From: Prochlorococcus marinus str. MIT 0912
GTDB taxonomy: Bacteria; Cyanobacteriota; Cyanobacteriia; PCC-6307; Cyanobiaceae
DNA length: 64,000 nt
Assembly (NCBI RefSeq): GCF_027359595.1
Contig: NZ_CP114783.1
Coordinates: 1,674,001 to 1,738,000, forward strand
Reading direction: 5' to 3'
Position numbers and translations under genes: made by a program. Below, piece by piece: positions 1 through 64,000 of the stretch (positions are counted from its first letter, which is position 1; every line of letters begins with the position of its first letter). Under the pieces are notes generated by a model. It was given only the letters and a program-made list of their open reading frames with translations, did not search any database and was not told the origin of the DNA.

Positions 1-2
1 GA

Positions 3-1187
3 GGTGTAGAAGGACACAGGTCAGAGCTTTATGCAGTAAGAGTTGCAAAGGCTCATGCCGCTTTATGTGGTAGAGATTCTGTGGACGCAGAAGATTTAAA
101 AGCGGCAGTCAGACTCGTAATAGCTCCGAGGGCAATGCAAATGCCTTCAGAAGAGGAAATGGAGCCCCCAGCGCCTGAAGATCAGCAGCCGCCACCTCCG
201 CCTCCAGAAGACTCTGAAGACAAAGATGAACAAGAAGAAGATCAAGAAGAAGAGCAGGAAGAGGAGCAAGATGAAGAGTCCTCTCCTCCTATTCCAGAGG
301 AATTTATGCTGGATCCAGAAGCATGTGCTGTTGATCCTGATTTGTTGTTGTTTTCATCGACTAAATCTAAGAGTGGAAATAGTGGAAGTCGATCAGCTGT
401 TTTAAGCGATAATCGAGGGAGATACGTAAAACCAATTCTTCCAAGAGGTCCTGTTAGAAGGATTGCAGTTGATGCAACTCTGAGAGCTGCGGCTCCTTAT
501 CAGAAAGCCAGAAGGGAAAGAGAACCAAATAGAAAAGTCATAGTTGAGGAAGGGGATTTGCGAGCGAAATTATTGCAGCGGAAAGCAGGAGCATTAGTAA
601 TCTTCTTGGTTGATGCAAGTGGTTCAATGGCTCTTAATAGAATGCAAAGTGCAAAGGGAGCTGTTATTCGTTTGCTAACCGAAGCTTATGAAAACAGAGA
701 TGAAGTTTCTCTCATACCTTTTAGAGGGGATCAGGCAGAAGTTTTGCTTCCGCCAACAAGATCAATCACTGCGGCTAAGAGGAGACTTGAGGCAATGCCA
801 TGTGGCGGCGGATCTCCACTGGCACATGGTTTGACTCAAGCTGCAAGAGTAGGCGCAAATGCTTTAGCGACAGGTGATCTCGGTCAAGTGGTAGTAGTAG
901 CAATTACAGATGGTAGAGGAAACGTTCCATTGAGCACTTCATTAGGTCAACCAGTTCTTGAAGGAGAGACACCTCCTGACTTGAAGCAAGAAGTTCTTGA
1001 TGTTGCTTCGCGATATCGGTCACTAGGTATAAAATTGCTTGTAATTGATACAGAGAGAAAGTTTATTGCAAGCGGTATGGGTAAAGACTTGGCTGAGGCT
1101 TCTGGAGGTAAATATGTTCAATTACCTAAGGCAAGTGATCAGGCTATTGCTTCAATTGCAATGGATGCAATTAATAGTGTTAGCTGA
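3..1187 (+). CDS. chlD: Magnesium chelatase subunit D, 3' part (5' end outside window)
   Basis: ChlD works with ChlI and ChlH to insert Mg2+ into protoporphyrin IX, the first committed step of chlorophyll synthesis. The frame is open to the left edge of the window, so the GTG at 81 is an internal valine codon and the gene begins outside. The visible part holds the end of the AAA+ region (to about 140), an acidic and proline-rich linker with long Glu/Asp/Pro runs (about 150-300), and a C-terminal von Willebrand A domain with the metal-site motif DASGS (about 612-626) and a later TDGRGN. This AAA-linker-vWA order is diagnostic for ChlD. The next gene is convergent, 10 bp away, with no obvious terminator between them. 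Confidence 0.95.
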
Positions 1188-1197
1188 ACTTAGTATT

Positions 1198-2043
1198 TTA
1201 AGGGTAAATATCATCGAACAATTTACTTAAACCTATTGTCACCCTTTTTAGAGCATTTATAAGTTCTTTGTCTTCCATAATATTTCCCATGTCTGAACTC
1301 ATTTGATCAATTTTCTTTGTTAGTGAACTAGATGTTGAGGCAAGTTCCTTAATATCTTTTAGAGTCTTCGGATTATCTAGACTTTCAAGAATATTATTTA
1401 AATGAAAAGAAGCTTTTGTTAGTTCGGAAATTATAGGTTTTGCTCTTACAAGTTCTGATTTAGATAACAAGACAAGTTCATCAAGATTGGCTTGAGTTCT
1501 ATCAAATTGTTTAATAGATTCTGATACTTTGTTTACGATTGCTTGCTTATCTGCTTCATCAATAATTCCATTTATACCCTCTGTCAAGCTTGATATACTA
1601 ACCATCTTTACGCCTTTGACCCTATCACCACTACACAAAATCCTTTTATTAGGACAATCTTTTTTAACTGTAATTAGTTCGTTTCTATTTAATGATTTAC
1701 CTAATGAGACTAATGATAATTGAGCATCTCCTCCAAGCATAGAGCTTGTAACTATTTTAGCAATTACAGGTTTTGGTAAGATCAGATTATCATTGTTTAA
1801 TTTGATTTTAGTTTCAACAGTATTTGGTGTGAAATTTATCTTTTGAACCGAGCCAACAATGATTCCTCGATAAGTAACTGGAGATAACTTTGCAAGACCA
1901 CTTGCATCTTTGAAGCTTGCAGATATCTCCCAGGTTTTAGAACCTAAACGAAAATCTCTTAACCAAAGCATTGCTCCAGAAAATACCACTAATCCACCTA
2001 AAAGTGAGAATCCAACAAATGCATCTCTTAAACTTCTACGCAT
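1198..2043 (-). CDS. MCE-domain (MlaD-like) substrate-binding protein of a lipid ABC transporter
   Basis: This 281-aa protein has one N-terminal membrane segment (about residues 8-27) followed by an MCE domain (about 36-115, containing TYRGIIVGSVQKI). A long, probably helical C-terminal tail follows (about 150-281). MCE proteins bind or channel lipids between membranes as part of Mla/TGD-type transporters. It lies 4 bp downstream of an ABC ATPase on the same strand, so the two are almost certainly co-transcribed. The matching MlaE-type permease is not in the window and is presumably encoded elsewhere. The substrate is not readable from the sequence; TGD-like phospholipid import is the inference from family knowledge. 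Confidence 0.85.
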   Translation of the reverse strand: MRRSLRDAFVGFSLLGGLVVFSGAMLWLRDFRLGSKTWEISASFKDASGLAKLSPVTYRGIIVGSVQKINFTPNTVETKIKLNNDNLILPKPVIAKIVTSSMLGGDAQLSLVSLGKSLNRNELITVKKDCPNKRILCSGDRVKGVKMVSISSLTEGINGIIDEADKQAIVNKVSESIKQFDRTQANLDELVLLSKSELVRAKPIISELTKASFHLNNILESLDNPKTLKDIKELASTSSSLTKKIDQMSSDMGNIMEDKELINALKRVTIGLSKLFDDIYP

Positions 2044-2047
2044 AAAT

Positions 2048-2833
2048 TTATGAGTCCTCAGGTTGCATTGGTCCTTGAAGATTACCTGTGCGAAATTGTT
2101 TTACATAGGAATTTTCACTTTGTTTAAATTGATCTATAGATCCATCCCATTTAAACTTTCCATCGTAAAGCAAAATAACTCTATTAGCTGTTCTTTCAAT
2201 TGTACTTGAAACGTGACTTACTACGATTGAACAGCCTTTAGCAGCATCAGTGGTTTTAATCATTAGATCTTCAATTCGAGTACAAGCTATTGGATCTAAA
2301 CCAGCAGTTGGTTCGTCATATAGAAGCAGTGGAATAGAGTCTTTCCCTGTATTGGAGTCACTAATTAATGCACGAGCAAAACTTACTCTTTTTTGCATTC
2401 CTCCACTAAGTTGATTTGGAAATTTTTCTGCTACATCATATAAACCTACTTTTTCTAAACAATTTATGACTTTTTTATGAATAATCTCTTCAGAAAAAAT
2501 TTTTTGCTTTTCAAGCAAAAAGCCTACATTTTCCCTAACAGTTAATGATGCTAATAATGCTGGGTTTTGAAAAACCAATCTCACATCGGGAGGGTTGTTT
2601 TGATCAAGCCTTAAATAATTTTGCTCAATACCTGATATTTGAAGACTTCCGTTAGTAGGTAAGAGCAATCCTGCTAGTAGGCGAAGTATTGTTGACTTGC
2701 CTGAGCCAGATGGACCAACAATTGCCAGTCTCTCTCCAGGACTCATGGACAGATTAACTTCATTGAGAACTTTATTTGATCCCAGTTCTACACTGAGATC
2801 TTTCATCAACATTACTTGAGTGTTTTTTGGCAC
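2048..2833 (-). CDS. ABC transporter ATP-binding protein, MlaF/Ttg2A type
   Basis: This 261-aa ATPase probably powers the MCE-type lipid transporter whose binding subunit follows it. Walker A GPSGSGKST is at about residues 40-48, the signature LSGGMQKR at about 142-149, and Walker B LLLYDEPTAGLD at about 169-180, with the switch histidine in VVSHVSS after it. The start is GTG, chosen because AGGAGAG lies just upstream of it and the N-terminus fits the family. The gene heads a two-gene minus-strand unit and is divergent from the YvcK-like gene, with about 118 bp of shared upstream DNA. Confidence 0.9.
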   Translation of the reverse strand: MPKNTQVMLMKDLSVELGSNKVLNEVNLSMSPGERLAIVGPSGSGKSTILRLLAGLLLPTNGSLQISGIEQNYLRLDQNNPPDVRLVFQNPALLASLTVRENVGFLLEKQKIFSEEIIHKKVINCLEKVGLYDVAEKFPNQLSGGMQKRVSFARALISDSNTGKDSIPLLLYDEPTAGLDPIACTRIEDLMIKTTDAAKGCSIVVSHVSSTIERTANRVILLYDGKFKWDGSIDQFKQSENSYVKQFRTGNLQGPMQPEDS

Positions 2834-2951
2834 ACTCTCTCCTAAGGTTTGTTTACCTATCTCATTTTGTATGAGATATGTGAATTGGGAAGTTTAATTA
2901 GAGTTTTTATGAATTAATTATTTAGGTCTTTTTGTTGAAATCTTCTCTAAC

Positions 2952-4358
2952 TTGAATCCATTGAACAAAAGAAGGAAAAGAAAATTAAAAAGATCTACTT
3001 TGCGTAAAAGCTTTTTCGCTAGTTTGTCTTTTCAGCTTTACTCACGCTTTAAAAGAGCTATTAGATGGCTTTTGCCAGGACTAGTAGTCAAAAGGTGGAT
3101 GATGACATCTGGAATGGGCTTGTTAATTGCTTTGATTGGAGCGTCGATTTGGGCTGATCTTCGCCCAATATATTGGGTCGTTGAAATACTTTTTTGGTTT
3201 TTAGGATTCATAACTACTTTTATACCAAGAACTATTTCTGGACCAATAGTCTTTTTGATAGGGATATCTCTTTTGGTTTGGGGGCAAGGGAGAAGTTTTG
3301 AATCTATTAAGCAGGCCTTAGGATCAAAAAAAGATACTTTTTTAGTCGATGCATTAAGAGCTAAACAAAAATTAAATAGAGGTCCAAATATTGTTGCTGT
3401 TGGTGGGGGAACAGGTTTATCGTCTTTGTTAAAAGGCTTAAAAAGATACAGCAGTAGAATTACAGCAATAGTTACTGTCGCTGATGATGGAGGAAGTAGT
3501 GGCGTTCTTAGAAGAGAATTGGGAGTTCAGCCTCCTGGAGATATAAGAAATTGTTTGGCAGCTTTAGCAACGGAAGAGCCACTAATAAAAGGTCTTTTTC
3601 AATATCGCTTCCCCTCAGGAAGTGGACTGGAGGGACATAGTTTTGGGAACCTTTTCCTTTCCGCATTAACAGCCATAACTGGAAGCTTAGAGACTGCGAT
3701 TACTGCATCTAGTAAAGTCCTGGCTGTTCAGGGGCAAGTTGTACCAGCTACTAATGTAGATGTTCGATTGTGGGCGGAGCTTGAAAATGGTGAACGAATT
3801 GATGGAGAATCAGCTATTGGAAAGGCTCACCTGCCAATCATAAGAATCGGTTGTTTCCCTTCTCGACCGCCCGCTTTACCCAGAGCTCTGGAAGCGATCA
3901 GAAATGCAGAAATAATTTTAATAGGGCCTGGCAGCCTTTACACTTCAATTCTTCCAAACCTACTTGTACCTGAAATAGTCGAAGCAATCGAGAGGAGCAA
4001 GGCCCCAAAACTTTACATATGTAATTTAATGACCCAACCAGGTGAAACTGATGGGCTTGACGTTACTGGTCATGTGAGAGCTATAGAAGCGCAATTGGCA
4101 TCTCGAGGGATTACTAGGAAAATATTTAGTTCAATACTTGCTCAAGATGAATTAGCCTCTTCACCATTGGTTGATTACTACAAGTCACAAGGCGCTGAAC
4201 CGGTCAAATGCAATAAGATTGACCTTTTGTCTAGAGGCTATAAAGTTTATTTAGCATCACTTCAGGGTTCAAAGACCACTCCAACTTTGAGGCACGATCC
4301 TAGGAGTCTCGCTTTGGCAATAATGAGATTTTATAGAAGATACAAAAAAGGTAAATAA
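2952..4358 (+). CDS. YvcK/CofD-like protein (UPF0052) with N-terminal membrane segments
   Basis: YvcK-family proteins bind UDP-GlcNAc and influence central carbon use and cell-wall metabolism in other bacteria; the cyanobacterial role is not settled. The 468-aa protein has a basic N-terminus, two or three hydrophobic segments (about residues 50-115), then the conserved domain beginning AVGGGTGLSSLLKGLK with VTVADDGGSSGVLRRELG (about 150-195). The call rests on that glycine-rich motif pair. The predicted start is TTG and has no convincing ribosome-binding site, so the true start could be further in. It converges with ndhJ, 2 bp away. Confidence 0.85.
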   Translation: MNPLNKRRKRKLKRSTLRKSFFASLSFQLYSRFKRAIRWLLPGLVVKRWMMTSGMGLLIALIGASIWADLRPIYWVVEILFWFLGFITTFIPRTISGPIVFLIGISLLVWGQGRSFESIKQALGSKKDTFLVDALRAKQKLNRGPNIVAVGGGTGLSSLLKGLKRYSSRITAIVTVADDGGSSGVLRRELGVQPPGDIRNCLAALATEEPLIKGLFQYRFPSGSGLEGHSFGNLFLSALTAITGSLETAITASSKVLAVQGQVVPATNVDVRLWAELENGERIDGESAIGKAHLPIIRIGCFPSRPPALPRALEAIRNAEIILIGPGSLYTSILPNLLVPEIVEAIERSKAPKLYICNLMTQPGETDGLDVTGHVRAIEAQLASRGITRKIFSSILAQDELASSPLVDYYKSQGAEPVKCNKIDLLSRGYKVYLASLQGSKTTPTLRHDPRSLALAIMRFYRRYKKGK

Positions 4359-4360
4359 AT

Positions 4361-4882
4361 TCAGTATGCATCTTGCATTTCATAGAAATCTGGCTGAACA
4401 TAGTCTTTCCTAAGTGGCCATCCTTTCCAATCTTCCGGCATTAAAAGTCTTTTAGGATGAGGGTGCCCTTTGAAAATAACACCATACATATCGAATGTTT
4501 CTCTTTCTTGCCAATCTGCTCCTCTGAAAAGACTATATAAACTTGGAACAGTTAAATCTCCTTCTCGATCTAGGAATACTTTTATTCTTACTTCTCTGGG
4601 AGAAATATCTTTTTTAAATTCACTCATCTCTATTAAATTGTAAAAACAAACAATATTTAAACCAGGACCTTCATCGTATCCACCTTGGCATTGCAGATAA
4701 TTAAATCCATCATTTTTCAACGCTTCAACAACTGATAAAAGATTAGTAGGCGAAATTTTGATAACTTCGACTCCTAAATGGTCATTTGGTAGAGGAACAT
4801 TTTCAAATCCATTTTTTGATAACCAATCACTTATTGGACCTGAGATTTTTTCTTCAACTACAATTTTTGATTGATCTGTCAT
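4361..4882 (-). CDS. ndhJ: NAD(P)H-quinone oxidoreductase subunit J
   Basis: NdhJ is a peripheral-arm subunit of thylakoid NDH-1, which serves respiration, cyclic electron flow and CO2 uptake. It corresponds to complex I NuoC (30-kDa). The 173-aa sequence carries the family signature around [14 protein letters not shown] and [27 protein letters not shown] (about residues 95-155). Length is as expected. It is the last gene of ndhC-ndhK-ndhJ, with a 17-bp gap after ndhK. Confidence 0.96.
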
Positions 4883-4899
4883 TTTTTTATAAAAGATGC

Positions 4900-5649
4900 T
4901 TAATTACTTGAGAGTTCTTCAGATATTTGTTGAACCTCTTTAAAAGATTTATCAAATTCTTCAGATAAGGAGGGATTTAAAGCAATTAATTGGGTTTTCG
5001 CATTTAGATATTGTCCATTGACCTTGGATTCAACTCTCTTCATCTTGTGAGGGATAGTTAAATACCTATGAGTTTGAGTAATTTTTGATCTCTCAGAGAT
5101 TGACTCGTTTGCAACTTTTTTTCTTAATTTAATAACCGCATCAAAAATCGCTTCCGGTCTTGGAGGACATCCAGGAAGGTAAAGGTCAACAGGAATTAAT
5201 TTGTCAACACCTCTAACTGCCGTTGTTGAATCTGCACTGAACATGCCACCTGTAATAGTGCAAGCTCCCATAGCAATTACATATTTTGGGTCTGGCATTT
5301 GCTCATAAAGTCTTACAAGAGCAGGTGCCATTTTCATTGTGACAGTTCCAGCGACTATTAGCAGATCTGCTTGCCTAGGAGAACTTCTTGGTACTAAGCC
5401 AAATCTGTCAAAATCAAATCTAGATCCAATCAGAGCGGCAAATTCAATAAAACAACAAGCAGTTCCATAAAGAAGAGGCCACAAACTGCTTAATCTTGCC
5501 CAATTATGAAGATCTTCTAAGCTAGTCAGGATGATGTTTTCGCTTAAGTCATTAGTTACTGTAGGTGTTCCCACTGGTCCACAGGAAGCTTGTCTTAGGT
5601 TTCGAACGGCTTCAGAAGAGGGAGATTTTTTCAAGGAATTTAACTCCAT
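4900..5649 (-). CDS. ndhK: NAD(P)H-quinone oxidoreductase subunit K
   Basis: NdhK is the NuoB/PSST homologue that carries the terminal 4Fe-4S cluster N2 next to the quinone site. Cluster ligands are visible in the [10 protein letters not shown] motif, in the [12 protein letters not shown] region and in PGCPPRPEA. The 249-aa length fits the cyanobacterial subunit, with a longer, poorly conserved C-terminal tail (from about residue 190). Its ATG lies inside the 3' end of ndhC, overlapping by 10 bp, which suggests translational coupling within the ndhCKJ operon. Confidence 0.97.
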
Positions 5650-6002
5650 TCAAGGGCACCTTTTCGCCATGCATATGCTAATGCCACAACCAAGATCGTG
5701 ATAAAAACAAGAGCTTCTATAAATGCTAATAACCCTAGTTTGTGAAATGCAACTGCCCATGGGTAAAGGAACACGGTCTCAACGTCAAATATAACGAAAA
5801 CAAGAGCAAACATGTAGTAACGAATATTAAATTGGATCCATGCTCCTCCAATGGGTTCCATCCCAGATTCATATGTAAGCTGCCTTTCTCCTGCTTTGCT
5901 TTTAGGAGATATGAGCTTATTTGTTGTAAGAGCGAGAATGGGAACTGCTCCAGAAATAAGAAGAAATCCTAAGAAATACTCATAACCCTGAAGGGAAAAC
6001 AT
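5640..6002 (-). CDS. ndhC: NAD(P)H-quinone oxidoreductase subunit 3
   Basis: NdhC is a small membrane-arm subunit of NDH-1, homologous to NuoA. The 120-aa protein has three hydrophobic segments and the conserved loop with [12 protein letters not shown] followed by [26 protein letters not shown]. It is the first gene of the ndhC-ndhK-ndhJ unit, and its promoter must lie in the roughly 100 bp shared with the divergent rubredoxin gene. Confidence 0.97.
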
Positions 6003-6104
6003 GAATGAATTACTGATTTCAATATCATTCTGACAGCCATTTTCTAGATTTGTGCCATACAGTTGCTATGTGTGAAAGTGAAAACTGTGAGTGAAGACAC
6101 CAAA

Positions 6105-6512
6105 ATGAACTCAAATCCCTTGAGAGATTTGAGTTCTGATGAAAAACAAAATCAAGTTATTTCATTTGAATCAAAAAACTCAACTCAGGAATTTGATCCA
6201 AAATTCAATCGCTTCGAGTGTATGAGCTGTGGTTTTATTTATGATCCTGATGAGGGTATAAAAAAGCTAAATATTGAACCAGGGACAGCATTCTTAGACA
6301 TCGATAGAGAGGGTTTTAGATGTCCAGTCTGTCGAGTAGGATTCGGAGGATACAAGGATATTGGACCTAAATCAAAGCCAAGCGGATTTGAAGAAAACCT
6401 TACTTATGGCTTTGGATTTAATAAACTTCCTTCAGGCCAGAAAAATGTTCTTATTTTTGGGAGCCTTGCTTTAGCCGCTGCCTGTTTTCTTTCTCTTTAT
6501 TCTTTGAAATGA
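6105..6512 (+). CDS. rubA: Membrane-anchored rubredoxin (PSII-associated)
   Basis: This rubredoxin is a one-iron electron carrier needed for photosystem II assembly in oxygenic phototrophs. The iron site is formed by CMSCGFIYDPDEG and CPVCR; a C-terminal hydrophobic helix (LIFGSLALAAACFLSLYSL) anchors it to the thylakoid. An ATG start at 6105 gives 135 aa. In-frame GTG (6087) and TTG (6063) starts are also possible because the frame is open upstream. Its stop overlaps the ycf48 start (ATGA), and the order rubredoxin-ycf48-psbE-L-J matches the conserved cyanobacterial PSII assembly cluster. Confidence 0.93.
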   Translation: MNSNPLRDLSSDEKQNQVISFESKNSTQEFDPKFNRFECMSCGFIYDPDEGIKKLNIEPGTAFLDIDREGFRCPVCRVGFGGYKDIGPKSKPSGFEENLTYGFGFNKLPSGQKNVLIFGSLALAAACFLSLYSLK

Positions 6513-7525
6513 AACGTCTGTTTTCAAACTTCATTAATTTGACCCTTGTCTTAATAGTTGGAGTAGCTCTTAGTGGTTGTACAGTTAGCAATGCTTCCAT
6601 TGGCTCATCAAGTCCTTGGTCATTAATCGACCTTGATACTGAGGCAAATCCATTAGATATTGACTTCGTTGATGATAAAACAGGGTTTTTAGTTGGTACG
6701 AATAGGTTGATTCTGGAGACAAATGATGGAGGAATTACCTGGAAAGAACGAAATTTAGATATTCCAAGCGAAGGTAACTTTCGTTTGATCAGCGTTGATT
6801 TTAAAGGTCAAGAAGGTTGGATCGCAGGTCAACCAGGATTAATACTTCATACAACTGATGGAGGAAAAAATTGGACTCGTCTCGATTTGGGAAATAAGTT
6901 ACCAGGAGATCCATATTTGATAACAACAATTGATATGGATTCGGCTGAGCTTGCAACTACTGCTGGAGCAATCTATAAAACAACTGATGCTGGTACAAAT
7001 TGGGAAGCAATCGTTGTTGATACTTCAGGCTCTGGAGGCATAAGAGAATTAAGACGTAGAAATGATGGTGGCTATCTAAGTGTTAGTAGCCTTGGGAACT
7101 TCTTCTCTGTCCTAAGCCCTGGAGAGGAGATATGGATTCCTCATCAAAGAGCAAGCAGTAAGAGAGTTCAAAGTGTTGGTGAGCAGCCTAATGGTGATTT
7201 ATGGATGCTTTCTAGAGGAGCTGAAATCAGATTTAATGCAGATCCAGATGATATAGATTCCTGGTCAAAGCCCATAATCCCAATAGTCAATGGCTATAAC
7301 TATCAAGATCTTGTTTGGGATCCATCTAAGTCGATTTGGGCAGCGGGAGGGAATGGAACATTACTAGTAAGCAATGATGATGGAAAAACTTGGGGAAAAG
7401 ATCCGGTTGGTGAATCTGTTCCAACAAATTTCATCAGAATTTTATTTGTGGACGATTCTAATACTGACAGTCCAAAGGGATTCGTTTTTGGGGAAAGGGG
7501 CAAATTACTGCGTTGGCAGGGTTGA
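6509..7525 (+). CDS. ycf48: Photosystem II assembly factor Ycf48 (Hcf136)
   Basis: Ycf48 binds newly made D1 and the early PSII reaction-centre complexes on the lumenal side. The 338-aa protein has a lipoprotein signal peptide ending in the lipobox LSGC (about residues 20-23), then a seven-bladed propeller with repeated DGG.TW motifs (for example NDGGITWKE, TDGGKNWTR, NDDGKTWGK). Its start overlaps the rubredoxin stop by 4 bp. A 107-bp gap separates it from psbE, and transcription may continue through. Confidence 0.96.
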   Translation: MKRLFSNFINLTLVLIVGVALSGCTVSNASIGSSSPWSLIDLDTEANPLDIDFVDDKTGFLVGTNRLILETNDGGITWKERNLDIPSEGNFRLISVDFKGQEGWIAGQPGLILHTTDGGKNWTRLDLGNKLPGDPYLITTIDMDSAELATTAGAIYKTTDAGTNWEAIVVDTSGSGGIRELRRRNDGGYLSVSSLGNFFSVLSPGEEIWIPHQRASSKRVQSVGEQPNGDLWMLSRGAEIRFNADPDDIDSWSKPIIPIVNGYNYQDLVWDPSKSIWAAGGNGTLLVSNDDGKTWGKDPVGESVPTNFIRILFVDDSNTDSPKGFVFGERGKLLRWQG

Positions 7526-7632
7526 AATCGTTAATTTTTGATGATTTCCATGACTCTGTGTAACCACCTTGCAACAGAGATCGTTTCTTTTGATTTCGCT
7601 TGATAAGATCACTGAGCTGATTAAGTGAGGCT

Positions 7633-7881
7633 ATGGCTGCCGGCTCTACCGGGGAACGCCCGTTTTTTGAGATCATTACTAGTGTCCGCTATTGGATTAT
7701 CCATGCTGTGGCACTTCCTGCGATCTTCGTGGCAGGATTTTTATTTGTGTCTTCTGGGCTTGCCTACGACGCTTTTGGAACTCCTAGACCAGATACGTAT
7801 TTTCAGGCTGGAGAAAGCAAAGCTCCTGTTGTTGTTCAGCGCTTTGATTCGAAGGCTGAACTTGACACGCGTCTGAAATAA
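7633..7881 (+). CDS. psbE: Cytochrome b559 alpha subunit
   Basis: PsbE spans the thylakoid once and supplies one of the two axial histidines to the cytochrome b559 haem of PSII. The 82-aa sequence is full length. The haem-ligand region is [20 protein letters not shown], with His near residue 23, and the C-terminal tail is normal. The second histidine should come from PsbF, whose gene would be expected immediately downstream but is not there (see findings). The ATG is preceded by GTGAGG. Confidence 0.97.
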
Positions 7882-7910
7882 CCCAATTTCATCTGATTGC
7901 TTTTTTATCC

Positions 7911-8030
7911 ATGCAAGTCAATCCAAATCCAAATAAAGTTCCGGTTGAGTTAAACCGAACAAGTCTTTATCTTGGACTCTTACTTGTTTTTGTAATGGGA
8001 ATTCTTTTTTCCAGTTACTTCTTTAACTAA
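7911..8030 (+). CDS. psbL: Photosystem II protein L
   Basis: PsbL is a 39-aa single-helix PSII subunit at the dimer interface. The reading frame starts [20 protein letters not shown] and ends with the typical SSYFFN. It is complete and in the normal position before psbJ. It follows psbE by only 29 bp, whereas cyanobacterial clusters normally have psbF between the two. No alternative longer frame exists in the gap. Confidence 0.96.
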
Positions 8031-8041
8031 ATCTCTTTATC

Positions 8042-8239
8042 ATGAGCAAATTAAAAGGACCTGATGGACGAGTAGGAGATCGTCTGCCAGATGGTAGACC
8101 TGCTATCTCCTGGGAAAGACGGTGGACAGAGGGAGCACTTCCTTTATGGTTAGTAGCTACTGCTGGTGGGACAGCTGTAATTTTTGTTCTTGGTATTTTC
8201 TTCTACGGTTCATACACTGGTATTGGTAACGCTGGTTAG
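8042..8239 (+). CDS. psbJ: Photosystem II protein J
   Basis: PsbJ is a one-helix subunit that affects forward electron flow from QA and PSII assembly. The 65-aa product has the typical [23 protein letters not shown] helix near the C-terminus, after a hydrophilic N-terminal stretch of about 35 residues that is longer than the plastid form. It ends the cluster and is followed by a strong hairpin terminator about 40 bp downstream. Confidence 0.96.
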
Positions 8240-8278
8240 TTTTAACTAGAAAAATACTATTGATTTGAAATAACATTA

Positions 8279-8310
8279 AACCAACTGACATTCATTGTCG
8301 GTTGGTTTTT
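8279..8310. terminator. Bidirectional terminator between psbJ and mtnP
   Basis: A 12-bp stem (AACCAACTGACA pairing with TGTCGGTTGGTT, one G-U) closes a short ATTC-type loop and is followed by a T-run on the plus strand. It sits between the convergent psbJ and mtnP genes and touches the mtnP stop, so it probably serves both. Confidence 0.85.
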
Positions 8311-9243
8311 TTAATTCCAATATTTATCTGTAAATAATTTGACCTGGCTTTTAGTTTTATCTGATACATGCTCTTTTGAAGTGACTAGGGCATTTTTTAA
8401 TGCATTATGAGAAGAGCTTGAAGGCCTTAAGGATGAGATTCTTTTAGCAACAGCAGAAATTATTGATTTAGCAAAAGTTGCATTTTCCTGAAGATTTTCA
8501 ATGACCATTTCGACTGATACATTCTCGCAATTTTGATTCCAGCAATCATAATCAGTAACCATGGATAGGCTTGAGTAAGCGATTTCGGCTTCTTTTGCCA
8601 ATCTAGCTTCTGTATGGTTTGTCATACCTATTATTGAGCATCCCCAATCTCTATATAAATTTGATTCTGCTCTTGTAGAAAAGGCTGGCCCTTCCATAGC
8701 AAGATATGTGCCTCCAATATGCATTTTTTTCCCTTTGGTTAAAAGTTTTTCTATTTCTTGAGAAAGTATTTGAGAAAGTATTTCGCAAAAAGGATTTGCC
8801 ATGCTTATGTGAGCTACTACTCCATTGTTGAAAAAAGTCAATGGTCTTTGATGAGTTCGATCAATAAATTGATCAGGAATAACAATGTCGCAAGGTTTGA
8901 TATTTTCTTTTAACGATCCCACAGCTGATGCCGAAATTAACCATCTCACATTTAGAGAGCGCATAGCCCAAATATTTGCTTTGTATGGAATTTCGCTTGG
9001 GTTTAAAGTATGTTTCTCTCCGTGGCGAGCTAGAAAAACAATTTCTATTCCAAATAGATTGCCTATTAGTAACTTATTAGAAGGTTTTCCATAGGGAGTG
9101 TCTAAGCTTAACTCGACTATATTTTTAAGATTTTCAATTCTATATAGTCCGCTTCCTCCAATAATTCCTAATCTTCCTTTTTTGAAATCATAGGCATCTG
9201 ATTGTGTTCCAGAAATATTCAAAAAATCATGTTCAGTGATCAT
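8311..9243 (-). CDS. mtnP: S-methyl-5'-thioadenosine phosphorylase
   Basis: MtnP cleaves methylthioadenosine with phosphate to adenine and 5-methylthioribose-1-phosphate, starting methionine salvage. The 310-aa protein begins its domain with GIIGGSGLYRIENL (about residues 26-39) and shows the phosphate-site ARHGEKHTLNPSEIPYKAN and the purine/ribose-site MEGPAFSTRAE and GMTNHTEARLAKEAEI motifs. Length is slightly above the usual 290 or so because of a C-terminal tail. Its ATG lies inside the 5' end of the divergent SelD fusion, so the two starts overlap by 15 bp. Confidence 0.9.
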   Translation of the reverse strand: MITEHDFLNISGTQSDAYDFKKGRLGIIGGSGLYRIENLKNIVELSLDTPYGKPSNKLLIGNLFGIEIVFLARHGEKHTLNPSEIPYKANIWAMRSLNVRWLISASAVGSLKENIKPCDIVIPDQFIDRTHQRPLTFFNNGVVAHISMANPFCEILSQILSQEIEKLLTKGKKMHIGGTYLAMEGPAFSTRAESNLYRDWGCSIIGMTNHTEARLAKEAEIAYSSLSMVTDYDCWNQNCENVSVEMVIENLQENATFAKSIISAVAKRISSLRPSSSSHNALKNALVTSKEHVSDKTKSQVKLFTDKYWN

Positions 9244-11406
9244 CTTGTTCTAGCTGGTGGTGGTCATACTCATGCCCTTGTGTTGCTCAGATGGGCAATG
9301 AATCCAAAATTGAAGCCTGCTGGAATGATTACTTTAGTTAATAAAGCAAGCACAACCACATATTCTGGTATGTTTCCAGGTGTCGTAGCAGGTAAATACA
9401 AGATTGATGAAATACTAATTGATTTGAGGAACCTTGCTTCAAAAGCAGGAGTTTCATTTGTTCTGGCAGAAATTGAGGGGATTGATCTTAAGGAAAAAAA
9501 ATTACTGCTCTCAGGACGCCCAGAAATTGAATATTCTTCGTTATCACTGAATATAGGAACAAAAACTAACTTAAATTCCAAGTCCACAATTAGCGTGGAT
9601 AAATGCTTAGCTGTTCCAATTAAACCTTTTTTTCAATCCTATAAATTTATTGTTGGCCAAGATAAACACAAGGATGACTCTTCGGCAAAACCATTTGTAA
9701 TTATTGGAGGTGGATTAGCTGGTATAGAAATAGCTTTTTCTTTAAGAAAAAGATGGCCAAAAAGAGCTATTTATTTAAAAGTTAAATCTGGAAGAAAAAT
9801 TAATAACAATCTATTAACCCATTTAAAGTTTTTAAATATTGAGATTACACAAAAGAATCCATCTGATTTATATCCGAAATTAATATGTACCGGTAATAAA
9901 TCATTTGATTGGATAAAAGATAGTGGTTTGCCTCTAGATGAGAATGGGAGGGTGTTAACAAAAAATACTCTTCAAGTTCTTAATTACCCTGAGTTGTTTG
10001 CTGTAGGAGATTGTGGAGTCATTAAGGATCATCCCCGCCCTTCCTCTGGAGTATGGGCAGTTCGTTCGGCAAAACCACTCGCAAAGAATTTAGAGAGTTT
10101 AAGTAAAGGTTTAAAACTTGAGAAATGGAAACCACAAAGGAAAGCAATACAACTTTTAGATATCAACTCTATAAATAAGAAATCCAAAGCTTTTATGTCT
10201 TGGGGTGAAGTTATGATTGGACCTTTTGATTTTTTATCAAGGTTGAAAGAATCAATTGATATAAATTTTATCTCTAAATTTTATCTAATTAAAGATATAG
10301 ATTCAGAAATGTCTTCAGAAAAAGAGATGATTAAATGTAGAGGCTGTGCATCAAAACTAGCTTTCACTCCATTAAGATCAGTATTAAAAAAATTGGATTC
10401 AATAGAACCTTCAGCCGATGATTCTATTGATATAGGAATATTAAACTCTAGTAAAAATTTAATACAAAGTGTAGATGGATTCCCTGCTTTAATTAGTGAT
10501 CCATGGCTAAACGGTAGGCTTTTAGCTTTTCATTCTTGCTCTGATATTTGGGCATGTGGAGGATCTGTTGTGTCTGCACAATCTGTTGTGAATTTACCTG
10601 CCGTACCTAATAATTTACAGCAAGAGTTGTTATTTCATTTTTTGGAAGGTGTTAATTCTGCTTTAACTATTCAAGGGGCAAAACTTATAGGTGGACATAC
10701 ATTAGAATCAAGAAAAATTGCTGAAGATCCTTTCTCTTTAGGAATTGAAAGCTCATTAACTGTCAACGGAACTATTGATAATAAAAAATATTTTTGGTCT
10801 AAGGGAGGAATGAAAAAGGGGGATCAAATTCTAATTAGTCGTTCTTTGGGTACTGGAATAATTTTTTCTGCATTTATGAATGGCAAAGTAAGACCTTATA
10901 TAATTGATTCTGTTTTAATAGAAATGAATAAAAGTCAGCATAATATTGTTAATTATATAAATCAATTAACAATTGTCAAACAACATCCAAAAGTTGTGAA
11001 TGCATGTACTGATATCACTGGTTTTGGTTTGCTAGGTCATTTATCTGAAATGTTGGAATCTACAAATAATGATCAATTAAAGATGAATTTAGAACCTTTG
11101 AAAATTGTTCTTAAGCTAGATCATATACCAGTATATGATGGTGTCAAAGAACTTGTAGATAAAGGTTTTGAAAGTACTTTGGCTCCTTCGAATGAAGTTT
11201 TCTTAAAGAATATTGATGGAGATAAGAACTTGAAATTCGAGGTAATATCTAATAATTTTACTTCTAATAACTCATTATATAATACTATGCTAAAAATCTT
11301 AGTAGACCCACAAACTTGTGGTCCTTTGGTTATTAGTTGTCCATCTATTTATTCAGAAAGACTTACAAAGGAAGGACCTTGGATTAAAATTGGTTTTGTT
11401 TCTTAA
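9229..11406 (+). CDS. selD: Fusion of NDH-2-like FAD oxidoreductase and selenide,water dikinase
   Basis: The protein has two parts. Residues 1 to about 355 form a pyridine-nucleotide-disulfide oxidoreductase fold: LVLAGGGHTHALVLLRW for FAD, IIGGGLAGIEIAF for NAD(P)H, and FAVGDCGV near its end. Residues from about 370 form SelD, which makes selenophosphate from selenide and ATP. The SelD start shows CRGCASK, the Cys and Lys of the active site, and later DPQTCGPLV. Such fusions are known in cyanobacteria; the substrate of the first half is unknown. The start at 9229 (MFSDHLVLAGGG) was chosen over an in-frame upstream codon because the FAD motif should lie near the N-terminus. Confidence 0.88.
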   Translation: MFSDHLVLAGGGHTHALVLLRWAMNPKLKPAGMITLVNKASTTTYSGMFPGVVAGKYKIDEILIDLRNLASKAGVSFVLAEIEGIDLKEKKLLLSGRPEIEYSSLSLNIGTKTNLNSKSTISVDKCLAVPIKPFFQSYKFIVGQDKHKDDSSAKPFVIIGGGLAGIEIAFSLRKRWPKRAIYLKVKSGRKINNNLLTHLKFLNIEITQKNPSDLYPKLICTGNKSFDWIKDSGLPLDENGRVLTKNTLQVLNYPELFAVGDCGVIKDHPRPSSGVWAVRSAKPLAKNLESLSKGLKLEKWKPQRKAIQLLDINSINKKSKAFMSWGEVMIGPFDFLSRLKESIDINFISKFYLIKDIDSEMSSEKEMIKCRGCASKLAFTPLRSVLKKLDSIEPSADDSIDIGILNSSKNLIQSVDGFPALISDPWLNGRLLAFHSCSDIWACGGSVVSAQSVVNLPAVPNNLQQELLFHFLEGVNSALTIQGAKLIGGHTLESRKIAEDPFSLGIESSLTVNGTIDNKKYFWSKGGMKKGDQILISRSLGTGIIFSAFMNGKVRPYIIDSVLIEMNKSQHNIVNYINQLTIVKQHPKVVNACTDITGFGLLGHLSEMLESTNNDQLKMNLEPLKIVLKLDHIPVYDGVKELVDKGFESTLAPSNEVFLKNIDGDKNLKFEVISNNFTSNNSLYNTMLKILVDPQTCGPLVISCPSIYSERLTKEGPWIKIGFVS

Positions 11407-11425
11407 ACAATACTTATTAACTTAT

Positions 11426-12682
11426 TTATAAAATACTTTTTTCATCAATTAATTTCATTCTTTGTCGGTTTATTTCTATTCCTATTTCTGGTCCAGGTGA
11501 CCAACCATTAGTTATTAAATCATCTCCTTTTATTGGAGACTCTATATTCTTCCAATTAAATAGCCAAGATTTTAAATATTCTTTTAGAGGGTTATCTCTA
11601 CAGATTTCAAGTATGAAGGAAGATTCATCGACATTTATTTTCTCTAGGACTGTGGTCCACTTAGATGGAAACCAGCTTTTATATGAATTATTAGCTGAAA
11701 TATTTTCTAGATATTTATTTAATTTAAAAGCCCCATCTATTATTTCTTTTTGTTGTTGAGCTAAATGTAATCTTTTAGCCAGAATGATAGGATCTTTAGA
11801 TTCATAAACTAATGCAGTGAGAGGTTCAATATGTGAGTTCTTTGCAATGAGAATTTTATCAATCAGTCTTTGATCATTCTGTAACTTTAAGTCTAATAGT
11901 TTCAATCCTCCCCAGTTTTGTAGATTTTTTAATGCATTCCTCCAATATTTACTCTTTAGAAGTAATTCTAGTTCCATTTTTAATCTTATTGATAATGCTG
12001 AAGGTGCTAAATCAGTATCATCTCCAATATGCCAATTCCAAGGCCATCGATTAATTGTATCTTTTACTTGTCTTAAAGCTTGATTTGATAGACAAAAATC
12101 TAACTTGGCTGAGTAGCGAGAAGCTCTAATAATTCTAGTTGGATCTTCTAGAACGCTTGATTCATGCAAAAAGTCCATTTTCTTGTTGTAAATTGCATCT
12201 AATCCCGAAAATAAATCTATTAAGCTATTGTCTTTAAGTTCAATTGCTATAGCATTTATATTAAAGTCTCTTCTAATTAAATCATTGTGGATTGTTGATA
12301 ATTTGACTATTGGGTTTTCTCCAGGAATTGGATAAGTCTCTTCACGAGCAGTTGCAATATCAACTTTTATATCATTAATTGTTATTTCTGAAGTTTTATA
12401 AGATGTGTTATTACGTATGATTTTTACTTTTTCTGGTCCAAGAACTTTTTGTAATTCTTTAACATAAGTTGATGTTTCACCTTCTATGATTAAATCTAGA
12501 TCATTAAAGATAATTTCATAATCTTGATTCTTAGACTTTGTTATTAAGTCTCTGACAATTCCTCCAACTATCGCTATAGCATTTATATTTACTGAGACTG
12601 CTGCATCTAATAAAATAGTTAGAATTCCATTGGTTAATTCTGGTATTTCTTTTTCGATTTTAGATTTATCAAATAATTCCAT
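11426..12682 (-). CDS. cca: CCA-adding tRNA nucleotidyltransferase / poly(A) polymerase family
   Basis: This enzyme adds or repairs the CCA 3' end of tRNAs. The 418-aa sequence contains VGGIVRDLI and the catalytic FNDLDLII acidic pair (about residues 40-70). Further on come RRDFNINAIAI and the nucleotide-recognition region with LEDPTRIIRASRYSAKLDF (about 180-200), as in class II nucleotidyltransferases. CCA-adding and A-adding members cannot be separated by eye. It follows the helicase gene on the same strand, about 43 bp downstream, and may share its transcript. Confidence 0.85.
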   Translation of the reverse strand: MELFDKSKIEKEIPELTNGILTILLDAAVSVNINAIAIVGGIVRDLITKSKNQDYEIIFNDLDLIIEGETSTYVKELQKVLGPEKVKIIRNNTSYKTSEITINDIKVDIATAREETYPIPGENPIVKLSTIHNDLIRRDFNINAIAIELKDNSLIDLFSGLDAIYNKKMDFLHESSVLEDPTRIIRASRYSAKLDFCLSNQALRQVKDTINRWPWNWHIGDDTDLAPSALSIRLKMELELLLKSKYWRNALKNLQNWGGLKLLDLKLQNDQRLIDKILIAKNSHIEPLTALVYESKDPIILAKRLHLAQQQKEIIDGAFKLNKYLENISANNSYKSWFPSKWTTVLEKINVDESSFILEICRDNPLKEYLKSWLFNWKNIESPIKGDDLITNGWSPGPEIGIEINRQRMKLIDEKSIL

Positions 12683-12725
12683 GAGAAATATGATTTTAGC
12701 TAGTTAACATTTTTTAGATTAAATC

Positions 12726-15143
12726 TTACTCATCAATCAATTTCAATGGAGCTAGTCTTGGGTCTAATATTTTTGGTCCCATTCCTGAGAATTTTATAGC
12801 AAGTGAGATTTTTTCTCCTGAACCAAAAACATGTGTGATTATCCCTTCTCCAAATGATGAATGTTCAACTCTATCGTTAACTGACCATCTCTTCCCTGGG
12901 GAAGGACCAGAATATGTTCTTCTTACTCCATTTTCAGCTTTACTAGGAAAAGACCTTTTATTACTTTGGCGATCAATTCTAGTTAGTCTGTCTAGATTTT
13001 TTTCTCTTCTTAATGTAGCCCCACCAGATAATGGGATATCGCCTTTAACAAGTTCTTCTGGTATTTCGGAGAGGAATATAGATGCGATAGCTGGTTCTCT
13101 CATTCCTCCCCACATTCTTCTCTCAGATGCATGAAAGAGAAATAGTTTTTCTTTTGCTCTAGTCAGTCCTACGTAACAAAGTCGTCTTTCTTCCTCAAGT
13201 GAAGATGGATCATCAAGTGATCTATAGCTTGGGAATAAGCCTTGCTCCATTCCTACAAGACAAACGACAGGAAATTCCAAACCTTTACTGCTGTGAAGAG
13301 TCATTAATGTGACTCGATTTGAAGCAGTGTCTTTATTGTCTGCATCGCTTGATAAAGCAGCAGTTGATAAAAAACCTTCTAAATTTGCATCTTCGCTTTC
13401 TTCCTGATATTGCAACGCGGCATTCACTAGTTCTTGAAGATTGCGTCTTCTTTCTTCTGCCTCATCTGTTCCTGTCGCAATTAATTCACTTAAATAGCCA
13501 CTTTTTTCTAAAACTAATTGAACTAACTCGGCGGGGCTTGAAGAGAGAAGATGACTTTGTAATTCATTAATAAGCTCACTAAAAATCAAAAGACCTTTGG
13601 CTGATCTTCCAGCGAGAGATCTGACAGCTTCGGGGTCATTTACAACTTCCCAAAGCGGAATTTTTAATTGACTAGCAGCATCACTCAATCTTTGAACTGT
13701 TGTTTTACCAATCCCTCTTTTAGGAACGTTTAAAACTCTTAAAAGACTGACACTGTCAGATGGATTAATTAAAAGTCTTAAATAAGCTAGTAGATCTTTA
13801 ATTTCTCTTCGATCATAAAAACGTAATCCTCCAACCACAATGTATGGAATACTCCAGCGGACCAATGAGTCCTCAATTGCTCTTGATTGCGCATTAGTTC
13901 TATAAAGAATAGCCATATCTCCCCAATTTAATTCTGGATTCGAGGCATCTAAAATTCTTAGCCTATGAATAACTGCCTCTGCCTCTGCTATCTCATCGTC
14001 ACACCTTGTTAATCTAATAGGCTCACCTTCTCCTCTAGTTGCTCTAAGAACTTTATCTATTCTTTCTTTATTGTTGGAAATTAATGAATTTGCTGCTTCG
14101 AGGATGGTAGAGGTAGATCGATAATTTTCTTCAAGTTTGACGAGAGTTGAATCATTTGTATTTTCTAGGTTTTTCTGTCCAAAGTCCTCCTGAAATCCCA
14201 TTAGTATCCTAAAGTCCGCAGCTCTAAAGCTGTAAATACTTTGATCTGCATCGCCAACAACAAAAACTGATCGATTATTCCAATCTTGAAAAGAAGATGG
14301 ATCTTTACCATTGGTAACCAATTGTTTAATTAATTCGTATTGTGTCCAATTAGTATCTTGATATTCATCAACTAAAACATGTTTGAAACGACTGTGCCAA
14401 TAAGTTCTTATTTTTTCATTTTGTTGTAGTAATTGAACAGGTATTAATAGGAGATCATCAAAATCTAATGCATTATTAGCAGCTAAAGCTTTTCTATAAA
14501 GTCTATAAGTTTCAGCAACTAATTTTCCTCTTTGACCTTCTTGATTATTTGATAAGTCATCAGGAAGTAAGCATTGATTTTTTGCATTACTTATTGCCCA
14601 GCGTACTTTTTTTGGTTCAAATCTTTTTGGATCTAATTGAAGGTCTTGTGTAACTATTTCTTTGATAAGACTTTGGGCATCTGTTTCGTCATATATTGAA
14701 AACTGTTTAGTCCATGTCAATCCTTCAGGGTCTTTGAATTTGTCGATGTCAAAGCGTAATAATCTCGAAAATAAAGCGTGAAAAGTACCTATCCATAATT
14801 CACGACTGATTTCACGATGTATACGATTACGAATTTGTCTTTGTTCTGCTACTTGCAAGGCATTCCAGGGCTTCCCGTGGGTAAGACTTGATAACCTTTT
14901 TGCTAAAAGCAATTCAAGTCTATCTTTCATCTCTCTTGCAGCTTTATTGGTAAAAGTAACTGCAAGAATAGAACTAGGGTCGACTTTGTATTCAGTAATT
15001 AAATGCGCAATACGATGAGTAAGAGCTCTTGTCTTTCCGCTTCCTGCTCCTGCTACAACTAATAATGGACCATGAAAATGATCAACTGCATGAGACTGAG
15101 CCTCGTTTAATCCATTTAGAAATATACTGTTTGATTGTTTCAT
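12726..15143 (-). CDS. UvrD/PcrA-type superfamily I DNA helicase
   Basis: This is a 3'-5' helicase for excision repair and replication restart. The 805-aa length fits PcrA/UvrD. Motifs in order are the Q-motif LNEAQSHAV, Walker A GAGSGKT (about residues 32-38), TFTNKAAREMKDR, LVDEYQDTN (about 255-263), GDADQSIYSFRAAD, YRTNAQSRAIED, MTLHSSKGLEF and YVGLTRAKE. The C-terminal tail ends in the PcrA-like region with VEHSSFGEGII. It reads on the same strand as cca. Confidence 0.95.
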   Translation of the reverse strand: MKQSNSIFLNGLNEAQSHAVDHFHGPLLVVAGAGSGKTRALTHRIAHLITEYKVDPSSILAVTFTNKAAREMKDRLELLLAKRLSSLTHGKPWNALQVAEQRQIRNRIHREISRELWIGTFHALFSRLLRFDIDKFKDPEGLTWTKQFSIYDETDAQSLIKEIVTQDLQLDPKRFEPKKVRWAISNAKNQCLLPDDLSNNQEGQRGKLVAETYRLYRKALAANNALDFDDLLLIPVQLLQQNEKIRTYWHSRFKHVLVDEYQDTNWTQYELIKQLVTNGKDPSSFQDWNNRSVFVVGDADQSIYSFRAADFRILMGFQEDFGQKNLENTNDSTLVKLEENYRSTSTILEAANSLISNNKERIDKVLRATRGEGEPIRLTRCDDEIAEAEAVIHRLRILDASNPELNWGDMAILYRTNAQSRAIEDSLVRWSIPYIVVGGLRFYDRREIKDLLAYLRLLINPSDSVSLLRVLNVPKRGIGKTTVQRLSDAASQLKIPLWEVVNDPEAVRSLAGRSAKGLLIFSELINELQSHLLSSSPAELVQLVLEKSGYLSELIATGTDEAEERRRNLQELVNAALQYQEESEDANLEGFLSTAALSSDADNKDTASNRVTLMTLHSSKGLEFPVVCLVGMEQGLFPSYRSLDDPSSLEEERRLCYVGLTRAKEKLFLFHASERRMWGGMREPAIASIFLSEIPEELVKGDIPLSGGATLRREKNLDRLTRIDRQSNKRSFPSKAENGVRRTYSGPSPGKRWSVNDRVEHSSFGEGIITHVFGSGEKISLAIKFSGMGPKILDPRLAPLKLIDE

Positions 15144-15231
15144 TTTATAGACTTTAAATACATTTAATTGAATTTAGTTTTGCAACATTCATAGGGTAGA
15201 TTTTTATATTATTTAAGCAGCCAAAACAAAA

Positions 15232-15456
15232 TCATGAAATCAACTTGGATGTTGCATTCTCTTTTTGTTTATATAGCTTAGAAAGAATTATTTCTATTTG
15301 ATTAAGTTCTTGATGAGAGTTGATAATTGATTTGATTTTTGTTTGAGGCATTTTTAGCTTTTGTGAAATAGTTATTACCTCTTTTTCTAAACGATTTTTG
15401 TATTCGCTTAGTTCCTTAATTGACTCTTCAAATTCTTCTTCAGTTGGACTTTTCAT
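15232..15456 (-). CDS. Small coiled-coil protein, function unknown
   Basis: I do not recognise this 74-aa product. It is hydrophilic, rich in Glu and Lys, and almost entirely predicted helical with heptad-like spacing, so a coiled coil is likely. The ATG at 15456 is preferred to a TTG five codons earlier. It lies alone between the helicase gene and the phycoerythrin operon, divergent from cpeB with about 230 bp between. That position is suggestive but does not prove a link to phycoerythrin. Confidence 0.5.
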   Translation of the reverse strand: MKSPTEEEFEESIKELSEYKNRLEKEVITISQKLKMPQTKIKSIINSHQELNQIEIILSKLYKQKENATSKLIS

Positions 15457-15680
15457 TTTTTGTTGTAACAATAGCTCAAATTAGTGATATCCCACTTTGC
15501 TTATAAGCTTTTTGAGATAACTCTATGGTTTGTTTTTCTTGGAAGTTTTTCTTACAGTTAAGAAGCATTGCGTTCTTAGGTCTCTTTCAATCAAATTTGA
15601 CTGTAAGTCTTAAGTTGAATAAGTAATGACTATTAAGTCTTTACTTGAACTCTTTTACTTATTAGAAGCTAGGTATTTAA

Positions 15681-16232
<552 letters not shown>

Positions 16233-16289
16233 ACATGAAAGTCTAATTGCTTCCACTACATCATGCAAACCATTTCTTATTAAGTCACT

Positions 16290-16757
16290 ATGAAATCTGC
16301 AGTTACAACCGTTGTTAGCGCAGCTGATGCAGCAGGAAGATTTCCCAGTATGAGCGATTTTGAGTCTGTGAAAGGTTCTTTTGATAGGGCAAAAGCTCGT
16401 CTAGAGGCTGCAGAAAAACTTGCTTCTTGTCTTGATAAATTCACCAATCTTGCCGTTGATGCTGTTTATAAAAATGGCTCATATGATCAGGCAAATAAAG
16501 ATAAGTGCGTGAGAGATATTCATCATTACTTGCGTCTTATTAATTATTGCTTAGTAACTGGTGGGACAGGTCCTTTAGATGAATGGGGAATATCAGGCAT
16601 GAGAGAAATTATTCGTATCCAGCTATTACCAACAGCTGCATATATTGAAGCATTTATTTTTATTCGAGATGAAATTAAAATCAATGATGTTATGGGTCAG
16701 CAAGCCGAAACGGAATTCAAAGGATTATTGGATTATTTAATAAATGCACTTGCATAA
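16290..16757 (+). CDS. cpeA: Phycoerythrin alpha chain, shortened form
   Basis: Partner of CpeB (ppeA). The 155-aa chain keeps the phycobiliprotein core motifs HYLRLINYCLVTGGTGPLDEWG, and one canonical bilin cysteine in DKCVRDIHHY (residue 73, equivalent to alpha-82). It is about nine residues shorter than the usual 164, with the gap before that cysteine. The region that normally carries alpha-Cys139 reads IRDEIKINDVMGQQ and has no cysteine, so only one standard bilin site remains; Cys47 and Cys87 are not standard sites. This matches the known degenerate alpha chain of Prochlorococcus phycoerythrin in outline. Confidence 0.93.
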   Translation: MKSAVTTVVSAADAAGRFPSMSDFESVKGSFDRAKARLEAAEKLASCLDKFTNLAVDAVYKNGSYDQANKDKCVRDIHHYLRLINYCLVTGGTGPLDEWGISGMREIIRIQLLPTAAYIEAFIFIRDEIKINDVMGQQAETEFKGLLDYLINALA

Positions 16758-16818
16758 AAATAAATTAATTGAATTAAAATATTTTTTCGTAGTGTTTAAA
16801 TAATTATTTGAACGTATA

Positions 16819-17415
16819 ATGATTAATTCTTTAGATTTAAATAAATATATAGAACTTTATCAAGATTTCTTGCATCCAAATCCAAATATTAATTCTCAAG
16901 CATTTTTGATTTTAAAAAAAGAATTTGAGTTTAAATTTATGAATAATCTTTTAGCTAATCTCAAGGAAGAAGATTTATTTATTAGAAGAAAATCAATATT
17001 AGCTTTGGGACGATTTGGAGAAAAGGCTTTAAAGTCAATCTGTAAATTGTATATGGAAACTAACAACACAAATGTTAAAGTTAGCTGCCTTAAAACTATT
17101 CTTAAAGTTGTCGTTAATTTTAATTTAGAAGAATTAACTCAGGATGAGATGTTAGTAGTTGATTTAGCACTTAAAGATAGTGCTCCTGAAATAATTTTGA
17201 CTGTTATTTCTCTTTTGAGGCAATTAGGGACAACAGGTAGAAATATTTTAATGAAAACTTGTAGAGATAAAGACTTATTAAGATCGAAAGCTTCTATTAG
17301 CGCTCTTTTGGAAATGAAAGATCAGACTATTGATGATTTATTTGATGACTTATTAAATGATAAATCTATTGATCAAATGATAAAAGAAGATATTTTGAGA
17401 GATAAAATTATTTAA
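16819..17415 (+). CDS. cpeZ: HEAT-repeat phycobilin lyase component, CpeZ-like
   Basis: CpeZ acts with CpeY in attaching phycoerythrobilin to phycoerythrin. The 198-aa protein is made of short helical HEAT/E-Z repeats (for example RRKSILALGRFGEKALKSICKLY and the APEIILTVISLLRQLG unit), as in the CpcE/F family, and its length matches CpeZ. It lies 61 bp after cpeA on the same strand and is probably co-transcribed. Its base composition is more AT-rich than cpeBA. The exact subfamily was judged from length and position. Confidence 0.72.
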   Translation: MINSLDLNKYIELYQDFLHPNPNINSQAFLILKKEFEFKFMNNLLANLKEEDLFIRRKSILALGRFGEKALKSICKLYMETNNTNVKVSCLKTILKVVVNFNLEELTQDEMLVVDLALKDSAPEIILTVISLLRQLGTTGRNILMKTCRDKDLLRSKASISALLEMKDQTIDDLFDDLLNDKSIDQMIKEDILRDKII

Positions 17416-17440
17416 TATTCTAGATTATTTATTAAGTCTT

Positions 17441-18319
17441 TTATTTGTTGATTTTTCTTAAAGCTAATTTAATAATTGCTATAACATATTTATCCTGCTC
17501 AACTTCAAGAAGGTCTTTGAGTGGATTTATAGCTTCGTTAATATTAAGTTGGATTAATGACAATATGGAAGCTTTCCGAATATCTGGATTTTTGTTTTTT
17601 AATTTTAATATTAAGGTAGGAATTAAAGATTCTATTCTGTACAATTTACCAACTAATTTAATAGCTTCAATCTGAATATTTTCGGCAGTATCATTAATAG
17701 CACTTTCTACTAATTGAATTGCTTCTTGATCTTGGGACTGTCTAATGTGTTCTTCAAGTGCTGAAATTGCAGCTGATTTTACATTATTGTTTTTTGATTT
17801 AGCTGCTTTTTTTATTGCATTAGGGGCTTTCGCTCCGATAAATTCTAAACACCATGCTGCAAGACCATATTGCATTTCTGTATATTCTTGATTCTCCAAG
17901 ACAATGATTAGATGATTAACAGCAGCCTCTCCAAAAATTGCAATTGCACCAGCTGCTGAGAATTGCACTACAGAATCTGAATCATTGGTAAGTGCTTTGA
18001 TTAAATGAGGTAAAGCTGATGGATCGTTAACTAACTTTAAAGTTTTTGCTGCCGCTCTTCTCTGTATTACGTTTTTACTATTCAGAAGAGCTTTGATTAA
18101 CTCAGGTAAGGCTGCTGAACCAAACTCGGCTATTGCTTTTGCATAATTTCTTCTTGCTAAACCATTTTCATCACAAAGGCCTTTGACTAATAACTTGATC
18201 TCGTTTTGACTTGATTTTTTCCTACTCATTATGTTGTGTTTATTCCCCTTGGCCTTTTCAATTTCTTCTTCAGCCGTTAGTTCACTGTTCAAGTAATTAT
18301 CCACTTTTTTCTTATCCAC
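17441..18319 (-). CDS. HEAT-repeat bilin lyase of the CpeF/MpeU group (probable)
   Basis: The 292-aa protein consists of E-Z/HEAT repeats from about residue 40 to the end, including RRAAAKTLKLVNDPSALPHLI, DSVVQFSAAGAIAIFGEAAV and AAWCLEFIGAKAPN. These resemble the CpeF/MpeU/MpeV lyases that attach bilin to beta-phycoerythrin, but the group cannot be fixed without an alignment. It is on the minus strand inside the otherwise forward cpeB-A-Z...Y row: convergent with cpeZ (25 bp apart) and divergent from cpeY. Confidence 0.6.
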   Translation of the reverse strand: MDKKKVDNYLNSELTAEEEIEKAKGNKHNIMSRKKSSQNEIKLLVKGLCDENGLARRNYAKAIAEFGSAALPELIKALLNSKNVIQRRAAAKTLKLVNDPSALPHLIKALTNDSDSVVQFSAAGAIAIFGEAAVNHLIIVLENQEYTEMQYGLAAWCLEFIGAKAPNAIKKAAKSKNNNVKSAAISALEEHIRQSQDQEAIQLVESAINDTAENIQIEAIKLVGKLYRIESLIPTLILKLKNKNPDIRKASILSLIQLNINEAINPLKDLLEVEQDKYVIAIIKLALRKINK

Positions 18320-18471
18320 TTGAAAGATTATTATATAATCTAGATTAAATAATCCACTATGATTTTATTAAATGTATTTTCATAAATAATATCCTTTTAC
18401 ATTCGGCACAATTTTGATGCTGAATGTAAAGCTCTCAGCTTATCTCATAAATACATACCCTTATATTTAAA

Positions 18472-19776
18472 GTGCAATCTAATCCATTTAATAATCTACC
18501 GAAAATAAATAAAATAGATGCTATCAATATTCTTAGAAGACCAATTTCTGAGGTTAAGCTTTTAGCAGATTATTATAAAGCTGTATTCCACTTGGCAAAT
18601 TTTCCTTGTGAAGAATCAGAAATGGTCCTACTTGACTTTATTAAATATGACTGTGAAAAACTTGAATATAAGATAGCCAAAAGGAAAGCAATAGAGGTAC
18701 TTGCTAATTACGGTTGTAAAAAAGCCATCCAAACTATTGCAGAGTTTCTAGAAAATGATGATGATTATCTTGTTGAGACAGTTATTTGGTCATTAGGTAA
18801 ACTTAAATGTGATGATATTAATATCATTAACAAGATTTGTTCAAAATTATATAATCAATTTAATAATAAAAGAGTAGTTATACAAACATTAACTAATTTA
18901 GGAGTTAGGAAAGAAATAGATATGATTAGATCATTATCAAGAGATAAGAAATCCTCTAATAGAGTTAAAGGAGCATCCTTTGCGGCATTAATAAAACTTG
19001 CTGGTGAAGAGGATAAGCTGGGTGAACTGAAAAAGTTTTTGAGACTATCAAATCAAAACGATAGACATTGTGCAGTTCAGGATATTATAAATGCTGGTCA
19101 TTTATCTGTTTTACCGGTTTTAATTAAGGCTCCAATTTCTCCATCATTTAAATTACAGGCAATAGACTCTCTTTGGAGCAATGAACTACTATTTTGCGAA
19201 AATATCAAACTATTTAATTGTATAGATTCAGTTGTTGTTGATGATCCAAATAAAATAGATACCTTAGAAGTTAATAACTTTAATAATGAATTAAGTTTTT
19301 TTGTTGAACAACTTTTTCATACTGACTTTAATAGATGTTATCATTCAATCAAAGAATTATTAAAATTCCCTTTAGAAAATGTTTTATATTATCTAAATAA
19401 TAATTGGGATAGAGCTAGATCAGATTATGGCGCTATTTACTTCTTTATTAGTGTATATAAATTACTATTGGATCAGCAATTATATGATGAATTACTTTTA
19501 GATAAAGTAGATTTTGTATTATCCGATACTTGGCCTAATTATATGAAATTTAAATCTTCAGCAATACAAATATTAGGTTGTTTGAATGAAAATAAATTTT
19601 ATAATAATATAAATCAGTTTTCAGACGAGAGTAAAACACCTTACTGGAAAAATAGATATACAGCCTTATTTGTATTACAGAATAAGCAAAATCAGATGAA
19701 AAAAGATTTAGCTAAATTGTTTCTTAATGATAGCCATAGATTCGTTAGATTAAAGGCAAAAGAAATTAGTTCTTAG
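18472..19776 (+). CDS. cpeY: HEAT-repeat phycobilin lyase, CpeY-like
   Basis: CpeY is the catalytic partner of CpeZ and attaches phycoerythrobilin to the alpha-82 cysteine in characterised systems. The 434-aa length and the N-terminal pattern (INILRRPISEV, LADYYKAVFHLANFPCEES) match CpeY, followed by E-Z repeats such as VETVIWSLGKLKCDD. The start is GTG. About 150 bp separate it from the divergent HEAT protein, so it has its own promoter. The target cysteine in this genome would be alpha-Cys73 by homology. Confidence 0.75.
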   Translation: MQSNPFNNLPKINKIDAINILRRPISEVKLLADYYKAVFHLANFPCEESEMVLLDFIKYDCEKLEYKIAKRKAIEVLANYGCKKAIQTIAEFLENDDDYLVETVIWSLGKLKCDDINIINKICSKLYNQFNNKRVVIQTLTNLGVRKEIDMIRSLSRDKKSSNRVKGASFAALIKLAGEEDKLGELKKFLRLSNQNDRHCAVQDIINAGHLSVLPVLIKAPISPSFKLQAIDSLWSNELLFCENIKLFNCIDSVVVDDPNKIDTLEVNNFNNELSFFVEQLFHTDFNRCYHSIKELLKFPLENVLYYLNNNWDRARSDYGAIYFFISVYKLLLDQQLYDELLLDKVDFVLSDTWPNYMKFKSSAIQILGCLNENKFYNNINQFSDESKTPYWKNRYTALFVLQNKQNQMKKDLAKLFLNDSHRFVRLKAKEISS

Positions 19777-19810
19777 TCAATTTTTTTTTTGTAAACGAGA
19801 AATCGAAGTT

Positions 19811-20410
19811 CTATAACCAATTTGCATCAATAAAAGAATCAAAATCATTTATTTTTTTAAATATTAATGGCCCAAAGTCTGATCCCCAAATTTTTTTATC
19901 AGTCTCTATTTGATATCCAGAATCTTCAGAAATAAGATTATTTTTATTAACTTTAACTTCACTTTTTAAATAAGTTTTATCTTTCCCATATTGTATATAG
20001 CATTTACAACCTGATTCTATACTCCCTGAGAAATTTCCTGGTTTTGTTTCTCTAAAATACATAGAACAACCAGACTTTTCATATAACTTGTATTTAGATA
20101 TTTGATCTAGAAGAGATATATCTAAAGCACCACCAGTAAATTTTTCTTTGTCTTCGATTTTATGATTACTTAAAATAAAGATTTCTTTATCTTGTGATAA
20201 TTTATTAATTGACTGTCTATATGGATTCCATATATCATGCTGATATCTCTGTTCCGAGTAGAACGCAAAACATTTATAAGTTTTAAAAAATAACGGCCGA
20301 ATATGTATTTGAATATGTGCAAAGTTTTTTGGATTATTTAAAGCTTGCTCCTTATTGCTAAATACGCCTGAAATTATCTTTGAAAATTCTATTAAGGCTT
20401 TGTTTCTCAT
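19811..20410 (-). CDS. cpeT: CpeT-type phycobilin lyase
   Basis: CpcT/CpeT enzymes attach bilins to the beta Cys153/165 position, here probably CpeB Cys163. The 199-aa protein shows the family core: FAHIQIHIRPLFF, FYSEQRYQHDIWNPYRQ and GSIESGCKCYIQYG. It is 13 bp downstream of cpeS on the same strand, forming a linker-cpeS-cpeT unit that converges on cpeY, 34 bp away. Confidence 0.85.
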   Translation of the reverse strand: MRNKALIEFSKIISGVFSNKEQALNNPKNFAHIQIHIRPLFFKTYKCFAFYSEQRYQHDIWNPYRQSINKLSQDKEIFILSNHKIEDKEKFTGGALDISLLDQISKYKLYEKSGCSMYFRETKPGNFSGSIESGCKCYIQYGKDKTYLKSEVKVNKNNLISEDSGYQIETDKKIWGSDFGPLIFKKINDFDSFIDANWL

Positions 20411-20423
20411 CTTAAAATATGAT

Positions 20424-20957
20424 TTATTTTTTTATATAACGAATTTCGGATGCATAAGAGGTTTGCAGTATAGCTAATGAACCTATTGCTCTGGTAACAG
20501 AAGATCTACTTCTTACATTGTTGGAGACAAACCATATTCTTTCTTCTGTACAAATATCACTATAGTCTGAATAAATGATTAGAGTTCCGTCAGCAAGAAT
20601 TTTATATAATGATACTACTTTTATTGCTTGAGTGTATCCAACGCTCCTAATTATCTTTCCTTCTGTTTTAGAAACCTCTATCGGAACGAGTATACTTTCG
20701 CCAGAAGAGTTTTCTTTTTGATTCTCCTCATCCCATTCACTTTTTGATTCCCAATTAATTAGGAATGTTTTATTTATTACATTAGTATTTATTAAATTAT
20801 CTTTTAAAAATTTAGTTACTCTAGAATCGTTTCTTTTAGAAGGAAATATTTTTATTTTACTTCTTATTTCTTCAAACTCTTGAAATGCTAGTGAATGTCC
20901 ACTTCTCATTGAGTTCCACTCCCCAACGCTTTTTAAGAAAAATTCTTCAATATTCAT
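20424..20957 (-). CDS. cpeS: CpeS-type phycobilin lyase
   Basis: CpcS/CpeS lyases are lipocalin-fold enzymes that attach bilins at Cys82 positions. The 177-aa protein starts MNIEEFFLKSVGEWNSMRSGHSL, the family's hallmark N-terminus, and continues with EERIWFVSNNVRSRSSV near the C-terminus. The expected target is CpeB Cys82. It lies between the linker gene and cpeT, all on the minus strand with short gaps. Confidence 0.88.
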   Translation of the reverse strand: MNIEEFFLKSVGEWNSMRSGHSLAFQEFEEIRSKIKIFPSKRNDSRVTKFLKDNLINTNVINKTFLINWESKSEWDEENQKENSSGESILVPIEVSKTEGKIIRSVGYTQAIKVVSLYKILADGTLIIYSDYSDICTEERIWFVSNNVRSRSSVTRAIGSLAILQTSYASEIRYIKK

Positions 20958-21005
20958 CTACTTTATTTTAATTTGGATTAATTTATGTATAGATAATTAA
21001 ATGAT

Positions 21006-21806
21006 CTAACAAATGTCACTTGTAGCAAAAGCTTTTGTTATTGATGAAGTTTCTAGAAAACTTTTTGTTTTAAAACCAATTGGAGAATTCCATGACCTCA
21101 TGTATGGAACTATATCTTCACCGAAAATATTATTATATTCATCAGAGTCTATCAGAAAATCAATATGAGCTTCAAAACCTAGGTCATTTATAATATTCGA
21201 ACTTTGAGTTACTTCAAGTTCATTTTTGATCGGCCTACCAAGAATATGCTTGTATCTTAACTTGATAGATTTATATTGGCTAATACTATCAAAGTAGAAA
21301 TTTTTATAAATAGTTGACTTGCAAATTTTTCTTGTAAATTCTCTTACTGTGATATCTCCATTTCTTAGTTTCCTTTCAATATCAATTGGACGCTCAGATT
21401 GCATTAAAGATAAGTTTCCAAAGATATTTTTATATAATGCATTAATTGCTACAAGTAATGCATCATCATCATTAGGAACAAATTCGTTTATTTGAAGCAT
21501 ATTTACTTCAGAACTTTCTCTGTTTTGTCTTTTGTAGTTATAACTTTCAATCTTATCTCTTCTATAACTACTCATAACTTTGTTATGAAGTAAGTTTTCG
21601 AATTGTTTAGGTTTGCTTTTAGATGTGACTGTGAACTTATCTTTTTCTCCTGGCATCGATGCTCCTCTTATATGTAATCCATATGTGGTTATTTTACTTC
21701 CAGATACTCTGCTTTTATTATACTTAACGGGATTTTTATTAATAGCTTCAGCTCCCAACCTGAGAGCTTTAAATGGAATACTTTTCATATCAATATTTTG
21801 TAGCAT
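21006..21806 (-). CDS. Phycobilisome-type linker polypeptide, phycoerythrin-associated
   Basis: Rod linkers organise phycobiliprotein hexamers. The 266-aa protein has a basic, poorly conserved N-terminus (about 1-95), then one PBS-linker domain (about 100-225) with DDDALLVAINALYKNIFGN, LRNGDITVREFTRKICKS and RYKHILGRPIKNELEV, ending with the EAHIDFLIDSDEYNNIFGEDIVPYMR segment. Because Prochlorococcus lacks full phycobilisomes, its role is likely to anchor or stabilise phycoerythrin (the PpeC type). It is the first gene of the minus-strand linker-cpeS-cpeT unit. Confidence 0.82.
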   Translation of the reverse strand: MLQNIDMKSIPFKALRLGAEAINKNPVKYNKSRVSGSKITTYGLHIRGASMPGEKDKFTVTSKSKPKQFENLLHNKVMSSYRRDKIESYNYKRQNRESSEVNMLQINEFVPNDDDALLVAINALYKNIFGNLSLMQSERPIDIERKLRNGDITVREFTRKICKSTIYKNFYFDSISQYKSIKLRYKHILGRPIKNELEVTQSSNIINDLGFEAHIDFLIDSDEYNNIFGEDIVPYMRSWNSPIGFKTKSFLETSSITKAFATSDIC

Positions 21807-21893
21807 TTAAGTTTAACAATATAAAGAGAATAAATATAAATTTTTTCTTTTTAGTTATCGATATTATTTAATTTCTTAATACTTGTCTCGAAT

Positions 21894-22553
21894 TCATTGG
21901 CTTTTCTCTTGAGTTTCTGAGACTCTATTTTTATTAAATCCAGCGATTGTTGCTAGTGCAAACATGCCCAGTAAAGCTCCCCCAAGCATTAGTCCTGCGC
22001 CCTGACTTACTCCTGCTCCAACAGCAACAATAATTGAATCGCTTATTAATAAACTGATTATTAGAGCTGGCGTGAAAATCCTCCAACTTGTTCCCCCTAT
22101 CCCAAGTGCATAGCTTAAAAAATCAAAAAGTCCAGTCATTAATAAACCTGTCATTAGAAAGAAATTTCCTTCTAGTTGATTTTGATTAAAACCCTCAATT
22201 CTTTTCATGGCTTTTACGCCAACTAATTTCCGAACAGGAGCACGTCCGAAATTTCTAGCTATAAAAAATGCTAACTGGCAAAAAATTAGGTCAGAAATAA
22301 AAATAGTTAGATAACCTGTTTTGAAGCCAAGTAATGATCCAGCTAAAAGTGAATAAACTGAGCTAGGCAATGCTGGAAGGATTACGCTTATTCCACGAAG
22401 TATAAGAATTCCAAGAGGTGCCCAAATGCCCATTTCTTTAACGGCACTTCTTAATGGTTCAATTCCATAAGTCTGAATTAAGAAGACAAGTAAAATAAAA
22501 CCACCTGTGAATAATGCAATAGTGAGGCACTTTTTTAATTTTTCTTTTTTCAA
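21894..22553 (-). CDS. VTT-domain (TVP38/TMEM64, DedA-like) membrane protein
   Basis: A polytopic membrane protein of 219 aa with five to six hydrophobic segments. The VTT core contains LLAGSLLGFKTGYLTIFISDLIFCQLAFFIARNFGRAPVRK and the later FLMTGLLMTGLFDFLSYALG. Family members act in lipid scrambling or membrane homeostasis; the substrate here is unknown. A second member lies at 54766-55515. It is on the same strand as the phycoerythrin linker gene but upstream of it by about 88 bp. Confidence 0.8.
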   Translation of the reverse strand: MKKEKLKKCLTIALFTGGFILLVFLIQTYGIEPLRSAVKEMGIWAPLGILILRGISVILPALPSSVYSLLAGSLLGFKTGYLTIFISDLIFCQLAFFIARNFGRAPVRKLVGVKAMKRIEGFNQNQLEGNFFLMTGLLMTGLFDFLSYALGIGGTSWRIFTPALIISLLISDSIIVAVGAGVSQGAGLMLGGALLGMFALATIAGFNKNRVSETQEKSQ

Positions 22554-22722
22554 ATTGGACTCCTGGTTATAGAGGATAAGCTGTTAAAAGATTTCTAATT
22601 TAATTATCCTATTTAAAATTTGTTTGATTTAGTTAATCTATAAAGATTTACGTGACAGACAAATAATCAATTTCATGATTTTTGGCACGATACTAAAATA
22701 AAATTCTAAAGCGTGAAATTTG

Positions 22723-23673
22723 ATGCCCACATTTCCTGTAAAAAACTTGGTTACTGGGGGAGCTGGGTTTCTGGGTTCTCATTTGATTGATCGCTTAATG
22801 AAATCTGGAGAAAAAGTTATATGTTTGGATAATTTTTTTACTGGAAGTAAAGAAAATATTGAACATTGGATTGGACATCCATTTTTTGAGCTTATACAAC
22901 ATGACGTTACCGAGCCAATCAAGCTTGATGTTGACAGGATTTGGCATTTGGCTTGTCCAGCTTCTCCAATTCATTATCAATTTAACCCTATTAAAACAGC
23001 TAAGACGAGTTTTCTTGGAACTTACAATATGCTCGGATTAGCGAAGAGAGTTGGAGCTCGAATATTATTCGCAAGTACTAGTGAAGTTTATGGCAATCCC
23101 GAAATACATCCTCAATCTGAAAAATATAACGGAAATGTAAACCCTATCGGAATTCGTAGTTGCTATAATGAAGGTAAACGTGTTGCAGAATCATTATGTT
23201 ATGACTATATGAGAGTGCATGGTATAGAGATAAGAATTGCCAGAATATTTAATACTTATGGTCCTAGAATGTTATTAAACGATGGGAGACTTATTAGCAA
23301 CTTATTAGTTCAATCAATACATGGAAAGGATTTAACTATTTATGGGAATGGTAATCAAACCAGAAGCTTTTGTTTTGTTGATGATTTGATAGATGGTTTA
23401 ACTTTATTTATGGATTCTTCAAATAAAGGACCTATGAATTTAGGTAATCCTGAAGAATTATCTATTCTTCAAATAACTAACTTAATTAGAAATACATCAA
23501 TTAAAAAAGTAAATCTAAAATTTTCGAAAGAACTTGAGGATGATCCTATGAGAAGAAAACCTTCAATTTATCATGCGAAAAAACAATTAAATTGGGAGCC
23601 AAAAATAATGTTTAGAGAGGGATTGGCAATTACAAGAGAATATTTTGAAAAGAAATTAACCTTTTTAAACTAA
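22723..23673 (+). CDS. UDP-glucuronate decarboxylase (UDP-xylose synthase)
   Basis: This SDR enzyme converts UDP-glucuronate to UDP-xylose for polysaccharide synthesis. The 316-aa protein begins with the NAD-binding motif TGGAGFLGSHLIDRL, shows ASTSEVYGNPEIHPQ and the catalytic SCYNEGKR (Tyr-x-x-x-Lys), and later RIFNTYGPRM, all typical of UXS. The ATG at 22723 is used instead of the adjacent TTG. It precedes a UDP-glucuronate epimerase-like gene on the same strand, 94 bp apart, so both act on the same sugar nucleotide. Confidence 0.88.
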   Translation: MPTFPVKNLVTGGAGFLGSHLIDRLMKSGEKVICLDNFFTGSKENIEHWIGHPFFELIQHDVTEPIKLDVDRIWHLACPASPIHYQFNPIKTAKTSFLGTYNMLGLAKRVGARILFASTSEVYGNPEIHPQSEKYNGNVNPIGIRSCYNEGKRVAESLCYDYMRVHGIEIRIARIFNTYGPRMLLNDGRLISNLLVQSIHGKDLTIYGNGNQTRSFCFVDDLIDGLTLFMDSSNKGPMNLGNPEELSILQITNLIRNTSIKKVNLKFSKELEDDPMRRKPSIYHAKKQLNWEPKIMFREGLAITREYFEKKLTFLN

Positions 23674-23767
23674 AAAAGTAATTAACTATTTTAAATTTAA
23701 AAAGTAAATCAGTTTGATGCTATGATGCTAGTGAAATTGTTTATTTTTTGTAAATTACAATAAACTT

Positions 23768-24814
23768 ATGAAATCAAAGGTAAGTAATGAGACAATTCTT
23801 GTAACAGGTGCTGCAGGTTTTATTGGCGCGGCTTTGGTGAAAGCTCTTCTTACTTTGGATTGTAAAGTTATAGGTATTGATAACTTAAATGACTATTATT
23901 CTACTTCCTTAAAGAGATCTAGATTAACTGAAATTGAGAAAATTTCTAGGAAAAATGGAGAATGGTTTTTTTATCAGATTCCTATAGAAGATAATAAAGT
24001 ATTGCAAGACATAATTAATAGATACAACCCAAAAGTTTTTGTTCACCTAGCGGCGCAAGCTGGTGTTCGTTATTCAATAACTAACCCTGCGGCATATATA
24101 CAAAGCAATTTGGTGGGTTTTGGAAATGTACTTGAAGGATGTAGGCAGCATAAGATTCCTCATTTGATTTATGCATCTAGCAGCTCTGTTTATGGTGGCA
24201 ATAAAAATCTTCCTTTCTATGAAGAACAAGCAGTAAATCATCCAGTGAGTTTGTATGCGGCTACTAAGAAATCTAATGAATTAATGGCCCATACCTATAG
24301 TCACTTATATGACTTGCCAACAACTGGGCTTCGATTTTTTACCGTTTATGGCCCATGGGGAAGACCCGATATGGCTCCAATGATTTTTGCGAGATCAATT
24401 TTAAATAATGAGCCAATAAAAGTATTTAATCACGGAAAAATGCAGAGGGATTTCACTTACATCGATGATGTAGTAGAGGGGGTAATTCGTTGTTGCTTCA
24501 AGAAAGCAAGTATTGATGATCACTTTAATCCACTTATTCCTAACCCTTCAACTTCATCTGCACCTTATAGGATTTTTAATATAGGTAATTCGCATCCAAT
24601 TCAACTCACATATTTTATAGAGTTATTAGAGAAGAATTTAGGAAAGAAAGCTATAAAGAATTTGCAACCTATGCAGCCAGGAGATGTGGTTTCTACAGCT
24701 GCAAGGATGGATTTGCTTAATTCATGGGTAGAATATAAACCCACAACATCCATAGAGAATGGTATTAAAATGTTTGCTGAATGGTACTTAGATTATTTTA
24801 AAAATACCTATTGA
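23768..24814 (+). CDS. UDP-glucuronate 4-epimerase-like SDR enzyme
   Basis: The 348-aa protein has VTGAAGFIGAALVKAL at the N-terminus, GIDNLNDYYSTSLKRSRL, HLAAQAGVRYSITNP, the catalytic SLYAATKKSNELMAH and RFFTVYGPWGRPDMAP. These are the hallmarks of UDP-glucuronate 4-epimerases (CapI/GAE type), which supply UDP-galacturonate for envelope polysaccharide. It is complete. Together with the preceding UXS it suggests a small sugar-nucleotide module next to the phycoerythrin cluster. Confidence 0.87.
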   Translation: MKSKVSNETILVTGAAGFIGAALVKALLTLDCKVIGIDNLNDYYSTSLKRSRLTEIEKISRKNGEWFFYQIPIEDNKVLQDIINRYNPKVFVHLAAQAGVRYSITNPAAYIQSNLVGFGNVLEGCRQHKIPHLIYASSSSVYGGNKNLPFYEEQAVNHPVSLYAATKKSNELMAHTYSHLYDLPTTGLRFFTVYGPWGRPDMAPMIFARSILNNEPIKVFNHGKMQRDFTYIDDVVEGVIRCCFKKASIDDHFNPLIPNPSTSSAPYRIFNIGNSHPIQLTYFIELLEKNLGKKAIKNLQPMQPGDVVSTAARMDLLNSWVEYKPTTSIENGIKMFAEWYLDYFKNTY

Positions 24815-24847
24815 AGAATGCATATGGTTTTTCTTATTATTTGAAAC

Positions 24848-25078
24848 TTAGGCTAGACCTAATAATTTAATTCTGAAGAGAGCAATATTTTTTGATTGGA
24901 TTGGATTTGAAATTAGAAAAGGGTGATTTTTAATCTTCTTAAAAGCTTTTTCTATCTTTTCATCGATTTTTATATCTTTATTATTTCCTAAATCACAATC
25001 ATTCCATGCTGCATCGAATGCCATTGCAAAACTATCAGCATTATTATATAAATTTTCATTAGATGCCTCTAAATTCAT
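24848..25078 (-). CDS. Small hypothetical protein, 76 aa
   Basis: I do not recognise this product. It is acidic at the N-terminus (NLYNNADSFAMAFDAAWNDCDLG) and basic and helical in the second half, with no membrane segment. The ATG has no clear ribosome-binding site. It converges with the epimerase gene, 33 bp away. Its composition looks like real coding sequence rather than a shadow, since no opposing gene overlaps it. Confidence 0.5.
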   Translation of the reverse strand: MNLEASNENLYNNADSFAMAFDAAWNDCDLGNNKDIKIDEKIEKAFKKIKNHPFLISNPIQSKNIALFRIKLLGLA

Positions 25079-25477
25079 GAAAATAAAATCAAATGTTTAA
25101 TTCATTTTAACTCTTTAATGATATATTTAAAATTATGAAGTCTGTGTAATATAGTTAATCGTTATTTATCTTGGTCTCTAAACCCTACCGTAGTATATTT
25201 CTGGCTTATATGCTAACTAATGAATTTGGAGATAAATGATATGAAAACCAACAAAAATTTTGATTATTGTTTAAAATATATTTGATTATCAGCTTTTGAT
25301 TTTGCCGGATATTAACGATCTTCTAGTCTTAATTATTATTGTTTTCATTTTAATTGTTAACTTCTTTCGAAGAAATCAAAATTAAAATTATCTAATCTTA
25401 CTAATGGCCCAGAAAGTTAATTACCCAGTATTTAAAATGATAAATTTTAAGAATTTAACTTCTAGTGTTTTTGGCAA
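25079..25477. other. Non-coding or poorly coding AT-rich stretch
   Basis: About 400 bp without a convincing gene. It holds a 27-codon plus-strand frame starting TTG at 25302 and ending at 25385, which would encode a hydrophobic peptide ending FFRRNQN, and a 14-codon ATG frame at about 25243. Neither has enough support to be called. No clear terminator or RNA was found. Confidence 0.4.
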
Positions 25478-25645
25478 CTAGGAATCTCTAAGAGTTGTTC
25501 CAAGCCTCAAAGCTAAAACCCCTGCAAAAATAACCATTAAAAATGATATGCCAGCAAGATCAGGTGAATTTATACCTAGCCCTGATGAGAAATCTACCTT
25601 GGATAGATCAAACGTACTTTGAACGCCAAATAAAAGGTTCATCAT
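25478..25645 (-). CDS. Small single-helix membrane protein, 55 aa
   Basis: A complete 55-aa frame starting with two ATGs. It has a polar first half (GVQSTFDLSKVDFSSGLG) and one membrane helix (about residues 31-48) ending ALRLGTTLRDS. This layout is typical of small thylakoid subunits, but it does not match PsbM, PsbX, PsbT, PetG, PetN or PetM as I remember them, so no name is given. The frame fills the space between the empty stretch and tRNA-Phe and has clear amino-acid bias. It is shorter than common gene-calling cut-offs and could be missed. Confidence 0.6.
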   Translation of the reverse strand: MMNLLFGVQSTFDLSKVDFSSGLGINSPDLAGISFLMVIFAGVLALRLGTTLRDS

Positions 25646-25845
25646 CTCTTAACAACTAATTTCATTTATGCTAACCCAAGATTGAAATGATCTTTTACTT
25701 TTTGAGCTTCTAGTATCAACTCTTATACAGTTTTGTAATAATAAGATGGGCTACTTATCAACTTACGGCTTAAATGCCTCTCGGTTTCAAATATAGGTTG
25801 GGTAGATACAAAGATAAAAATATTACGAATAATGTTCTAGACATT

Positions 25846-25872
25846 AAAAAACACCTTGTTGGAGGTGCTTTT
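25846..25872 (-). terminator. Hairpin terminator after tRNA-Phe
   Basis: Read on the minus strand, AGCACCT...AGGTGTTTTTT forms a short stem with a small loop and a T-run, about 27 bp past the 3' end of tRNA-Phe. Confidence 0.65.
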
Positions 25873-25899
25873 AATATTCAAATGCTCCTATTTGAATGG

Positions 25900-25972
25900 T
25901 GCCAGGACCCAGATTTGAACTGGGGACACGGCGATTTTCAGTCGCCTGCTCTACCAACTGAGCTATCCCGGC
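25900..25972 (-). tRNA. tRNA-Phe (GAA)
   Basis: On the minus strand this folds as a complete 73-nt cloverleaf: GCCGGGA/TCCTGGC acceptor with discriminator A, D-arm TAGCTCAGTTGGTAGAGC, anticodon loop with GAA, and TTCAAATC in the T-arm. CCA is not encoded. Confidence 0.97.
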
Positions 25973-26070
25973 TTTAACATGTAATAATCTACCAATTCGT
26001 AAGTACCTTATTGAAAAATAAATTGAAATCACCTTAATTTTCTTATGTCTAATTGCAAAAGTAATTTGAA

Positions 26071-26100
26071 AATCATGAGAAAGCTAGCTTTCTCATGATT
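26071..26100. terminator. Perfect 30-bp palindrome, likely terminator of the DUF2470 gene
   Basis: The two 15-bp halves are exact reverse complements (AATCATGAGAAAGCT and its complement), followed by a T-run on the plus strand and a short T-rich stretch on the minus. It lies 16 bp past the stop of the minus-strand DUF2470 gene. No plus-strand gene ends here. Confidence 0.7.
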
Positions 26101-26116
26101 TTTTATAAAGCAAATT

Positions 26117-26386
26117 TCATAACTCAGGAATAGCTTTAATCATCTTCACCAATGTTTTATGAGCATCCGAACAGTCTTGAAGAATATGATCAAATTTTAT
26201 TTCTACTGTCTGGTCATCAATTTTAAGCTGAAAAGATTTGGGAGATAGGCTTATCATTTTCGCTGATTTAAAAGTTTTAATTTTTCCATAATATTTTGCA
26301 TATGCATTAACTGCATCTTCATGATCTTTGTTCATATGATTACATATCCTTGTACTTGATTCTTGGTTAATTGACTCGGAATTCAT
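26117..26386 (-). CDS. DUF2470-domain protein
   Basis: An 89-aa protein consisting almost entirely of a DUF2470 domain: ICNHMNKDHEDAVNAYAKYYG followed by KMISLSPKSFQLKI. In larger proteins this domain is attached to FMN-binding split-barrel folds linked to haem handling. The free-standing form is of unknown function. The His and Asp residues of the N-terminal motif are intact. It stands alone, about 90 bp from the sugar kinase gene on the same strand. Confidence 0.75.
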   Translation of the reverse strand: MNSESINQESSTRICNHMNKDHEDAVNAYAKYYGKIKTFKSAKMISLSPKSFQLKIDDQTVEIKFDHILQDCSDAHKTLVKMIKAIPEL

Positions 26387-26479
26387 TTTTTTATCTAGTA
26401 AACTTAGAAATTAATTAACAAGTTAAATCGATTTTAAGAAACTGAGATTAAGAATTTTAGAAAGATTTGAATTCTTTAT

Positions 26480-27715
26480 TCATAATAATCCCTTTAAAGC
26501 AATACTTGCTACCCCTGCAGCCGGGGGTCTGTTGCAAATTTTTATTGGTATACCGATTTCTCTTTCTCTTATTTTTTTCCAAGTAATGTTTTTCGCACCT
26601 CCTCCGATAGTAATTATTTGCCTAGGTAAATCAGCTCCTAATTCATGAAGTTTGTGCCAGCCTCTTGCTTCTATCTTTGCTAACCCTTCAAATAATGCAT
26701 GAAGATAAAGAGAATCACTGACTGGTCTAGGTCCTAATTTAGGTTGTAAATTGGGATTATCGATTGGAAATCTTTCTCCTTGCTTTGATAGTGGAATAAG
26801 ATTTAATCCTGTTGATTTATTAGGATTTATTTGTTTGCTTAATTCTTCAATATATTCAAGATTAAAGAAATCAAGAAGTATCGCAGCACCTGAATTAGAG
26901 GCACCACCAGATAACCAAGTTCCTAATAATCTATGATTTGAGATTCCTTTACCTGAAAGGGCATTGTTTACAAACTTTTTAATAACTATTGTGCTACCAA
27001 GGATTGTTACTCCATCATTTTTATTAGGAAAAGTCGCTAAAACCCCAGCATTAGAATCTGTAGTTCCCGCTATTACTTGAAGATTTTTGGGTAGATTTAA
27101 TTCATTTGCTTTATTAGTACATATATTTCCCATTGTTTGACCTGAGGGAATTATTTTAGGAAGGCATTGTAACCACTTTAAATGTTTAAAGTTTTCTGGC
27201 CATGAATTATTTGATATTTCCCAACCCATCCTAATATTGTTACCTTCCTCTCCATAATCCCAATTATTCATAAGCCATCCAGTAATCCAATCTGCTTGGT
27301 GTCTTAAGATTATTTCATTACCGTATAATGCTATAAGTCTTAGTGCTCTCCCCACACTTCCACTTATACTTGAGCCTGGACATTCTTTTGTAAATAACTT
27401 ATCAATCTCTTTTGAATATTCCGAAAACGATAAGAAATAAGGTAGAGCTTTCCCTATAGGCTTTCCATCCTTCTTGCATGCTAAGAGTGTGCCAGACGTC
27501 CCTGCTACTGAACAAGAAACCAATTTTTCTTTTAGATCTTTTGGAGTTTCTTGTATTAGAGTTTTTAGGCTATTTAGCCAGTCTTCTGATATTTCGAGAC
27601 CTTTAGAATATGTTTTTGATGACGTGAATAGTATTTTCTTTTTAGTATTAATAATTGCAATTCTTACACCTGATGTACCAAGATCTATACCAAGTACAAG
27701 AGATTTATTTAACAT
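26480..27715 (-). CDS. FGGY-family sugar kinase (ribulokinase/xylulokinase-like)
   Basis: A 411-aa carbohydrate kinase with the ATPase phosphate-1 motif GIDLGTSGVRIAI at the N-terminus, GTTDSNAGVLA in the middle, and phosphate-2/adenosine motifs LSGGASNSGAAIL and TIGGGAKNITWKKI. The short length resembles the cyanobacterial and plant group related to xylulokinase that phosphorylates D-ribulose. The substrate is inferred only from that resemblance. Its start is 18 bp from the metK stop on the same strand. Confidence 0.82.
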   Translation of the reverse strand: MLNKSLVLGIDLGTSGVRIAIINTKKKILFTSSKTYSKGLEISEDWLNSLKTLIQETPKDLKEKLVSCSVAGTSGTLLACKKDGKPIGKALPYFLSFSEYSKEIDKLFTKECPGSSISGSVGRALRLIALYGNEIILRHQADWITGWLMNNWDYGEEGNNIRMGWEISNNSWPENFKHLKWLQCLPKIIPSGQTMGNICTNKANELNLPKNLQVIAGTTDSNAGVLATFPNKNDGVTILGSTIVIKKFVNNALSGKGISNHRLLGTWLSGGASNSGAAILLDFFNLEYIEELSKQINPNKSTGLNLIPLSKQGERFPIDNPNLQPKLGPRPVSDSLYLHALFEGLAKIEARGWHKLHELGADLPRQIITIGGGAKNITWKKIREREIGIPIKICNRPPAAGVASIALKGLL

Positions 27716-27733
27716 TTTTTTATTAAATTCTTT

Positions 27734-28963
27734 TTATCTTAGTAAACTTAGTTCTTTTGCTTTTTGAGATACGTCCTCCCATGGAAGAAGAATATCCGTT
27801 CTACCAAAATGACCATAGGCAGCAGTATCTCTATAAAAACGTCCACCTCTATTACTTGGTAGGTTTTGAAGATCGAATGCTTTAATAATTGCGCTTGGTC
27901 TTAGATCGAATTGATCTTGTACAAGTCGTGTCAGTTCAGAGTCTGAAACCTTTCCTGTACCAAATGAATCTACAAGTATCGATATAGGTTTTGCGACTCC
28001 GATTGCGTAACTTAATTGAACTTCAACTTTTTTTGCAAGGCTTGCTGCAACTAATGCCTTCGCAACAAATCTTGCTGCATAAGCTGCAGATCTATCTACT
28101 TTAGTAGGGTCTTTCCCCGAGAAAGCGCCTCCTCCATGTCGAGCATATCCTCCATATGTGTCTACAATTATTTTTCTTCCAGTTAGACCTGCGTCGCCTT
28201 GAGGACCTCCAATAACAAATTTCCCAGTGGGATTAACAAGGAAGCGTGTTGATTCTTTCGCGGGTTTTAGAGGTAGGTCTTCAGTAGCAGGCTCAACAAC
28301 AAATTTCCATAGGTCTTTAGCAATTCTTTTCTGAATTTCCTCTTCAAGCGTTATTCCTGCAACTTCTGATTTGTGCTGAGTAGAAATCAGAATTGTGTCT
28401 ATGGAGCGGGGTACTCCGTTTTCATAAGAGACACTTACTTGAGTTTTTCCATCAGGTAAAAGATAATCGATTATTTTTTGATGCCTCACTAACGCAAGCC
28501 TTCTTGCTAATCGATGAGCGAGACTTATTGGCAAGGGCATAAGTTCAGGAGTCTCGTCACAAGCAAATCCAAACATTATCCCCTGATCACCAGCCCCAAC
28601 TTGATCTAGCGGATCTGTTGAATGATCTTCAGCTTCATTTACACCTTGAGCTATATCTGAAGACTGTTGGTCAAGTGCGACTAGAACTGCGCAACTATTA
28701 GCATCAAATCCCCCATCACTAGCACTTCTATAGCCAATGCTTTTGATGACGTCTCTAACAAGCTTGTTGAAATCCACCTCTGCTTTGGAAGTTATTTCTC
28801 CAGTTATTAAACATAAGCCAGTATTAACAACTGCTTCGCATGCGACTCTGCTGGTTGGATCTGCACTTAAGCATGCATCTAAAACTGCGTCACTCACTTG
28901 ATCACAGATTTTGTCTGGATGACCTTCCGTGACAGATTCAGATGTGAAAACGTATCTACTCAT
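27734..28963 (-). CDS. metK: S-adenosylmethionine synthetase
   Basis: MetK makes S-adenosylmethionine from methionine and ATP. The 409-aa protein carries [21 protein letters not shown] (ATP/metal), [21 protein letters not shown] and [19 protein letters not shown], all intact, and has the normal length. It lies within a minus-strand row rpsA, HAD hydrolase, metK, sugar kinase with gaps of about 20 bp, consistent with co-transcription. The SAM product feeds CobI and PrmC in this window, and its by-product methylthioadenosine is the MtnP substrate. Confidence 0.98.
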
Positions 28964-28986
28964 TTAAAATATTAATATTCAATATT

Positions 28987-29775
28987 TTAGTTGCTTGAAT
29001 GAATTTTTAATTCATTTAATTTTTCTATAAGAAATCTTTTTTCAGTAAGTCTGGGGGGGGTTTCCCAGCCACCATTAAAGCCTACAACTATTGGTACGCC
29101 CGCTTCTTTGGCCATTCTTAAATCAGTATCTGCATCTGAAATAAGAGCACAATCTGAAGGATTAAAGTTCATTTTTTTGCAAAGTTCTATAACTGCTTTT
29201 GGGTTAGGTTTTGACGGTTTATTCTCAGCACTCCAAATATAATCAAATATACCTTCTAATTTATTCTTGCAAATAAATTCTTCAATTCCTCCTTGTGTAT
29301 CATTTGTCATTAGTGCAATAGATACTCCTTTTTTTTTTAGAGAAACCAATAGATCTAAAGCTCCTGAAATTAGAGCTCTCTGCTTTTTATTATTACCTTT
29401 TTGATTAGAAAGATAAATATCTACTTCATTGAAGATTTCTTTACCTATTGAAAGTGATTGAAACCAATCGAAACCAAATAGGGTAAAAATCGTGGCAGTA
29501 GATATAATATTTTGCTCTCTAGAAGCTATTGCTAAGGATGCATTAGCTGAAAGATAATCTTTTTTTAATCCATAAACAGAACTAAGGAACTTTCTCAAAA
29601 ACCAAATTTTAATATTGCTGAGTCTTAATTTTTTAAATCTAGCTTCAAAAAAATCTATCCTAGTTTTAGCAAGTTCTAATAAGCATTCTTCACTATTTGA
29701 TAATGTTCCATCCTTATCAAATATTATTGCCTTAATAAAACCAACAGAACTATTTTTTATTAAAAGCTCTGCCAT
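28987..29775 (-). CDS. HAD-superfamily phosphatase
   Basis: A 262-aa HAD hydrolase. Motif I is IIFDKDGTLSNSEE (nucleophile Asp about residue 20), motif II MTNDTQGG, motif III a Lys in KPNPKAV, and motif IV SDADTDLRMAKEAGVPIVV. The helical cap between motifs I and II is of the phosphoglycolate-phosphatase/beta-phosphoglucomutase type, so a small phosphorylated metabolite is the likely substrate; phosphoglycolate is one possibility. It lies 18 bp after rpsA on the same strand. Confidence 0.82.
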   Translation of the reverse strand: MAELLIKNSSVGFIKAIIFDKDGTLSNSEECLLELAKTRIDFFEARFKKLRLSNIKIWFLRKFLSSVYGLKKDYLSANASLAIASREQNIISTATIFTLFGFDWFQSLSIGKEIFNEVDIYLSNQKGNNKKQRALISGALDLLVSLKKKGVSIALMTNDTQGGIEEFICKNKLEGIFDYIWSAENKPSKPNPKAVIELCKKMNFNPSDCALISDADTDLRMAKEAGVPIVVGFNGGWETPPRLTEKRFLIEKLNELKIHSSN

Positions 29776-29793
29776 TTCTAAAAATGTAACTAA

Positions 29794-30903
29794 TCAAATA
29801 GTCATTACTGCAATAGGATCTTCTCCTTCTTCGGCTTGTTCAAGAAGCATTTGTTTATATCTTGCTGCCATCTCTTCTGCTTTATCAAAAACTTTTTGGG
29901 GGTCTGTGAGCATATCTCCAGGTTCTGGTTCAAGTGCCTTGGTAGATAGTGAAATTCGTCCTCTTTCAGCATCTAGGTCTATGATCATGACCTTCATTTG
30001 GTCATTGACGTTTAATACAGAATGTGGAGTTTCAATATGTTCATGACTTATTTCTGAAATGTGAAGCAGTCCACTTACGCCTCCAATATCTATAAATGCA
30101 CCATAAGGTTTAATTCCTCTTACTGCTCCTACAACAACTTCTCCAACTTCCAGACGATTCATTTTTCTTTCAACCAAAGCCCTTCGATGACTTAAAACTA
30201 GCCTATTCCTTTCTTCATCAACTTCTAAGAATTTTAAAGGTAGAAAATCAGCGACTAGTTCCTCTTTTGCCTTTCTAGTACTTATATGGGATCCAGGGAT
30301 AAAACCTCTAAGCCCTTCAACTCTAACAAGTGCTCCACCTCTATTAGTAGCAAAAACCTCTGAATAAATTGTGGCATCTTCTTTTTGCAATTGTCTAACT
30401 CTTTCCCAAGCGCGTTGGTACTCAATTCTTCTAATTGATAAAGATAACTGACCATCCTCATTCTCTTCAGTCATTATAAAAAATTCTCTAATTTCTGAAG
30501 GCTGTAAAACATCACTTAGGCCCTCGACTCTATTTATTGATACTTCCTGCATTGGCATGAAAGCAGCTGTTTTAGCACCAATGTCAATCATTGCTCCTTT
30601 GGATTCAAGAGCAAAAACAGTTCCATTGACTATATCTCCAGGTTTGAAATTGTAGTCATATTTACTTAGTAAAGATGCAAATTCATCAAGAGTAAATCCT
30701 GCACTTTCAAGATCACTCTTATTAGTTCTGCTTGAAGAGTTATCAGCAGCAGGAATGTTTTTTGGAATATCTTCTTCTTTTAATTCGTTCATGGAATTCT
30801 CTTCAAATTCTGCGTTTACGGAATTTGAGATAATTTCTTCAGATATTGATTCTTCTTTTTCAGAATTCTTTTCTTGAACTTTGCTTGCTGGATTTTCAGA
30901 CAT
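29794..30903 (-). CDS. rpsA: 30S ribosomal protein S1, cyanobacterial short form
   Basis: S1 helps bind mRNA to the 30S subunit. The 369-aa protein has an acidic, Ser/Glu-rich N-terminus (about 1-70) and three S1 repeats: FKPGDIVNGTVFALESKGA (about 91-160), a middle one with VFATNRGGALVRVEGLRGFIPGS, and GEVVVGAVRGIKPYGAFIDIGGVSGLLHISEIS (about 255-325). Three repeats instead of six is the usual cyanobacterial and plastid form. It is the first gene of a minus-strand unit leading to metK. Confidence 0.93.
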   Translation of the reverse strand: MSENPASKVQEKNSEKEESISEEIISNSVNAEFEENSMNELKEEDIPKNIPAADNSSSRTNKSDLESAGFTLDEFASLLSKYDYNFKPGDIVNGTVFALESKGAMIDIGAKTAAFMPMQEVSINRVEGLSDVLQPSEIREFFIMTEENEDGQLSLSIRRIEYQRAWERVRQLQKEDATIYSEVFATNRGGALVRVEGLRGFIPGSHISTRKAKEELVADFLPLKFLEVDEERNRLVLSHRRALVERKMNRLEVGEVVVGAVRGIKPYGAFIDIGGVSGLLHISEISHEHIETPHSVLNVNDQMKVMIIDLDAERGRISLSTKALEPEPGDMLTDPQKVFDKAEEMAARYKQMLLEQAEEGEDPIAVMTI

Positions 30904-31006
30904 GCTTGAATGGCGGTCTGCCTTTGTAGGACAGTGCGATAGAAATACAATATGGCCCGCCGACCATATTGAGCTTAAATTCTACTTTATTGATCGCTCG
31001 TTCTAG

Positions 31007-31486
31007 TTAAAGAACTGATGCCAATTGTTCATTTTTTATGGGTTTTAGTGATTCAAGGGTTTTCATGAAATCATTAATTCCATCAAATTGTCTATAAACA
31101 GAGGCAAATCTGATATAAGCAACTTCATTAATATCTTTTAGATGTGTAAGCACCATTTCTCCAATCTCATTTGTTTTTATTTCTTTGCGTATTCCTTGAT
31201 GGAGTTCTAATTCTATTTCATCAACAATAAATTCAATTTTAGATGCATTTATAAGTGTTTTTTCACATGCTCTACTTAAACCATTAATTATTTTACTTCG
31301 ATTAAATAATTCTTTTGCTCCGCTTCTTTTTAAAACAGTAATTGGTGTTGTTTCTATTCTTTCATATGTAGTAAATCGGAAGTCGCAATTTAAGCACTCC
31401 CTTCTTCTTCTTACACTTCTGCCAGAATCGGCTGAACGAGATTCAAGAACTCGACTGTCTGTATTTTGACAAGATGGGCACTGCAT
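31007..31486 (-). CDS. nrdR: Transcriptional repressor NrdR
   Basis: NrdR senses nucleotides through its ATP-cone and represses ribonucleotide reductase genes. The 159-aa protein has the N-terminal zinc ribbon ([21 protein letters not shown]), then the ATP-cone with [27 protein letters not shown], and the conserved [13 protein letters not shown] near residue 130. Length and domain order are standard. It lies about 100 bp upstream of rpsA and downstream of psbT on the same strand, with the psbT terminator between. Confidence 0.96.
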
Positions 31487-31623
31487 GCAGCCCTTTTCAA
31501 TGATTTAACTAACTTTAAACATTTATTTGGCTTCTGAGAAGGGGTAGATTAAATAAAAATACTATTTACTTAAAAAAAATATATTTTTATTGGGGGCTCT
31601 AAGTTAATAAATTTTTTTTAATT

Positions 31624-31681
31624 AAGTAAAAGACATTAAAAAAGCCCTGAAATTTCAGGGCTTTTTTAATGTCTTTTACTT
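31624..31681. terminator. 58-bp perfect palindrome ending the psbB-psbT transcript
   Basis: The halves 31624-31652 and 31653-31681 are exact reverse complements with no internal loop. The GC-rich tip contains GCCCTGAAA, and a run of six T follows the CAGGGC core on either strand, giving a bidirectional intrinsic terminator. It covers the last codons and the stop codon of psbT (31676-31678), so the mRNA hairpin starts inside the coding region. Confidence 0.85.
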
Positions 31682-31771
31682 GTCGTATTTCGGAGGATCG
31701 CGGAATGCGACAGCAAAGAAGAGAGTTACAAGTGCCAAAGTAAGGATTAGCACGTAGGAGAAAGCTTCCAT
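31676..31771 (-). CDS. psbT: Photosystem II protein T
   Basis: PsbT is a single-helix subunit at the PSII dimer interface that helps stabilise QA. The 31-aa frame begins [20 protein letters not shown] and ends with the diagnostic FRDPPKYDK. It lies 36 bp downstream of psbB on the same strand, the usual psbB-psbT arrangement. Its stop codon sits inside the long terminator palindrome. Confidence 0.95.
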
Positions 31772-31807
31772 CTAAGTTCTCGGTATAAGGGGTTAAAGAA
31801 TCCTGAT

Positions 31808-33331
31808 TTAGGCTCGACCAGGAACTCGGCGGGTTGATTCGTCTCCAAGTTTTTTGAAGAGACCAAACTCAACCTGATCCCCAAGTTCTGGATCGATACC
31901 TGAGAATCTGTCGCCAAATAGAGTTCTTGCAGCGTGCCACCAGTGCCCGAAGAGGAATAACAAGCCAAAGCACAAGTGTGCATAAGTGAACCATGCTCTT
32001 GGAGAGCTTCTGAATACACCATCTGACTTGTAGCGATCTCTGTCAAACTTGAAGGCTTCTCCAAGTTGAGACTTTCTAGCTAGACGTTTGACTATTACTG
32101 GATCAGTAAATGTTTGTCCATTTAATTCACCACCATAAACAGTAGCTGTGACACCAGTTTGTTCAATGGAGTACTTAGCTTCTGCGCGACGGAAAGGAAT
32201 GTCAGCTTTAACGTTTCCATCCTTGTCTTCAAGAATGACAGGGAAGTTTTCAAAGAAATTTGGAATTCTTCTTACTTCTAAGTCATTTCCATCACTATCA
32301 GTAAATGAGATGTGACCTTGCCATCCACTTGGAACTCCATCGCCATTAACCATTGCCCCAACTCTGAAGAGACCTCCTTTAGCAGGACTGTTGCCAACAT
32401 AGTCATAGAAAGCTAATTGCTCAGGGATGGCTCCATATGCTTCAGCTTTTGAGGCACCATCATTCATAGACTCTTGAACTCTGCGGTTGATTTCAGTTTT
32501 GAAATACCCAGAATCCCATTGATATCTAGTAGGACCAAATAGCTCAACTGGTGTTGTTGCTGATCCATACCACATGGTTCCAGCGACTACGAAAGAAACA
32601 AAAAGAACAGCAGCCAGAGCACTGGCAAGAACTCCTTCTAGGCTTCCAAGCTTTAAAGCTCTATAAAGCCTTTCTCCCGGTCTATTGGTGATATGGAATA
32701 TTCCACCAATTATTCCTAAGAGTCCTGCACCAATGTGATTAGCGACAATTCCTCCAGCATTGAATGGATTAAATCCTTCTGCGCCCCAAACTGGAGCAAC
32801 TTTTTCTACATGACCAGTTAATCCATATGGATCAGAAACCCATATGCCAACGGTTGAACAATGAAATGCGCCAAACCCAAAGCAGGTCAAGCCAGCTAAA
32901 AAGAGATGAATTCCAAAGATTCTTGGAAGATCTAAAGCTGGTTCTCCAGTGCGGGAATCTTCCCACAATTCAAGGTCCCAGTATGTCCAGTGCCATACAG
33001 CAGCGAGCATCAAAAGACCACTGAAAACTATATGAGCTGCAGCAACACCTTCGAAGCTCCAGAAACCGGGGTCAACTCCGGTTGCACCGGTTATATCCCA
33101 TCCGTTCCAGCTGCCTGTAATTCCAAGGCGGGCCATAAAGGGCATGACATACATGCCTTGGCGCCACATTGGATTAAGTACTGGATCAGAAGGATCAAAA
33201 ATGGCCAATTCATATAAGGCCATTGAGCCGGCCCAGCCGGCTAACAAAGCAGTATGCATGAGGTGCACGGCCAAGAGGCGGCCAGGGTCGTTGATAACGA
33301 CTGTGTGCACCCGATACCAGGGCAATCCCAT
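31808..33331 (-). CDS. psbB: Photosystem II CP47 chlorophyll-binding protein
   Basis: CP47 is a core antenna of PSII with six membrane helices and a large lumenal loop. The 507-aa protein begins [20 protein letters not shown] and ends with [20 protein letters not shown]. Conserved features include the [10 protein letters not shown] helix, the histidine-bearing [15 protein letters not shown] and AYHFGH-type regions, and the loop E region with [31 protein letters not shown]. It is full length and leads psbB-psbT. Confidence 0.98.
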
Positions 33332-33812
33332 GGGTCAGGTTCGTATAACGAAGCTGCTTAATGCAGCAAGACTCGGATGATCGTAAATGGTATTGCTTGA
33401 GTTAATGCACAGGATGTAGAGACCTGAAATGACTTTTGACACTCTTGGGTGAAATTCATCTTGTTTTTAGTGGTTTGAATTGGCAAATAAACAGTGGTGG
33501 ACAAGAAAAAATTAAAAAAAAAAGAAAAAGAAGAATTTTTCGGATTTCTAGCGATTTTGTAATTTTAAGTTGTTTTTTTCTTCAATCAGTTTGAAAAAAG
33601 AGAAAATTCATGGATTAAATTCACTTAAAAACCTCCATATTTCAAAATTTTTTAAAGCTATTCAAATTCAAATAGGCAAAATGGACTATTTCAACTAATT
33701 ATTTGTCGGCAAATTACAAAATCTCAGTCTCTTTGATTCAATTCCAGGTTTTTCTGCTTAAGGGATATATAGTTTATTTCAGTAAAATTTGTTCTGAGTA
33801 AAAACCTCGGTT
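33332..33812. other. 480-bp AT-rich intergenic region between psbB and psbM
   Basis: psbB and psbM are divergent, so both promoters lie here. The strand contains long A-runs around 33510-33535 and no open frame of useful length, tRNA or clear terminator. GGGATATATAG near 33761 could be part of the psbM promoter, but this is only a guess. I see nothing else that I can support. Confidence 0.5.
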
Positions 33813-33971
33813 ATGGAAACCACTAGTTTTGGCTTTGCCGCAAGTCTTTTATTTGTTGGAGTACCAACTATTTTTCTTATTGGTTTGTTTGTTTCTACCA
33901 GTGATGGTGAAAAATCAAGCTTTTATTCAGATTCCAGCAAGGGTAGATTGAGTCCTAATCCTAAAAAGTAA
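33813..33971 (+). CDS. psbM: Photosystem II protein M, Prochlorococcus long form
   Basis: PsbM is a one-helix subunit at the PSII dimer interface. The 52-aa frame starts METTSFGFAASLLFVGVPTIFLIG, the expected helix, and then carries a hydrophilic tail (DGEKSSFYSDSSKGRLSPNPKK) that is longer than the about 35-aa form of other cyanobacteria. The long tail is typical of Prochlorococcus and marine Synechococcus. It is a single gene, divergent from psbB. Confidence 0.93.
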   Translation: METTSFGFAASLLFVGVPTIFLIGLFVSTSDGEKSSFYSDSSKGRLSPNPKK

Positions 33972-33994
33972 TTTAGGTCTTTTTTTCTCATAAT

Positions 33995-34020
33995 TGATCT
34001 CAAGTAATTGCTTGAGATCT
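33995..34020. repeat. Inverted repeat downstream of psbM
   Basis: A 9-bp perfect stem GATCTCAAG/CTTGAGATC around a 6-nt loop, 24 bp after the psbM stop. It lacks a T-run on the plus strand, so termination efficiency is doubtful; it may instead protect the mRNA 3' end. Confidence 0.5.
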
Positions 34021-34108
34021 AAATTACTAATGAGGTTTTATCTCTAAGAGGTATTATTTCAAACTTTATTTATTAAATTAAAGCATTGATATAACTGTCT
34101 TTTTCAGG

Positions 34109-34549
34109 ATGAGTTCAAGAAATAATCAATGGAAATTAATAAAAACCGTTTTACCCCAGCATACTGATCATGCTGGGGTTATGTGGCATGGATCTTATTT
34201 AAACTTCTTAGAAGAGGGTAGAATTGATGCTTTGGATCAACTTGGACTTTCATATTCAAAATTATCTGAAAAGGGATTTGAAATCCCAGTTATTTCAATT
34301 CAACTTAGATATAAAATTTCTTTTATTCATGGCGAAAAGGTTCTATTAAAGAGTCAATTTAAGCTAGAAAATAAAATAAGACTTAATTGTAAAACTTTAT
34401 TCTTAAAATCAAATGGTGCTATTGGTGCAGAAGCAATAATTGGACTTGTTGTTGTAAGAAAAATAAATCACTCAATAAAGTTAGTAAAAGACTTACCAGT
34501 AGATATAAAAAAGATATTATTAATGCTCGAAGAAGGTCCTGAGTTTTAA
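34109..34549 (+). CDS. Hot-dog fold acyl-CoA thioesterase (4HBT/YbgC type)
   Basis: A 146-aa single hot-dog domain protein. The active-site region reads QHTDHAGVMWHGSYLNFLEEGRIDALDQLG (about residues 14-43), with the acidic residue before His-Ala-Gly as in 4-hydroxybenzoyl-CoA thioesterases. In cyanobacteria one such enzyme hydrolyses 1,4-dihydroxy-2-naphthoyl-CoA for phylloquinone, which is a possible role. It lies 18 bp before prmC on the same strand and is probably co-transcribed. Confidence 0.78.
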   Translation: MSSRNNQWKLIKTVLPQHTDHAGVMWHGSYLNFLEEGRIDALDQLGLSYSKLSEKGFEIPVISIQLRYKISFIHGEKVLLKSQFKLENKIRLNCKTLFLKSNGAIGAEAIIGLVVVRKINHSIKLVKDLPVDIKKILLMLEEGPEF

Positions 34550-34567
34550 AGAATTCAATTATTATTT

Positions 34568-35440
34568 ATGATTTTGAAATCCATTACTGGTAATACCTTT
34601 CTTGAATGGAGACAAAAAATGATATCGAAAGGCGGCAGAAAAGTTGATTTTGATTGGCTTTTAGATATTGCGGCTGGAGTCTCTTGGAGTAAATTGCAAA
34701 GTATTATTTTGAATCCTGAGAATTTTATTTCCTTAGAAATCGAAACTGAAGAATTAGAAGTTATTTGGGAATCTCATATAAAAGATAAAACCCCACTTCA
34801 ATATTTGATTTCTAAGTGCCCTTGGAGAGATATAGAGTTAGAGGTCTCAGAAGAGGCTCTTATCCCTAGGCAAGAAACTGAGCTTATGATTGATTTCGCT
34901 TTGAAAAAAGTGTCTAATATTGATCGTGGAAGATGGGCTGATCTCGGTACAGGATCTGGAGCTATTGCGGTATCGTTAGCTAAATCTCTTCCTGATTGGA
35001 ATGGACATGCATTAGATATTAGTAATGAAGCACTAGGCCTAGCTAAAAAGAATTTAAAATCTATTGTGCCCAATGCGAATGTGAAATTCGCTTCAGGAGA
35101 TTGGTGGGAGCCTTTAAAAAGATGGTGGGGAAGCTTTGATTTGGTTTTAAGTAATCCTCCTTATATACCCTCTGGTTTGATTGAAGAGTTAGAACCAGTG
35201 GTTAAAAATCATGAGCCTCGTATAGCTTTGGATGGCGGAGAGGATGGAATGAAGGCTTCTCGAGCAATCATCCTTGGGGCATCAAATGGACTTGCTAAAG
35301 GAGGTTGGTTAATTCTTGAACATCATTATGATCAAAGTGAAAAGATAACTAACCTTATGAAGAAAACTGGAATGGAAGAAGTTTCTTTTGAAAAAGATTT
35401 AAGTGGAATAAATCGTTATGCAATTTGTCGTAAAAAATAA
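34568..35440 (+). CDS. prmC: Release-factor glutamine N5-methyltransferase
   Basis: PrmC methylates the GGQ glutamine of release factors RF1 and RF2. The 290-aa protein has an N-terminal helical domain (about 1-95), TPLQYLISKCPWRDIEL, IPRQETELMI, the SAM site DLGTGSGAIAVSLAKSLP, and the catalytic SNPPYIPSGL followed by EPRIALDGGEDGM. All are diagnostic. It ends 2 bp before the TsaC-like gene. Confidence 0.95.
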   Translation: MILKSITGNTFLEWRQKMISKGGRKVDFDWLLDIAAGVSWSKLQSIILNPENFISLEIETEELEVIWESHIKDKTPLQYLISKCPWRDIELEVSEEALIPRQETELMIDFALKKVSNIDRGRWADLGTGSGAIAVSLAKSLPDWNGHALDISNEALGLAKKNLKSIVPNANVKFASGDWWEPLKRWWGSFDLVLSNPPYIPSGLIEELEPVVKNHEPRIALDGGEDGMKASRAIILGASNGLAKGGWLILEHHYDQSEKITNLMKKTGMEEVSFEKDLSGINRYAICRKK

Positions 35441-35442
35441 AA

Positions 35443-36018
35443 ATGATTACTGAGCTCTTGGGGATTTCTGACTTAGCTTTAAAGTTGAAAAAGGGATCTT
35501 TAGCTTTATTTCCTACTGATACGTTGCCAGCAATTTGCTCATACCCTAAATACTCAAAAAAAATTTGGACCATTAAGAAAAGGCCTTTAAGTAAGCCACT
35601 CATATTAATGGGAGGTTGCTTGGATGATTTGTTTGAATTTGTTCACCCTTGTGCGATAGAAGAAGGCTTGAAATTGGCAAAAATCTATTGGCCTGGAGCA
35701 TTAACAATTGTTTTGCCAACAATTGGAAATTTATCTGAGTATTTGAATTGCCATTCTAATTCTGTGGGTTTTAGAGTCCCCGCTTTAGGACTTGCAAGAG
35801 ATTTGCTGATGGAAACTGGTCCTCTTGCAACTACGAGTGCAAATATTTCTGGAGAAGCACCTGTTAAAGATGAGATAGAAGCTGAGATTGCATTCCCTGG
35901 GATTCCAATACTTTCTCCTATCCCTTGGCCAAAATCTTCTGGTATGGCAAGCACAGTTGTTGAATGGGAAAAGGGAAAGTGGAATTTGTTAAGGCCTGGT
36001 TCAGTCGTTTTGAAATAA
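35443..36018 (+). CDS. tsaC: Sua5/YciO/YrdC-family threonylcarbamoyl-AMP synthase
   Basis: This family makes the threonylcarbamoyl-adenylate used for the t6A37 modification of ANN-decoding tRNAs. The 191-aa protein starts with LKKGSLALFPTDTLPAIC (the KxR/SxN nucleotide region is represented by TIKKRPLSKPL and TSANISGE) and contains WPGALTIVLP. Short YrdC-only proteins include both TsaC and YciO paralogs, so the gene name is likely rather than certain. It follows prmC with a 2-bp gap. Confidence 0.82.
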   Translation: MITELLGISDLALKLKKGSLALFPTDTLPAICSYPKYSKKIWTIKKRPLSKPLILMGGCLDDLFEFVHPCAIEEGLKLAKIYWPGALTIVLPTIGNLSEYLNCHSNSVGFRVPALGLARDLLMETGPLATTSANISGEAPVKDEIEAEIAFPGIPILSPIPWPKSSGMASTVVEWEKGKWNLLRPGSVVLK

Positions 36019-36027
36019 AAGTAACTA

Positions 36028-36186
36028 ATGATTTATCTGTTGTTAATAGTTTTTGTAGTTCAATCTATTTTTTGGTGGTTTTTAAGACTTCCCATAATTA
36101 GTATCGATTGGATAGTGGAATTAAAATTTTTAAACCTATTTTTTTCAGCTTTTTTAATTTGGATAATCTCTGGTAAATCCAAATAG
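36028..36186 (+). CDS. Small membrane protein, 52 aa, function unknown
   Basis: A complete 52-codon frame beginning MIYLLLIVFVVQSIFWWFLR. It has two hydrophobic stretches (about residues 2-17 and 36-47) separated by LPIISIDWIVELKF. The ATG lies 9 bp after the tsaC stop, which suggests it is the last gene of the thioesterase-prmC-tsaC unit. It has no match that I recognise and is below common gene-calling length limits. Confidence 0.65.
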   Translation: MIYLLLIVFVVQSIFWWFLRLPIISIDWIVELKFLNLFFSAFLIWIISGKSK

Positions 36187-36211
36187 ATATTTTTGGTGGT
36201 TGTTTTTAAAA

Positions 36212-36283
36212 TGCCGGCTAACAGATTTGAACTGATGACCTTCGCTTTACAAAAGCGCTGCTCTACCGCTGAGCTAAGCCGGC
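36212..36283 (-). tRNA. tRNA-Thr (TGT)
   Basis: A 72-nt cloverleaf on the minus strand: GCCGGCT/AGCCGGC acceptor with discriminator A, D-arm TAGCTCAGCGGTAGAGC, anticodon loop TTTGTAA giving TGT, and TTCAAATC in the T-arm. Confidence 0.97.
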
Positions 36284-36391
36284 AATCGATTTATCTTACC
36301 TAAGAAAGTAATCTAAAAGTTAATCCATATAAGAAATTTGTTAAAATTCCTTTTTTAGCTAATAAAAGAAATAATGCCATCTTTTAATTGA

Positions 36392-36739
36392 CTAGGAGAT
36401 TTGATCTGTGCCTTCAGTTTCCTTAGAATTGTCTTCTGACTGATTATTGGGCTCTTTAAGTTTGATTTGACCAGTGATAGTTCTTTTTATTGGTAGGTTG
36501 GCAACTAATGCGGTCATGCGATCTTCTGTCTCAAGACTTACTGCGCCTTCATCTACATCTATTTCTACATACTTTGCTACCACCTCAAGTATTTCTTTTC
36601 TCATTTGATCTAAAAGTTCTGTACTGAGGTCTGATCGATCATGAGCTAATACAAGTTGCAATCTCTCTCTCGCAGTGCTAGCGCTAGACGGCTGTCTACG
36701 TAACAACTTGTTGATGATGTCTCTAAGTGTCATTGCCAT
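36392..36739 (-). CDS. minE: Cell division topological specificity factor MinE
   Basis: MinE drives MinD off the membrane and so positions division. The 115-aa protein has the N-terminal amphipathic start [15 protein letters not shown], the anti-MinCD segment with [13 protein letters not shown], and the C-terminal dimer domain [26 protein letters not shown] hydrophilic tail of about 25 residues follows. It is last in minC-minD-minE, 4 bp after minD. Confidence 0.96.
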
Positions 36740-36743
36740 TGCT

Positions 36744-37580
36744 TTAGAAAATTTTTGTTTGCATTAGTCTTCTGAATTTTGCACCAAAGCCAGAACTCTC
36801 CTCTAAGGGATCAATAAGTGGAATATCTTCTCCTTGTAATCTCTTGGCAATATTTAGATAACATTTAGCTGCTGGGGAATTAACGCTATTTAAAGTTAGA
36901 GGCTCTCCTCGGTTTGTACTGACAATTACTTGTTCATCCTCTAGCACAAGACCAAGTAGAGGTAAGGCTAAAATATCAGTCACATCATCGATAGAAAGCA
37001 TTTCTTGGTTGGCCATCATCTTTGGCCTAACTCTATTAAGAACTAACTGGACTGGTTTTATAGCATTTGTATTAAGCAAACCAATTACTCTGTCTGCATC
37101 TCTTACTGCTGAAACCTCAGGATTGGTAACTACAATTGCTTCTTGAGACGCTGCCATAGCATTTTTAAATCCATCTTCAACTCCTGCAGGGCAGTCAATT
37201 AAAACGTAATTGAACTGTTCTTTTAACATGTCGACTATGCGCTTCATATCATCGGGTTTTAACCAATCAAGCATTCTTGGATTCCCAGCAGGAAGTAAAG
37301 ATAGATTGGATTCTTGCTTATGTTTCACTAAGGCCTGATCAAGCCTGCATTCCTCTTCTAGAACTTCTTGCGCTGTATAAACAATTCGATTTTCAAGACC
37401 TAAAAGCAAATCCAAGTTTCTTAGACCAAAGTCTGCGTCTAAAACAGCAGTAGTTAAGCCCTGCCTTGCTAATGAAATGCCAAGATTTGCTGTAAGGGTT
37501 GTCTTGCCTACTCCACCTTTGCCAGAGCAGATAAGAATGACGCGTGTATCTGTCCCCACGGACCTCCTTGGATTCGACAA
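36744..37580 (-). CDS. minD: Septum-site determining protein MinD
   Basis: MinD is the ATPase that recruits MinC to the membrane. The 278-aa frame has the deviant Walker [13 protein letters not shown] (about residues 18-29), [26 protein letters not shown] and the membrane-targeting C-terminal helix ([10 protein letters not shown]). The longest start is TTG at 37580. An internal GTG at 37559 (then [15 protein letters not shown]) is closer to the usual family length; AGGAGG is only three bases from it. The choice is unsettled. Confidence 0.94.
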
Positions 37581-37725
37581 ACTTTAGTTTGATTTTGATG
37601 AAGAAAAAAGCTTTATTGTTAGATCAGTAGCATTGGGTTTGCTTTTGAAGACATCTCTATGGACTTATGAAGTAATTTTTCTTGCTTTTTGTCTGAAAAC
37701 ATACAGGTTTTAGTTTTCTAGTTAT

Positions 37726-38370
37726 TTAGGTCTCCAGTGGGGAAATTACAATTTCCTCGGAATCTATTCTTGCTTGCTCTGCAATACCAAGTTGAGGTTT
37801 CTCCTTGGGCCCTCTCGCAACTTTTTTAGCGATTCTTAGTTGTACCGGTCTTAGTTGAAGGGCCGATATTGTTGCTTGAGAGTTTCCTTTGCTGCCTGCA
37901 TGCGCAATCCCAAGAAGTCTTCCCCAAATCATGATATTTCCCTCTGCACTAACTTTTGCGCCTGGATTCACATCTCCAAGGATTAATAAATCCCCAGGAC
38001 TATCAAGATATTCTCCTGACCTGACAGTCCCTTGATGAAAATTGGTTCGTGAAAAAGTTAGATCTTTGTCATTTATATTTAATATATTATCTAAGCAATT
38101 TTCAAAACTAAATTGAGATTTATATCCTAGTGATTGAGAACTTACTATCGTCTTTGAAGACGTTGAGCAAAAACCAAAAACTTTACAATTATATTTACTC
38201 GCAATCTCTATTATTTCTGATATGTCGCTACATGAAAGATCGAGATTTTTAGAATCAATTTCTAAATTGCATGACTTTAGCATTTTTAATTTACTTTTTA
38301 AACACATTTTCCAATCTAGATATTCTTTATCATCGATATTGACTATTATTTTTTGGTTGTTTAAATTCAT
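37726..38370 (-). CDS. minC: Septum-site determining protein MinC
   Basis: MinC inhibits FtsZ assembly away from mid-cell. The C-terminal beta-helix is clear: HQGTVRSGEYLDSPGDLLILGDVNPGAKVSAEGNIMIWGRLLGIAHAG (about residues 112-160), followed by the conserved LQLRPVQLRIA. The N-terminal half (about 1-100) is diverged, Cys- and Ser-rich, and AT-rich in base composition. The 214-aa length is normal. It starts 2 bp after the HD gene's stop. Confidence 0.9.
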   Translation of the reverse strand: MNLNNQKIIVNIDDKEYLDWKMCLKSKLKMLKSCNLEIDSKNLDLSCSDISEIIEIASKYNCKVFGFCSTSSKTIVSSQSLGYKSQFSFENCLDNILNINDKDLTFSRTNFHQGTVRSGEYLDSPGDLLILGDVNPGAKVSAEGNIMIWGRLLGIAHAGSKGNSQATISALQLRPVQLRIAKKVARGPKEKPQLGIAEQARIDSEEIVISPLET

Positions 38371-38372
38371 TT

Positions 38373-39632
38373 TTAATTATGTTTCGTTTTTAGCTTTTCG
38401 ATCTCCATTCTTAATTCACTTTCTATTTCTTTTGGATAAATTAGCCATGAAGATTGATTAGGCTCTATTAATCTCTCAACTAATGGTGATACTTTCTCTA
38501 AAGCTTGTAAGTTCTCTCCATCCCATAAACGAAGTCCATATTTATAAGGATGATAACTCTTAACTATTTGTTCCCTTAATCCACAGGATATGTCTGGCTC
38601 AATGCAATGTTTCTCTGATAATATTCTAGCTTGAGCAAGAGCTTCTAGCCTTACCTCTAGGCAGAAGGAGGATATATTTAATGCTTTTAATAAATTTCTA
38701 TTTATAAAACGACTACAGAGCGCAGATAGACTATCAAAGCCAGAGTCTTGCCATTGATGAATATGGTATCCAGTGACTATATCATCATTAGATAGAAAAC
38801 TTTCTAAGCTCATTTCTTCATGATTCCACAGCCATTCAGACATATTTTTATCTGCCCATAGTTTTTTGGGGCCAATCTTCCTTGCAATTTGTATGATTTG
38901 CTCTAATAACCAATTACAAACTTCATTTAACCGGTGGTTATATACACTTCTATACATTAGATTCCTTATAACTAAATAATGCTCAACTGCCATTAATCCC
39001 TTGGGGTGTATCGCTAAATCTCCATCTGGAGCAATTATCATTGCTGATATTATTCTATCAATATCTAACTGCCCATATCTGGCACCTGTCGTATGACTAT
39101 CTCTCATTAGGTAATCAAGTCGATCACAATCTAACTGACTGCTAATTAAAGAAATAATTAATTGTTCTGGAGCCTTTCTTGATTGAATTAAATCTGAAAT
39201 TGCTTTTGCATTTCCCTCGCCATATTTATTAAGTATTTTAGTAAGTTCTTGATTTGAATTTATTAATTTTCCCGTCCATACTTCATGATTTATTTTAAAT
39301 ATCTCCTCACTTGTATGACTTAGTGGACCATGACCCAAATCATGCAAAAGAGCAGCTCCATAGAGAATGAATTTGTGTTCTTTTAATCTAGAATCCAACT
39401 CAGATAAATGATTTATTGCTCGTCTTGCTAGATGAAATACACCAAGAGAATGAGTAAATCTGCTTGACTCTGCACCATGAAATGTTAAATATGCCGGACC
39501 TAATTGTTTAATTCTTCTTAATCTTTGAAATGGGGAGGAATCTATTAATTCCATCACCATTTTTTCCTCCGGGATTGAGCTGTTTAATGAAATGGATTTA
39601 TGCAGAGGGTCATAATAAGTTCTAGTTGACAT
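38373..39632 (-). CDS. HD-domain phosphohydrolase (dGTPase-like)
   Basis: A 419-aa metal-dependent phosphohydrolase. The HD motif is visible in RFTHSLGVFHLARRAI and LHDLGHGPLSHTSEE, with SQLDCDRLDYLMRDSHTTG as the later conserved aspartate region. It is related to dNTP triphosphohydrolases (SAMHD1/dGTPase-like), but the substrate is not readable. It lies between ctp and minC with gaps of 2-3 bp, so translation is probably coupled. Confidence 0.85.
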   Translation of the reverse strand: MSTRTYYDPLHKSISLNSSIPEEKMVMELIDSSPFQRLRRIKQLGPAYLTFHGAESSRFTHSLGVFHLARRAINHLSELDSRLKEHKFILYGAALLHDLGHGPLSHTSEEIFKINHEVWTGKLINSNQELTKILNKYGEGNAKAISDLIQSRKAPEQLIISLISSQLDCDRLDYLMRDSHTTGARYGQLDIDRIISAMIIAPDGDLAIHPKGLMAVEHYLVIRNLMYRSVYNHRLNEVCNWLLEQIIQIARKIGPKKLWADKNMSEWLWNHEEMSLESFLSNDDIVTGYHIHQWQDSGFDSLSALCSRFINRNLLKALNISSFCLEVRLEALAQARILSEKHCIEPDISCGLREQIVKSYHPYKYGLRLWDGENLQALEKVSPLVERLIEPNQSSWLIYPKEIESELRMEIEKLKTKHN

Positions 39633-39635
39633 TGC

Positions 39636-40946
39636 TTATTCAAGTTCTTTGCTAATTAATTGTTCTTTTTGCTCTTGACTTTCTTTTGATGACTTCTCTG
39701 AGACTTCTTCTTTATCTAAAGTGGCTTGCATAATCAATTCTGCATCTAAAAGCCATCTGTCTTCATCAGAACCTGGATTAAGTGGCTCTGGCATTTCTAA
39801 GATGCGATCAGGATCTATTCCAAGATTCTGTATGTCTCTTCCACTCGGAGTTAAATAGCTAGCAACTGTCACTGCTAAACCACTGCCATCACTTAGATTT
39901 GTTAAAGATTGAATGAGGCCTTTCCCAAAGGTTTTGTTTCCTATAAGCTCAGATCTTTGATTGTCTTGTAAAGCACCGGCTAGAATTTCACTGGCACTCG
40001 CTGTGCCTTCATTGACAAGCGTAACCATAGGCCCGTTATAAAGAGTTTCTATCCCAGAGCTGATCGGATCATTAATAGAATCTCTTTTTTTGGTTTCGAC
40101 AATCGGCATATTGCTGAGGAAATCGTCGGCTACGGCAAGTCCGGAACTTACTAGGCCTCCAGAGTTATTTCTTAAGTCCAAAATCAGTCCATCTATGTCT
40201 TTCCCGGATAATTCTTCTAATGCTTCCTTCACTTGATCAGGAACTCCCTCACTAAATTGTGTGATTCTTAAGTAACCAAATGTATGAGATTCATTTCTTA
40301 TCCTCTTAGTCCTAACTGGTCTTAAATCAACACTTCTCCTCTCTAAAGAAATTTCTATGATTTCATTGTCAGGTTTCTCTAATTCAACAATTACTTGAGT
40401 TCCAGTTTGCCCTCTCAATTTCGCTGCTGTTGCTTCAAGTCCTAATTGTTTTGGAGATTGACCATTGACTTTTTTTAAAATTGTTCCACTTGTAATACCA
40501 GCATCCGATGAAGGGGAGCCTTCAAGAGGAGATATTACAACTATTTCTCCGTCTTCTTTTCTTGCGCCCAACTGAAGGCCAACTCCATTAATTTCACTAC
40601 CTATATTGCTTTTTTTCATCGCTTCGTAGTCCTCTGGTCTCAATAAGCGGGTATAAGGGTCTCCAAGAGGAAGAAGCATCGCTTCTATAGCTGAGTAGGC
40701 TTGCTGAGAATTGTTGATCGGTTTCTCAAGAGCTTTTTGACGAAGTTTTTTCCATTGAATTTCATCGAATTTCTTAGGATCTAAATAACCAGCATTAACA
40801 AGATTCCATGCCTCAATAACCAGCAATTGACCATCGTTGAGAGCAAAAGCGGGTTGAGTTAAGACTTGAAATAAAATCCCAAAGCTAATTAAAACTGCAA
40901 TAAATCTCTGCAGTAGCTTAGTTAAAGATTTAACAGATAAAAGCAT
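39636..40946 (-). CDS. C-terminal processing protease (S41 family)
   Basis: Ctp proteases cut C-terminal extensions of lumenal or periplasmic proteins; CtpA matures the D1 protein of PSII. The protein has an N-terminal signal sequence ([25 protein letters not shown]), a PDZ domain ([30 protein letters not shown]) and the catalytic Ser in [11 protein letters not shown] with the Lys in [12 protein letters not shown]. The ATG at 40946 is preferred to one at 41009, since it places the signal peptide near the N-terminus. Which Ctp paralog this is cannot be said. It heads the ctp-HD-minCDE row. Confidence 0.85.
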
Positions 40947-41015
40947 TGGATTGATCTTTTGCGGCGACCAAGGGGCACATCTAGTAAGATATTTGAAAAT
41001 ACAGTGCATAAGTGG

Positions 41016-41672
41016 ATGGCGAATTCTTCACCGGTTTATGACTGGTTCCAGGAACGTCTTGAGATACAGGACATAGCTGATGATGTCACATCAAAATACG
41101 TTCCACCACATGTCAACATTTTTTATTGTCTTGGTGGGATAACACTGGTTTGTTTTTTGATTCAATTCGCGACTGGATTCGCGATGACCTTTTATTACAA
41201 ACCTACAGTAACTGAAGCTTATAGCTCAGTTAGTTATCTGATGACAGATGTGAGCTTCGGTTGGTTGATTAGGTCAGTCCATAGATGGAGTGCCTCAATG
41301 ATGGTACTCATGCTTATTTTGCATGTTTTTAGAGTTTATTTAACTGGTGGATTCAAAAGGCCTAGAGAATTGACATGGATAACTGGAGTGGTTATGGCTG
41401 TCATAACTGTTGCTTTTGGAGTTACAGGCTACTCATTGCCTTGGGATCAGGTCGGCTATTGGGCAGTTAAAATTGTTTCTGGAGTCCCTGCTGCCATCCC
41501 AGTTATTGGTGACTTTATGGTTGAACTGCTTAGAGGTGGTGAAAGTGTTGGTCAGTCAACCTTGACAAGGTTTTACAGTCTCCATACTTTCGTAATGCCA
41601 TGGTTACTAGCAGTATTCATGTTGATGCACTTCCTAATGATTAGGAAACAAGGAATCTCCGGACCCTTATAG
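41016..41672 (+). CDS. petB: Cytochrome b6
   Basis: PetB holds the two b haems and the c-type haem of the cytochrome b6f complex. The 218-aa frame begins at the ATG at 41016 ([23 protein letters not shown]), the family's normal N-terminus; in-frame upstream codons are not needed. Haem histidines lie in [21 protein letters not shown] and [26 protein letters not shown]. Its start is about 70 bp from the divergent ctp start. Confidence 0.98.
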
Positions 41673-41727
41673 TTAAAAATTATTTATTCAAATAAACCTT
41701 AAATTTATTCAAAAACTTTCTTAAACC

Positions 41728-42210
41728 ATGTCTACTCTTAAGAAACCTGACTTAGCTGATACAAAATTAAGAGCAAAACTTGCTAAAGGAATGGGTCACA
41801 ATTATTACGGAGAGCCAGCTTGGCCAAATGATCTATTATATATATTCCCTGTGGTTATTCTTGGCACGATAGCATGCGTTGTTGGTTTAGCAGTTTTAGA
41901 TCCTGCATTTCTTGGAGATAAAGCTAATCCGTTTGCAACTCCATTAGAGATTCTCCCTGAGTGGTATTTATACCCTGTGTTTCAAATTTTACGTGTTGTA
42001 CCTAACAAGTTACTAGGTATTGCTCTGCAGACATTGATCCCTTTAGGTTTGATGATTCTTCCTTTTATCGAAAATATTAATAAATTTGCTAACCCTTTCA
42101 GAAGACCAGTAGCGATGTCACTATTTTTATTTGGAACAGTTTTGACAATGTATTTAGGAATTGGAGCATGCTTACCTATTGATAAGTCTTTGACTTTAGG
42201 TTTGTTTTAA
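41728..42210 (+). CDS. petD: Cytochrome b6f complex subunit IV
   Basis: PetD is the subunit IV partner of cytochrome b6 and completes the quinol-oxidation site. The 160-aa sequence begins [41 protein letters not shown] and contains the PEWY motif ([17 protein letters not shown]), both diagnostic. It follows petB by 55 bp. Its stop codon shares the TTAA sequence with the stop of the opposing invertase gene. Confidence 0.98.
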
Positions 42211-43658
42211 AAACTTTCCTCTAAATCCAACATCAATACGTCATCAGGCGCAGCCCTCAATAAATGGTGAAGTAATAAAAATCCAACAATAGTCCATGTT
42301 TGATAAGTCCTAGATTGTTGACCTACCCATGTACCCGTTGGTCCATCAAAATATTCTGCCCATTTTTGTCTTGGGAGTTGATTCAATTGACTCCAATAAC
42401 ACTCTTCAATAAGAGCCCTCATTTGTCCCATTAATAAAACGTCAGCTTTTGGATATCGTTTTTCATGAAGCAATATAGAAGCACCAAAAAACCATAAAAG
42501 ACTAGGCCAATGTCCTCCATTGTGATAACTCCATGGCCAGTTTTTAGGGTCAGAACCTGTTTTGTTTTGCCATTCCTCTATATCCATTGGTGGATGACAG
42601 ATCCTCATTGGCATTTGTGCCATTAAGTGTTCACGGTTATGTAGAACTAGACGAAATAATGCTCTCTGCTGTGGTGCTGTCAATACTCCAAACATACATG
42701 CTAATGAATTTCCCAAGCTATAAAAACGAAAATCTGGTCTACCAGTTCTTATATTTCCTATAAGGTATCCACCTCTATTTTCGAGCCAATCTTGAAGCCA
42801 TGAAGGAACTACTTGGGGCTGGACATTGAATTCATTTTGATGTTGATCTTCACCATATTGCTCAGTGGGCCTTCTTCTTAGAACTTGCATCGTTTTACTT
42901 GTAACCCAATAGTGCTTCAAAAGAAATTGCCGGAGATCATGCACCCACTGACGAGTTAAAACAAGCCTCTGATCAAGTAATCGACTTTTTTGATGCTTTC
43001 TGCTTAATTCCATTAATTGAATGCAGCTTTTTAGACATGCATGCAACAAGACCTCTACCTCAAGAGGAGCTCCCCAAACATCCATAGGCCGATCGATCAT
43101 AAATGAACAATCTGGAACAAATAAAACTGGATTACCTTCAAAAGTTGGATGTAAAACTAAGTCAAGCAGAAGTTGAACACCCCTTTGAACCTGTTGACTT
43201 GTACCAAAACTATGATCACCACTTTTTCTTACATACAGCCAACAAAGTACTGGCCACCATAGGCTTGCATCAGCAGAGGTAATTCTTCCAATAGATCTCT
43301 GACCATAATCTGCTATTAATTTCCCTTTTTCTTCAACAAAACTTGTCGGAAAAACACCTCGTGTTTGATAGGTGGTGCTTTGCAAATCAAGACTTACTGT
43401 CAAGAATTTTTTGACAATGTCATATCTTTTTTGCGTTAACAGATAAATCATTACTGGGACGTTGTCCCTTAAAAAAATTTCTCCGTAATTGAGAGCGTCA
43501 TTTTTTGTTGGATGTTCTAAGGCAGCGACACTCCCTGCAATATCTCCAGAAATTTCAATCAGAGTTTTTTCAAAATGTTCTTTAGCTCTTGCAACGACTT
43601 TGTCTTCATTCGAGTTGGGGCGAACCCTTTGATGCTGTTGGCTAAAACGTGCGGGCAT
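42207..43658 (-). CDS. GH100 neutral/alkaline invertase-like glycoside hydrolase
   Basis: GH100 enzymes hydrolyse sucrose to glucose and fructose in the cytoplasm. The 483-aa protein has the family features: [18 protein letters not shown] (catalytic acid candidate), [34 protein letters not shown] and [29 protein letters not shown]. In marine picocyanobacteria these are linked to sucrose or related compatible solutes. It is monocistronic here, convergent with petD and divergent from the rRNA operon. Confidence 0.88.
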
Positions 43659-43749
43659 TAAGATAATCTGTTGCCATCGCTAAAAGCTAGTTATGGCTTA
43701 CTCCTTTGATATTGATAGTAAGAGGTAAAACATTTCATTTGCAACTTTG

Positions 43750-43779
43750 TTGCAAGTAAGTACTTCGAGGGTCTACAAT
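43750..43779 (+). promoter_or_regulatory. Candidate rRNA operon promoter
   Basis: TTGCAA (43750-43755) and TACAAT (43774-43779) are separated by 18 bp, close to the sigma-70 consensus, and lie about 520 bp before the 16S gene. The assignment is by sequence match only. Confidence 0.55.
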
Positions 43780-43785
43780 ATTCTT

Positions 43786-44299
43786 CTGCGCGAAAGTCAA
43801 TCTTGAGCGTACTCAGTTAGCAAAAATTACGAAAGTATTTTTAGTTAAGTGGGAGTTTTACAACATTTGAAGACTAACCCCTTCTTTGTTGTAAGCTGAA
43901 AAACGGTCGAAAGATCGAAAAATGTTTTGGCTTTTGCCAAGACAGAACCTAGACAACTTAAAAGTTTAGGAACTGACGCTTTTATCGCGTCCGTTTCATT
44001 TTTTGAATCGGATGTAATGCGATAAGGGTGTGAGGTCCCGTCAAAAAGAAATTAGTTGCCAAATCTCGTAGCAAGATTGAATCTGAGTTTCACGGCTCTA
44101 TTCAATTTTTTGTCTACATGAGGAAGCAACGACGGATCTGAGATCCGGGAAAGTCACGAAGATAAAACTAAGTGCACTCTTTAGAACCCTTATTAAAAAC
44201 AAGGTGGCAACATTCACAATCAGTACGCCAGTGCTGTTATTAGTGGGAGAAGCAAATCAGACTGAGTAGAAATTAATTTTTACAATAGGGCCTGACTAC
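43786..44299 (+). other. Long leader of the rRNA operon
   Basis: About 510 bp without an open frame. It contains several short inverted repeats, including TCGAAAGATCGA near 43910 and a pair around 43985-44030 (TTTTATCGCG and TGCGATAAGG). A GAACCTAGACAACTT stretch near 43946 resembles a boxA-type antitermination signal. The 3' part would pair with the region after 16S to form the processing stem. No gene was found. Confidence 0.6.
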
Positions 44300-45782
<1,483 letters not shown>

Positions 45783-45947
45783 CAGGGAGACAATCAATCG
45801 ATTGTGATGTCTAAGTAATTATCTTAGGCCGCAATCCTGTCACCTTAAGGTCGATCGGTACCTCAGATTTTTGTATTAATTTTATAATTAATTCTTTGAT
45901 TTCAGTTCCTAAACTTGTCTAGGTCACACTCAACAAGGGTTTCTCCT

Positions 45948-46021
<74 letters not shown>

Positions 46022-46030
46022 TTCGTTGTT

Positions 46031-46103
46031 GGGGGTATAGCTCAGTTGGTAGAGCGCCTGCTTTGCAAGCAGGATGTCAGCGGTTCGAGTCCGCTTACCT
46101 CCA
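46031..46103 (+). tRNA. tRNA-Ala (TGC) in the 16S-23S spacer
   Basis: A 73-nt cloverleaf with GGGGGTA/TACCTCC acceptor and discriminator A, anticodon loop TTTGCAA giving TGC, and TTCGAGTCC in the T-arm. It lies 9 bp after tRNA-Ile. Confidence 0.98.
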
Positions 46104-46221
46104 CTGAAACCTCCCTGGTAACTAAATTCCGGAGAAAAATTTTAGGTGTGACTTTGATTGTCTATTTGAATAGAACCTAGCTTCTTATCATCTTTATCAA
46201 GTTGATAATATGCTGGGCTCA

Positions 46222-46268
46222 CATGGTTTTACACCATGAGAATTCAGTAGAACCTTGAAAACTGCATA
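46222..46268 (+). promoter_or_regulatory. boxB hairpin and boxA antitermination element in the ITS
   Basis: CATGG/CCATG forms a small hairpin (46222-46238), followed by GAACCTTGAAAACTGCATA (46250-46268), the conserved cyanobacterial ITS boxA. Together they are the Nus-factor antitermination site used to read through into 23S. Confidence 0.75.
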
Positions 46269-46301
46269 GATTAGAAAGAATAAAGCATCTCATGGATGCA
46301 T

Positions 46302-46350
46302 AATTCTGTTTAAAAATTTAGCTTCAAAGCTAAGTTTTAAATACAGAATT
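46302..46350 (+). repeat. Long imperfect hairpin just before 23S
   Basis: The arms AATTCTGTTTAAAA... and ...TTTTAAATACAGAATT pair over about 20 bp around a loop near TTCAAAG. The position 55 bp before 23S suggests a role in pre-rRNA folding or processing. The spacer from 46104 to 46405 otherwise has no gene. Confidence 0.6.
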
Positions 46351-46405
46351 CATGTTTAATTCTTGAGTAAAAGCCGAGCACAATTGATTTTGTGTTTGTA
46401 TTTAA

Positions 46406-49281
<2,876 letters not shown>

Positions 49282-49374
49282 CTTTTGTTTTTATTCAAAT
49301 TATTGCTTTATTTTTTCTTTCTTATTTTTAATAACTTCTATGCAGTCTTCAGGGTTCATAAGTCACACTTACTA

Positions 49375-49491
49375 TCCTGGTGTTCATGGCGATGTGGAAC
49401 CACTCCGATCCATCTCGAACTCGGTTGTGAAACGCATCAGCGGCGACGATATTTGGGGGGTAGCCCCCTGAGAAAATAGCTCAATGCCAGG
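49375..49491 (+). rRNA. rrf: 5S ribosomal RNA
   Basis: 117 nt starting TCCTGGTGTTCATGGCG and ending with GCTCAATGCCAGG, whose ends pair. The central CGATCCATCTCGAACTCGG is typical 5S. It lies about 93 bp after 23S and is followed by a terminator. Confidence 0.95.
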
Positions 49492-49500
49492 TAAAATATT

Positions 49501-49529
49501 AAAAAAAGAGTCCTTAGGGCTCTTTTTTT
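49501..49529. terminator. Terminator of the rRNA operon, shared with mutM
   Basis: AAAAAAAGAGTCC TTAG GGCTCTTTTTTT forms a stem of about 11 bp with T-runs on both strands, 9 bp after 5S and 9 bp from the mutM stop. It can stop transcription from both directions. Confidence 0.85.
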
Positions 49530-49538
49530 AATGATCAA

Positions 49539-50387
49539 TTATTTTTGGCAATTAGGACACCAGTGTGTACTCCTCCCACAGATCTTTTCTCGCAAAATCT
49601 TATCTCCACATCTTTTACAGCTTTTACCACTTCTTCTATAAACCCAGGCTTGTCCACCATAATTTCCATTAATTCCCTCTAAATCTCTAAAGTCACTAAA
49701 AGTAGTTCCTCCTTCTCCGATACTTATATTTAAAATTTTGATAAGACTATTGCAAAGCCTTTTTAATTCAGAGCTTTTTAAATTTCTACTTTTAGTTTTT
49801 GGATTAATACCCGCATCGAATAATGTCTCATCTGCATATATATTCCCAACACCAGCAACAGTTTCTTGATCTAATAATGCAGATTTAATTGAGCGAGTTT
49901 TATTCTTTAAATATTCTTTTAAATATCTACTATTGAATTCAGAACTAAATGGCTCTGGCCCTAATCTTTTAATTCCTGATACGATTTCTGGGACTGATTT
50001 CGAGGTTGGTACGTACCACATCTGTCCAAAATTTCTAATATCTATAAAACGAAGTTCTTTACCTATTCCGTTGAAAAACCTAACTCTGGTATGTTTGCAT
50101 GGGAGTATTGGTTCCTCTAGAAATTTAAATTGGCCTGTCATTCTAAGATGTACAACTAAAAAACCTTTGCTACTTTTATCCTTTGTATGTAGTGATCCTA
50201 TTAAATATTTACCTCTTCTTTGCCAATTACCTAAATAACTATTTTTAATATTATCTATGAAACTTTTAGATCCACCATAACTTGCAATAGAGCGTTCTTT
50301 TAATACTTCTAATCTTTCAATATAAAAATCATTAAGAAGTTTTTCAAGTCCCTTCCTAACTGTTTCAACTTCAGGTAATTCTGGCAA
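49539..50387 (-). CDS. mutM: Formamidopyrimidine-DNA glycosylase
   Basis: MutM (Fpg) removes 8-oxoguanine and formamidopyrimidines. The 282-aa protein begins with the catalytic N-terminus MPELPEVETVRKGL (proline nucleophile and Glu), has the lysine/asparagine region GPEPFSSEFN and GVGNIYADETLFDAGI, and ends with the zinc finger CKRCGDKILREKICGRSTHWCPNCQ. All key residues are intact. It follows psaE by 13 bp on the same strand and may share its transcript. Confidence 0.97.
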   Translation of the reverse strand: MPELPEVETVRKGLEKLLNDFYIERLEVLKERSIASYGGSKSFIDNIKNSYLGNWQRRGKYLIGSLHTKDKSSKGFLVVHLRMTGQFKFLEEPILPCKHTRVRFFNGIGKELRFIDIRNFGQMWYVPTSKSVPEIVSGIKRLGPEPFSSEFNSRYLKEYLKNKTRSIKSALLDQETVAGVGNIYADETLFDAGINPKTKSRNLKSSELKRLCNSLIKILNISIGEGGTTFSDFRDLEGINGNYGGQAWVYRRSGKSCKRCGDKILREKICGRSTHWCPNCQK

Positions 50388-50400
50388 AAGTAATAAACTA

Positions 50401-50619
50401 CTAACTTGCGGCAGCTTCTAATTCTTTTGCTGAAAACTGACTGGTATTTGCACCTCCATCTACACCACTAAAAGCTTTGAAATCACATTTTTCAAATTTT
50501 ACAGTTACTGGGTATCTCATTGAAGGAGATTTATCGATAGAGACTATTTCTCCAATTTGATTGAACCAGTATGATTCTTGGCGCAAAATGCGAACCTTAT
50601 CTTTTCTAGCAAAGCTCAT
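50401..50619 (-). CDS. psaE: Photosystem I subunit IV
   Basis: PsaE is a stromal-side PSI subunit that helps dock ferredoxin. The 72-aa protein shows the SH3-like core: KDKVRILRQESYWFNQIGEIVSID and the later YPVTVKFEKCDFKAFSGVDGGANTSQF. Length fits. It starts a short unit psaE-mutM. Its upstream region is shared with the divergent 349-aa gene, about 200 bp. Confidence 0.97.
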   Translation of the reverse strand: MSFARKDKVRILRQESYWFNQIGEIVSIDKSPSMRYPVTVKFEKCDFKAFSGVDGGANTSQFSAKELEAAAS

Positions 50620-50823
50620 CTGACTTCTCTAAATAATTTATTATCATTATTATCTCTCAGAACAGGAGATATTTGTATTTGTGTCACAGACTGTCGCTGG
50701 TATCTTAAAAACTAGATCGCTTTTAGTAGATTTTATAGTTTCAGACAAAAATAATTCATATTGATTTTTGGGTTTATTTTCAATTAGCTTTGAAGTGTTG
50801 AACATTAAAAGAATTTATTTTTT

Positions 50824-51873
50824 GTGATATCAAAGCCATCTTTAGACCCCTCTTCTCTAAGTTTTGATTTACCTGATCCTGAGCAAGACGAATTAAGTAA
50901 TATTGATTTCATCGAGAGATTAGAGAATGCATGGTCAATTTGTGAGCAGTTTGACTTGCAAACCGAAATATGGCGCGGAAGGATCTTACGTGTTGTAAGA
51001 GATAGAGAAAAGAGGGGAGGGGATGGTAGAGGTACAGGCTTTTTGCAGTGGTTAAGAGAGATGGAAATAAGTAAAAGCAAAGCATATTCTCTGATTCAAT
51101 TAGCTGATTCCTCTGATAATTTGGTGGTTGAAGGAATTCTTGAAGAATCAAGTGTAAATAATTTTTCAAAAAGAGCTTTTATTGAAACGGCAAACGCGGA
51201 ACCTGAGATTCAACATATGATTTCAGAGGCTGCTAATGAAGGGAAGGACATAACTAGAAGACAAGTAAAAAACTTAACTGATCAATTTATGGCTGCAACC
51301 AGTTCTCTTTTGCCTGATGAAATTAGAGAAAAAACGCAATCAAATTTATTGCCTGCCAAGTTTGTTGCGCCATTGGTAAGAGAATTATCAAAGTTGACGC
51401 CTACTCAGCAAGAGGAAATATGCGAAACTTTAAGAGAAAATCCTGAAATTGATTCAGTAAAAGATTTGACGAATACCGCTAAATGGATGGGGAAGTCTTT
51501 AGATGCTTCTCTAGCATTAAGAGCTTTTCATAATAAGAATTTAAATTTAGATAAAGCTACTCAAGAAGCTCTGAGGTTAGATTCTTTAGGAATACTTTCA
51601 GATGCTTTTGGACAAGCAAAAACTATAGAGAGTTGTATTTTAAAGTTTCATTCTGCTTGGAAAAGATTAGAAGGCTTACAAGAGAGACTATGGATTGAGT
51701 CTGGAAGTAGTACACCCTATTTAAGAGAGCTTTTAGATACCCTTCAAACGCTAACCGGTTCAACTATAAGAGTTTCTCTAGGAGAACTTTCAGGGGGGAA
51801 ATCTTTGAGATTGCAAGTTGTTGAGGAAGACGCTGAAAGGTTGGAACCTCCATCTCTTGGAATTAATAAATAA
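50824..51873 (+). CDS. Conserved cyanobacterial protein of unknown function, 349 aa
   Basis: I do not recognise a named family. The start is GTG. Residues about 25-100 (WSICEQFDLQTEIWRGRILRVVRDREKRGGDGRGTGFLQWLREMEISKSKAYSLIQLA) look like a helical DNA-binding or KilA/ParB-adjacent segment, since the layout of one helix set with FLQWLREM..SKSKAYSLI resembles a helix-turn-helix. The rest is helical and acidic, with VKDLTNTAKWMGKSL and a final beta-rich segment (TIRVSLGELSGGKSLRLQVVEED). It is convergent with the LysM gene, with a 1-bp gap. Confidence 0.7.
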   Translation: MISKPSLDPSSLSFDLPDPEQDELSNIDFIERLENAWSICEQFDLQTEIWRGRILRVVRDREKRGGDGRGTGFLQWLREMEISKSKAYSLIQLADSSDNLVVEGILEESSVNNFSKRAFIETANAEPEIQHMISEAANEGKDITRRQVKNLTDQFMAATSSLLPDEIREKTQSNLLPAKFVAPLVRELSKLTPTQQEEICETLRENPEIDSVKDLTNTAKWMGKSLDASLALRAFHNKNLNLDKATQEALRLDSLGILSDAFGQAKTIESCILKFHSAWKRLEGLQERLWIESGSSTPYLRELLDTLQTLTGSTIRVSLGELSGGKSLRLQVVEEDAERLEPPSLGINK

Positions 51874-51874
51874 T

Positions 51875-52735
51875 TTAAAAATTAAAATCCTGATCACAAA
51901 AATCATTAATTAATTTAAACTCAAAATCAGTTTTAGGAAAATACCAGTTTGTCCAGTACGAATTATCTAATGTGTTATTTAATGCTCTCTTTGTGCAGTT
52001 AACAGCTAGATAGAAATATGTATTTTTCTTTGTTTTTGCTTGAGCGACATAATTGCCATCAAAGTATGTCCAGTCTGTCCAGTTGATTGTTATTGATCCA
52101 TATTTTAACCATTTTGATTCTTTACTTCTTCTTATTTTTAATTTTATGTTCGGATTAATCTTTATAGGGTCATTTAATTTGTTCAAGGTATTAATTTTTT
52201 CTTTTGAAATTTTGTGAATCTCTGCTATGGCTGAAAGATTTTCTATTCTAGAAGTTTTATGATAAAAAACTTTCTTACTAGCTAATTTAATATTTTCTCT
52301 TCTATTTTCTATCTTATAGGTAGCTCCTTTTGGTAATAAGATAATCTGATCAAGCTTAATATATGAATCATTACTTAAATTATTTAAGGAAAGAATATCA
52401 TTTAGATTAATATTGTAATTTCTTGCAATTTTATAAAGAGTATCTCCTTCAACAACTTTATAATTTAGATATTCATTTTTATTGTCTTTAGCATTTAATT
52501 TAAGAGGTATTATTATCATTTCTCCTTCTATTATTTTTGTCGCATCGTTGAAATTATTCTTATACATTAGTTCTTTTAGAGGAACTCCATATTGTTTGGA
52601 TATTTTGAAAAGGGTATCGCCACGTTTTGCGATAATCTTTGTTTCTGCATTAACATCTAAAATAAATATTGATAAAAGAAAGATAATACTATTAATATAA
52701 AACAAACCAAGAGTTGTGTTTATATTTTTGTTCAT
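51875..52735 (-). CDS. LysM-domain secreted or membrane-anchored protein
   Basis: A 286-aa protein with an N-terminal hydrophobic signal/anchor (about residues 7-30). Two LysM domains follow: AKRGDTLFKISKQYGVPLKELMYKNN (about 36-80) and VVEGDTLYKIARNYNINLNDILSLNN (about 93-138), with a weaker third around 160-205. LysM domains bind peptidoglycan N-acetylglucosamine chains, so it acts at the cell wall. The C-terminal part (about 206-286, WTDWTYFDGNYVAQ) has no recognised domain. Confidence 0.85.
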   Translation of the reverse strand: MNKNINTTLGLFYINSIIFLLSIFILDVNAETKIIAKRGDTLFKISKQYGVPLKELMYKNNFNDATKIIEGEMIIIPLKLNAKDNKNEYLNYKVVEGDTLYKIARNYNINLNDILSLNNLSNDSYIKLDQIILLPKGATYKIENRRENIKLASKKVFYHKTSRIENLSAIAEIHKISKEKINTLNKLNDPIKINPNIKLKIRRSKESKWLKYGSITINWTDWTYFDGNYVAQAKTKKNTYFYLAVNCTKRALNNTLDNSYWTNWYFPKTDFEFKLINDFCDQDFNF

Positions 52736-52780
52736 CTCTAGTCTAAATTAATAATTTATATTGTAGATATTAAATTTAGC

Positions 52781-54160
52781 TTAACCTATTAATTTATTAA
52801 GTAAAGATAAATCCAATTTATAAGGCGGGTATCTGAAATTTAGATCTAGCCAAAAGGGTCTTTTTAAGATTGATTTATAATGAGTAAAGTTATCAAACCC
52901 AGCCTTGCCATGGTATTTTCCCATACCACTTGTTCCGACACCTCCAAATGGAAGTTCTGGTATTCCTGCTTGTAGAACAACATCATTAAAACAAACACCT
53001 CCCGAAGAGGTCATTGATAGTACTTTCCTTTGTTCATTTTCACCGCCTCCAAAAAGATAAAGAGCAAGGGGTTTGGGTAATAACTTGAAATCTGAAATGG
53101 CTTGGTCGAGATTTTTAATACTCAAAATAGGTAGCAATGGACCAAAAAGTTCTTCTTTCATTAGTGGATCATTTCGATTTTCGATTTTGATCAGAGTAGG
53201 GCTAATTCTTTTTTCTTTTTCATTGCTATCTCCTCCATAGATTATCTGGTTATTATTTTTTGCATGTTTTAGTAAATTATTAAGTCTGTTAAATTGTTTT
53301 TGATTGATAATGCTTCCCAGATGCTTTGAATGCAGAGGAGTATTGCCGTAGAAATCATTAATCGAATTTTTTAAATTAGAAATTAATGAATCAAAAAGTT
53401 TATGCTCAACTAGTAAATGATCAGGAGCAATACATGTTTGACCAGCGTTTAGACTTTTCCCCCATATGACTCTCTTAGCAGTTACTTCTAGATTTGCTCC
53501 ATCGATAACAACAGCTGGGCTTTTCCCCCCAAGTTCTAAAGTTACTGGAGTGAGATTTTTTGAAGCGGCTTCCATTACTTTTTTCCCTATGTTTTCGCCA
53601 CCTGTAAAAAAGACGTGATCAAATTGTCGAGTCATTAAATCAGCAGCAATGTTTCCATCTCCCTCAAAAACTTGCGCGATCTCTAGAGGGAAATGTTTTT
53701 CTATGAGTTTTTTTATCAGATTTGAGACGTTAGGAGCATGCTCGGAGGGCTTTAAAACAGCAGTGTTCCCAGCGGCTAATGCTCCTACTAATGGTTGAAG
53801 AGTTAGAGAAAAAGGATAATTCCATGGACCAATTATCAGTATGCAGCCCAACGGATCTGGCTGGATCAATGCTTGAGCTGGTTTAAGCGAAACTGGAACA
53901 TTGATTTGTCGTGTCTTCATCCAATTGGATAAGTTTTTCTGTGCAAGTTTTATTTCCTGTCTGACAGCGATAATCTCGAAGAAAGCTTCTGTCGCGGGCT
54001 TTCCTAAATCCTTATTTAAAGCATTTAAGATTTCATTCTGATGATTTTCTAATAAATTTGATAGAGAATGAAGCTGTTCCCTTCTCCATTTTTCATTTCT
54101 TGTCTTGCCAGATAAAACTAGATCTTGTAATTGACTAAGTGAGAAATCTTCTAATGACAT
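52781..54160 (-). CDS. Aldehyde dehydrogenase, class 3 (fatty aldehyde type)
   Basis: A 459-aa NAD(P)+-dependent aldehyde dehydrogenase. The coenzyme and substrate motifs are IIGPWNYPFSLTLQPLVGALAAGN, VTLELGGKSPAVV (general base Glu) and GQTCIAPDHLLV (catalytic Cys). A C-terminal tail with FRYPPYKLDLSLL resembles the class 3 family. In cyanobacteria this enzyme oxidises long-chain or lipid-derived aldehydes to acids. The gene starts far from its neighbours, about 250 bp before the 91-aa gene, and has its own promoter. Confidence 0.93.
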   Translation of the reverse strand: MSLEDFSLSQLQDLVLSGKTRNEKWRREQLHSLSNLLENHQNEILNALNKDLGKPATEAFFEIIAVRQEIKLAQKNLSNWMKTRQINVPVSLKPAQALIQPDPLGCILIIGPWNYPFSLTLQPLVGALAAGNTAVLKPSEHAPNVSNLIKKLIEKHFPLEIAQVFEGDGNIAADLMTRQFDHVFFTGGENIGKKVMEAASKNLTPVTLELGGKSPAVVIDGANLEVTAKRVIWGKSLNAGQTCIAPDHLLVEHKLFDSLISNLKNSINDFYGNTPLHSKHLGSIINQKQFNRLNNLLKHAKNNNQIIYGGDSNEKEKRISPTLIKIENRNDPLMKEELFGPLLPILSIKNLDQAISDFKLLPKPLALYLFGGGENEQRKVLSMTSSGGVCFNDVVLQAGIPELPFGGVGTSGMGKYHGKAGFDNFTHYKSILKRPFWLDLNFRYPPYKLDLSLLNKLIG

Positions 54161-54412
54161 TGTTCTTTAAGATTTTTCTTCCTTCTAACAAAATAAATCA
54201 TTCATTGAGGTTAAGGTCTAGAAAATAGACCCATAGTTATTTTAACTCGGTTTTGACTGCTATGCGCTTAAAGGACGATGCTGACTGCTGAAGATTAATA
54301 AGAATAGTAATTAAAACTATTAAAGGTAATAACCACTGCTTTCAGTAACAATAAAGAAAAAGCTTTTGAGTATTATTAACGAGTTACTTGTTTTGGATAT
54401 TAGGCCTAAGAT

Positions 54413-54688
54413 GTGATCCCTAGAAGTGAAAGATTGATTAATCATTTGTTTGTTGTTTTTATTTTCTCCTTAGCTTTTGTAGGTGTTGCTGAGGTGATGT
54501 ACTGGTTATATAAAAAAGAATATCTTAGGGCTAAAGCTAAATATCTAAGAGAATTAATAGATCAAAAAAATGATTTAAGTAGTTTGAATGAACCCTTTTA
54601 TACATGTGTATATGAAAAATGGAACTCCGGAGAAATGCCTCTAACAGAGGCTAATACTTTGTGCAGTATAAAGTTTGAACAAAATTAG
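54413..54688 (+). CDS. Small membrane-anchored protein, 91 aa
   Basis: The frame opens with GTG and encodes a single membrane helix (about residues 11-30, VVFIFSLAFVGVAEVMYWLY), then a charged, helical tail (KKEYLRAKAKYLRELIDQKND) and a C-terminal part with two Cys (FYTCVYEKW, NTLCSIK). I do not recognise the family. A 77-bp gap separates it from the VTT gene on the same strand. The 250-bp region upstream has no other gene. Confidence 0.6.
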   Translation: MIPRSERLINHLFVVFIFSLAFVGVAEVMYWLYKKEYLRAKAKYLRELIDQKNDLSSLNEPFYTCVYEKWNSGEMPLTEANTLCSIKFEQN

Positions 54689-54765
54689 TGAGCCCTATAG
54701 CAATTTTTTAATAATTTCATTACTATATTTTCAAGATATAATTAGTGTTTGATTGAAAATATTTT

Positions 54766-55515
54766 ATGACTATTAATTTTTTTATAAGTAAATACTTTAG
54801 GTGCGTAATAATAACTGTCTTCGTTGTTATTTTGACTACTAATATTATTTTTCTAGATACTGATATCATTAGTGATTTCTTTTATAAAATTGTAAGCGGT
54901 TTAAATTCAAATAATTTTTTTAGTTTAATATTAGTATTCTTATTATTTATATTAAGATCCACTAGTATAATAATACCAGTTTTACCTGGGACAATATTTT
55001 CCGCTGCTGCTGGTTTTCAGTTTGGCTTTACGCAGGGACTAATTATTATATTTTTTGCAGATTTTTTCTCTTGTTCAATATCATTTATGCTGGCCAGAAA
55101 ATTAGGAAGAAGTTATATTAGTAGATTACTCGGTTCAAGGCAAATGAGAAAAGTTGAAAGCATTAGTCAAGATTATCTAGAAAATAATTATTTCCTTATG
55201 ACAGCTCTTCTGATGTCAGGGTTCTTTGATTTTGTTTGCTATGCAATAGGACTAACAAAGATAACTTGGAAAAGGTTTATGCCTGCTTTGATTTTTAGCA
55301 TAATAATCTCAGATTCCCCTTTTGTTGCTAGTGGTTTTGCTGCAAGAAGAATTAAGGATATTGGATTGAAAAACTTCTTACAAAAAATATTAAATGGAGA
55401 ATTAGATATGATTTCTGGAAATTATCTTTTTCTATTCATAACATCTTTTCTAATAATTTTCACTTTAGCAATTATAAATATATATTTAAATAAAAAATCT
55501 AATATTATTAAGTAA
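54766..55515 (+). CDS. VTT-domain (TVP38/TMEM64, DedA-like) membrane protein
   Basis: A 249-aa polytopic membrane protein and a paralog of the product of 21894-22553. Shared features are VLPGTIFSAAAGFQFGFTQGLIIIFFADFFSCSISFMLARKLGRSYISR and NYFLMTALLMSGFFDFVCYAIGL. It has about six hydrophobic segments and extra terminal segments compared with its paralog. Function is probably membrane lipid handling, by family; the substrate is unknown. Confidence 0.8.
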   Translation: MTINFFISKYFRCVIITVFVVILTTNIIFLDTDIISDFFYKIVSGLNSNNFFSLILVFLLFILRSTSIIIPVLPGTIFSAAAGFQFGFTQGLIIIFFADFFSCSISFMLARKLGRSYISRLLGSRQMRKVESISQDYLENNYFLMTALLMSGFFDFVCYAIGLTKITWKRFMPALIFSIIISDSPFVASGFAARRIKDIGLKNFLQKILNGELDMISGNYLFLFITSFLIIFTLAIINIYLNKKSNIIK

Positions 55516-55523
55516 TTAATTTG

Positions 55524-55554
55524 CAAAAAAAAAAGCCCTTAAGAAATCAAGGGC
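55524..55554 (-). terminator. Terminator of the DUF4278 mRNA
   Basis: On the minus strand GCCCTT...AAGGGC forms a stem followed by a T-run of ten, 21 bp past the stop of the DUF4278 gene. It also lies 9 bp past the convergent VTT gene. Confidence 0.7.
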
Positions 55555-55575
55555 AAATAGAAACTTTAATTGTCT

Positions 55576-55677
55576 CTAGCTTTGGTAAGACTTACCTCTG
55601 TATGTAAGTTGTACATGCTGCTTTTCTACAACTGCTTTTTGCTGGTTGTACTTTAGACCTCTGTAGGTTAAAGACAT
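55576..55677 (-). CDS. 33-aa DUF4278-type peptide
   Basis: A complete 33-codon frame starting MSLTYRGLKYNQQKA and ending QLTYRGKSYQS. The LTYRG motif appears twice, at about residues 3-7 and 24-28. DUF4278 members in cyanobacteria share the pattern L-x-Y-R-G-x-x-Y; their function is unknown. A ribosome-binding site, CGGAGA, lies 9 bp before the ATG, and a stem-loop lies just before it. The gene is too short for standard callers. Confidence 0.8.
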   Translation of the reverse strand: MSLTYRGLKYNQQKAVVEKQHVQLTYRGKSYQS

Positions 55678-55697
55678 TTTTTTTTCTCCGAAATATG

Positions 55698-55723
55698 CTC
55701 AAGTCCCCGTTCCTTGGCTTGAG
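55698..55723 (-). promoter_or_regulatory. Leader hairpin just before the DUF4278 ribosome-binding site
   Basis: CTCAAG and CTTGAG (with further pairing of CC/GG) form a stem around the GGAACG region, 21 bp before the start codon. The base of the stem ends about 7 bp from CGGAGA, so folding could affect access to that site. No factor is known. Confidence 0.45.
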
Positions 55724-55940
55724 TCAAACTGCGGCTCATCGTTTAATGAGTTGAACGTTTTTGGTAGTTTTTGCTACAGATTTACTATAAACATAATATT
55801 TTATTGTCGATGTTCACCTTGTTACATAAAGTTGACTGTCTTTGCTTAGGCAAGACTTTATCAATGCTTATGATCTGTGACAGTTGAAGAACTCAAATAC
55901 TCAGCCTACCTCTTATCAAAAACGTTGATTAAGTTTAATT

Positions 55941-56034
55941 TGTGAGGAGTTGAGATCCTCCGCAGTGGAAACAAGGAAACACTTGCGCCTGATCTCACAA
56001 AGAAACCGCCCTAACAGAACTGGGCGGTTTTTTT
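55941..56034 (+). ncRNA. yfr2: Yfr2-family non-coding RNA
   Basis: The hallmark of Yfr2 is a loop with repeated GGAAACA; here the loop 55966-55982 reads TGGAAACAAGGAAACAC. It is closed by CGCAG/TTGCG (55961-55965 with 55983-55987) and an outer stem TGAGATC/GATCTCA (55951-55957 with 55991-55997). A terminator follows: AACCGCCC/GGGCGGTT (56004-56029) with a T-run. The 5' part begins TGTGAGGAGTTG (55941-55952). Ends of the transcript are estimated. Family function is regulatory and not fully known; interaction with Yfr1 has been proposed. Confidence 0.85.
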
Positions 56035-56224
56035 GTTCCTTTTCTAGGATGGTTTAATCATATTTCCACTTCCCCAAGTTGTTTTAGGATTACTGCTTTT
56101 AAGCACAGCATTAGTTTTGATTTTTGATATCAGATACAACCCATTCGGAAACAGTGAGGACGATATCTAATTAGGAATTTTTTCGGATGCAGACCCTTGG
56201 TGGAATTGATTAGAAAAGGAAAAG

Positions 56225-56303
56225 CAGAACAACTCCTCACACAATCCGTTCTGTACATGAAGAGAGGGACTCAAGGTCGCTGAAGCAGCAGGGTCCCTTT
56301 CTT
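56225..56303 (+). ncRNA. Putative structured RNA with a Yfr1-type motif loop
   Basis: A 6-bp stem CAGAAC/GTTCTG (56225-56230 with 56248-56253) presents a 17-nt loop containing ACTCCTCACAC (56232-56242), the ultraconserved motif of Yfr1. A second hairpin follows (AAGAGAGGGAC with GTCCCTTTCTT, 56260-56303, one G-U, inner GCTG/CAGC), which could terminate the transcript. In known Yfr1 the motif is single-stranded between two stems, so this is not a standard Yfr1. Transcript ends are unknown. Confidence 0.55.
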
Positions 56304-56326
56304 AATACCATTGTTAATTAATTAAA

Positions 56327-56497
56327 TCAGTCTCCTTTATCGTGGATATCTCCTGAATAAGATTGAGTTCCTATCTCTGGTGGTGGATTATTTCCGAAGT
56401 CATCAACTAAAGCATCTGCTTCACTTGTAAAAAGTTTGGTGAACCATTGCTTAGTTGCAATAATTGCTGTCCAGATCTTGTCTCTTTTTCTAGTCAT
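56327..56497 (-). CDS. Small soluble protein, 56 aa, function unknown
   Basis: A 56-codon frame starting MTRKRDKIWTAIIATKQWFTKL, with an acidic second half (SEADALVDDFGNN) and a C-terminal tail with IGTQSYSGDIHDKGD. GAGG lies 7 bp before the ATG. I do not recognise a family. No other frame or RNA explains the stretch; the structured RNA ends just past its stop on the opposite strand. Confidence 0.55.
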   Translation of the reverse strand: MTRKRDKIWTAIIATKQWFTKLFTSEADALVDDFGNNPPPEIGTQSYSGDIHDKGD

Positions 56498-56725
56498 AGA
56501 GATACCTCGAATTAAGTAAGGGGGTATGTGTGTATGTGTTTACTCTCTTCGAGTTCATCACCCCAGAGATTGAAGTGTTTTGACTCCTGATTTTGTTGTA
56601 CTCCTCTTAAATGGAAATTCATATGGGTGAGAACACCAAAGTATTTCTACAGTTGGGTTCTCTGCATAGATATTTTTGATTAGTGGAAGTAGATATAAAG
56701 CAAGGAACTATTAGGAGGTCTAACC

Positions 56726-56911
56726 ATGTCATGCGGTAATCCTTTTAAACATGCAATCGAAGACGTAAAGGAAACATTCTCGAAATCTTGTGGAGTTCCT
56801 ATGCAAGGGAACGATTGGTGTGATCTGGTTTCGAATTATGAAACTGATTTTGATGAGGTCGATTACGAGAATGAATGCTTGCAGTTTGGTAACTGCTCAA
56901 TGGACTACTAA
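56726..56911 (+). CDS. Small acidic cysteine-rich protein, 61 aa
   Basis: The ATG is preceded by AGGAGGTCTAACC, a nearly perfect ribosome-binding site. The product has cysteines at 3, 22, 32, 51 and 57 and a strongly acidic second half (YETDFDEVDYENE). The five cysteines could bind metal or form disulfides. No family is recognised. The 228 bp before it have no gene. It is followed 30 bp on by a 20-aa frame. Confidence 0.65.
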   Translation: MSCGNPFKHAIEDVKETFSKSCGVPMQGNDWCDLVSNYETDFDEVDYENECLQFGNCSMDY

Positions 56912-56941
56912 AAAACATTGAACTAACAGGAGTTTTTTCTC

Positions 56942-57004
56942 ATGTTCACCAGATCTAGATTTGCTAAAAATGCATTAGGAGTTCTAGCACTTCCGTTCCA
57001 GTAG
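56942..57004 (+). CDS. Possible 20-aa peptide
   Basis: A 20-codon frame beginning MFTRSRFAKNALGVLALPFQ. CAGGAG lies 8-10 bp upstream, and the gene follows the 61-aa protein on the same strand, before a strong terminator. The product is basic then hydrophobic. Length is too short for coding statistics; it may be a real peptide, a truncated gene or chance. Confidence 0.4.
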   Translation: MFTRSRFAKNALGVLALPFQ

Positions 57005-57057
57005 ATGGTTGGTTAGTCAGTGTGGATAGTTCAATTGGATACAAGAGTGCTGAACTC

Positions 57058-57091
57058 AAAAAGGGGGTGATCAAAATCTCACCCCCTTTTT
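57058..57091 (+). terminator. Terminator of the 61-aa gene unit
   Basis: An 8-bp GC-rich stem GGGGGTGA/TCACCCCC around an 8-nt loop, flanked by an A-run before and a T-run after, so it could act in both directions. Confidence 0.85.
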
Positions 57092-57212
57092 AATGAGAAG
57101 GGAATCTGCGACTTGACCTGGCAGACAAAAGTAGTAAATTTGTATTAGTTTAATCTTAGTTAAAACGGCGATTAAAGCATCTTATAGGCGGGTGCTTTTT
57201 GTCTCTTGAGTC

Positions 57213-57494
57213 ATGCAAATGAGCCAACCAATAAGAGAAGCATTGCCAACTCCATCAGGGTGGTTAGTTGCTCCTGCCAGAGATTTTTGCTTGTTTTTTA
57301 TTCGAGATCCGAAATCGGTCATGATTGCACCGACTGTCTTCACCCAGCTTTGGTATTGCACTGAAGAAGGGATTCCAACCAAATTGAAGAACACAAGACG
57401 ATTGGACTATGAATCTGCCCATGAAACTTGGAATGAGCTCCTATCTAATGATTGGGAGTTGGTTGACTATCAGATTAATGATGCCGCTGCATAG
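57213..57494 (+). CDS. DUF1651 family protein
   Basis: A 93-aa protein of the DUF1651 family, which is found mainly in Prochlorococcus and marine Synechococcus. Seen motifs are SGWLVAPARDFCLFFIRDPKSVM (residues about 15-37), TKLKNTRRLDYESAHETWNELLSNDWELVDYQ (about 55-86). The role is unknown. An alternative ATG two codons later is equally possible. It stands alone with about 120 bp before it. Confidence 0.75.
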   Translation: MQMSQPIREALPTPSGWLVAPARDFCLFFIRDPKSVMIAPTVFTQLWYCTEEGIPTKLKNTRRLDYESAHETWNELLSNDWELVDYQINDAAA

Positions 57495-57584
57495 TGGGGC
57501 ATTATCAAAAAAGCTTATGGAACCCGGTTTATTTGTGTTTTATCAGATGTGAAGTGAAATAGTGTTTGTCGGGAAAATTATGAG

Positions 57585-59300
57585 TTATTGATTGAACTCT
57601 GATAAATATTGATTGAACTTCATTTTAAACATTGTGTTACTATTAAATATTTTAATTGCTGGTTTCAAAAGATCTTGATAACTTTTCCAGCTAGATATTT
57701 CATTTTTGTTTATTATTTTTGAATTAAATTTATTTGTTATTTTTATTGTTGTTGGATCTAGATTAGGCTTTATATATTTAATGTCATTCTCCCATCCAAG
57801 CCAATTAAGAAGATGTTTTATTTCTTCTTCAGTATTTGTGACTAGATTATCATAATTCAGAAAATATACTTTAGAACTATACTTTTTTTTGTATTTTTCC
57901 ATTAAAGCATAAACTTCTATCCAAAGCTTTGCTGATTCATCTATAGAGCAGGAGTAAGTGTGCTTATTTCCCATATTCTTTTTATAGATTTCTTTGATGT
58001 TGTCTAAAGGATTTCTATAGCAATAAATAACCTTTGCTGTTTCTATTTCGCTGATAATTAAACCGTAATTGAATACATTTATTGGAATTGTTGCAGAAAT
58101 AAATTGTTTGCCAATATAATCAGCTTGTATATAATCATAATAGAGTTTTAATAAACTTGGATTAAGTGAATTTTCTTTTGCCTCTAGATATATTTTGATT
58201 GCTTTCTCTAGTGATGGGTTCTCTCCCAATTTTGTTAGTTTATTATTACAAGCAAGTATAGATTCAGTAATTGTTTTACCTGATCTTGGCATTCCGAATA
58301 TGAAAATTGGAATTGGAAAATTCCTAGTATAATTTAATAAAATTTTATTTTCTTGCAACTCTTGATCGAAAATATTTATATTACGTGTAATATCTAAATA
58401 ATCTGAACCATATATATTTCGGTTCAAGTTATTGGCTTTTTTTAGATATTTGGAAGCTTGTGAGAACTCATATTTTTCTTCTAGTATATTGGCCCTAGCG
58501 AAAAAAATATCAACCTGATCTTTTTCTCTTGAATGATTTAATATGCTTTCAGAGAAAAGTTTATCTTGCCATTTATTTTTATTATTTGAGGGATTAAGAG
58601 TTGATAGAGCAAAGTATGCTTTAACTAGATTAGGATTAAGTTCAATGGCTTTTAGTATTGATATTTCTGCTTGTTGAAACTTGCCAAGATCTTTTAATAT
58701 GTTTCCAAGATTATTGTGAGCAGCAGAGAAGTTAGGATTAAGTTCAATGGCTTTTAGCATTGATATTTCTGCCTGTTCTAATTTTCCTAGAACTCTAAAT
58801 ATATTTCCTAGATTATAATGAGCCTCTGTGAAATTAGGCTTGAGTTCAACTGCTTTGCGATAAGAGTTTTCAGCATCTTTAAATTTTCCGAGGTCTCTTA
58901 ATAAATTGCCTAGATTCGAATGAGCTTCTGCGTAATCAGGTTTGATTAAAATTGCTTTGCGATATGATAATTCTGCTTCTTCTAACTTGCCCACATCACT
59001 TAATATTATTCCCAGATTGGAATGAGCATTAGCGAAATTGGGATTGAGTTCAATTGCTTTACGAGTAGATGACTCTGCATCTTGATATTTTCCAAGATCT
59101 TTTAAAATGACTCCATAATTAGAAAAAACTCTGTGATCATTACATCCTTGATTTATTATCTGTTGATAATATTTTGTAGCTTCTTGAATATTTCCTTTTA
59201 GATGAAACTGAATTGCTTGATTGATTATTTTTTCTTTAGAATGTTTGGTTTTTTTATTGCTTTTCTTTTTAGATTTTTGCTGCTCTCCAAAGCCTTTCAT
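57585..59300 (-). CDS. TPR-repeat protein with C-terminal sulfotransferase domain
   Basis: About residues 25-220 are at least six 34-residue TPR units of the form NPNFANAHSNLGIILSDVGK, several nearly identical in sequence. From about residue 330 is a sulfotransferase: the PAPS-binding IFIFGMPRSGKTITESIL and, later, YCYRNPLDNIKEIYKKNM. Such proteins are common in picocyanobacteria and probably sulfate a protein or glycan on the cell envelope; the target is unknown. The ATG at 59300 (MKGFGEQQ, 571 aa) is preferred to a TTG at 59360. Confidence 0.83.
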   Translation of the reverse strand: MKGFGEQQKSKKKSNKKTKHSKEKIINQAIQFHLKGNIQEATKYYQQIINQGCNDHRVFSNYGVILKDLGKYQDAESSTRKAIELNPNFANAHSNLGIILSDVGKLEEAELSYRKAILIKPDYAEAHSNLGNLLRDLGKFKDAENSYRKAVELKPNFTEAHYNLGNIFRVLGKLEQAEISMLKAIELNPNFSAAHNNLGNILKDLGKFQQAEISILKAIELNPNLVKAYFALSTLNPSNNKNKWQDKLFSESILNHSREKDQVDIFFARANILEEKYEFSQASKYLKKANNLNRNIYGSDYLDITRNINIFDQELQENKILLNYTRNFPIPIFIFGMPRSGKTITESILACNNKLTKLGENPSLEKAIKIYLEAKENSLNPSLLKLYYDYIQADYIGKQFISATIPINVFNYGLIISEIETAKVIYCYRNPLDNIKEIYKKNMGNKHTYSCSIDESAKLWIEVYALMEKYKKKYSSKVYFLNYDNLVTNTEEEIKHLLNWLGWENDIKYIKPNLDPTTIKITNKFNSKIINKNEISSWKSYQDLLKPAIKIFNSNTMFKMKFNQYLSEFNQ

Positions 59301-59375
59301 ATTTAAAAATTTCAGGGTCTTTTCTTCTTTTGACCATAATATCTTTCTACCGACGTCCAAATTGCTGTTTTAGAA

Positions 59376-59406
59376 ATAAAAAAAGACCCCATTCAGGGGT
59401 CTTTGG
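59376..59406 (-). terminator. Terminator after the tRNA-Thr/tRNA-Tyr pair
   Basis: On the minus strand AAAGACCCC TGAAT GGGGTCTTTTTTT forms a 9-bp stem with a T-run, 34 bp past the tRNA-Thr 3' end. Confidence 0.8.
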
Positions 59407-59439
59407 CTCTACTTAGGTGCTCTTGGTAGAGGGTCTGAG

Positions 59440-59511
<72 letters not shown>

Positions 59512-59522
59512 TTGTGGAAAGA

Positions 59523-59604
59523 TGGGCCGGGTTGGATTTGAACCAACGTAGGCGTAGCCAGCGGATTTACAGTCCGCCCCCATTAACCACTCGGGCACCG
59601 ACCC
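59523..59604 (-). tRNA. tRNA-Tyr (GTA)
   Basis: An 82-nt class II tRNA on the minus strand: GGGTCGG/CCGGCCC acceptor with discriminator A, anticodon GTA in CTGTAAATC, a long variable arm, and TTCAAATCC. It lies 11 bp upstream of tRNA-Thr and is probably co-transcribed. Confidence 0.96.
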
Positions 59605-59712
59605 GATCCACTACGTGAGATTAACAGCAAATGGTGCCACTTTTCTCGAATTTGTTGGTCCTTTGAGGTCGGAATGGATACGATCGTGAAAGATGTTTAA
59701 TTTGTAAGCAAT

Positions 59713-60150
59713 ATGGATCTTTTACTTATTAATGGTCCGAATTTGAATCTTGTCGGAAAAAGGGAACCTTCTATTTATGGCTCGCAAACTTTAGAAGACA
59801 TTCAAGACGAGTTATTGACTTTTGCAAGTGAACTTGATGTAAGGCTTAAATTCTTTCAAAGTAATTCAGAAGGCGAGATGATTGATTGCATTCAAAATAG
59901 TGTTAGTTCCATTGACGGAATATTAATTAATGCAGGCGCTTATACGCATACCTCTATAGCTCTTAGAGATGCCTTATTAGGAGTTGCTATTCCTTTTGTT
60001 GAAATACATTTAAGTAATATTTATTCGAGAGAAGAATTTCGCCATAAATCATTCCTTTCAGATAAAGCATTGGGTTTGGTTTGTGGATTTGGATCAAATA
60101 GTTATCAACTTGCTTTGCAAGGTATGGTTTCTTATTTAAAGCGAGTGTGA
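59713..60150 (+). CDS. aroQ: 3-dehydroquinate dehydratase, type II
   Basis: AroQ catalyses step three of the shikimate pathway. The 145-aa protein begins [26 protein letters not shown], with the catalytic Arg and Tyr in KREPSIYG, and shows [17 protein letters not shown] and [21 protein letters not shown] (catalytic His). Length is standard for the dodecameric type II enzyme. It is first in the row aroQ-miaE-cobI. Confidence 0.97.
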
Positions 60151-60157
60151 GGTGCTT

Positions 60158-60772
60158 ATGGATAATTCAAAATCTAAATTTGTTGGGCAATCAAAGATTC
60201 GCTGGCTAATAAATGAGACTACTGAGGATTGGGTAGATCTTGCAATTTCTAATCCAATGGAAATACTTTTGGATCATGCACATTGTGAAAGAAAGGCTGC
60301 TGGAGTAGCGTTACAACTCATGTTTCGTTATGTAAGTGAACCAGGTCTGTCAGAGGTCCTAAGTCCATTAGCACGAGAGGAACTTGAACATTTTGAGAGG
60401 GTTTTATTTATTTTAAATGCTCGTGGAATAAAACTTCAAAAATTAGCCTCTCCTCCCTATGGAGCTATTCTTGCCAAAAATATTTGCAAAGATGAACCAT
60501 TACGAATGTTGGATAGCTTTCTCGTTGCTGGACTTATTGAGGCAAGGAGTCATGAAAGAATGAAATTATTGTCTATACATTCTCCTGATATTGAACTTCG
60601 TAATTTATACGCTGACCTACTAAAAAGCGAGGCTAGGCATTTTGGAATTTATTGGAAGTTGGCAGATGAACGTTTTGATCGAAATATTCTTACTACTAGG
60701 TTAGAAGAATTAGCTAAGGTTGAATCTGATGCTTTACTTGAAATGCATCATCAGCCAAGGATGCATAGTTAA
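60158..60772 (+). CDS. miaE: tRNA-(ms2io6A)-hydroxylase-like diiron protein
   Basis: MiaE hydroxylates the isopentenyl group of ms2i6A37 in tRNAs. The 204-aa protein has ferritin-like diiron motifs: MEILLDHAHCERKAAGVALQLM, REELEHFERVLFILNARG, GLIEARSHERMKLLS and KSEARHFGIYWKLADERF. The ATG at 60158 is chosen because GAGGTG lies ahead of it; a GTG six bases earlier is the alternative. It begins 7 bp after the aroQ stop. Confidence 0.88.
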   Translation: MDNSKSKFVGQSKIRWLINETTEDWVDLAISNPMEILLDHAHCERKAAGVALQLMFRYVSEPGLSEVLSPLAREELEHFERVLFILNARGIKLQKLASPPYGAILAKNICKDEPLRMLDSFLVAGLIEARSHERMKLLSIHSPDIELRNLYADLLKSEARHFGIYWKLADERFDRNILTTRLEELAKVESDALLEMHHQPRMHS

Positions 60773-60808
60773 TTGTCTTTTGTAAGTGGACAGAAGTTGC
60801 CCAATCAA

Positions 60809-61537
60809 ATGAAAGTTTTGACTATTACTGCCGTAGGACCGGGCGATCCATCTTTATTGACTCTGGCAGCAGTTGAGGCCATTCAAGAATCAACAGTTGT
60901 TTCTTATCCTGTATCTACCTTGGGCGGAGAAAGCCTTGCTGAAAAAATTGCTTCAAAATGGATAACCAAAGATAAAAAAAAATTGCCTTTACATTTTCCC
61001 ATGGTTAACGATCAGAACACTTTAAAAAGTGCATGGCGATTTGCTGGGAATGAATTAATGAAGATGGTTGGGAATGGTGAAAGAGTTGTTTTCCTTGCGC
61101 AAGGAGATATCTCTCTTTTTTCGACAGGCTCGTATCTTTCAAAGGAGTTAGAAAAATATCATCCAGAATGTGCTGTTAAATTAATTCCAGGAGTTACATC
61201 TTTTTCTGCAGCTGCCGCGAATAGTAAGTTTTCACTTGCTTTTCAAGATGAACAATTACTTGTATTACCCGTTCCAGACTCATATGAGGAGCTGAAGGTT
61301 GTTTTGTCTGATGCAGCGTCTAAAAAAAGGGTAGTTGTCTTGCTTAAACTTGGTAAAAAATGGGAATGGGTCCAACCTTTGCTTAAAGAACTTAATCTAA
61401 TAAACAAATCTATATTCGCAGAAAGAATAGGATTTTCAGATCAACAAATTCTCAGGGCATCTGATCTACCGGCAGGGACTAGGCCCTATTTCTCTTTATT
61501 GTTGATTAGACAAAGTTGGCCGTTGAGAATGCCTTAA
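60809..61537 (+). CDS. cobI: Precorrin-2 C20-methyltransferase
   Basis: CobI adds the C20 methyl group in corrin (cobalamin or pseudocobalamin) synthesis. The protein opens with ITAVGPGDPSLLTLAAVEAI, then VVSYPVSTLGGESLAEKIA, VVFLAQGDISLFSTGSYL and LIPGVTSFSAAAANS, all typical of the tetrapyrrole methylase family, with the CobI-type spacing. The ATG at 60809 (MKVLTITAVGPGDPS) is preferred to a TTG at 60773 that would directly abut the miaE stop. Confidence 0.9.
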   Translation: MKVLTITAVGPGDPSLLTLAAVEAIQESTVVSYPVSTLGGESLAEKIASKWITKDKKKLPLHFPMVNDQNTLKSAWRFAGNELMKMVGNGERVVFLAQGDISLFSTGSYLSKELEKYHPECAVKLIPGVTSFSAAAANSKFSLAFQDEQLLVLPVPDSYEELKVVLSDAASKKRVVVLLKLGKKWEWVQPLLKELNLINKSIFAERIGFSDQQILRASDLPAGTRPYFSLLLIRQSWPLRMP

Positions 61538-61543
61538 AACTTT

Positions 61544-62542
61544 TTAGTTGTATTTAATCAGTTCATCTTCGAGTAGTTTTATTGCGTCTTTTGGAGTACT
61601 TGCTCTAACTAATTTATGGCGGAGAGTAGATGCTCCTTGAAACCCCCTACAAGTCCAATTCATATGTTTCCTAGCAATCAAAAGGCCATGATCACCTTTC
61701 TTCGTAACTAACAATTTTAGGTGCTCTAAAGATAAACTGACTTTCATCTTTGCGTCAGGTGGTTTGAAAGTTTTTTGATTTTTAATTTCTTCATCAATTT
61801 GCCCAACAAGCCATGGAGCGCCCATACTTGCTCTTCCTATCATTATTCCATCGGCATTAGTAATCTCTAGGCATTCAATAGCATCTCGAGAGTTTTTAAT
61901 ATCACCATTAGCAATGACAGGAATATCTACTGACTTTTTGATTTTTGAAATAGCTTCCCAGTTGGCACATCCAGAAAACCCTTGCTTTCTCGTCCTTCCA
62001 TGTACAGTTATTAGTTGTGCCCCAGCCTCCTGTAGCCCTAAAGCAAAAGATACTGGATCACTTGTGGTTTCACACCAACCCAACCTTATTTTTACTGTTA
62101 AGGGAATTGATATAGCTTTTGAAACCTTTTTGACGATTAACTGAGCAAGCTCTGGCTCTTTTAATAGAGCACTTCCTCCTCCTTTCTTGGCAATTTTTTT
62201 TACTGGGCAACCCATATTTATATCTATAAGAAATGCACCAGATGACTCGGCTTTAATTGCAGCATCTATCATTGAATCTGGTCTATGGTCAAAAAGTTGA
62301 ACGCCAATTGGTCCACTTTCTTCTGAAAGTTCAATTACTTTCTCCTCCCCATGACCTAATTTCAGACTTTTAGCATTTACCATTTCGGTAAAAAGTAAAG
62401 CTTTTGGGGACCATCTACGAACAAATTTCCTGAATATTTGATCGCTTACACCTGCAAGTGGGGACTGAATAACCGGACACTCCAAAGATCTGGAAGTCCC
62501 ATTGCCTGATAAAAAAATTGGAGATAACTCTTTCATCTTCAA
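61544..62542 (-). CDS. tRNA-dihydrouridine synthase
   Basis: Dus enzymes reduce specific uridines of tRNA using FMN. The 332-aa protein contains SPLAGVSDQIFRKFVRRW, INMGCPVKKIAKKGGGSALL (catalytic Cys), LTVKIRLGW, ITVHGRTRKQGFSG, IPVIANGDIKN and GIMIGRASMGAPW. The group (DusA, B or C) is not assigned; features fit the DusB group best. It is convergent with cobI, 6 bp apart. Confidence 0.92.
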   Translation of the reverse strand: MKMKELSPIFLSGNGTSRSLECPVIQSPLAGVSDQIFRKFVRRWSPKALLFTEMVNAKSLKLGHGEEKVIELSEESGPIGVQLFDHRPDSMIDAAIKAESSGAFLIDINMGCPVKKIAKKGGGSALLKEPELAQLIVKKVSKAISIPLTVKIRLGWCETTSDPVSFALGLQEAGAQLITVHGRTRKQGFSGCANWEAISKIKKSVDIPVIANGDIKNSRDAIECLEITNADGIMIGRASMGAPWLVGQIDEEIKNQKTFKPPDAKMKVSLSLEHLKLLVTKKGDHGLLIARKHMNWTCRGFQGASTLRHKLVRASTPKDAIKLLEDELIKYN

Positions 62543-62560
62543 AGTAACTTTGGATTTATC

Positions 62561-62767
62561 TCAGTCATTACAAAAAAACAAAGTTTTATTTGTCTCACTG
62601 GTTTCTGAAAATAAGCAAAAAATACTTATTGATGATTTTAAGGAAATTGGTACTTGAAGAAAAGCTAGCAAAAGCAGAAGTATTGCTATTAAAGATGGTT
62701 TGTTAGTTAATGAATCCCTTTTGTTTTTGGTCAATCTTTTTAGGGATCTTTGATTTCTAAATTTCAT
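62561..62767 (-). CDS. Possible small membrane protein, 68 aa
   Basis: A basic N-terminus (MKFRNQRSLKRLTKNKRDSL) is followed by one hydrophobic segment (about residues 27-48) and a polar end. I do not recognise it. It sits between dus and der, divergent from der with about 96 bp between starts, and upstream of dus on the same strand. It has no overlap with another gene, but coding support is weak. Confidence 0.4.
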   Translation of the reverse strand: MKFRNQRSLKRLTKNKRDSLTNKPSLIAILLLLLAFLQVPISLKSSISIFCLFSETSETNKTLFFCND

Positions 62768-62863
62768 TTTGGAATTGAACTCTTAGCTCATACTTGTAGT
62801 ATGAAGAACTAATCTTGATTCTGACCTATAAAGGGTGAATAATCTTATGAAAGGTAGAGAAAT

Positions 62864-64000
62864 TTGGCGCTACCAATAGTCGCAATAATTGGACGCCCAA
62901 ATGTTGGGAAATCTACATTGGTGAATCGCTTATGTCAGAGCAGAGAAGCCATTGTTCATGATGAGCCAGGGGTAACTAGAGATCGAACTTATCAAGATGG
63001 ATTTTGGAGGGATAGAGACTTTAAAGTTGTGGATACTGGAGGCCTGGTTTTTGATGACGATAGTGAGTTTCTCCCTGAAATTAGAGAGCAAGCTAATCTT
63101 GCGCTTGAAGAAGCCGTAGTTGCATTGGTAATTGTTGATGGCCAAGAGGGAGTTACTACAGCTGATGAATCGATTGCGGAGTTTTTAAGGTCTCATTCTT
63201 GCCAAACAATAGTTGTGGTAAATAAATGTGAATCACCCGAACAAGGTTTAGCAATGGCTGCTGAGTTTTGGAAGCTTGGTCTTGGTGAGCCCTATCCAAT
63301 TTCTGCCATTCATGGTGTAGGGACAGGTGATCTGCTTGATCATGTGGTCAATTTGTTTCCCTCAAAAGATTTAGATGAAGTCAGTGATTCTCCTGTTCAA
63401 TTAGCTATTATTGGTAGGCCAAATGTTGGCAAGTCAAGTCTTCTTAATTCTATTTGTGGAGAGACAAGAGCAATTGTTAGTTCGATTAGGGGTACGACTC
63501 GAGATACGATTGATACTCGAATTACTCATCAGGGAAAACAATGGAAATTAGTTGATACGGCGGGAATACGTAGACGTAGAAGTGTTAATTATGGCCCTGA
63601 ATTTTTTGGTATTAATCGCAGTTTTAAGGCAATAGAAAGAAGTGATGTTTGTGTATTGGTTATAGATGCTTTGGATGGCGTCACAGAACAAGATCAGAGA
63701 CTTGCAGGTAGAATTGAGCAGGAAGGAAGAGCTTGTTTGATTGCCATTAATAAATGGGATGCTATCGAGAAAGATAGTCATACCATGTCTGCAATGGAAA
63801 AAGACATTCGTGCGAAACTGTATTTTCTTGACTGGGCCGAGATGATCTTTACATCTGCACTTACGGGGCAAAGAGTAGAAGGCATTTTTGCATTAGCTAC
63901 GTTGGCTGTTGATCAGAATAGAAGAAGGGTCAGCACCTCAGTAGTTAACGAGGTGCTGACAGAGGCATTGAAATGGAGAAGTCCTCCTACCACGAGAGGT
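62864..64000 (+). CDS. der: Ribosome-associated GTPase Der (EngA), 3' end outside window
   Basis: Der has two tandem G domains and is needed for 50S subunit assembly. The first is clear at the start: [29 protein letters not shown], and NKCE; the second begins [16 protein letters not shown] with [19 protein letters not shown] and NKWD. The frame is open to the right edge (379 codons), so the KH-like C-terminal domain is outside. The start is TTG, chosen because the P-loop should begin about ten residues in. Confidence 0.96.

Follow-up and report, generated by a model that had tools for sequence, protein, structure and literature searches.

The 64,000-nt window analysed here comes from a Prochlorococcus genome (hereafter G000), which we take to belong, probably, to the low-light LLI group. 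On its forward strand lies a Yfr2-type sRNA (Cyano-1; positions 55936-56035 of the window), and the sequence-only reading that had proposed this RNA is borne out by the covariance model RF01701, which scores 64.7 bits at 55936-56000 against a gathering cut-off of 41. The RNA has a terminator stem at 55998-56035 and a single-stranded 5' part that carries TGTGAGGAGTTG at 55941-55952, and the segment 55938-56035 folds well (z -4.94). With the conserved GGAAACAAGGAAACAC loop, the 5' GUGAGGAG motif and the terminator, it shows no notable difference from the Yfr2/Cyano-1 family. Upstream, on the same strand, is the box TGTGACAGTT (55876-55885). When 64 distinct yfr2 contexts were compared, 46 had the pattern TGTGACA[AG]T upstream of the gene; in 45 of these it stands 92-95 nt 5' of AACAAGG, and in one its position was mis-measured. 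The box is a possible regulator site.

Head to head with yfr2, on the reverse strand, a glutamine-II (Gln-II) riboswitch (55698-55760; RF01704, 70.9 bits) forms the leader of a 33-aa ORF with a Pfam match to DUF4278 (55576-55677) and marks this as a Gln-II-linked yfr2 locus. A simple pattern recovers the same arrangement at 15 of 33 relative loci, which is a lower bound since the pattern missed loci that have both elements by coordinates (e.g., G034, G039, G040, and G035). G000 has seven matches to the riboswitch, and the arrangement suggests that glutamine sensing may be linked to yfr2. Downstream of yfr2 on the forward strand is a 37-codon membrane-like ORF, a remnant or a gene (56057-56170), whose start is ATC in both G000 copies and ATG in 15 of 18 cassettes examined; it occurs in 39 of 119 genomes searched, a figure that includes degraded copies and copies at any genomic position. 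Further on, the ORF list gives a 56-codon ORF with no assigned function on the reverse strand (56327-56497). The 37-, 56-, and 61-aa ORFs have no Pfam or NCBIfam match that passes the cut-off, and a 160-aa ORF that is taken up below has none in Pfam.

Between the two small ORFs, on the forward strand, is the second element (56223-56304), delimited from folds and from an alignment of 29 sequences of its type. It folds into a 7-bp stem (56224-56230/56248-56254) with CAACTCCTCACA (56230-56241) at its loop, followed by a 13-bp terminator-like stem at 56260-56303 (z -3.75). A longer 5' end weakens this fold: for 56178-56306 z is -1.45, and 20 of 200 shuffles fold equally well. The sequence-only reading had placed all of the second 12-mer in the loop, which holds for 11 of the 12 bases, the first (C56230) being paired in the stem. 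It had also given each RNA its own terminator-like end; the folds agree, but a consensus terminator scan lists neither the Yfr2 terminator nor the Yfr10-like one, so that both rest on the folds.

How should this element be classified? In the folds it has the layout of Yfr10, with the Yfr1 motif ACUCCUCACAC (56232-56242) single-stranded in a stem-loop and a terminator behind it. Its position is not that of Yfr10 in high-light strains, where the gene lies upstream of yfr2; here it is 280 bp downstream. The Rfam Yfr10 model (RF02362) gives it 22.2 bits against a cut-off of 43, a score that lends no support because the neighbouring Yfr2 sequence itself receives 30.0 bits. Filing it as Rfam Yfr10 is therefore rejected, and for that reason it is named Yfr10-like “type B.” Nor is it Yfr1 itself. 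Canonical Yfr1 is encoded elsewhere, as had been claimed, at 687516-687573 of the same genome (RF01116, 65.1 bits), and RF01116 matches nothing in the 64-kb window at its gathering score, nor anything in 55500-57200 with the E-value limit raised to 10. The motif CUCCUCAC is common to both RNAs, but Yfr1 presents it between two stems and type B in a loop. Elsewhere in the genus, hairpins upstream of yfr2 (type A) come closer to Rfam Yfr10, their best score of 38.0 bits still being below the cut-off, and are probably the counterpart of MED4 Yfr10; in a MED4-like genome (G233) Yfr10 is matched at its published coordinates (346661-346738) and precedes Cyano-1 in all three loci fetched. One type-A model match of 63.4 bits (L137, G050 C1:37200-38300) has a loop without the CTCCTCAC motif, and a search of the same strand over this 1.1 kb gave no yfr2 pattern. 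Taken together with the reading developed below, and with the same good confidence, the second element is likely to be a Yfr10-like hairpin that, as a predicted RNA, would expose the cyanobacterial Yfr1 motif above a terminator.

The complementarity reported between the two RNAs is confirmed. The exact reverse complement of TGTGAGGAGTTG lies 280 bp away on the same strand (56230-56241), and each 12-mer occurs once in 55701-56600. Across both strands of the window CAACTCCTCACA occurs twice against 0.01 expected, a count reached by none of 100 shuffles; for the 10-base core with one mismatch allowed the window is unremarkable (6 matches, reached by 8 of 100 shuffles). Genome-wide, the core ACTCCTCACA is present at 11 sites and a reversed control at 2; of the 11 core sites, 10 fall in Yfr1, Yfr2 or Yfr10-like RNAs. 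A chance match of the 12-mers is rejected by the shuffles and the reversed control. Co-folding of the two RNAs, which had been suggested as a check, likewise predicts a duplex far above background: the ensemble ddG with Yfr2 is -11.1 kcal/mol for type B, against a mean of -2.7 (sd 1.1, minimum -7.5) for 200 loop shuffles and -2.0 for a mutated motif. Type A (-12.4), a lone type B (-13.5) and Yfr1 (-17.3) were scored in the same way, which makes Yfr1 the strongest predicted partner of Yfr2, above the local type B.

Few sRNA-on-sRNA networks are known in bacteria; that of Yfr1, Yfr2, and Yfr10 is one, and it was worked out in a high-light strain. MED4 Yfr10, Yfr12, and Yfr18 adjoin Yfr2, Yfr4, and Yfr5 and are complementary to them (PMC2518516), the Yfr1 motif of Yfr10 sits in a hairpin loop (PMC2518516; PMC6778093), and local Yfr2-Yfr10 pairing was tested experimentally (PMC6778093). 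MED4 Yfr2 is described as relieving Yfr1 repression of a reporter, as pulling down Yfr1 and Yfr10, and as shielded by them from RNase E (PMC6778093). The idea of a local partner, put forward in the sequence-only reading, had thus already been published for MED4 (PMC2518516; PMC6778093). The likenesses to Yfr10, Yfr12, and Yfr18 are the Yfr1 motif in a loop, a place on the same strand beside a Yfr2-type RNA, complementarity to its 5' end and multiple copies; the published Yfr12 motif also has C-to-U changes compatible with pairing, as in the CUCCUUACC form found among relatives of this locus. The partner lies upstream of yfr2 in MED4 and downstream here, where it has another terminator, is separated from yfr2 by the 37-codon ORF and is too divergent for the Rfam Yfr10 cut-off. 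For this group, no report of a Yfr10-like partner placed behind yfr2 was found in the open-access main texts searched on these RNAs, and Yfr2 is absent from the matches listed on gene conversion or concerted evolution.

By this analogy, the Yfr2-type sRNA and the Yfr10-like element would pair loop to 5' end. The Yfr10-like RNA would bind mRNAs through its Yfr1 motif, and Yfr2 would bind that motif and inactivate it, while the bound Yfr10-like RNA may block cleavage of Yfr2 by RNase E. G000 holds four Yfr2 (Cyano-1), five Yfr10-like hairpins and one Yfr1, all with the same pairing letters. With the letters present in several copies, any Yfr2 could meet any Yfr10-like RNA or Yfr1, and the locus would be a node in a dosage network. 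The overall reading, judged likely, is of a Yfr2 with a downstream Yfr10-like element that acts as such a node, the copy in the window having come from conversion by an island cassette. What is new here is the downstream partner, the multicopy and non-private nature of the RNAs, a 649-bp probable conversion tract, the C-to-U loop variant and the spacing from stop codons; the local pair itself is a known idea. The locus and its relatives add another Prochlorococcus group at genus level, in which each genome has more partners, a third type follows yfr2, the C-to-U variant of the motif is common and some loci look as if they had been copied from others.

The tract in question (55876-56524) starts at the TGTGACAGTT box, includes the 56-codon ORF and is identical over its 649 bp to a stretch of G000 350 kb away on the opposite strand (C1:1379204-1379852). 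To its left, 55500-55875 matches only Gln-II loci (12 of the 12 given, at 82-90%) and none of 11 island loci, while the best matches of the yfr2-ORF part, 55876-56200, are island loci (100% in G000). To its right, 56525-56930 is matched about equally by Gln-II and island loci, which leaves the conversion less sharply bounded on the right than on the left; at 57201-57580 a Gln-II locus (G032) matches at 86% and G000's own island copy at 74%. Near-identical cassettes within one genome are also seen elsewhere (two at 100% in G002; 99.2% in G038), against a between-genome median of 92.6%. These matches point to a probable gene conversion in which, we infer, the yfr2 of a Gln-II-linked locus was replaced by an island cassette (yfr10A-yfr2-small ORF-yfr10B) through homologous recombination, which would have begun at the shared upstream box. 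This would explain why the window copy is without yfr10A. The exact 12-mer occurs in 3 of 15 Gln-II-linked yfr2 loci (G009, G022, and G026; near variants in G032 and G033) and in none of the 25 orthologous loci described below, and on that count the full motif of the window copy resembles Gln-II loci more than island loci. Since the loops in both G000 copies are Gln-II-like, exchange may have run both ways. The island-like region around the second copy (L041 1-18001, G000 C1:1374000-1392000) holds three Yfr2, four Yfr10-like hairpins and many uncharacterised small ORFs, together with a TPR-sulfotransferase gene with in-gene repeats that is a relative of window 57585-59360.

Could type B instead be the 3' end of an mRNA, a terminator with a Yfr1-motif hairpin that is freed by processing or acts in place as a Yfr2 sponge? 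Of 32 distinct type-B contexts, 17 have a stop codon 56-57 nt upstream of the stem, mostly with the same spacer TAATTAGGAAT, and the spacing is equal behind the 37-codon ORF and behind the unrelated 160-aa ORF in L062, as it is, by coordinates, in L041 (ORF 2585-3067, stem at 2531). For 26 of the 32 type-B hairpins, compared with 11 of 58 of type A, there is an ORF of at least 30 aa whose end lies 25-95 nt upstream. Because type B stands at the same distance behind unrelated ORFs, an origin from 3'-UTRs has to be taken seriously as an alternative. However, the 32 contexts are not independent because most are one cassette, the ATG of the small ORF has been lost in G000, 5 of the 18 cassettes have a broken copy of it, its variants (13 synonymous and 21 non-synonymous codons) do not clearly point to coding, and no clear gene precedes the hairpin at Gln-II loci. 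This origin is possible but is held with some doubt. A bolder version, in which the Yfr1-motif hairpin would be a movable 3'-end module behind stop codons of unrelated small genes, spreading between yfr2 loci by gene conversion, appears rather unlikely; were it true, Yfr2 and its antagonists would evolve in concert, and Yfr2 would target whole mRNAs by way of their 3' ends.

Conservation of the pairing site was assessed at one best-matching locus for each of 29 relatives, 25 of which have a type-B hairpin there. The loops of these 25 read CTCCTCACA in none, CTCCTTACC in 21, CTCCTCAACA in 3 and TTCCTTACA in 1. By the sequence-only reading's own criterion of conservation in close relatives, the exact 12-mer fails, being found in none of the 25, although the CUCCUUACC (C-to-U) form in 21 retains 11 contiguous pairs, one of them G·U, with a predicted -8.3 kcal/mol. 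Over the wider set the loop letters are strongly conserved, with ACAACTCCTCACAC in 53 of 85 hairpins from 21 genomes and the CTCCTTACC type in 22, and AACTCCTCACAC is invariant in a 28-sequence alignment of type A. Such natural variants of the pairing site are available for testing the specificity of the network.

The variability of the orthologous loops would fit a decaying paralogue, that is, a terminator without present function whose Yfr1-like loop has been maintained through descent and copying, and so would the lack of co-variation with the local Yfr2 at downstream partners and the absence of the type-B hairpin from several Gln-II loci. Against decay, the CUCCUUACC form is uniform across 21 genomes with its 11 contiguous pairs kept, compensatory and G-U changes preserve the stem and terminator, and some type-B copies that carry the full motif are free-standing. 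Decay is considered unlikely.

Whether neighbouring RNAs belong to each other was addressed in a census of 62 loci from 21 genomes, which counted hairpins if they had a T-rich tail and a stem of at least 7 bp. It comprises 65 Yfr2 and 85 Yfr10-like hairpins; 43 of the 65 Yfr2 adjoin such a hairpin, and 22 are without a Yfr10-like neighbour, some of these adjoining a hairpin with a variant loop. The local pairs number 38 upstream (type A) and 25 downstream. When partners were re-dealt, 83 of 500 re-deals reached the observed score in an earlier count; by paired cells, 744 of 1000 did so for downstream pairs, 25 of 1000 for upstream pairs and 90 of 1000 for all pairs, with mismatches added in this comparison by high-light loci, whose register differs from that of the duplex assumed. 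Downstream partners thus fit no better than re-dealt ones and do not form a private pair. The compact two-RNA antisense pair of co-evolved local partners that the sequence-only reading had envisaged is highly improbable, for although the RNAs adjoin, share a 12-bp match and, in an upstream pair found in two genomes, show a single double change that is compensatory, the pairing letters are common to all copies, re-dealing downstream partners costs nothing and Yfr1 is the stronger predicted partner. That sole compensatory change (G020 and G032) is probably one event, since the sequences there are nearly identical; at the two loci concerned (L054 and L058) Yfr2 carries GAGGAGTAG and the loop of the upstream hairpin reads GTACTCCTCGCA.
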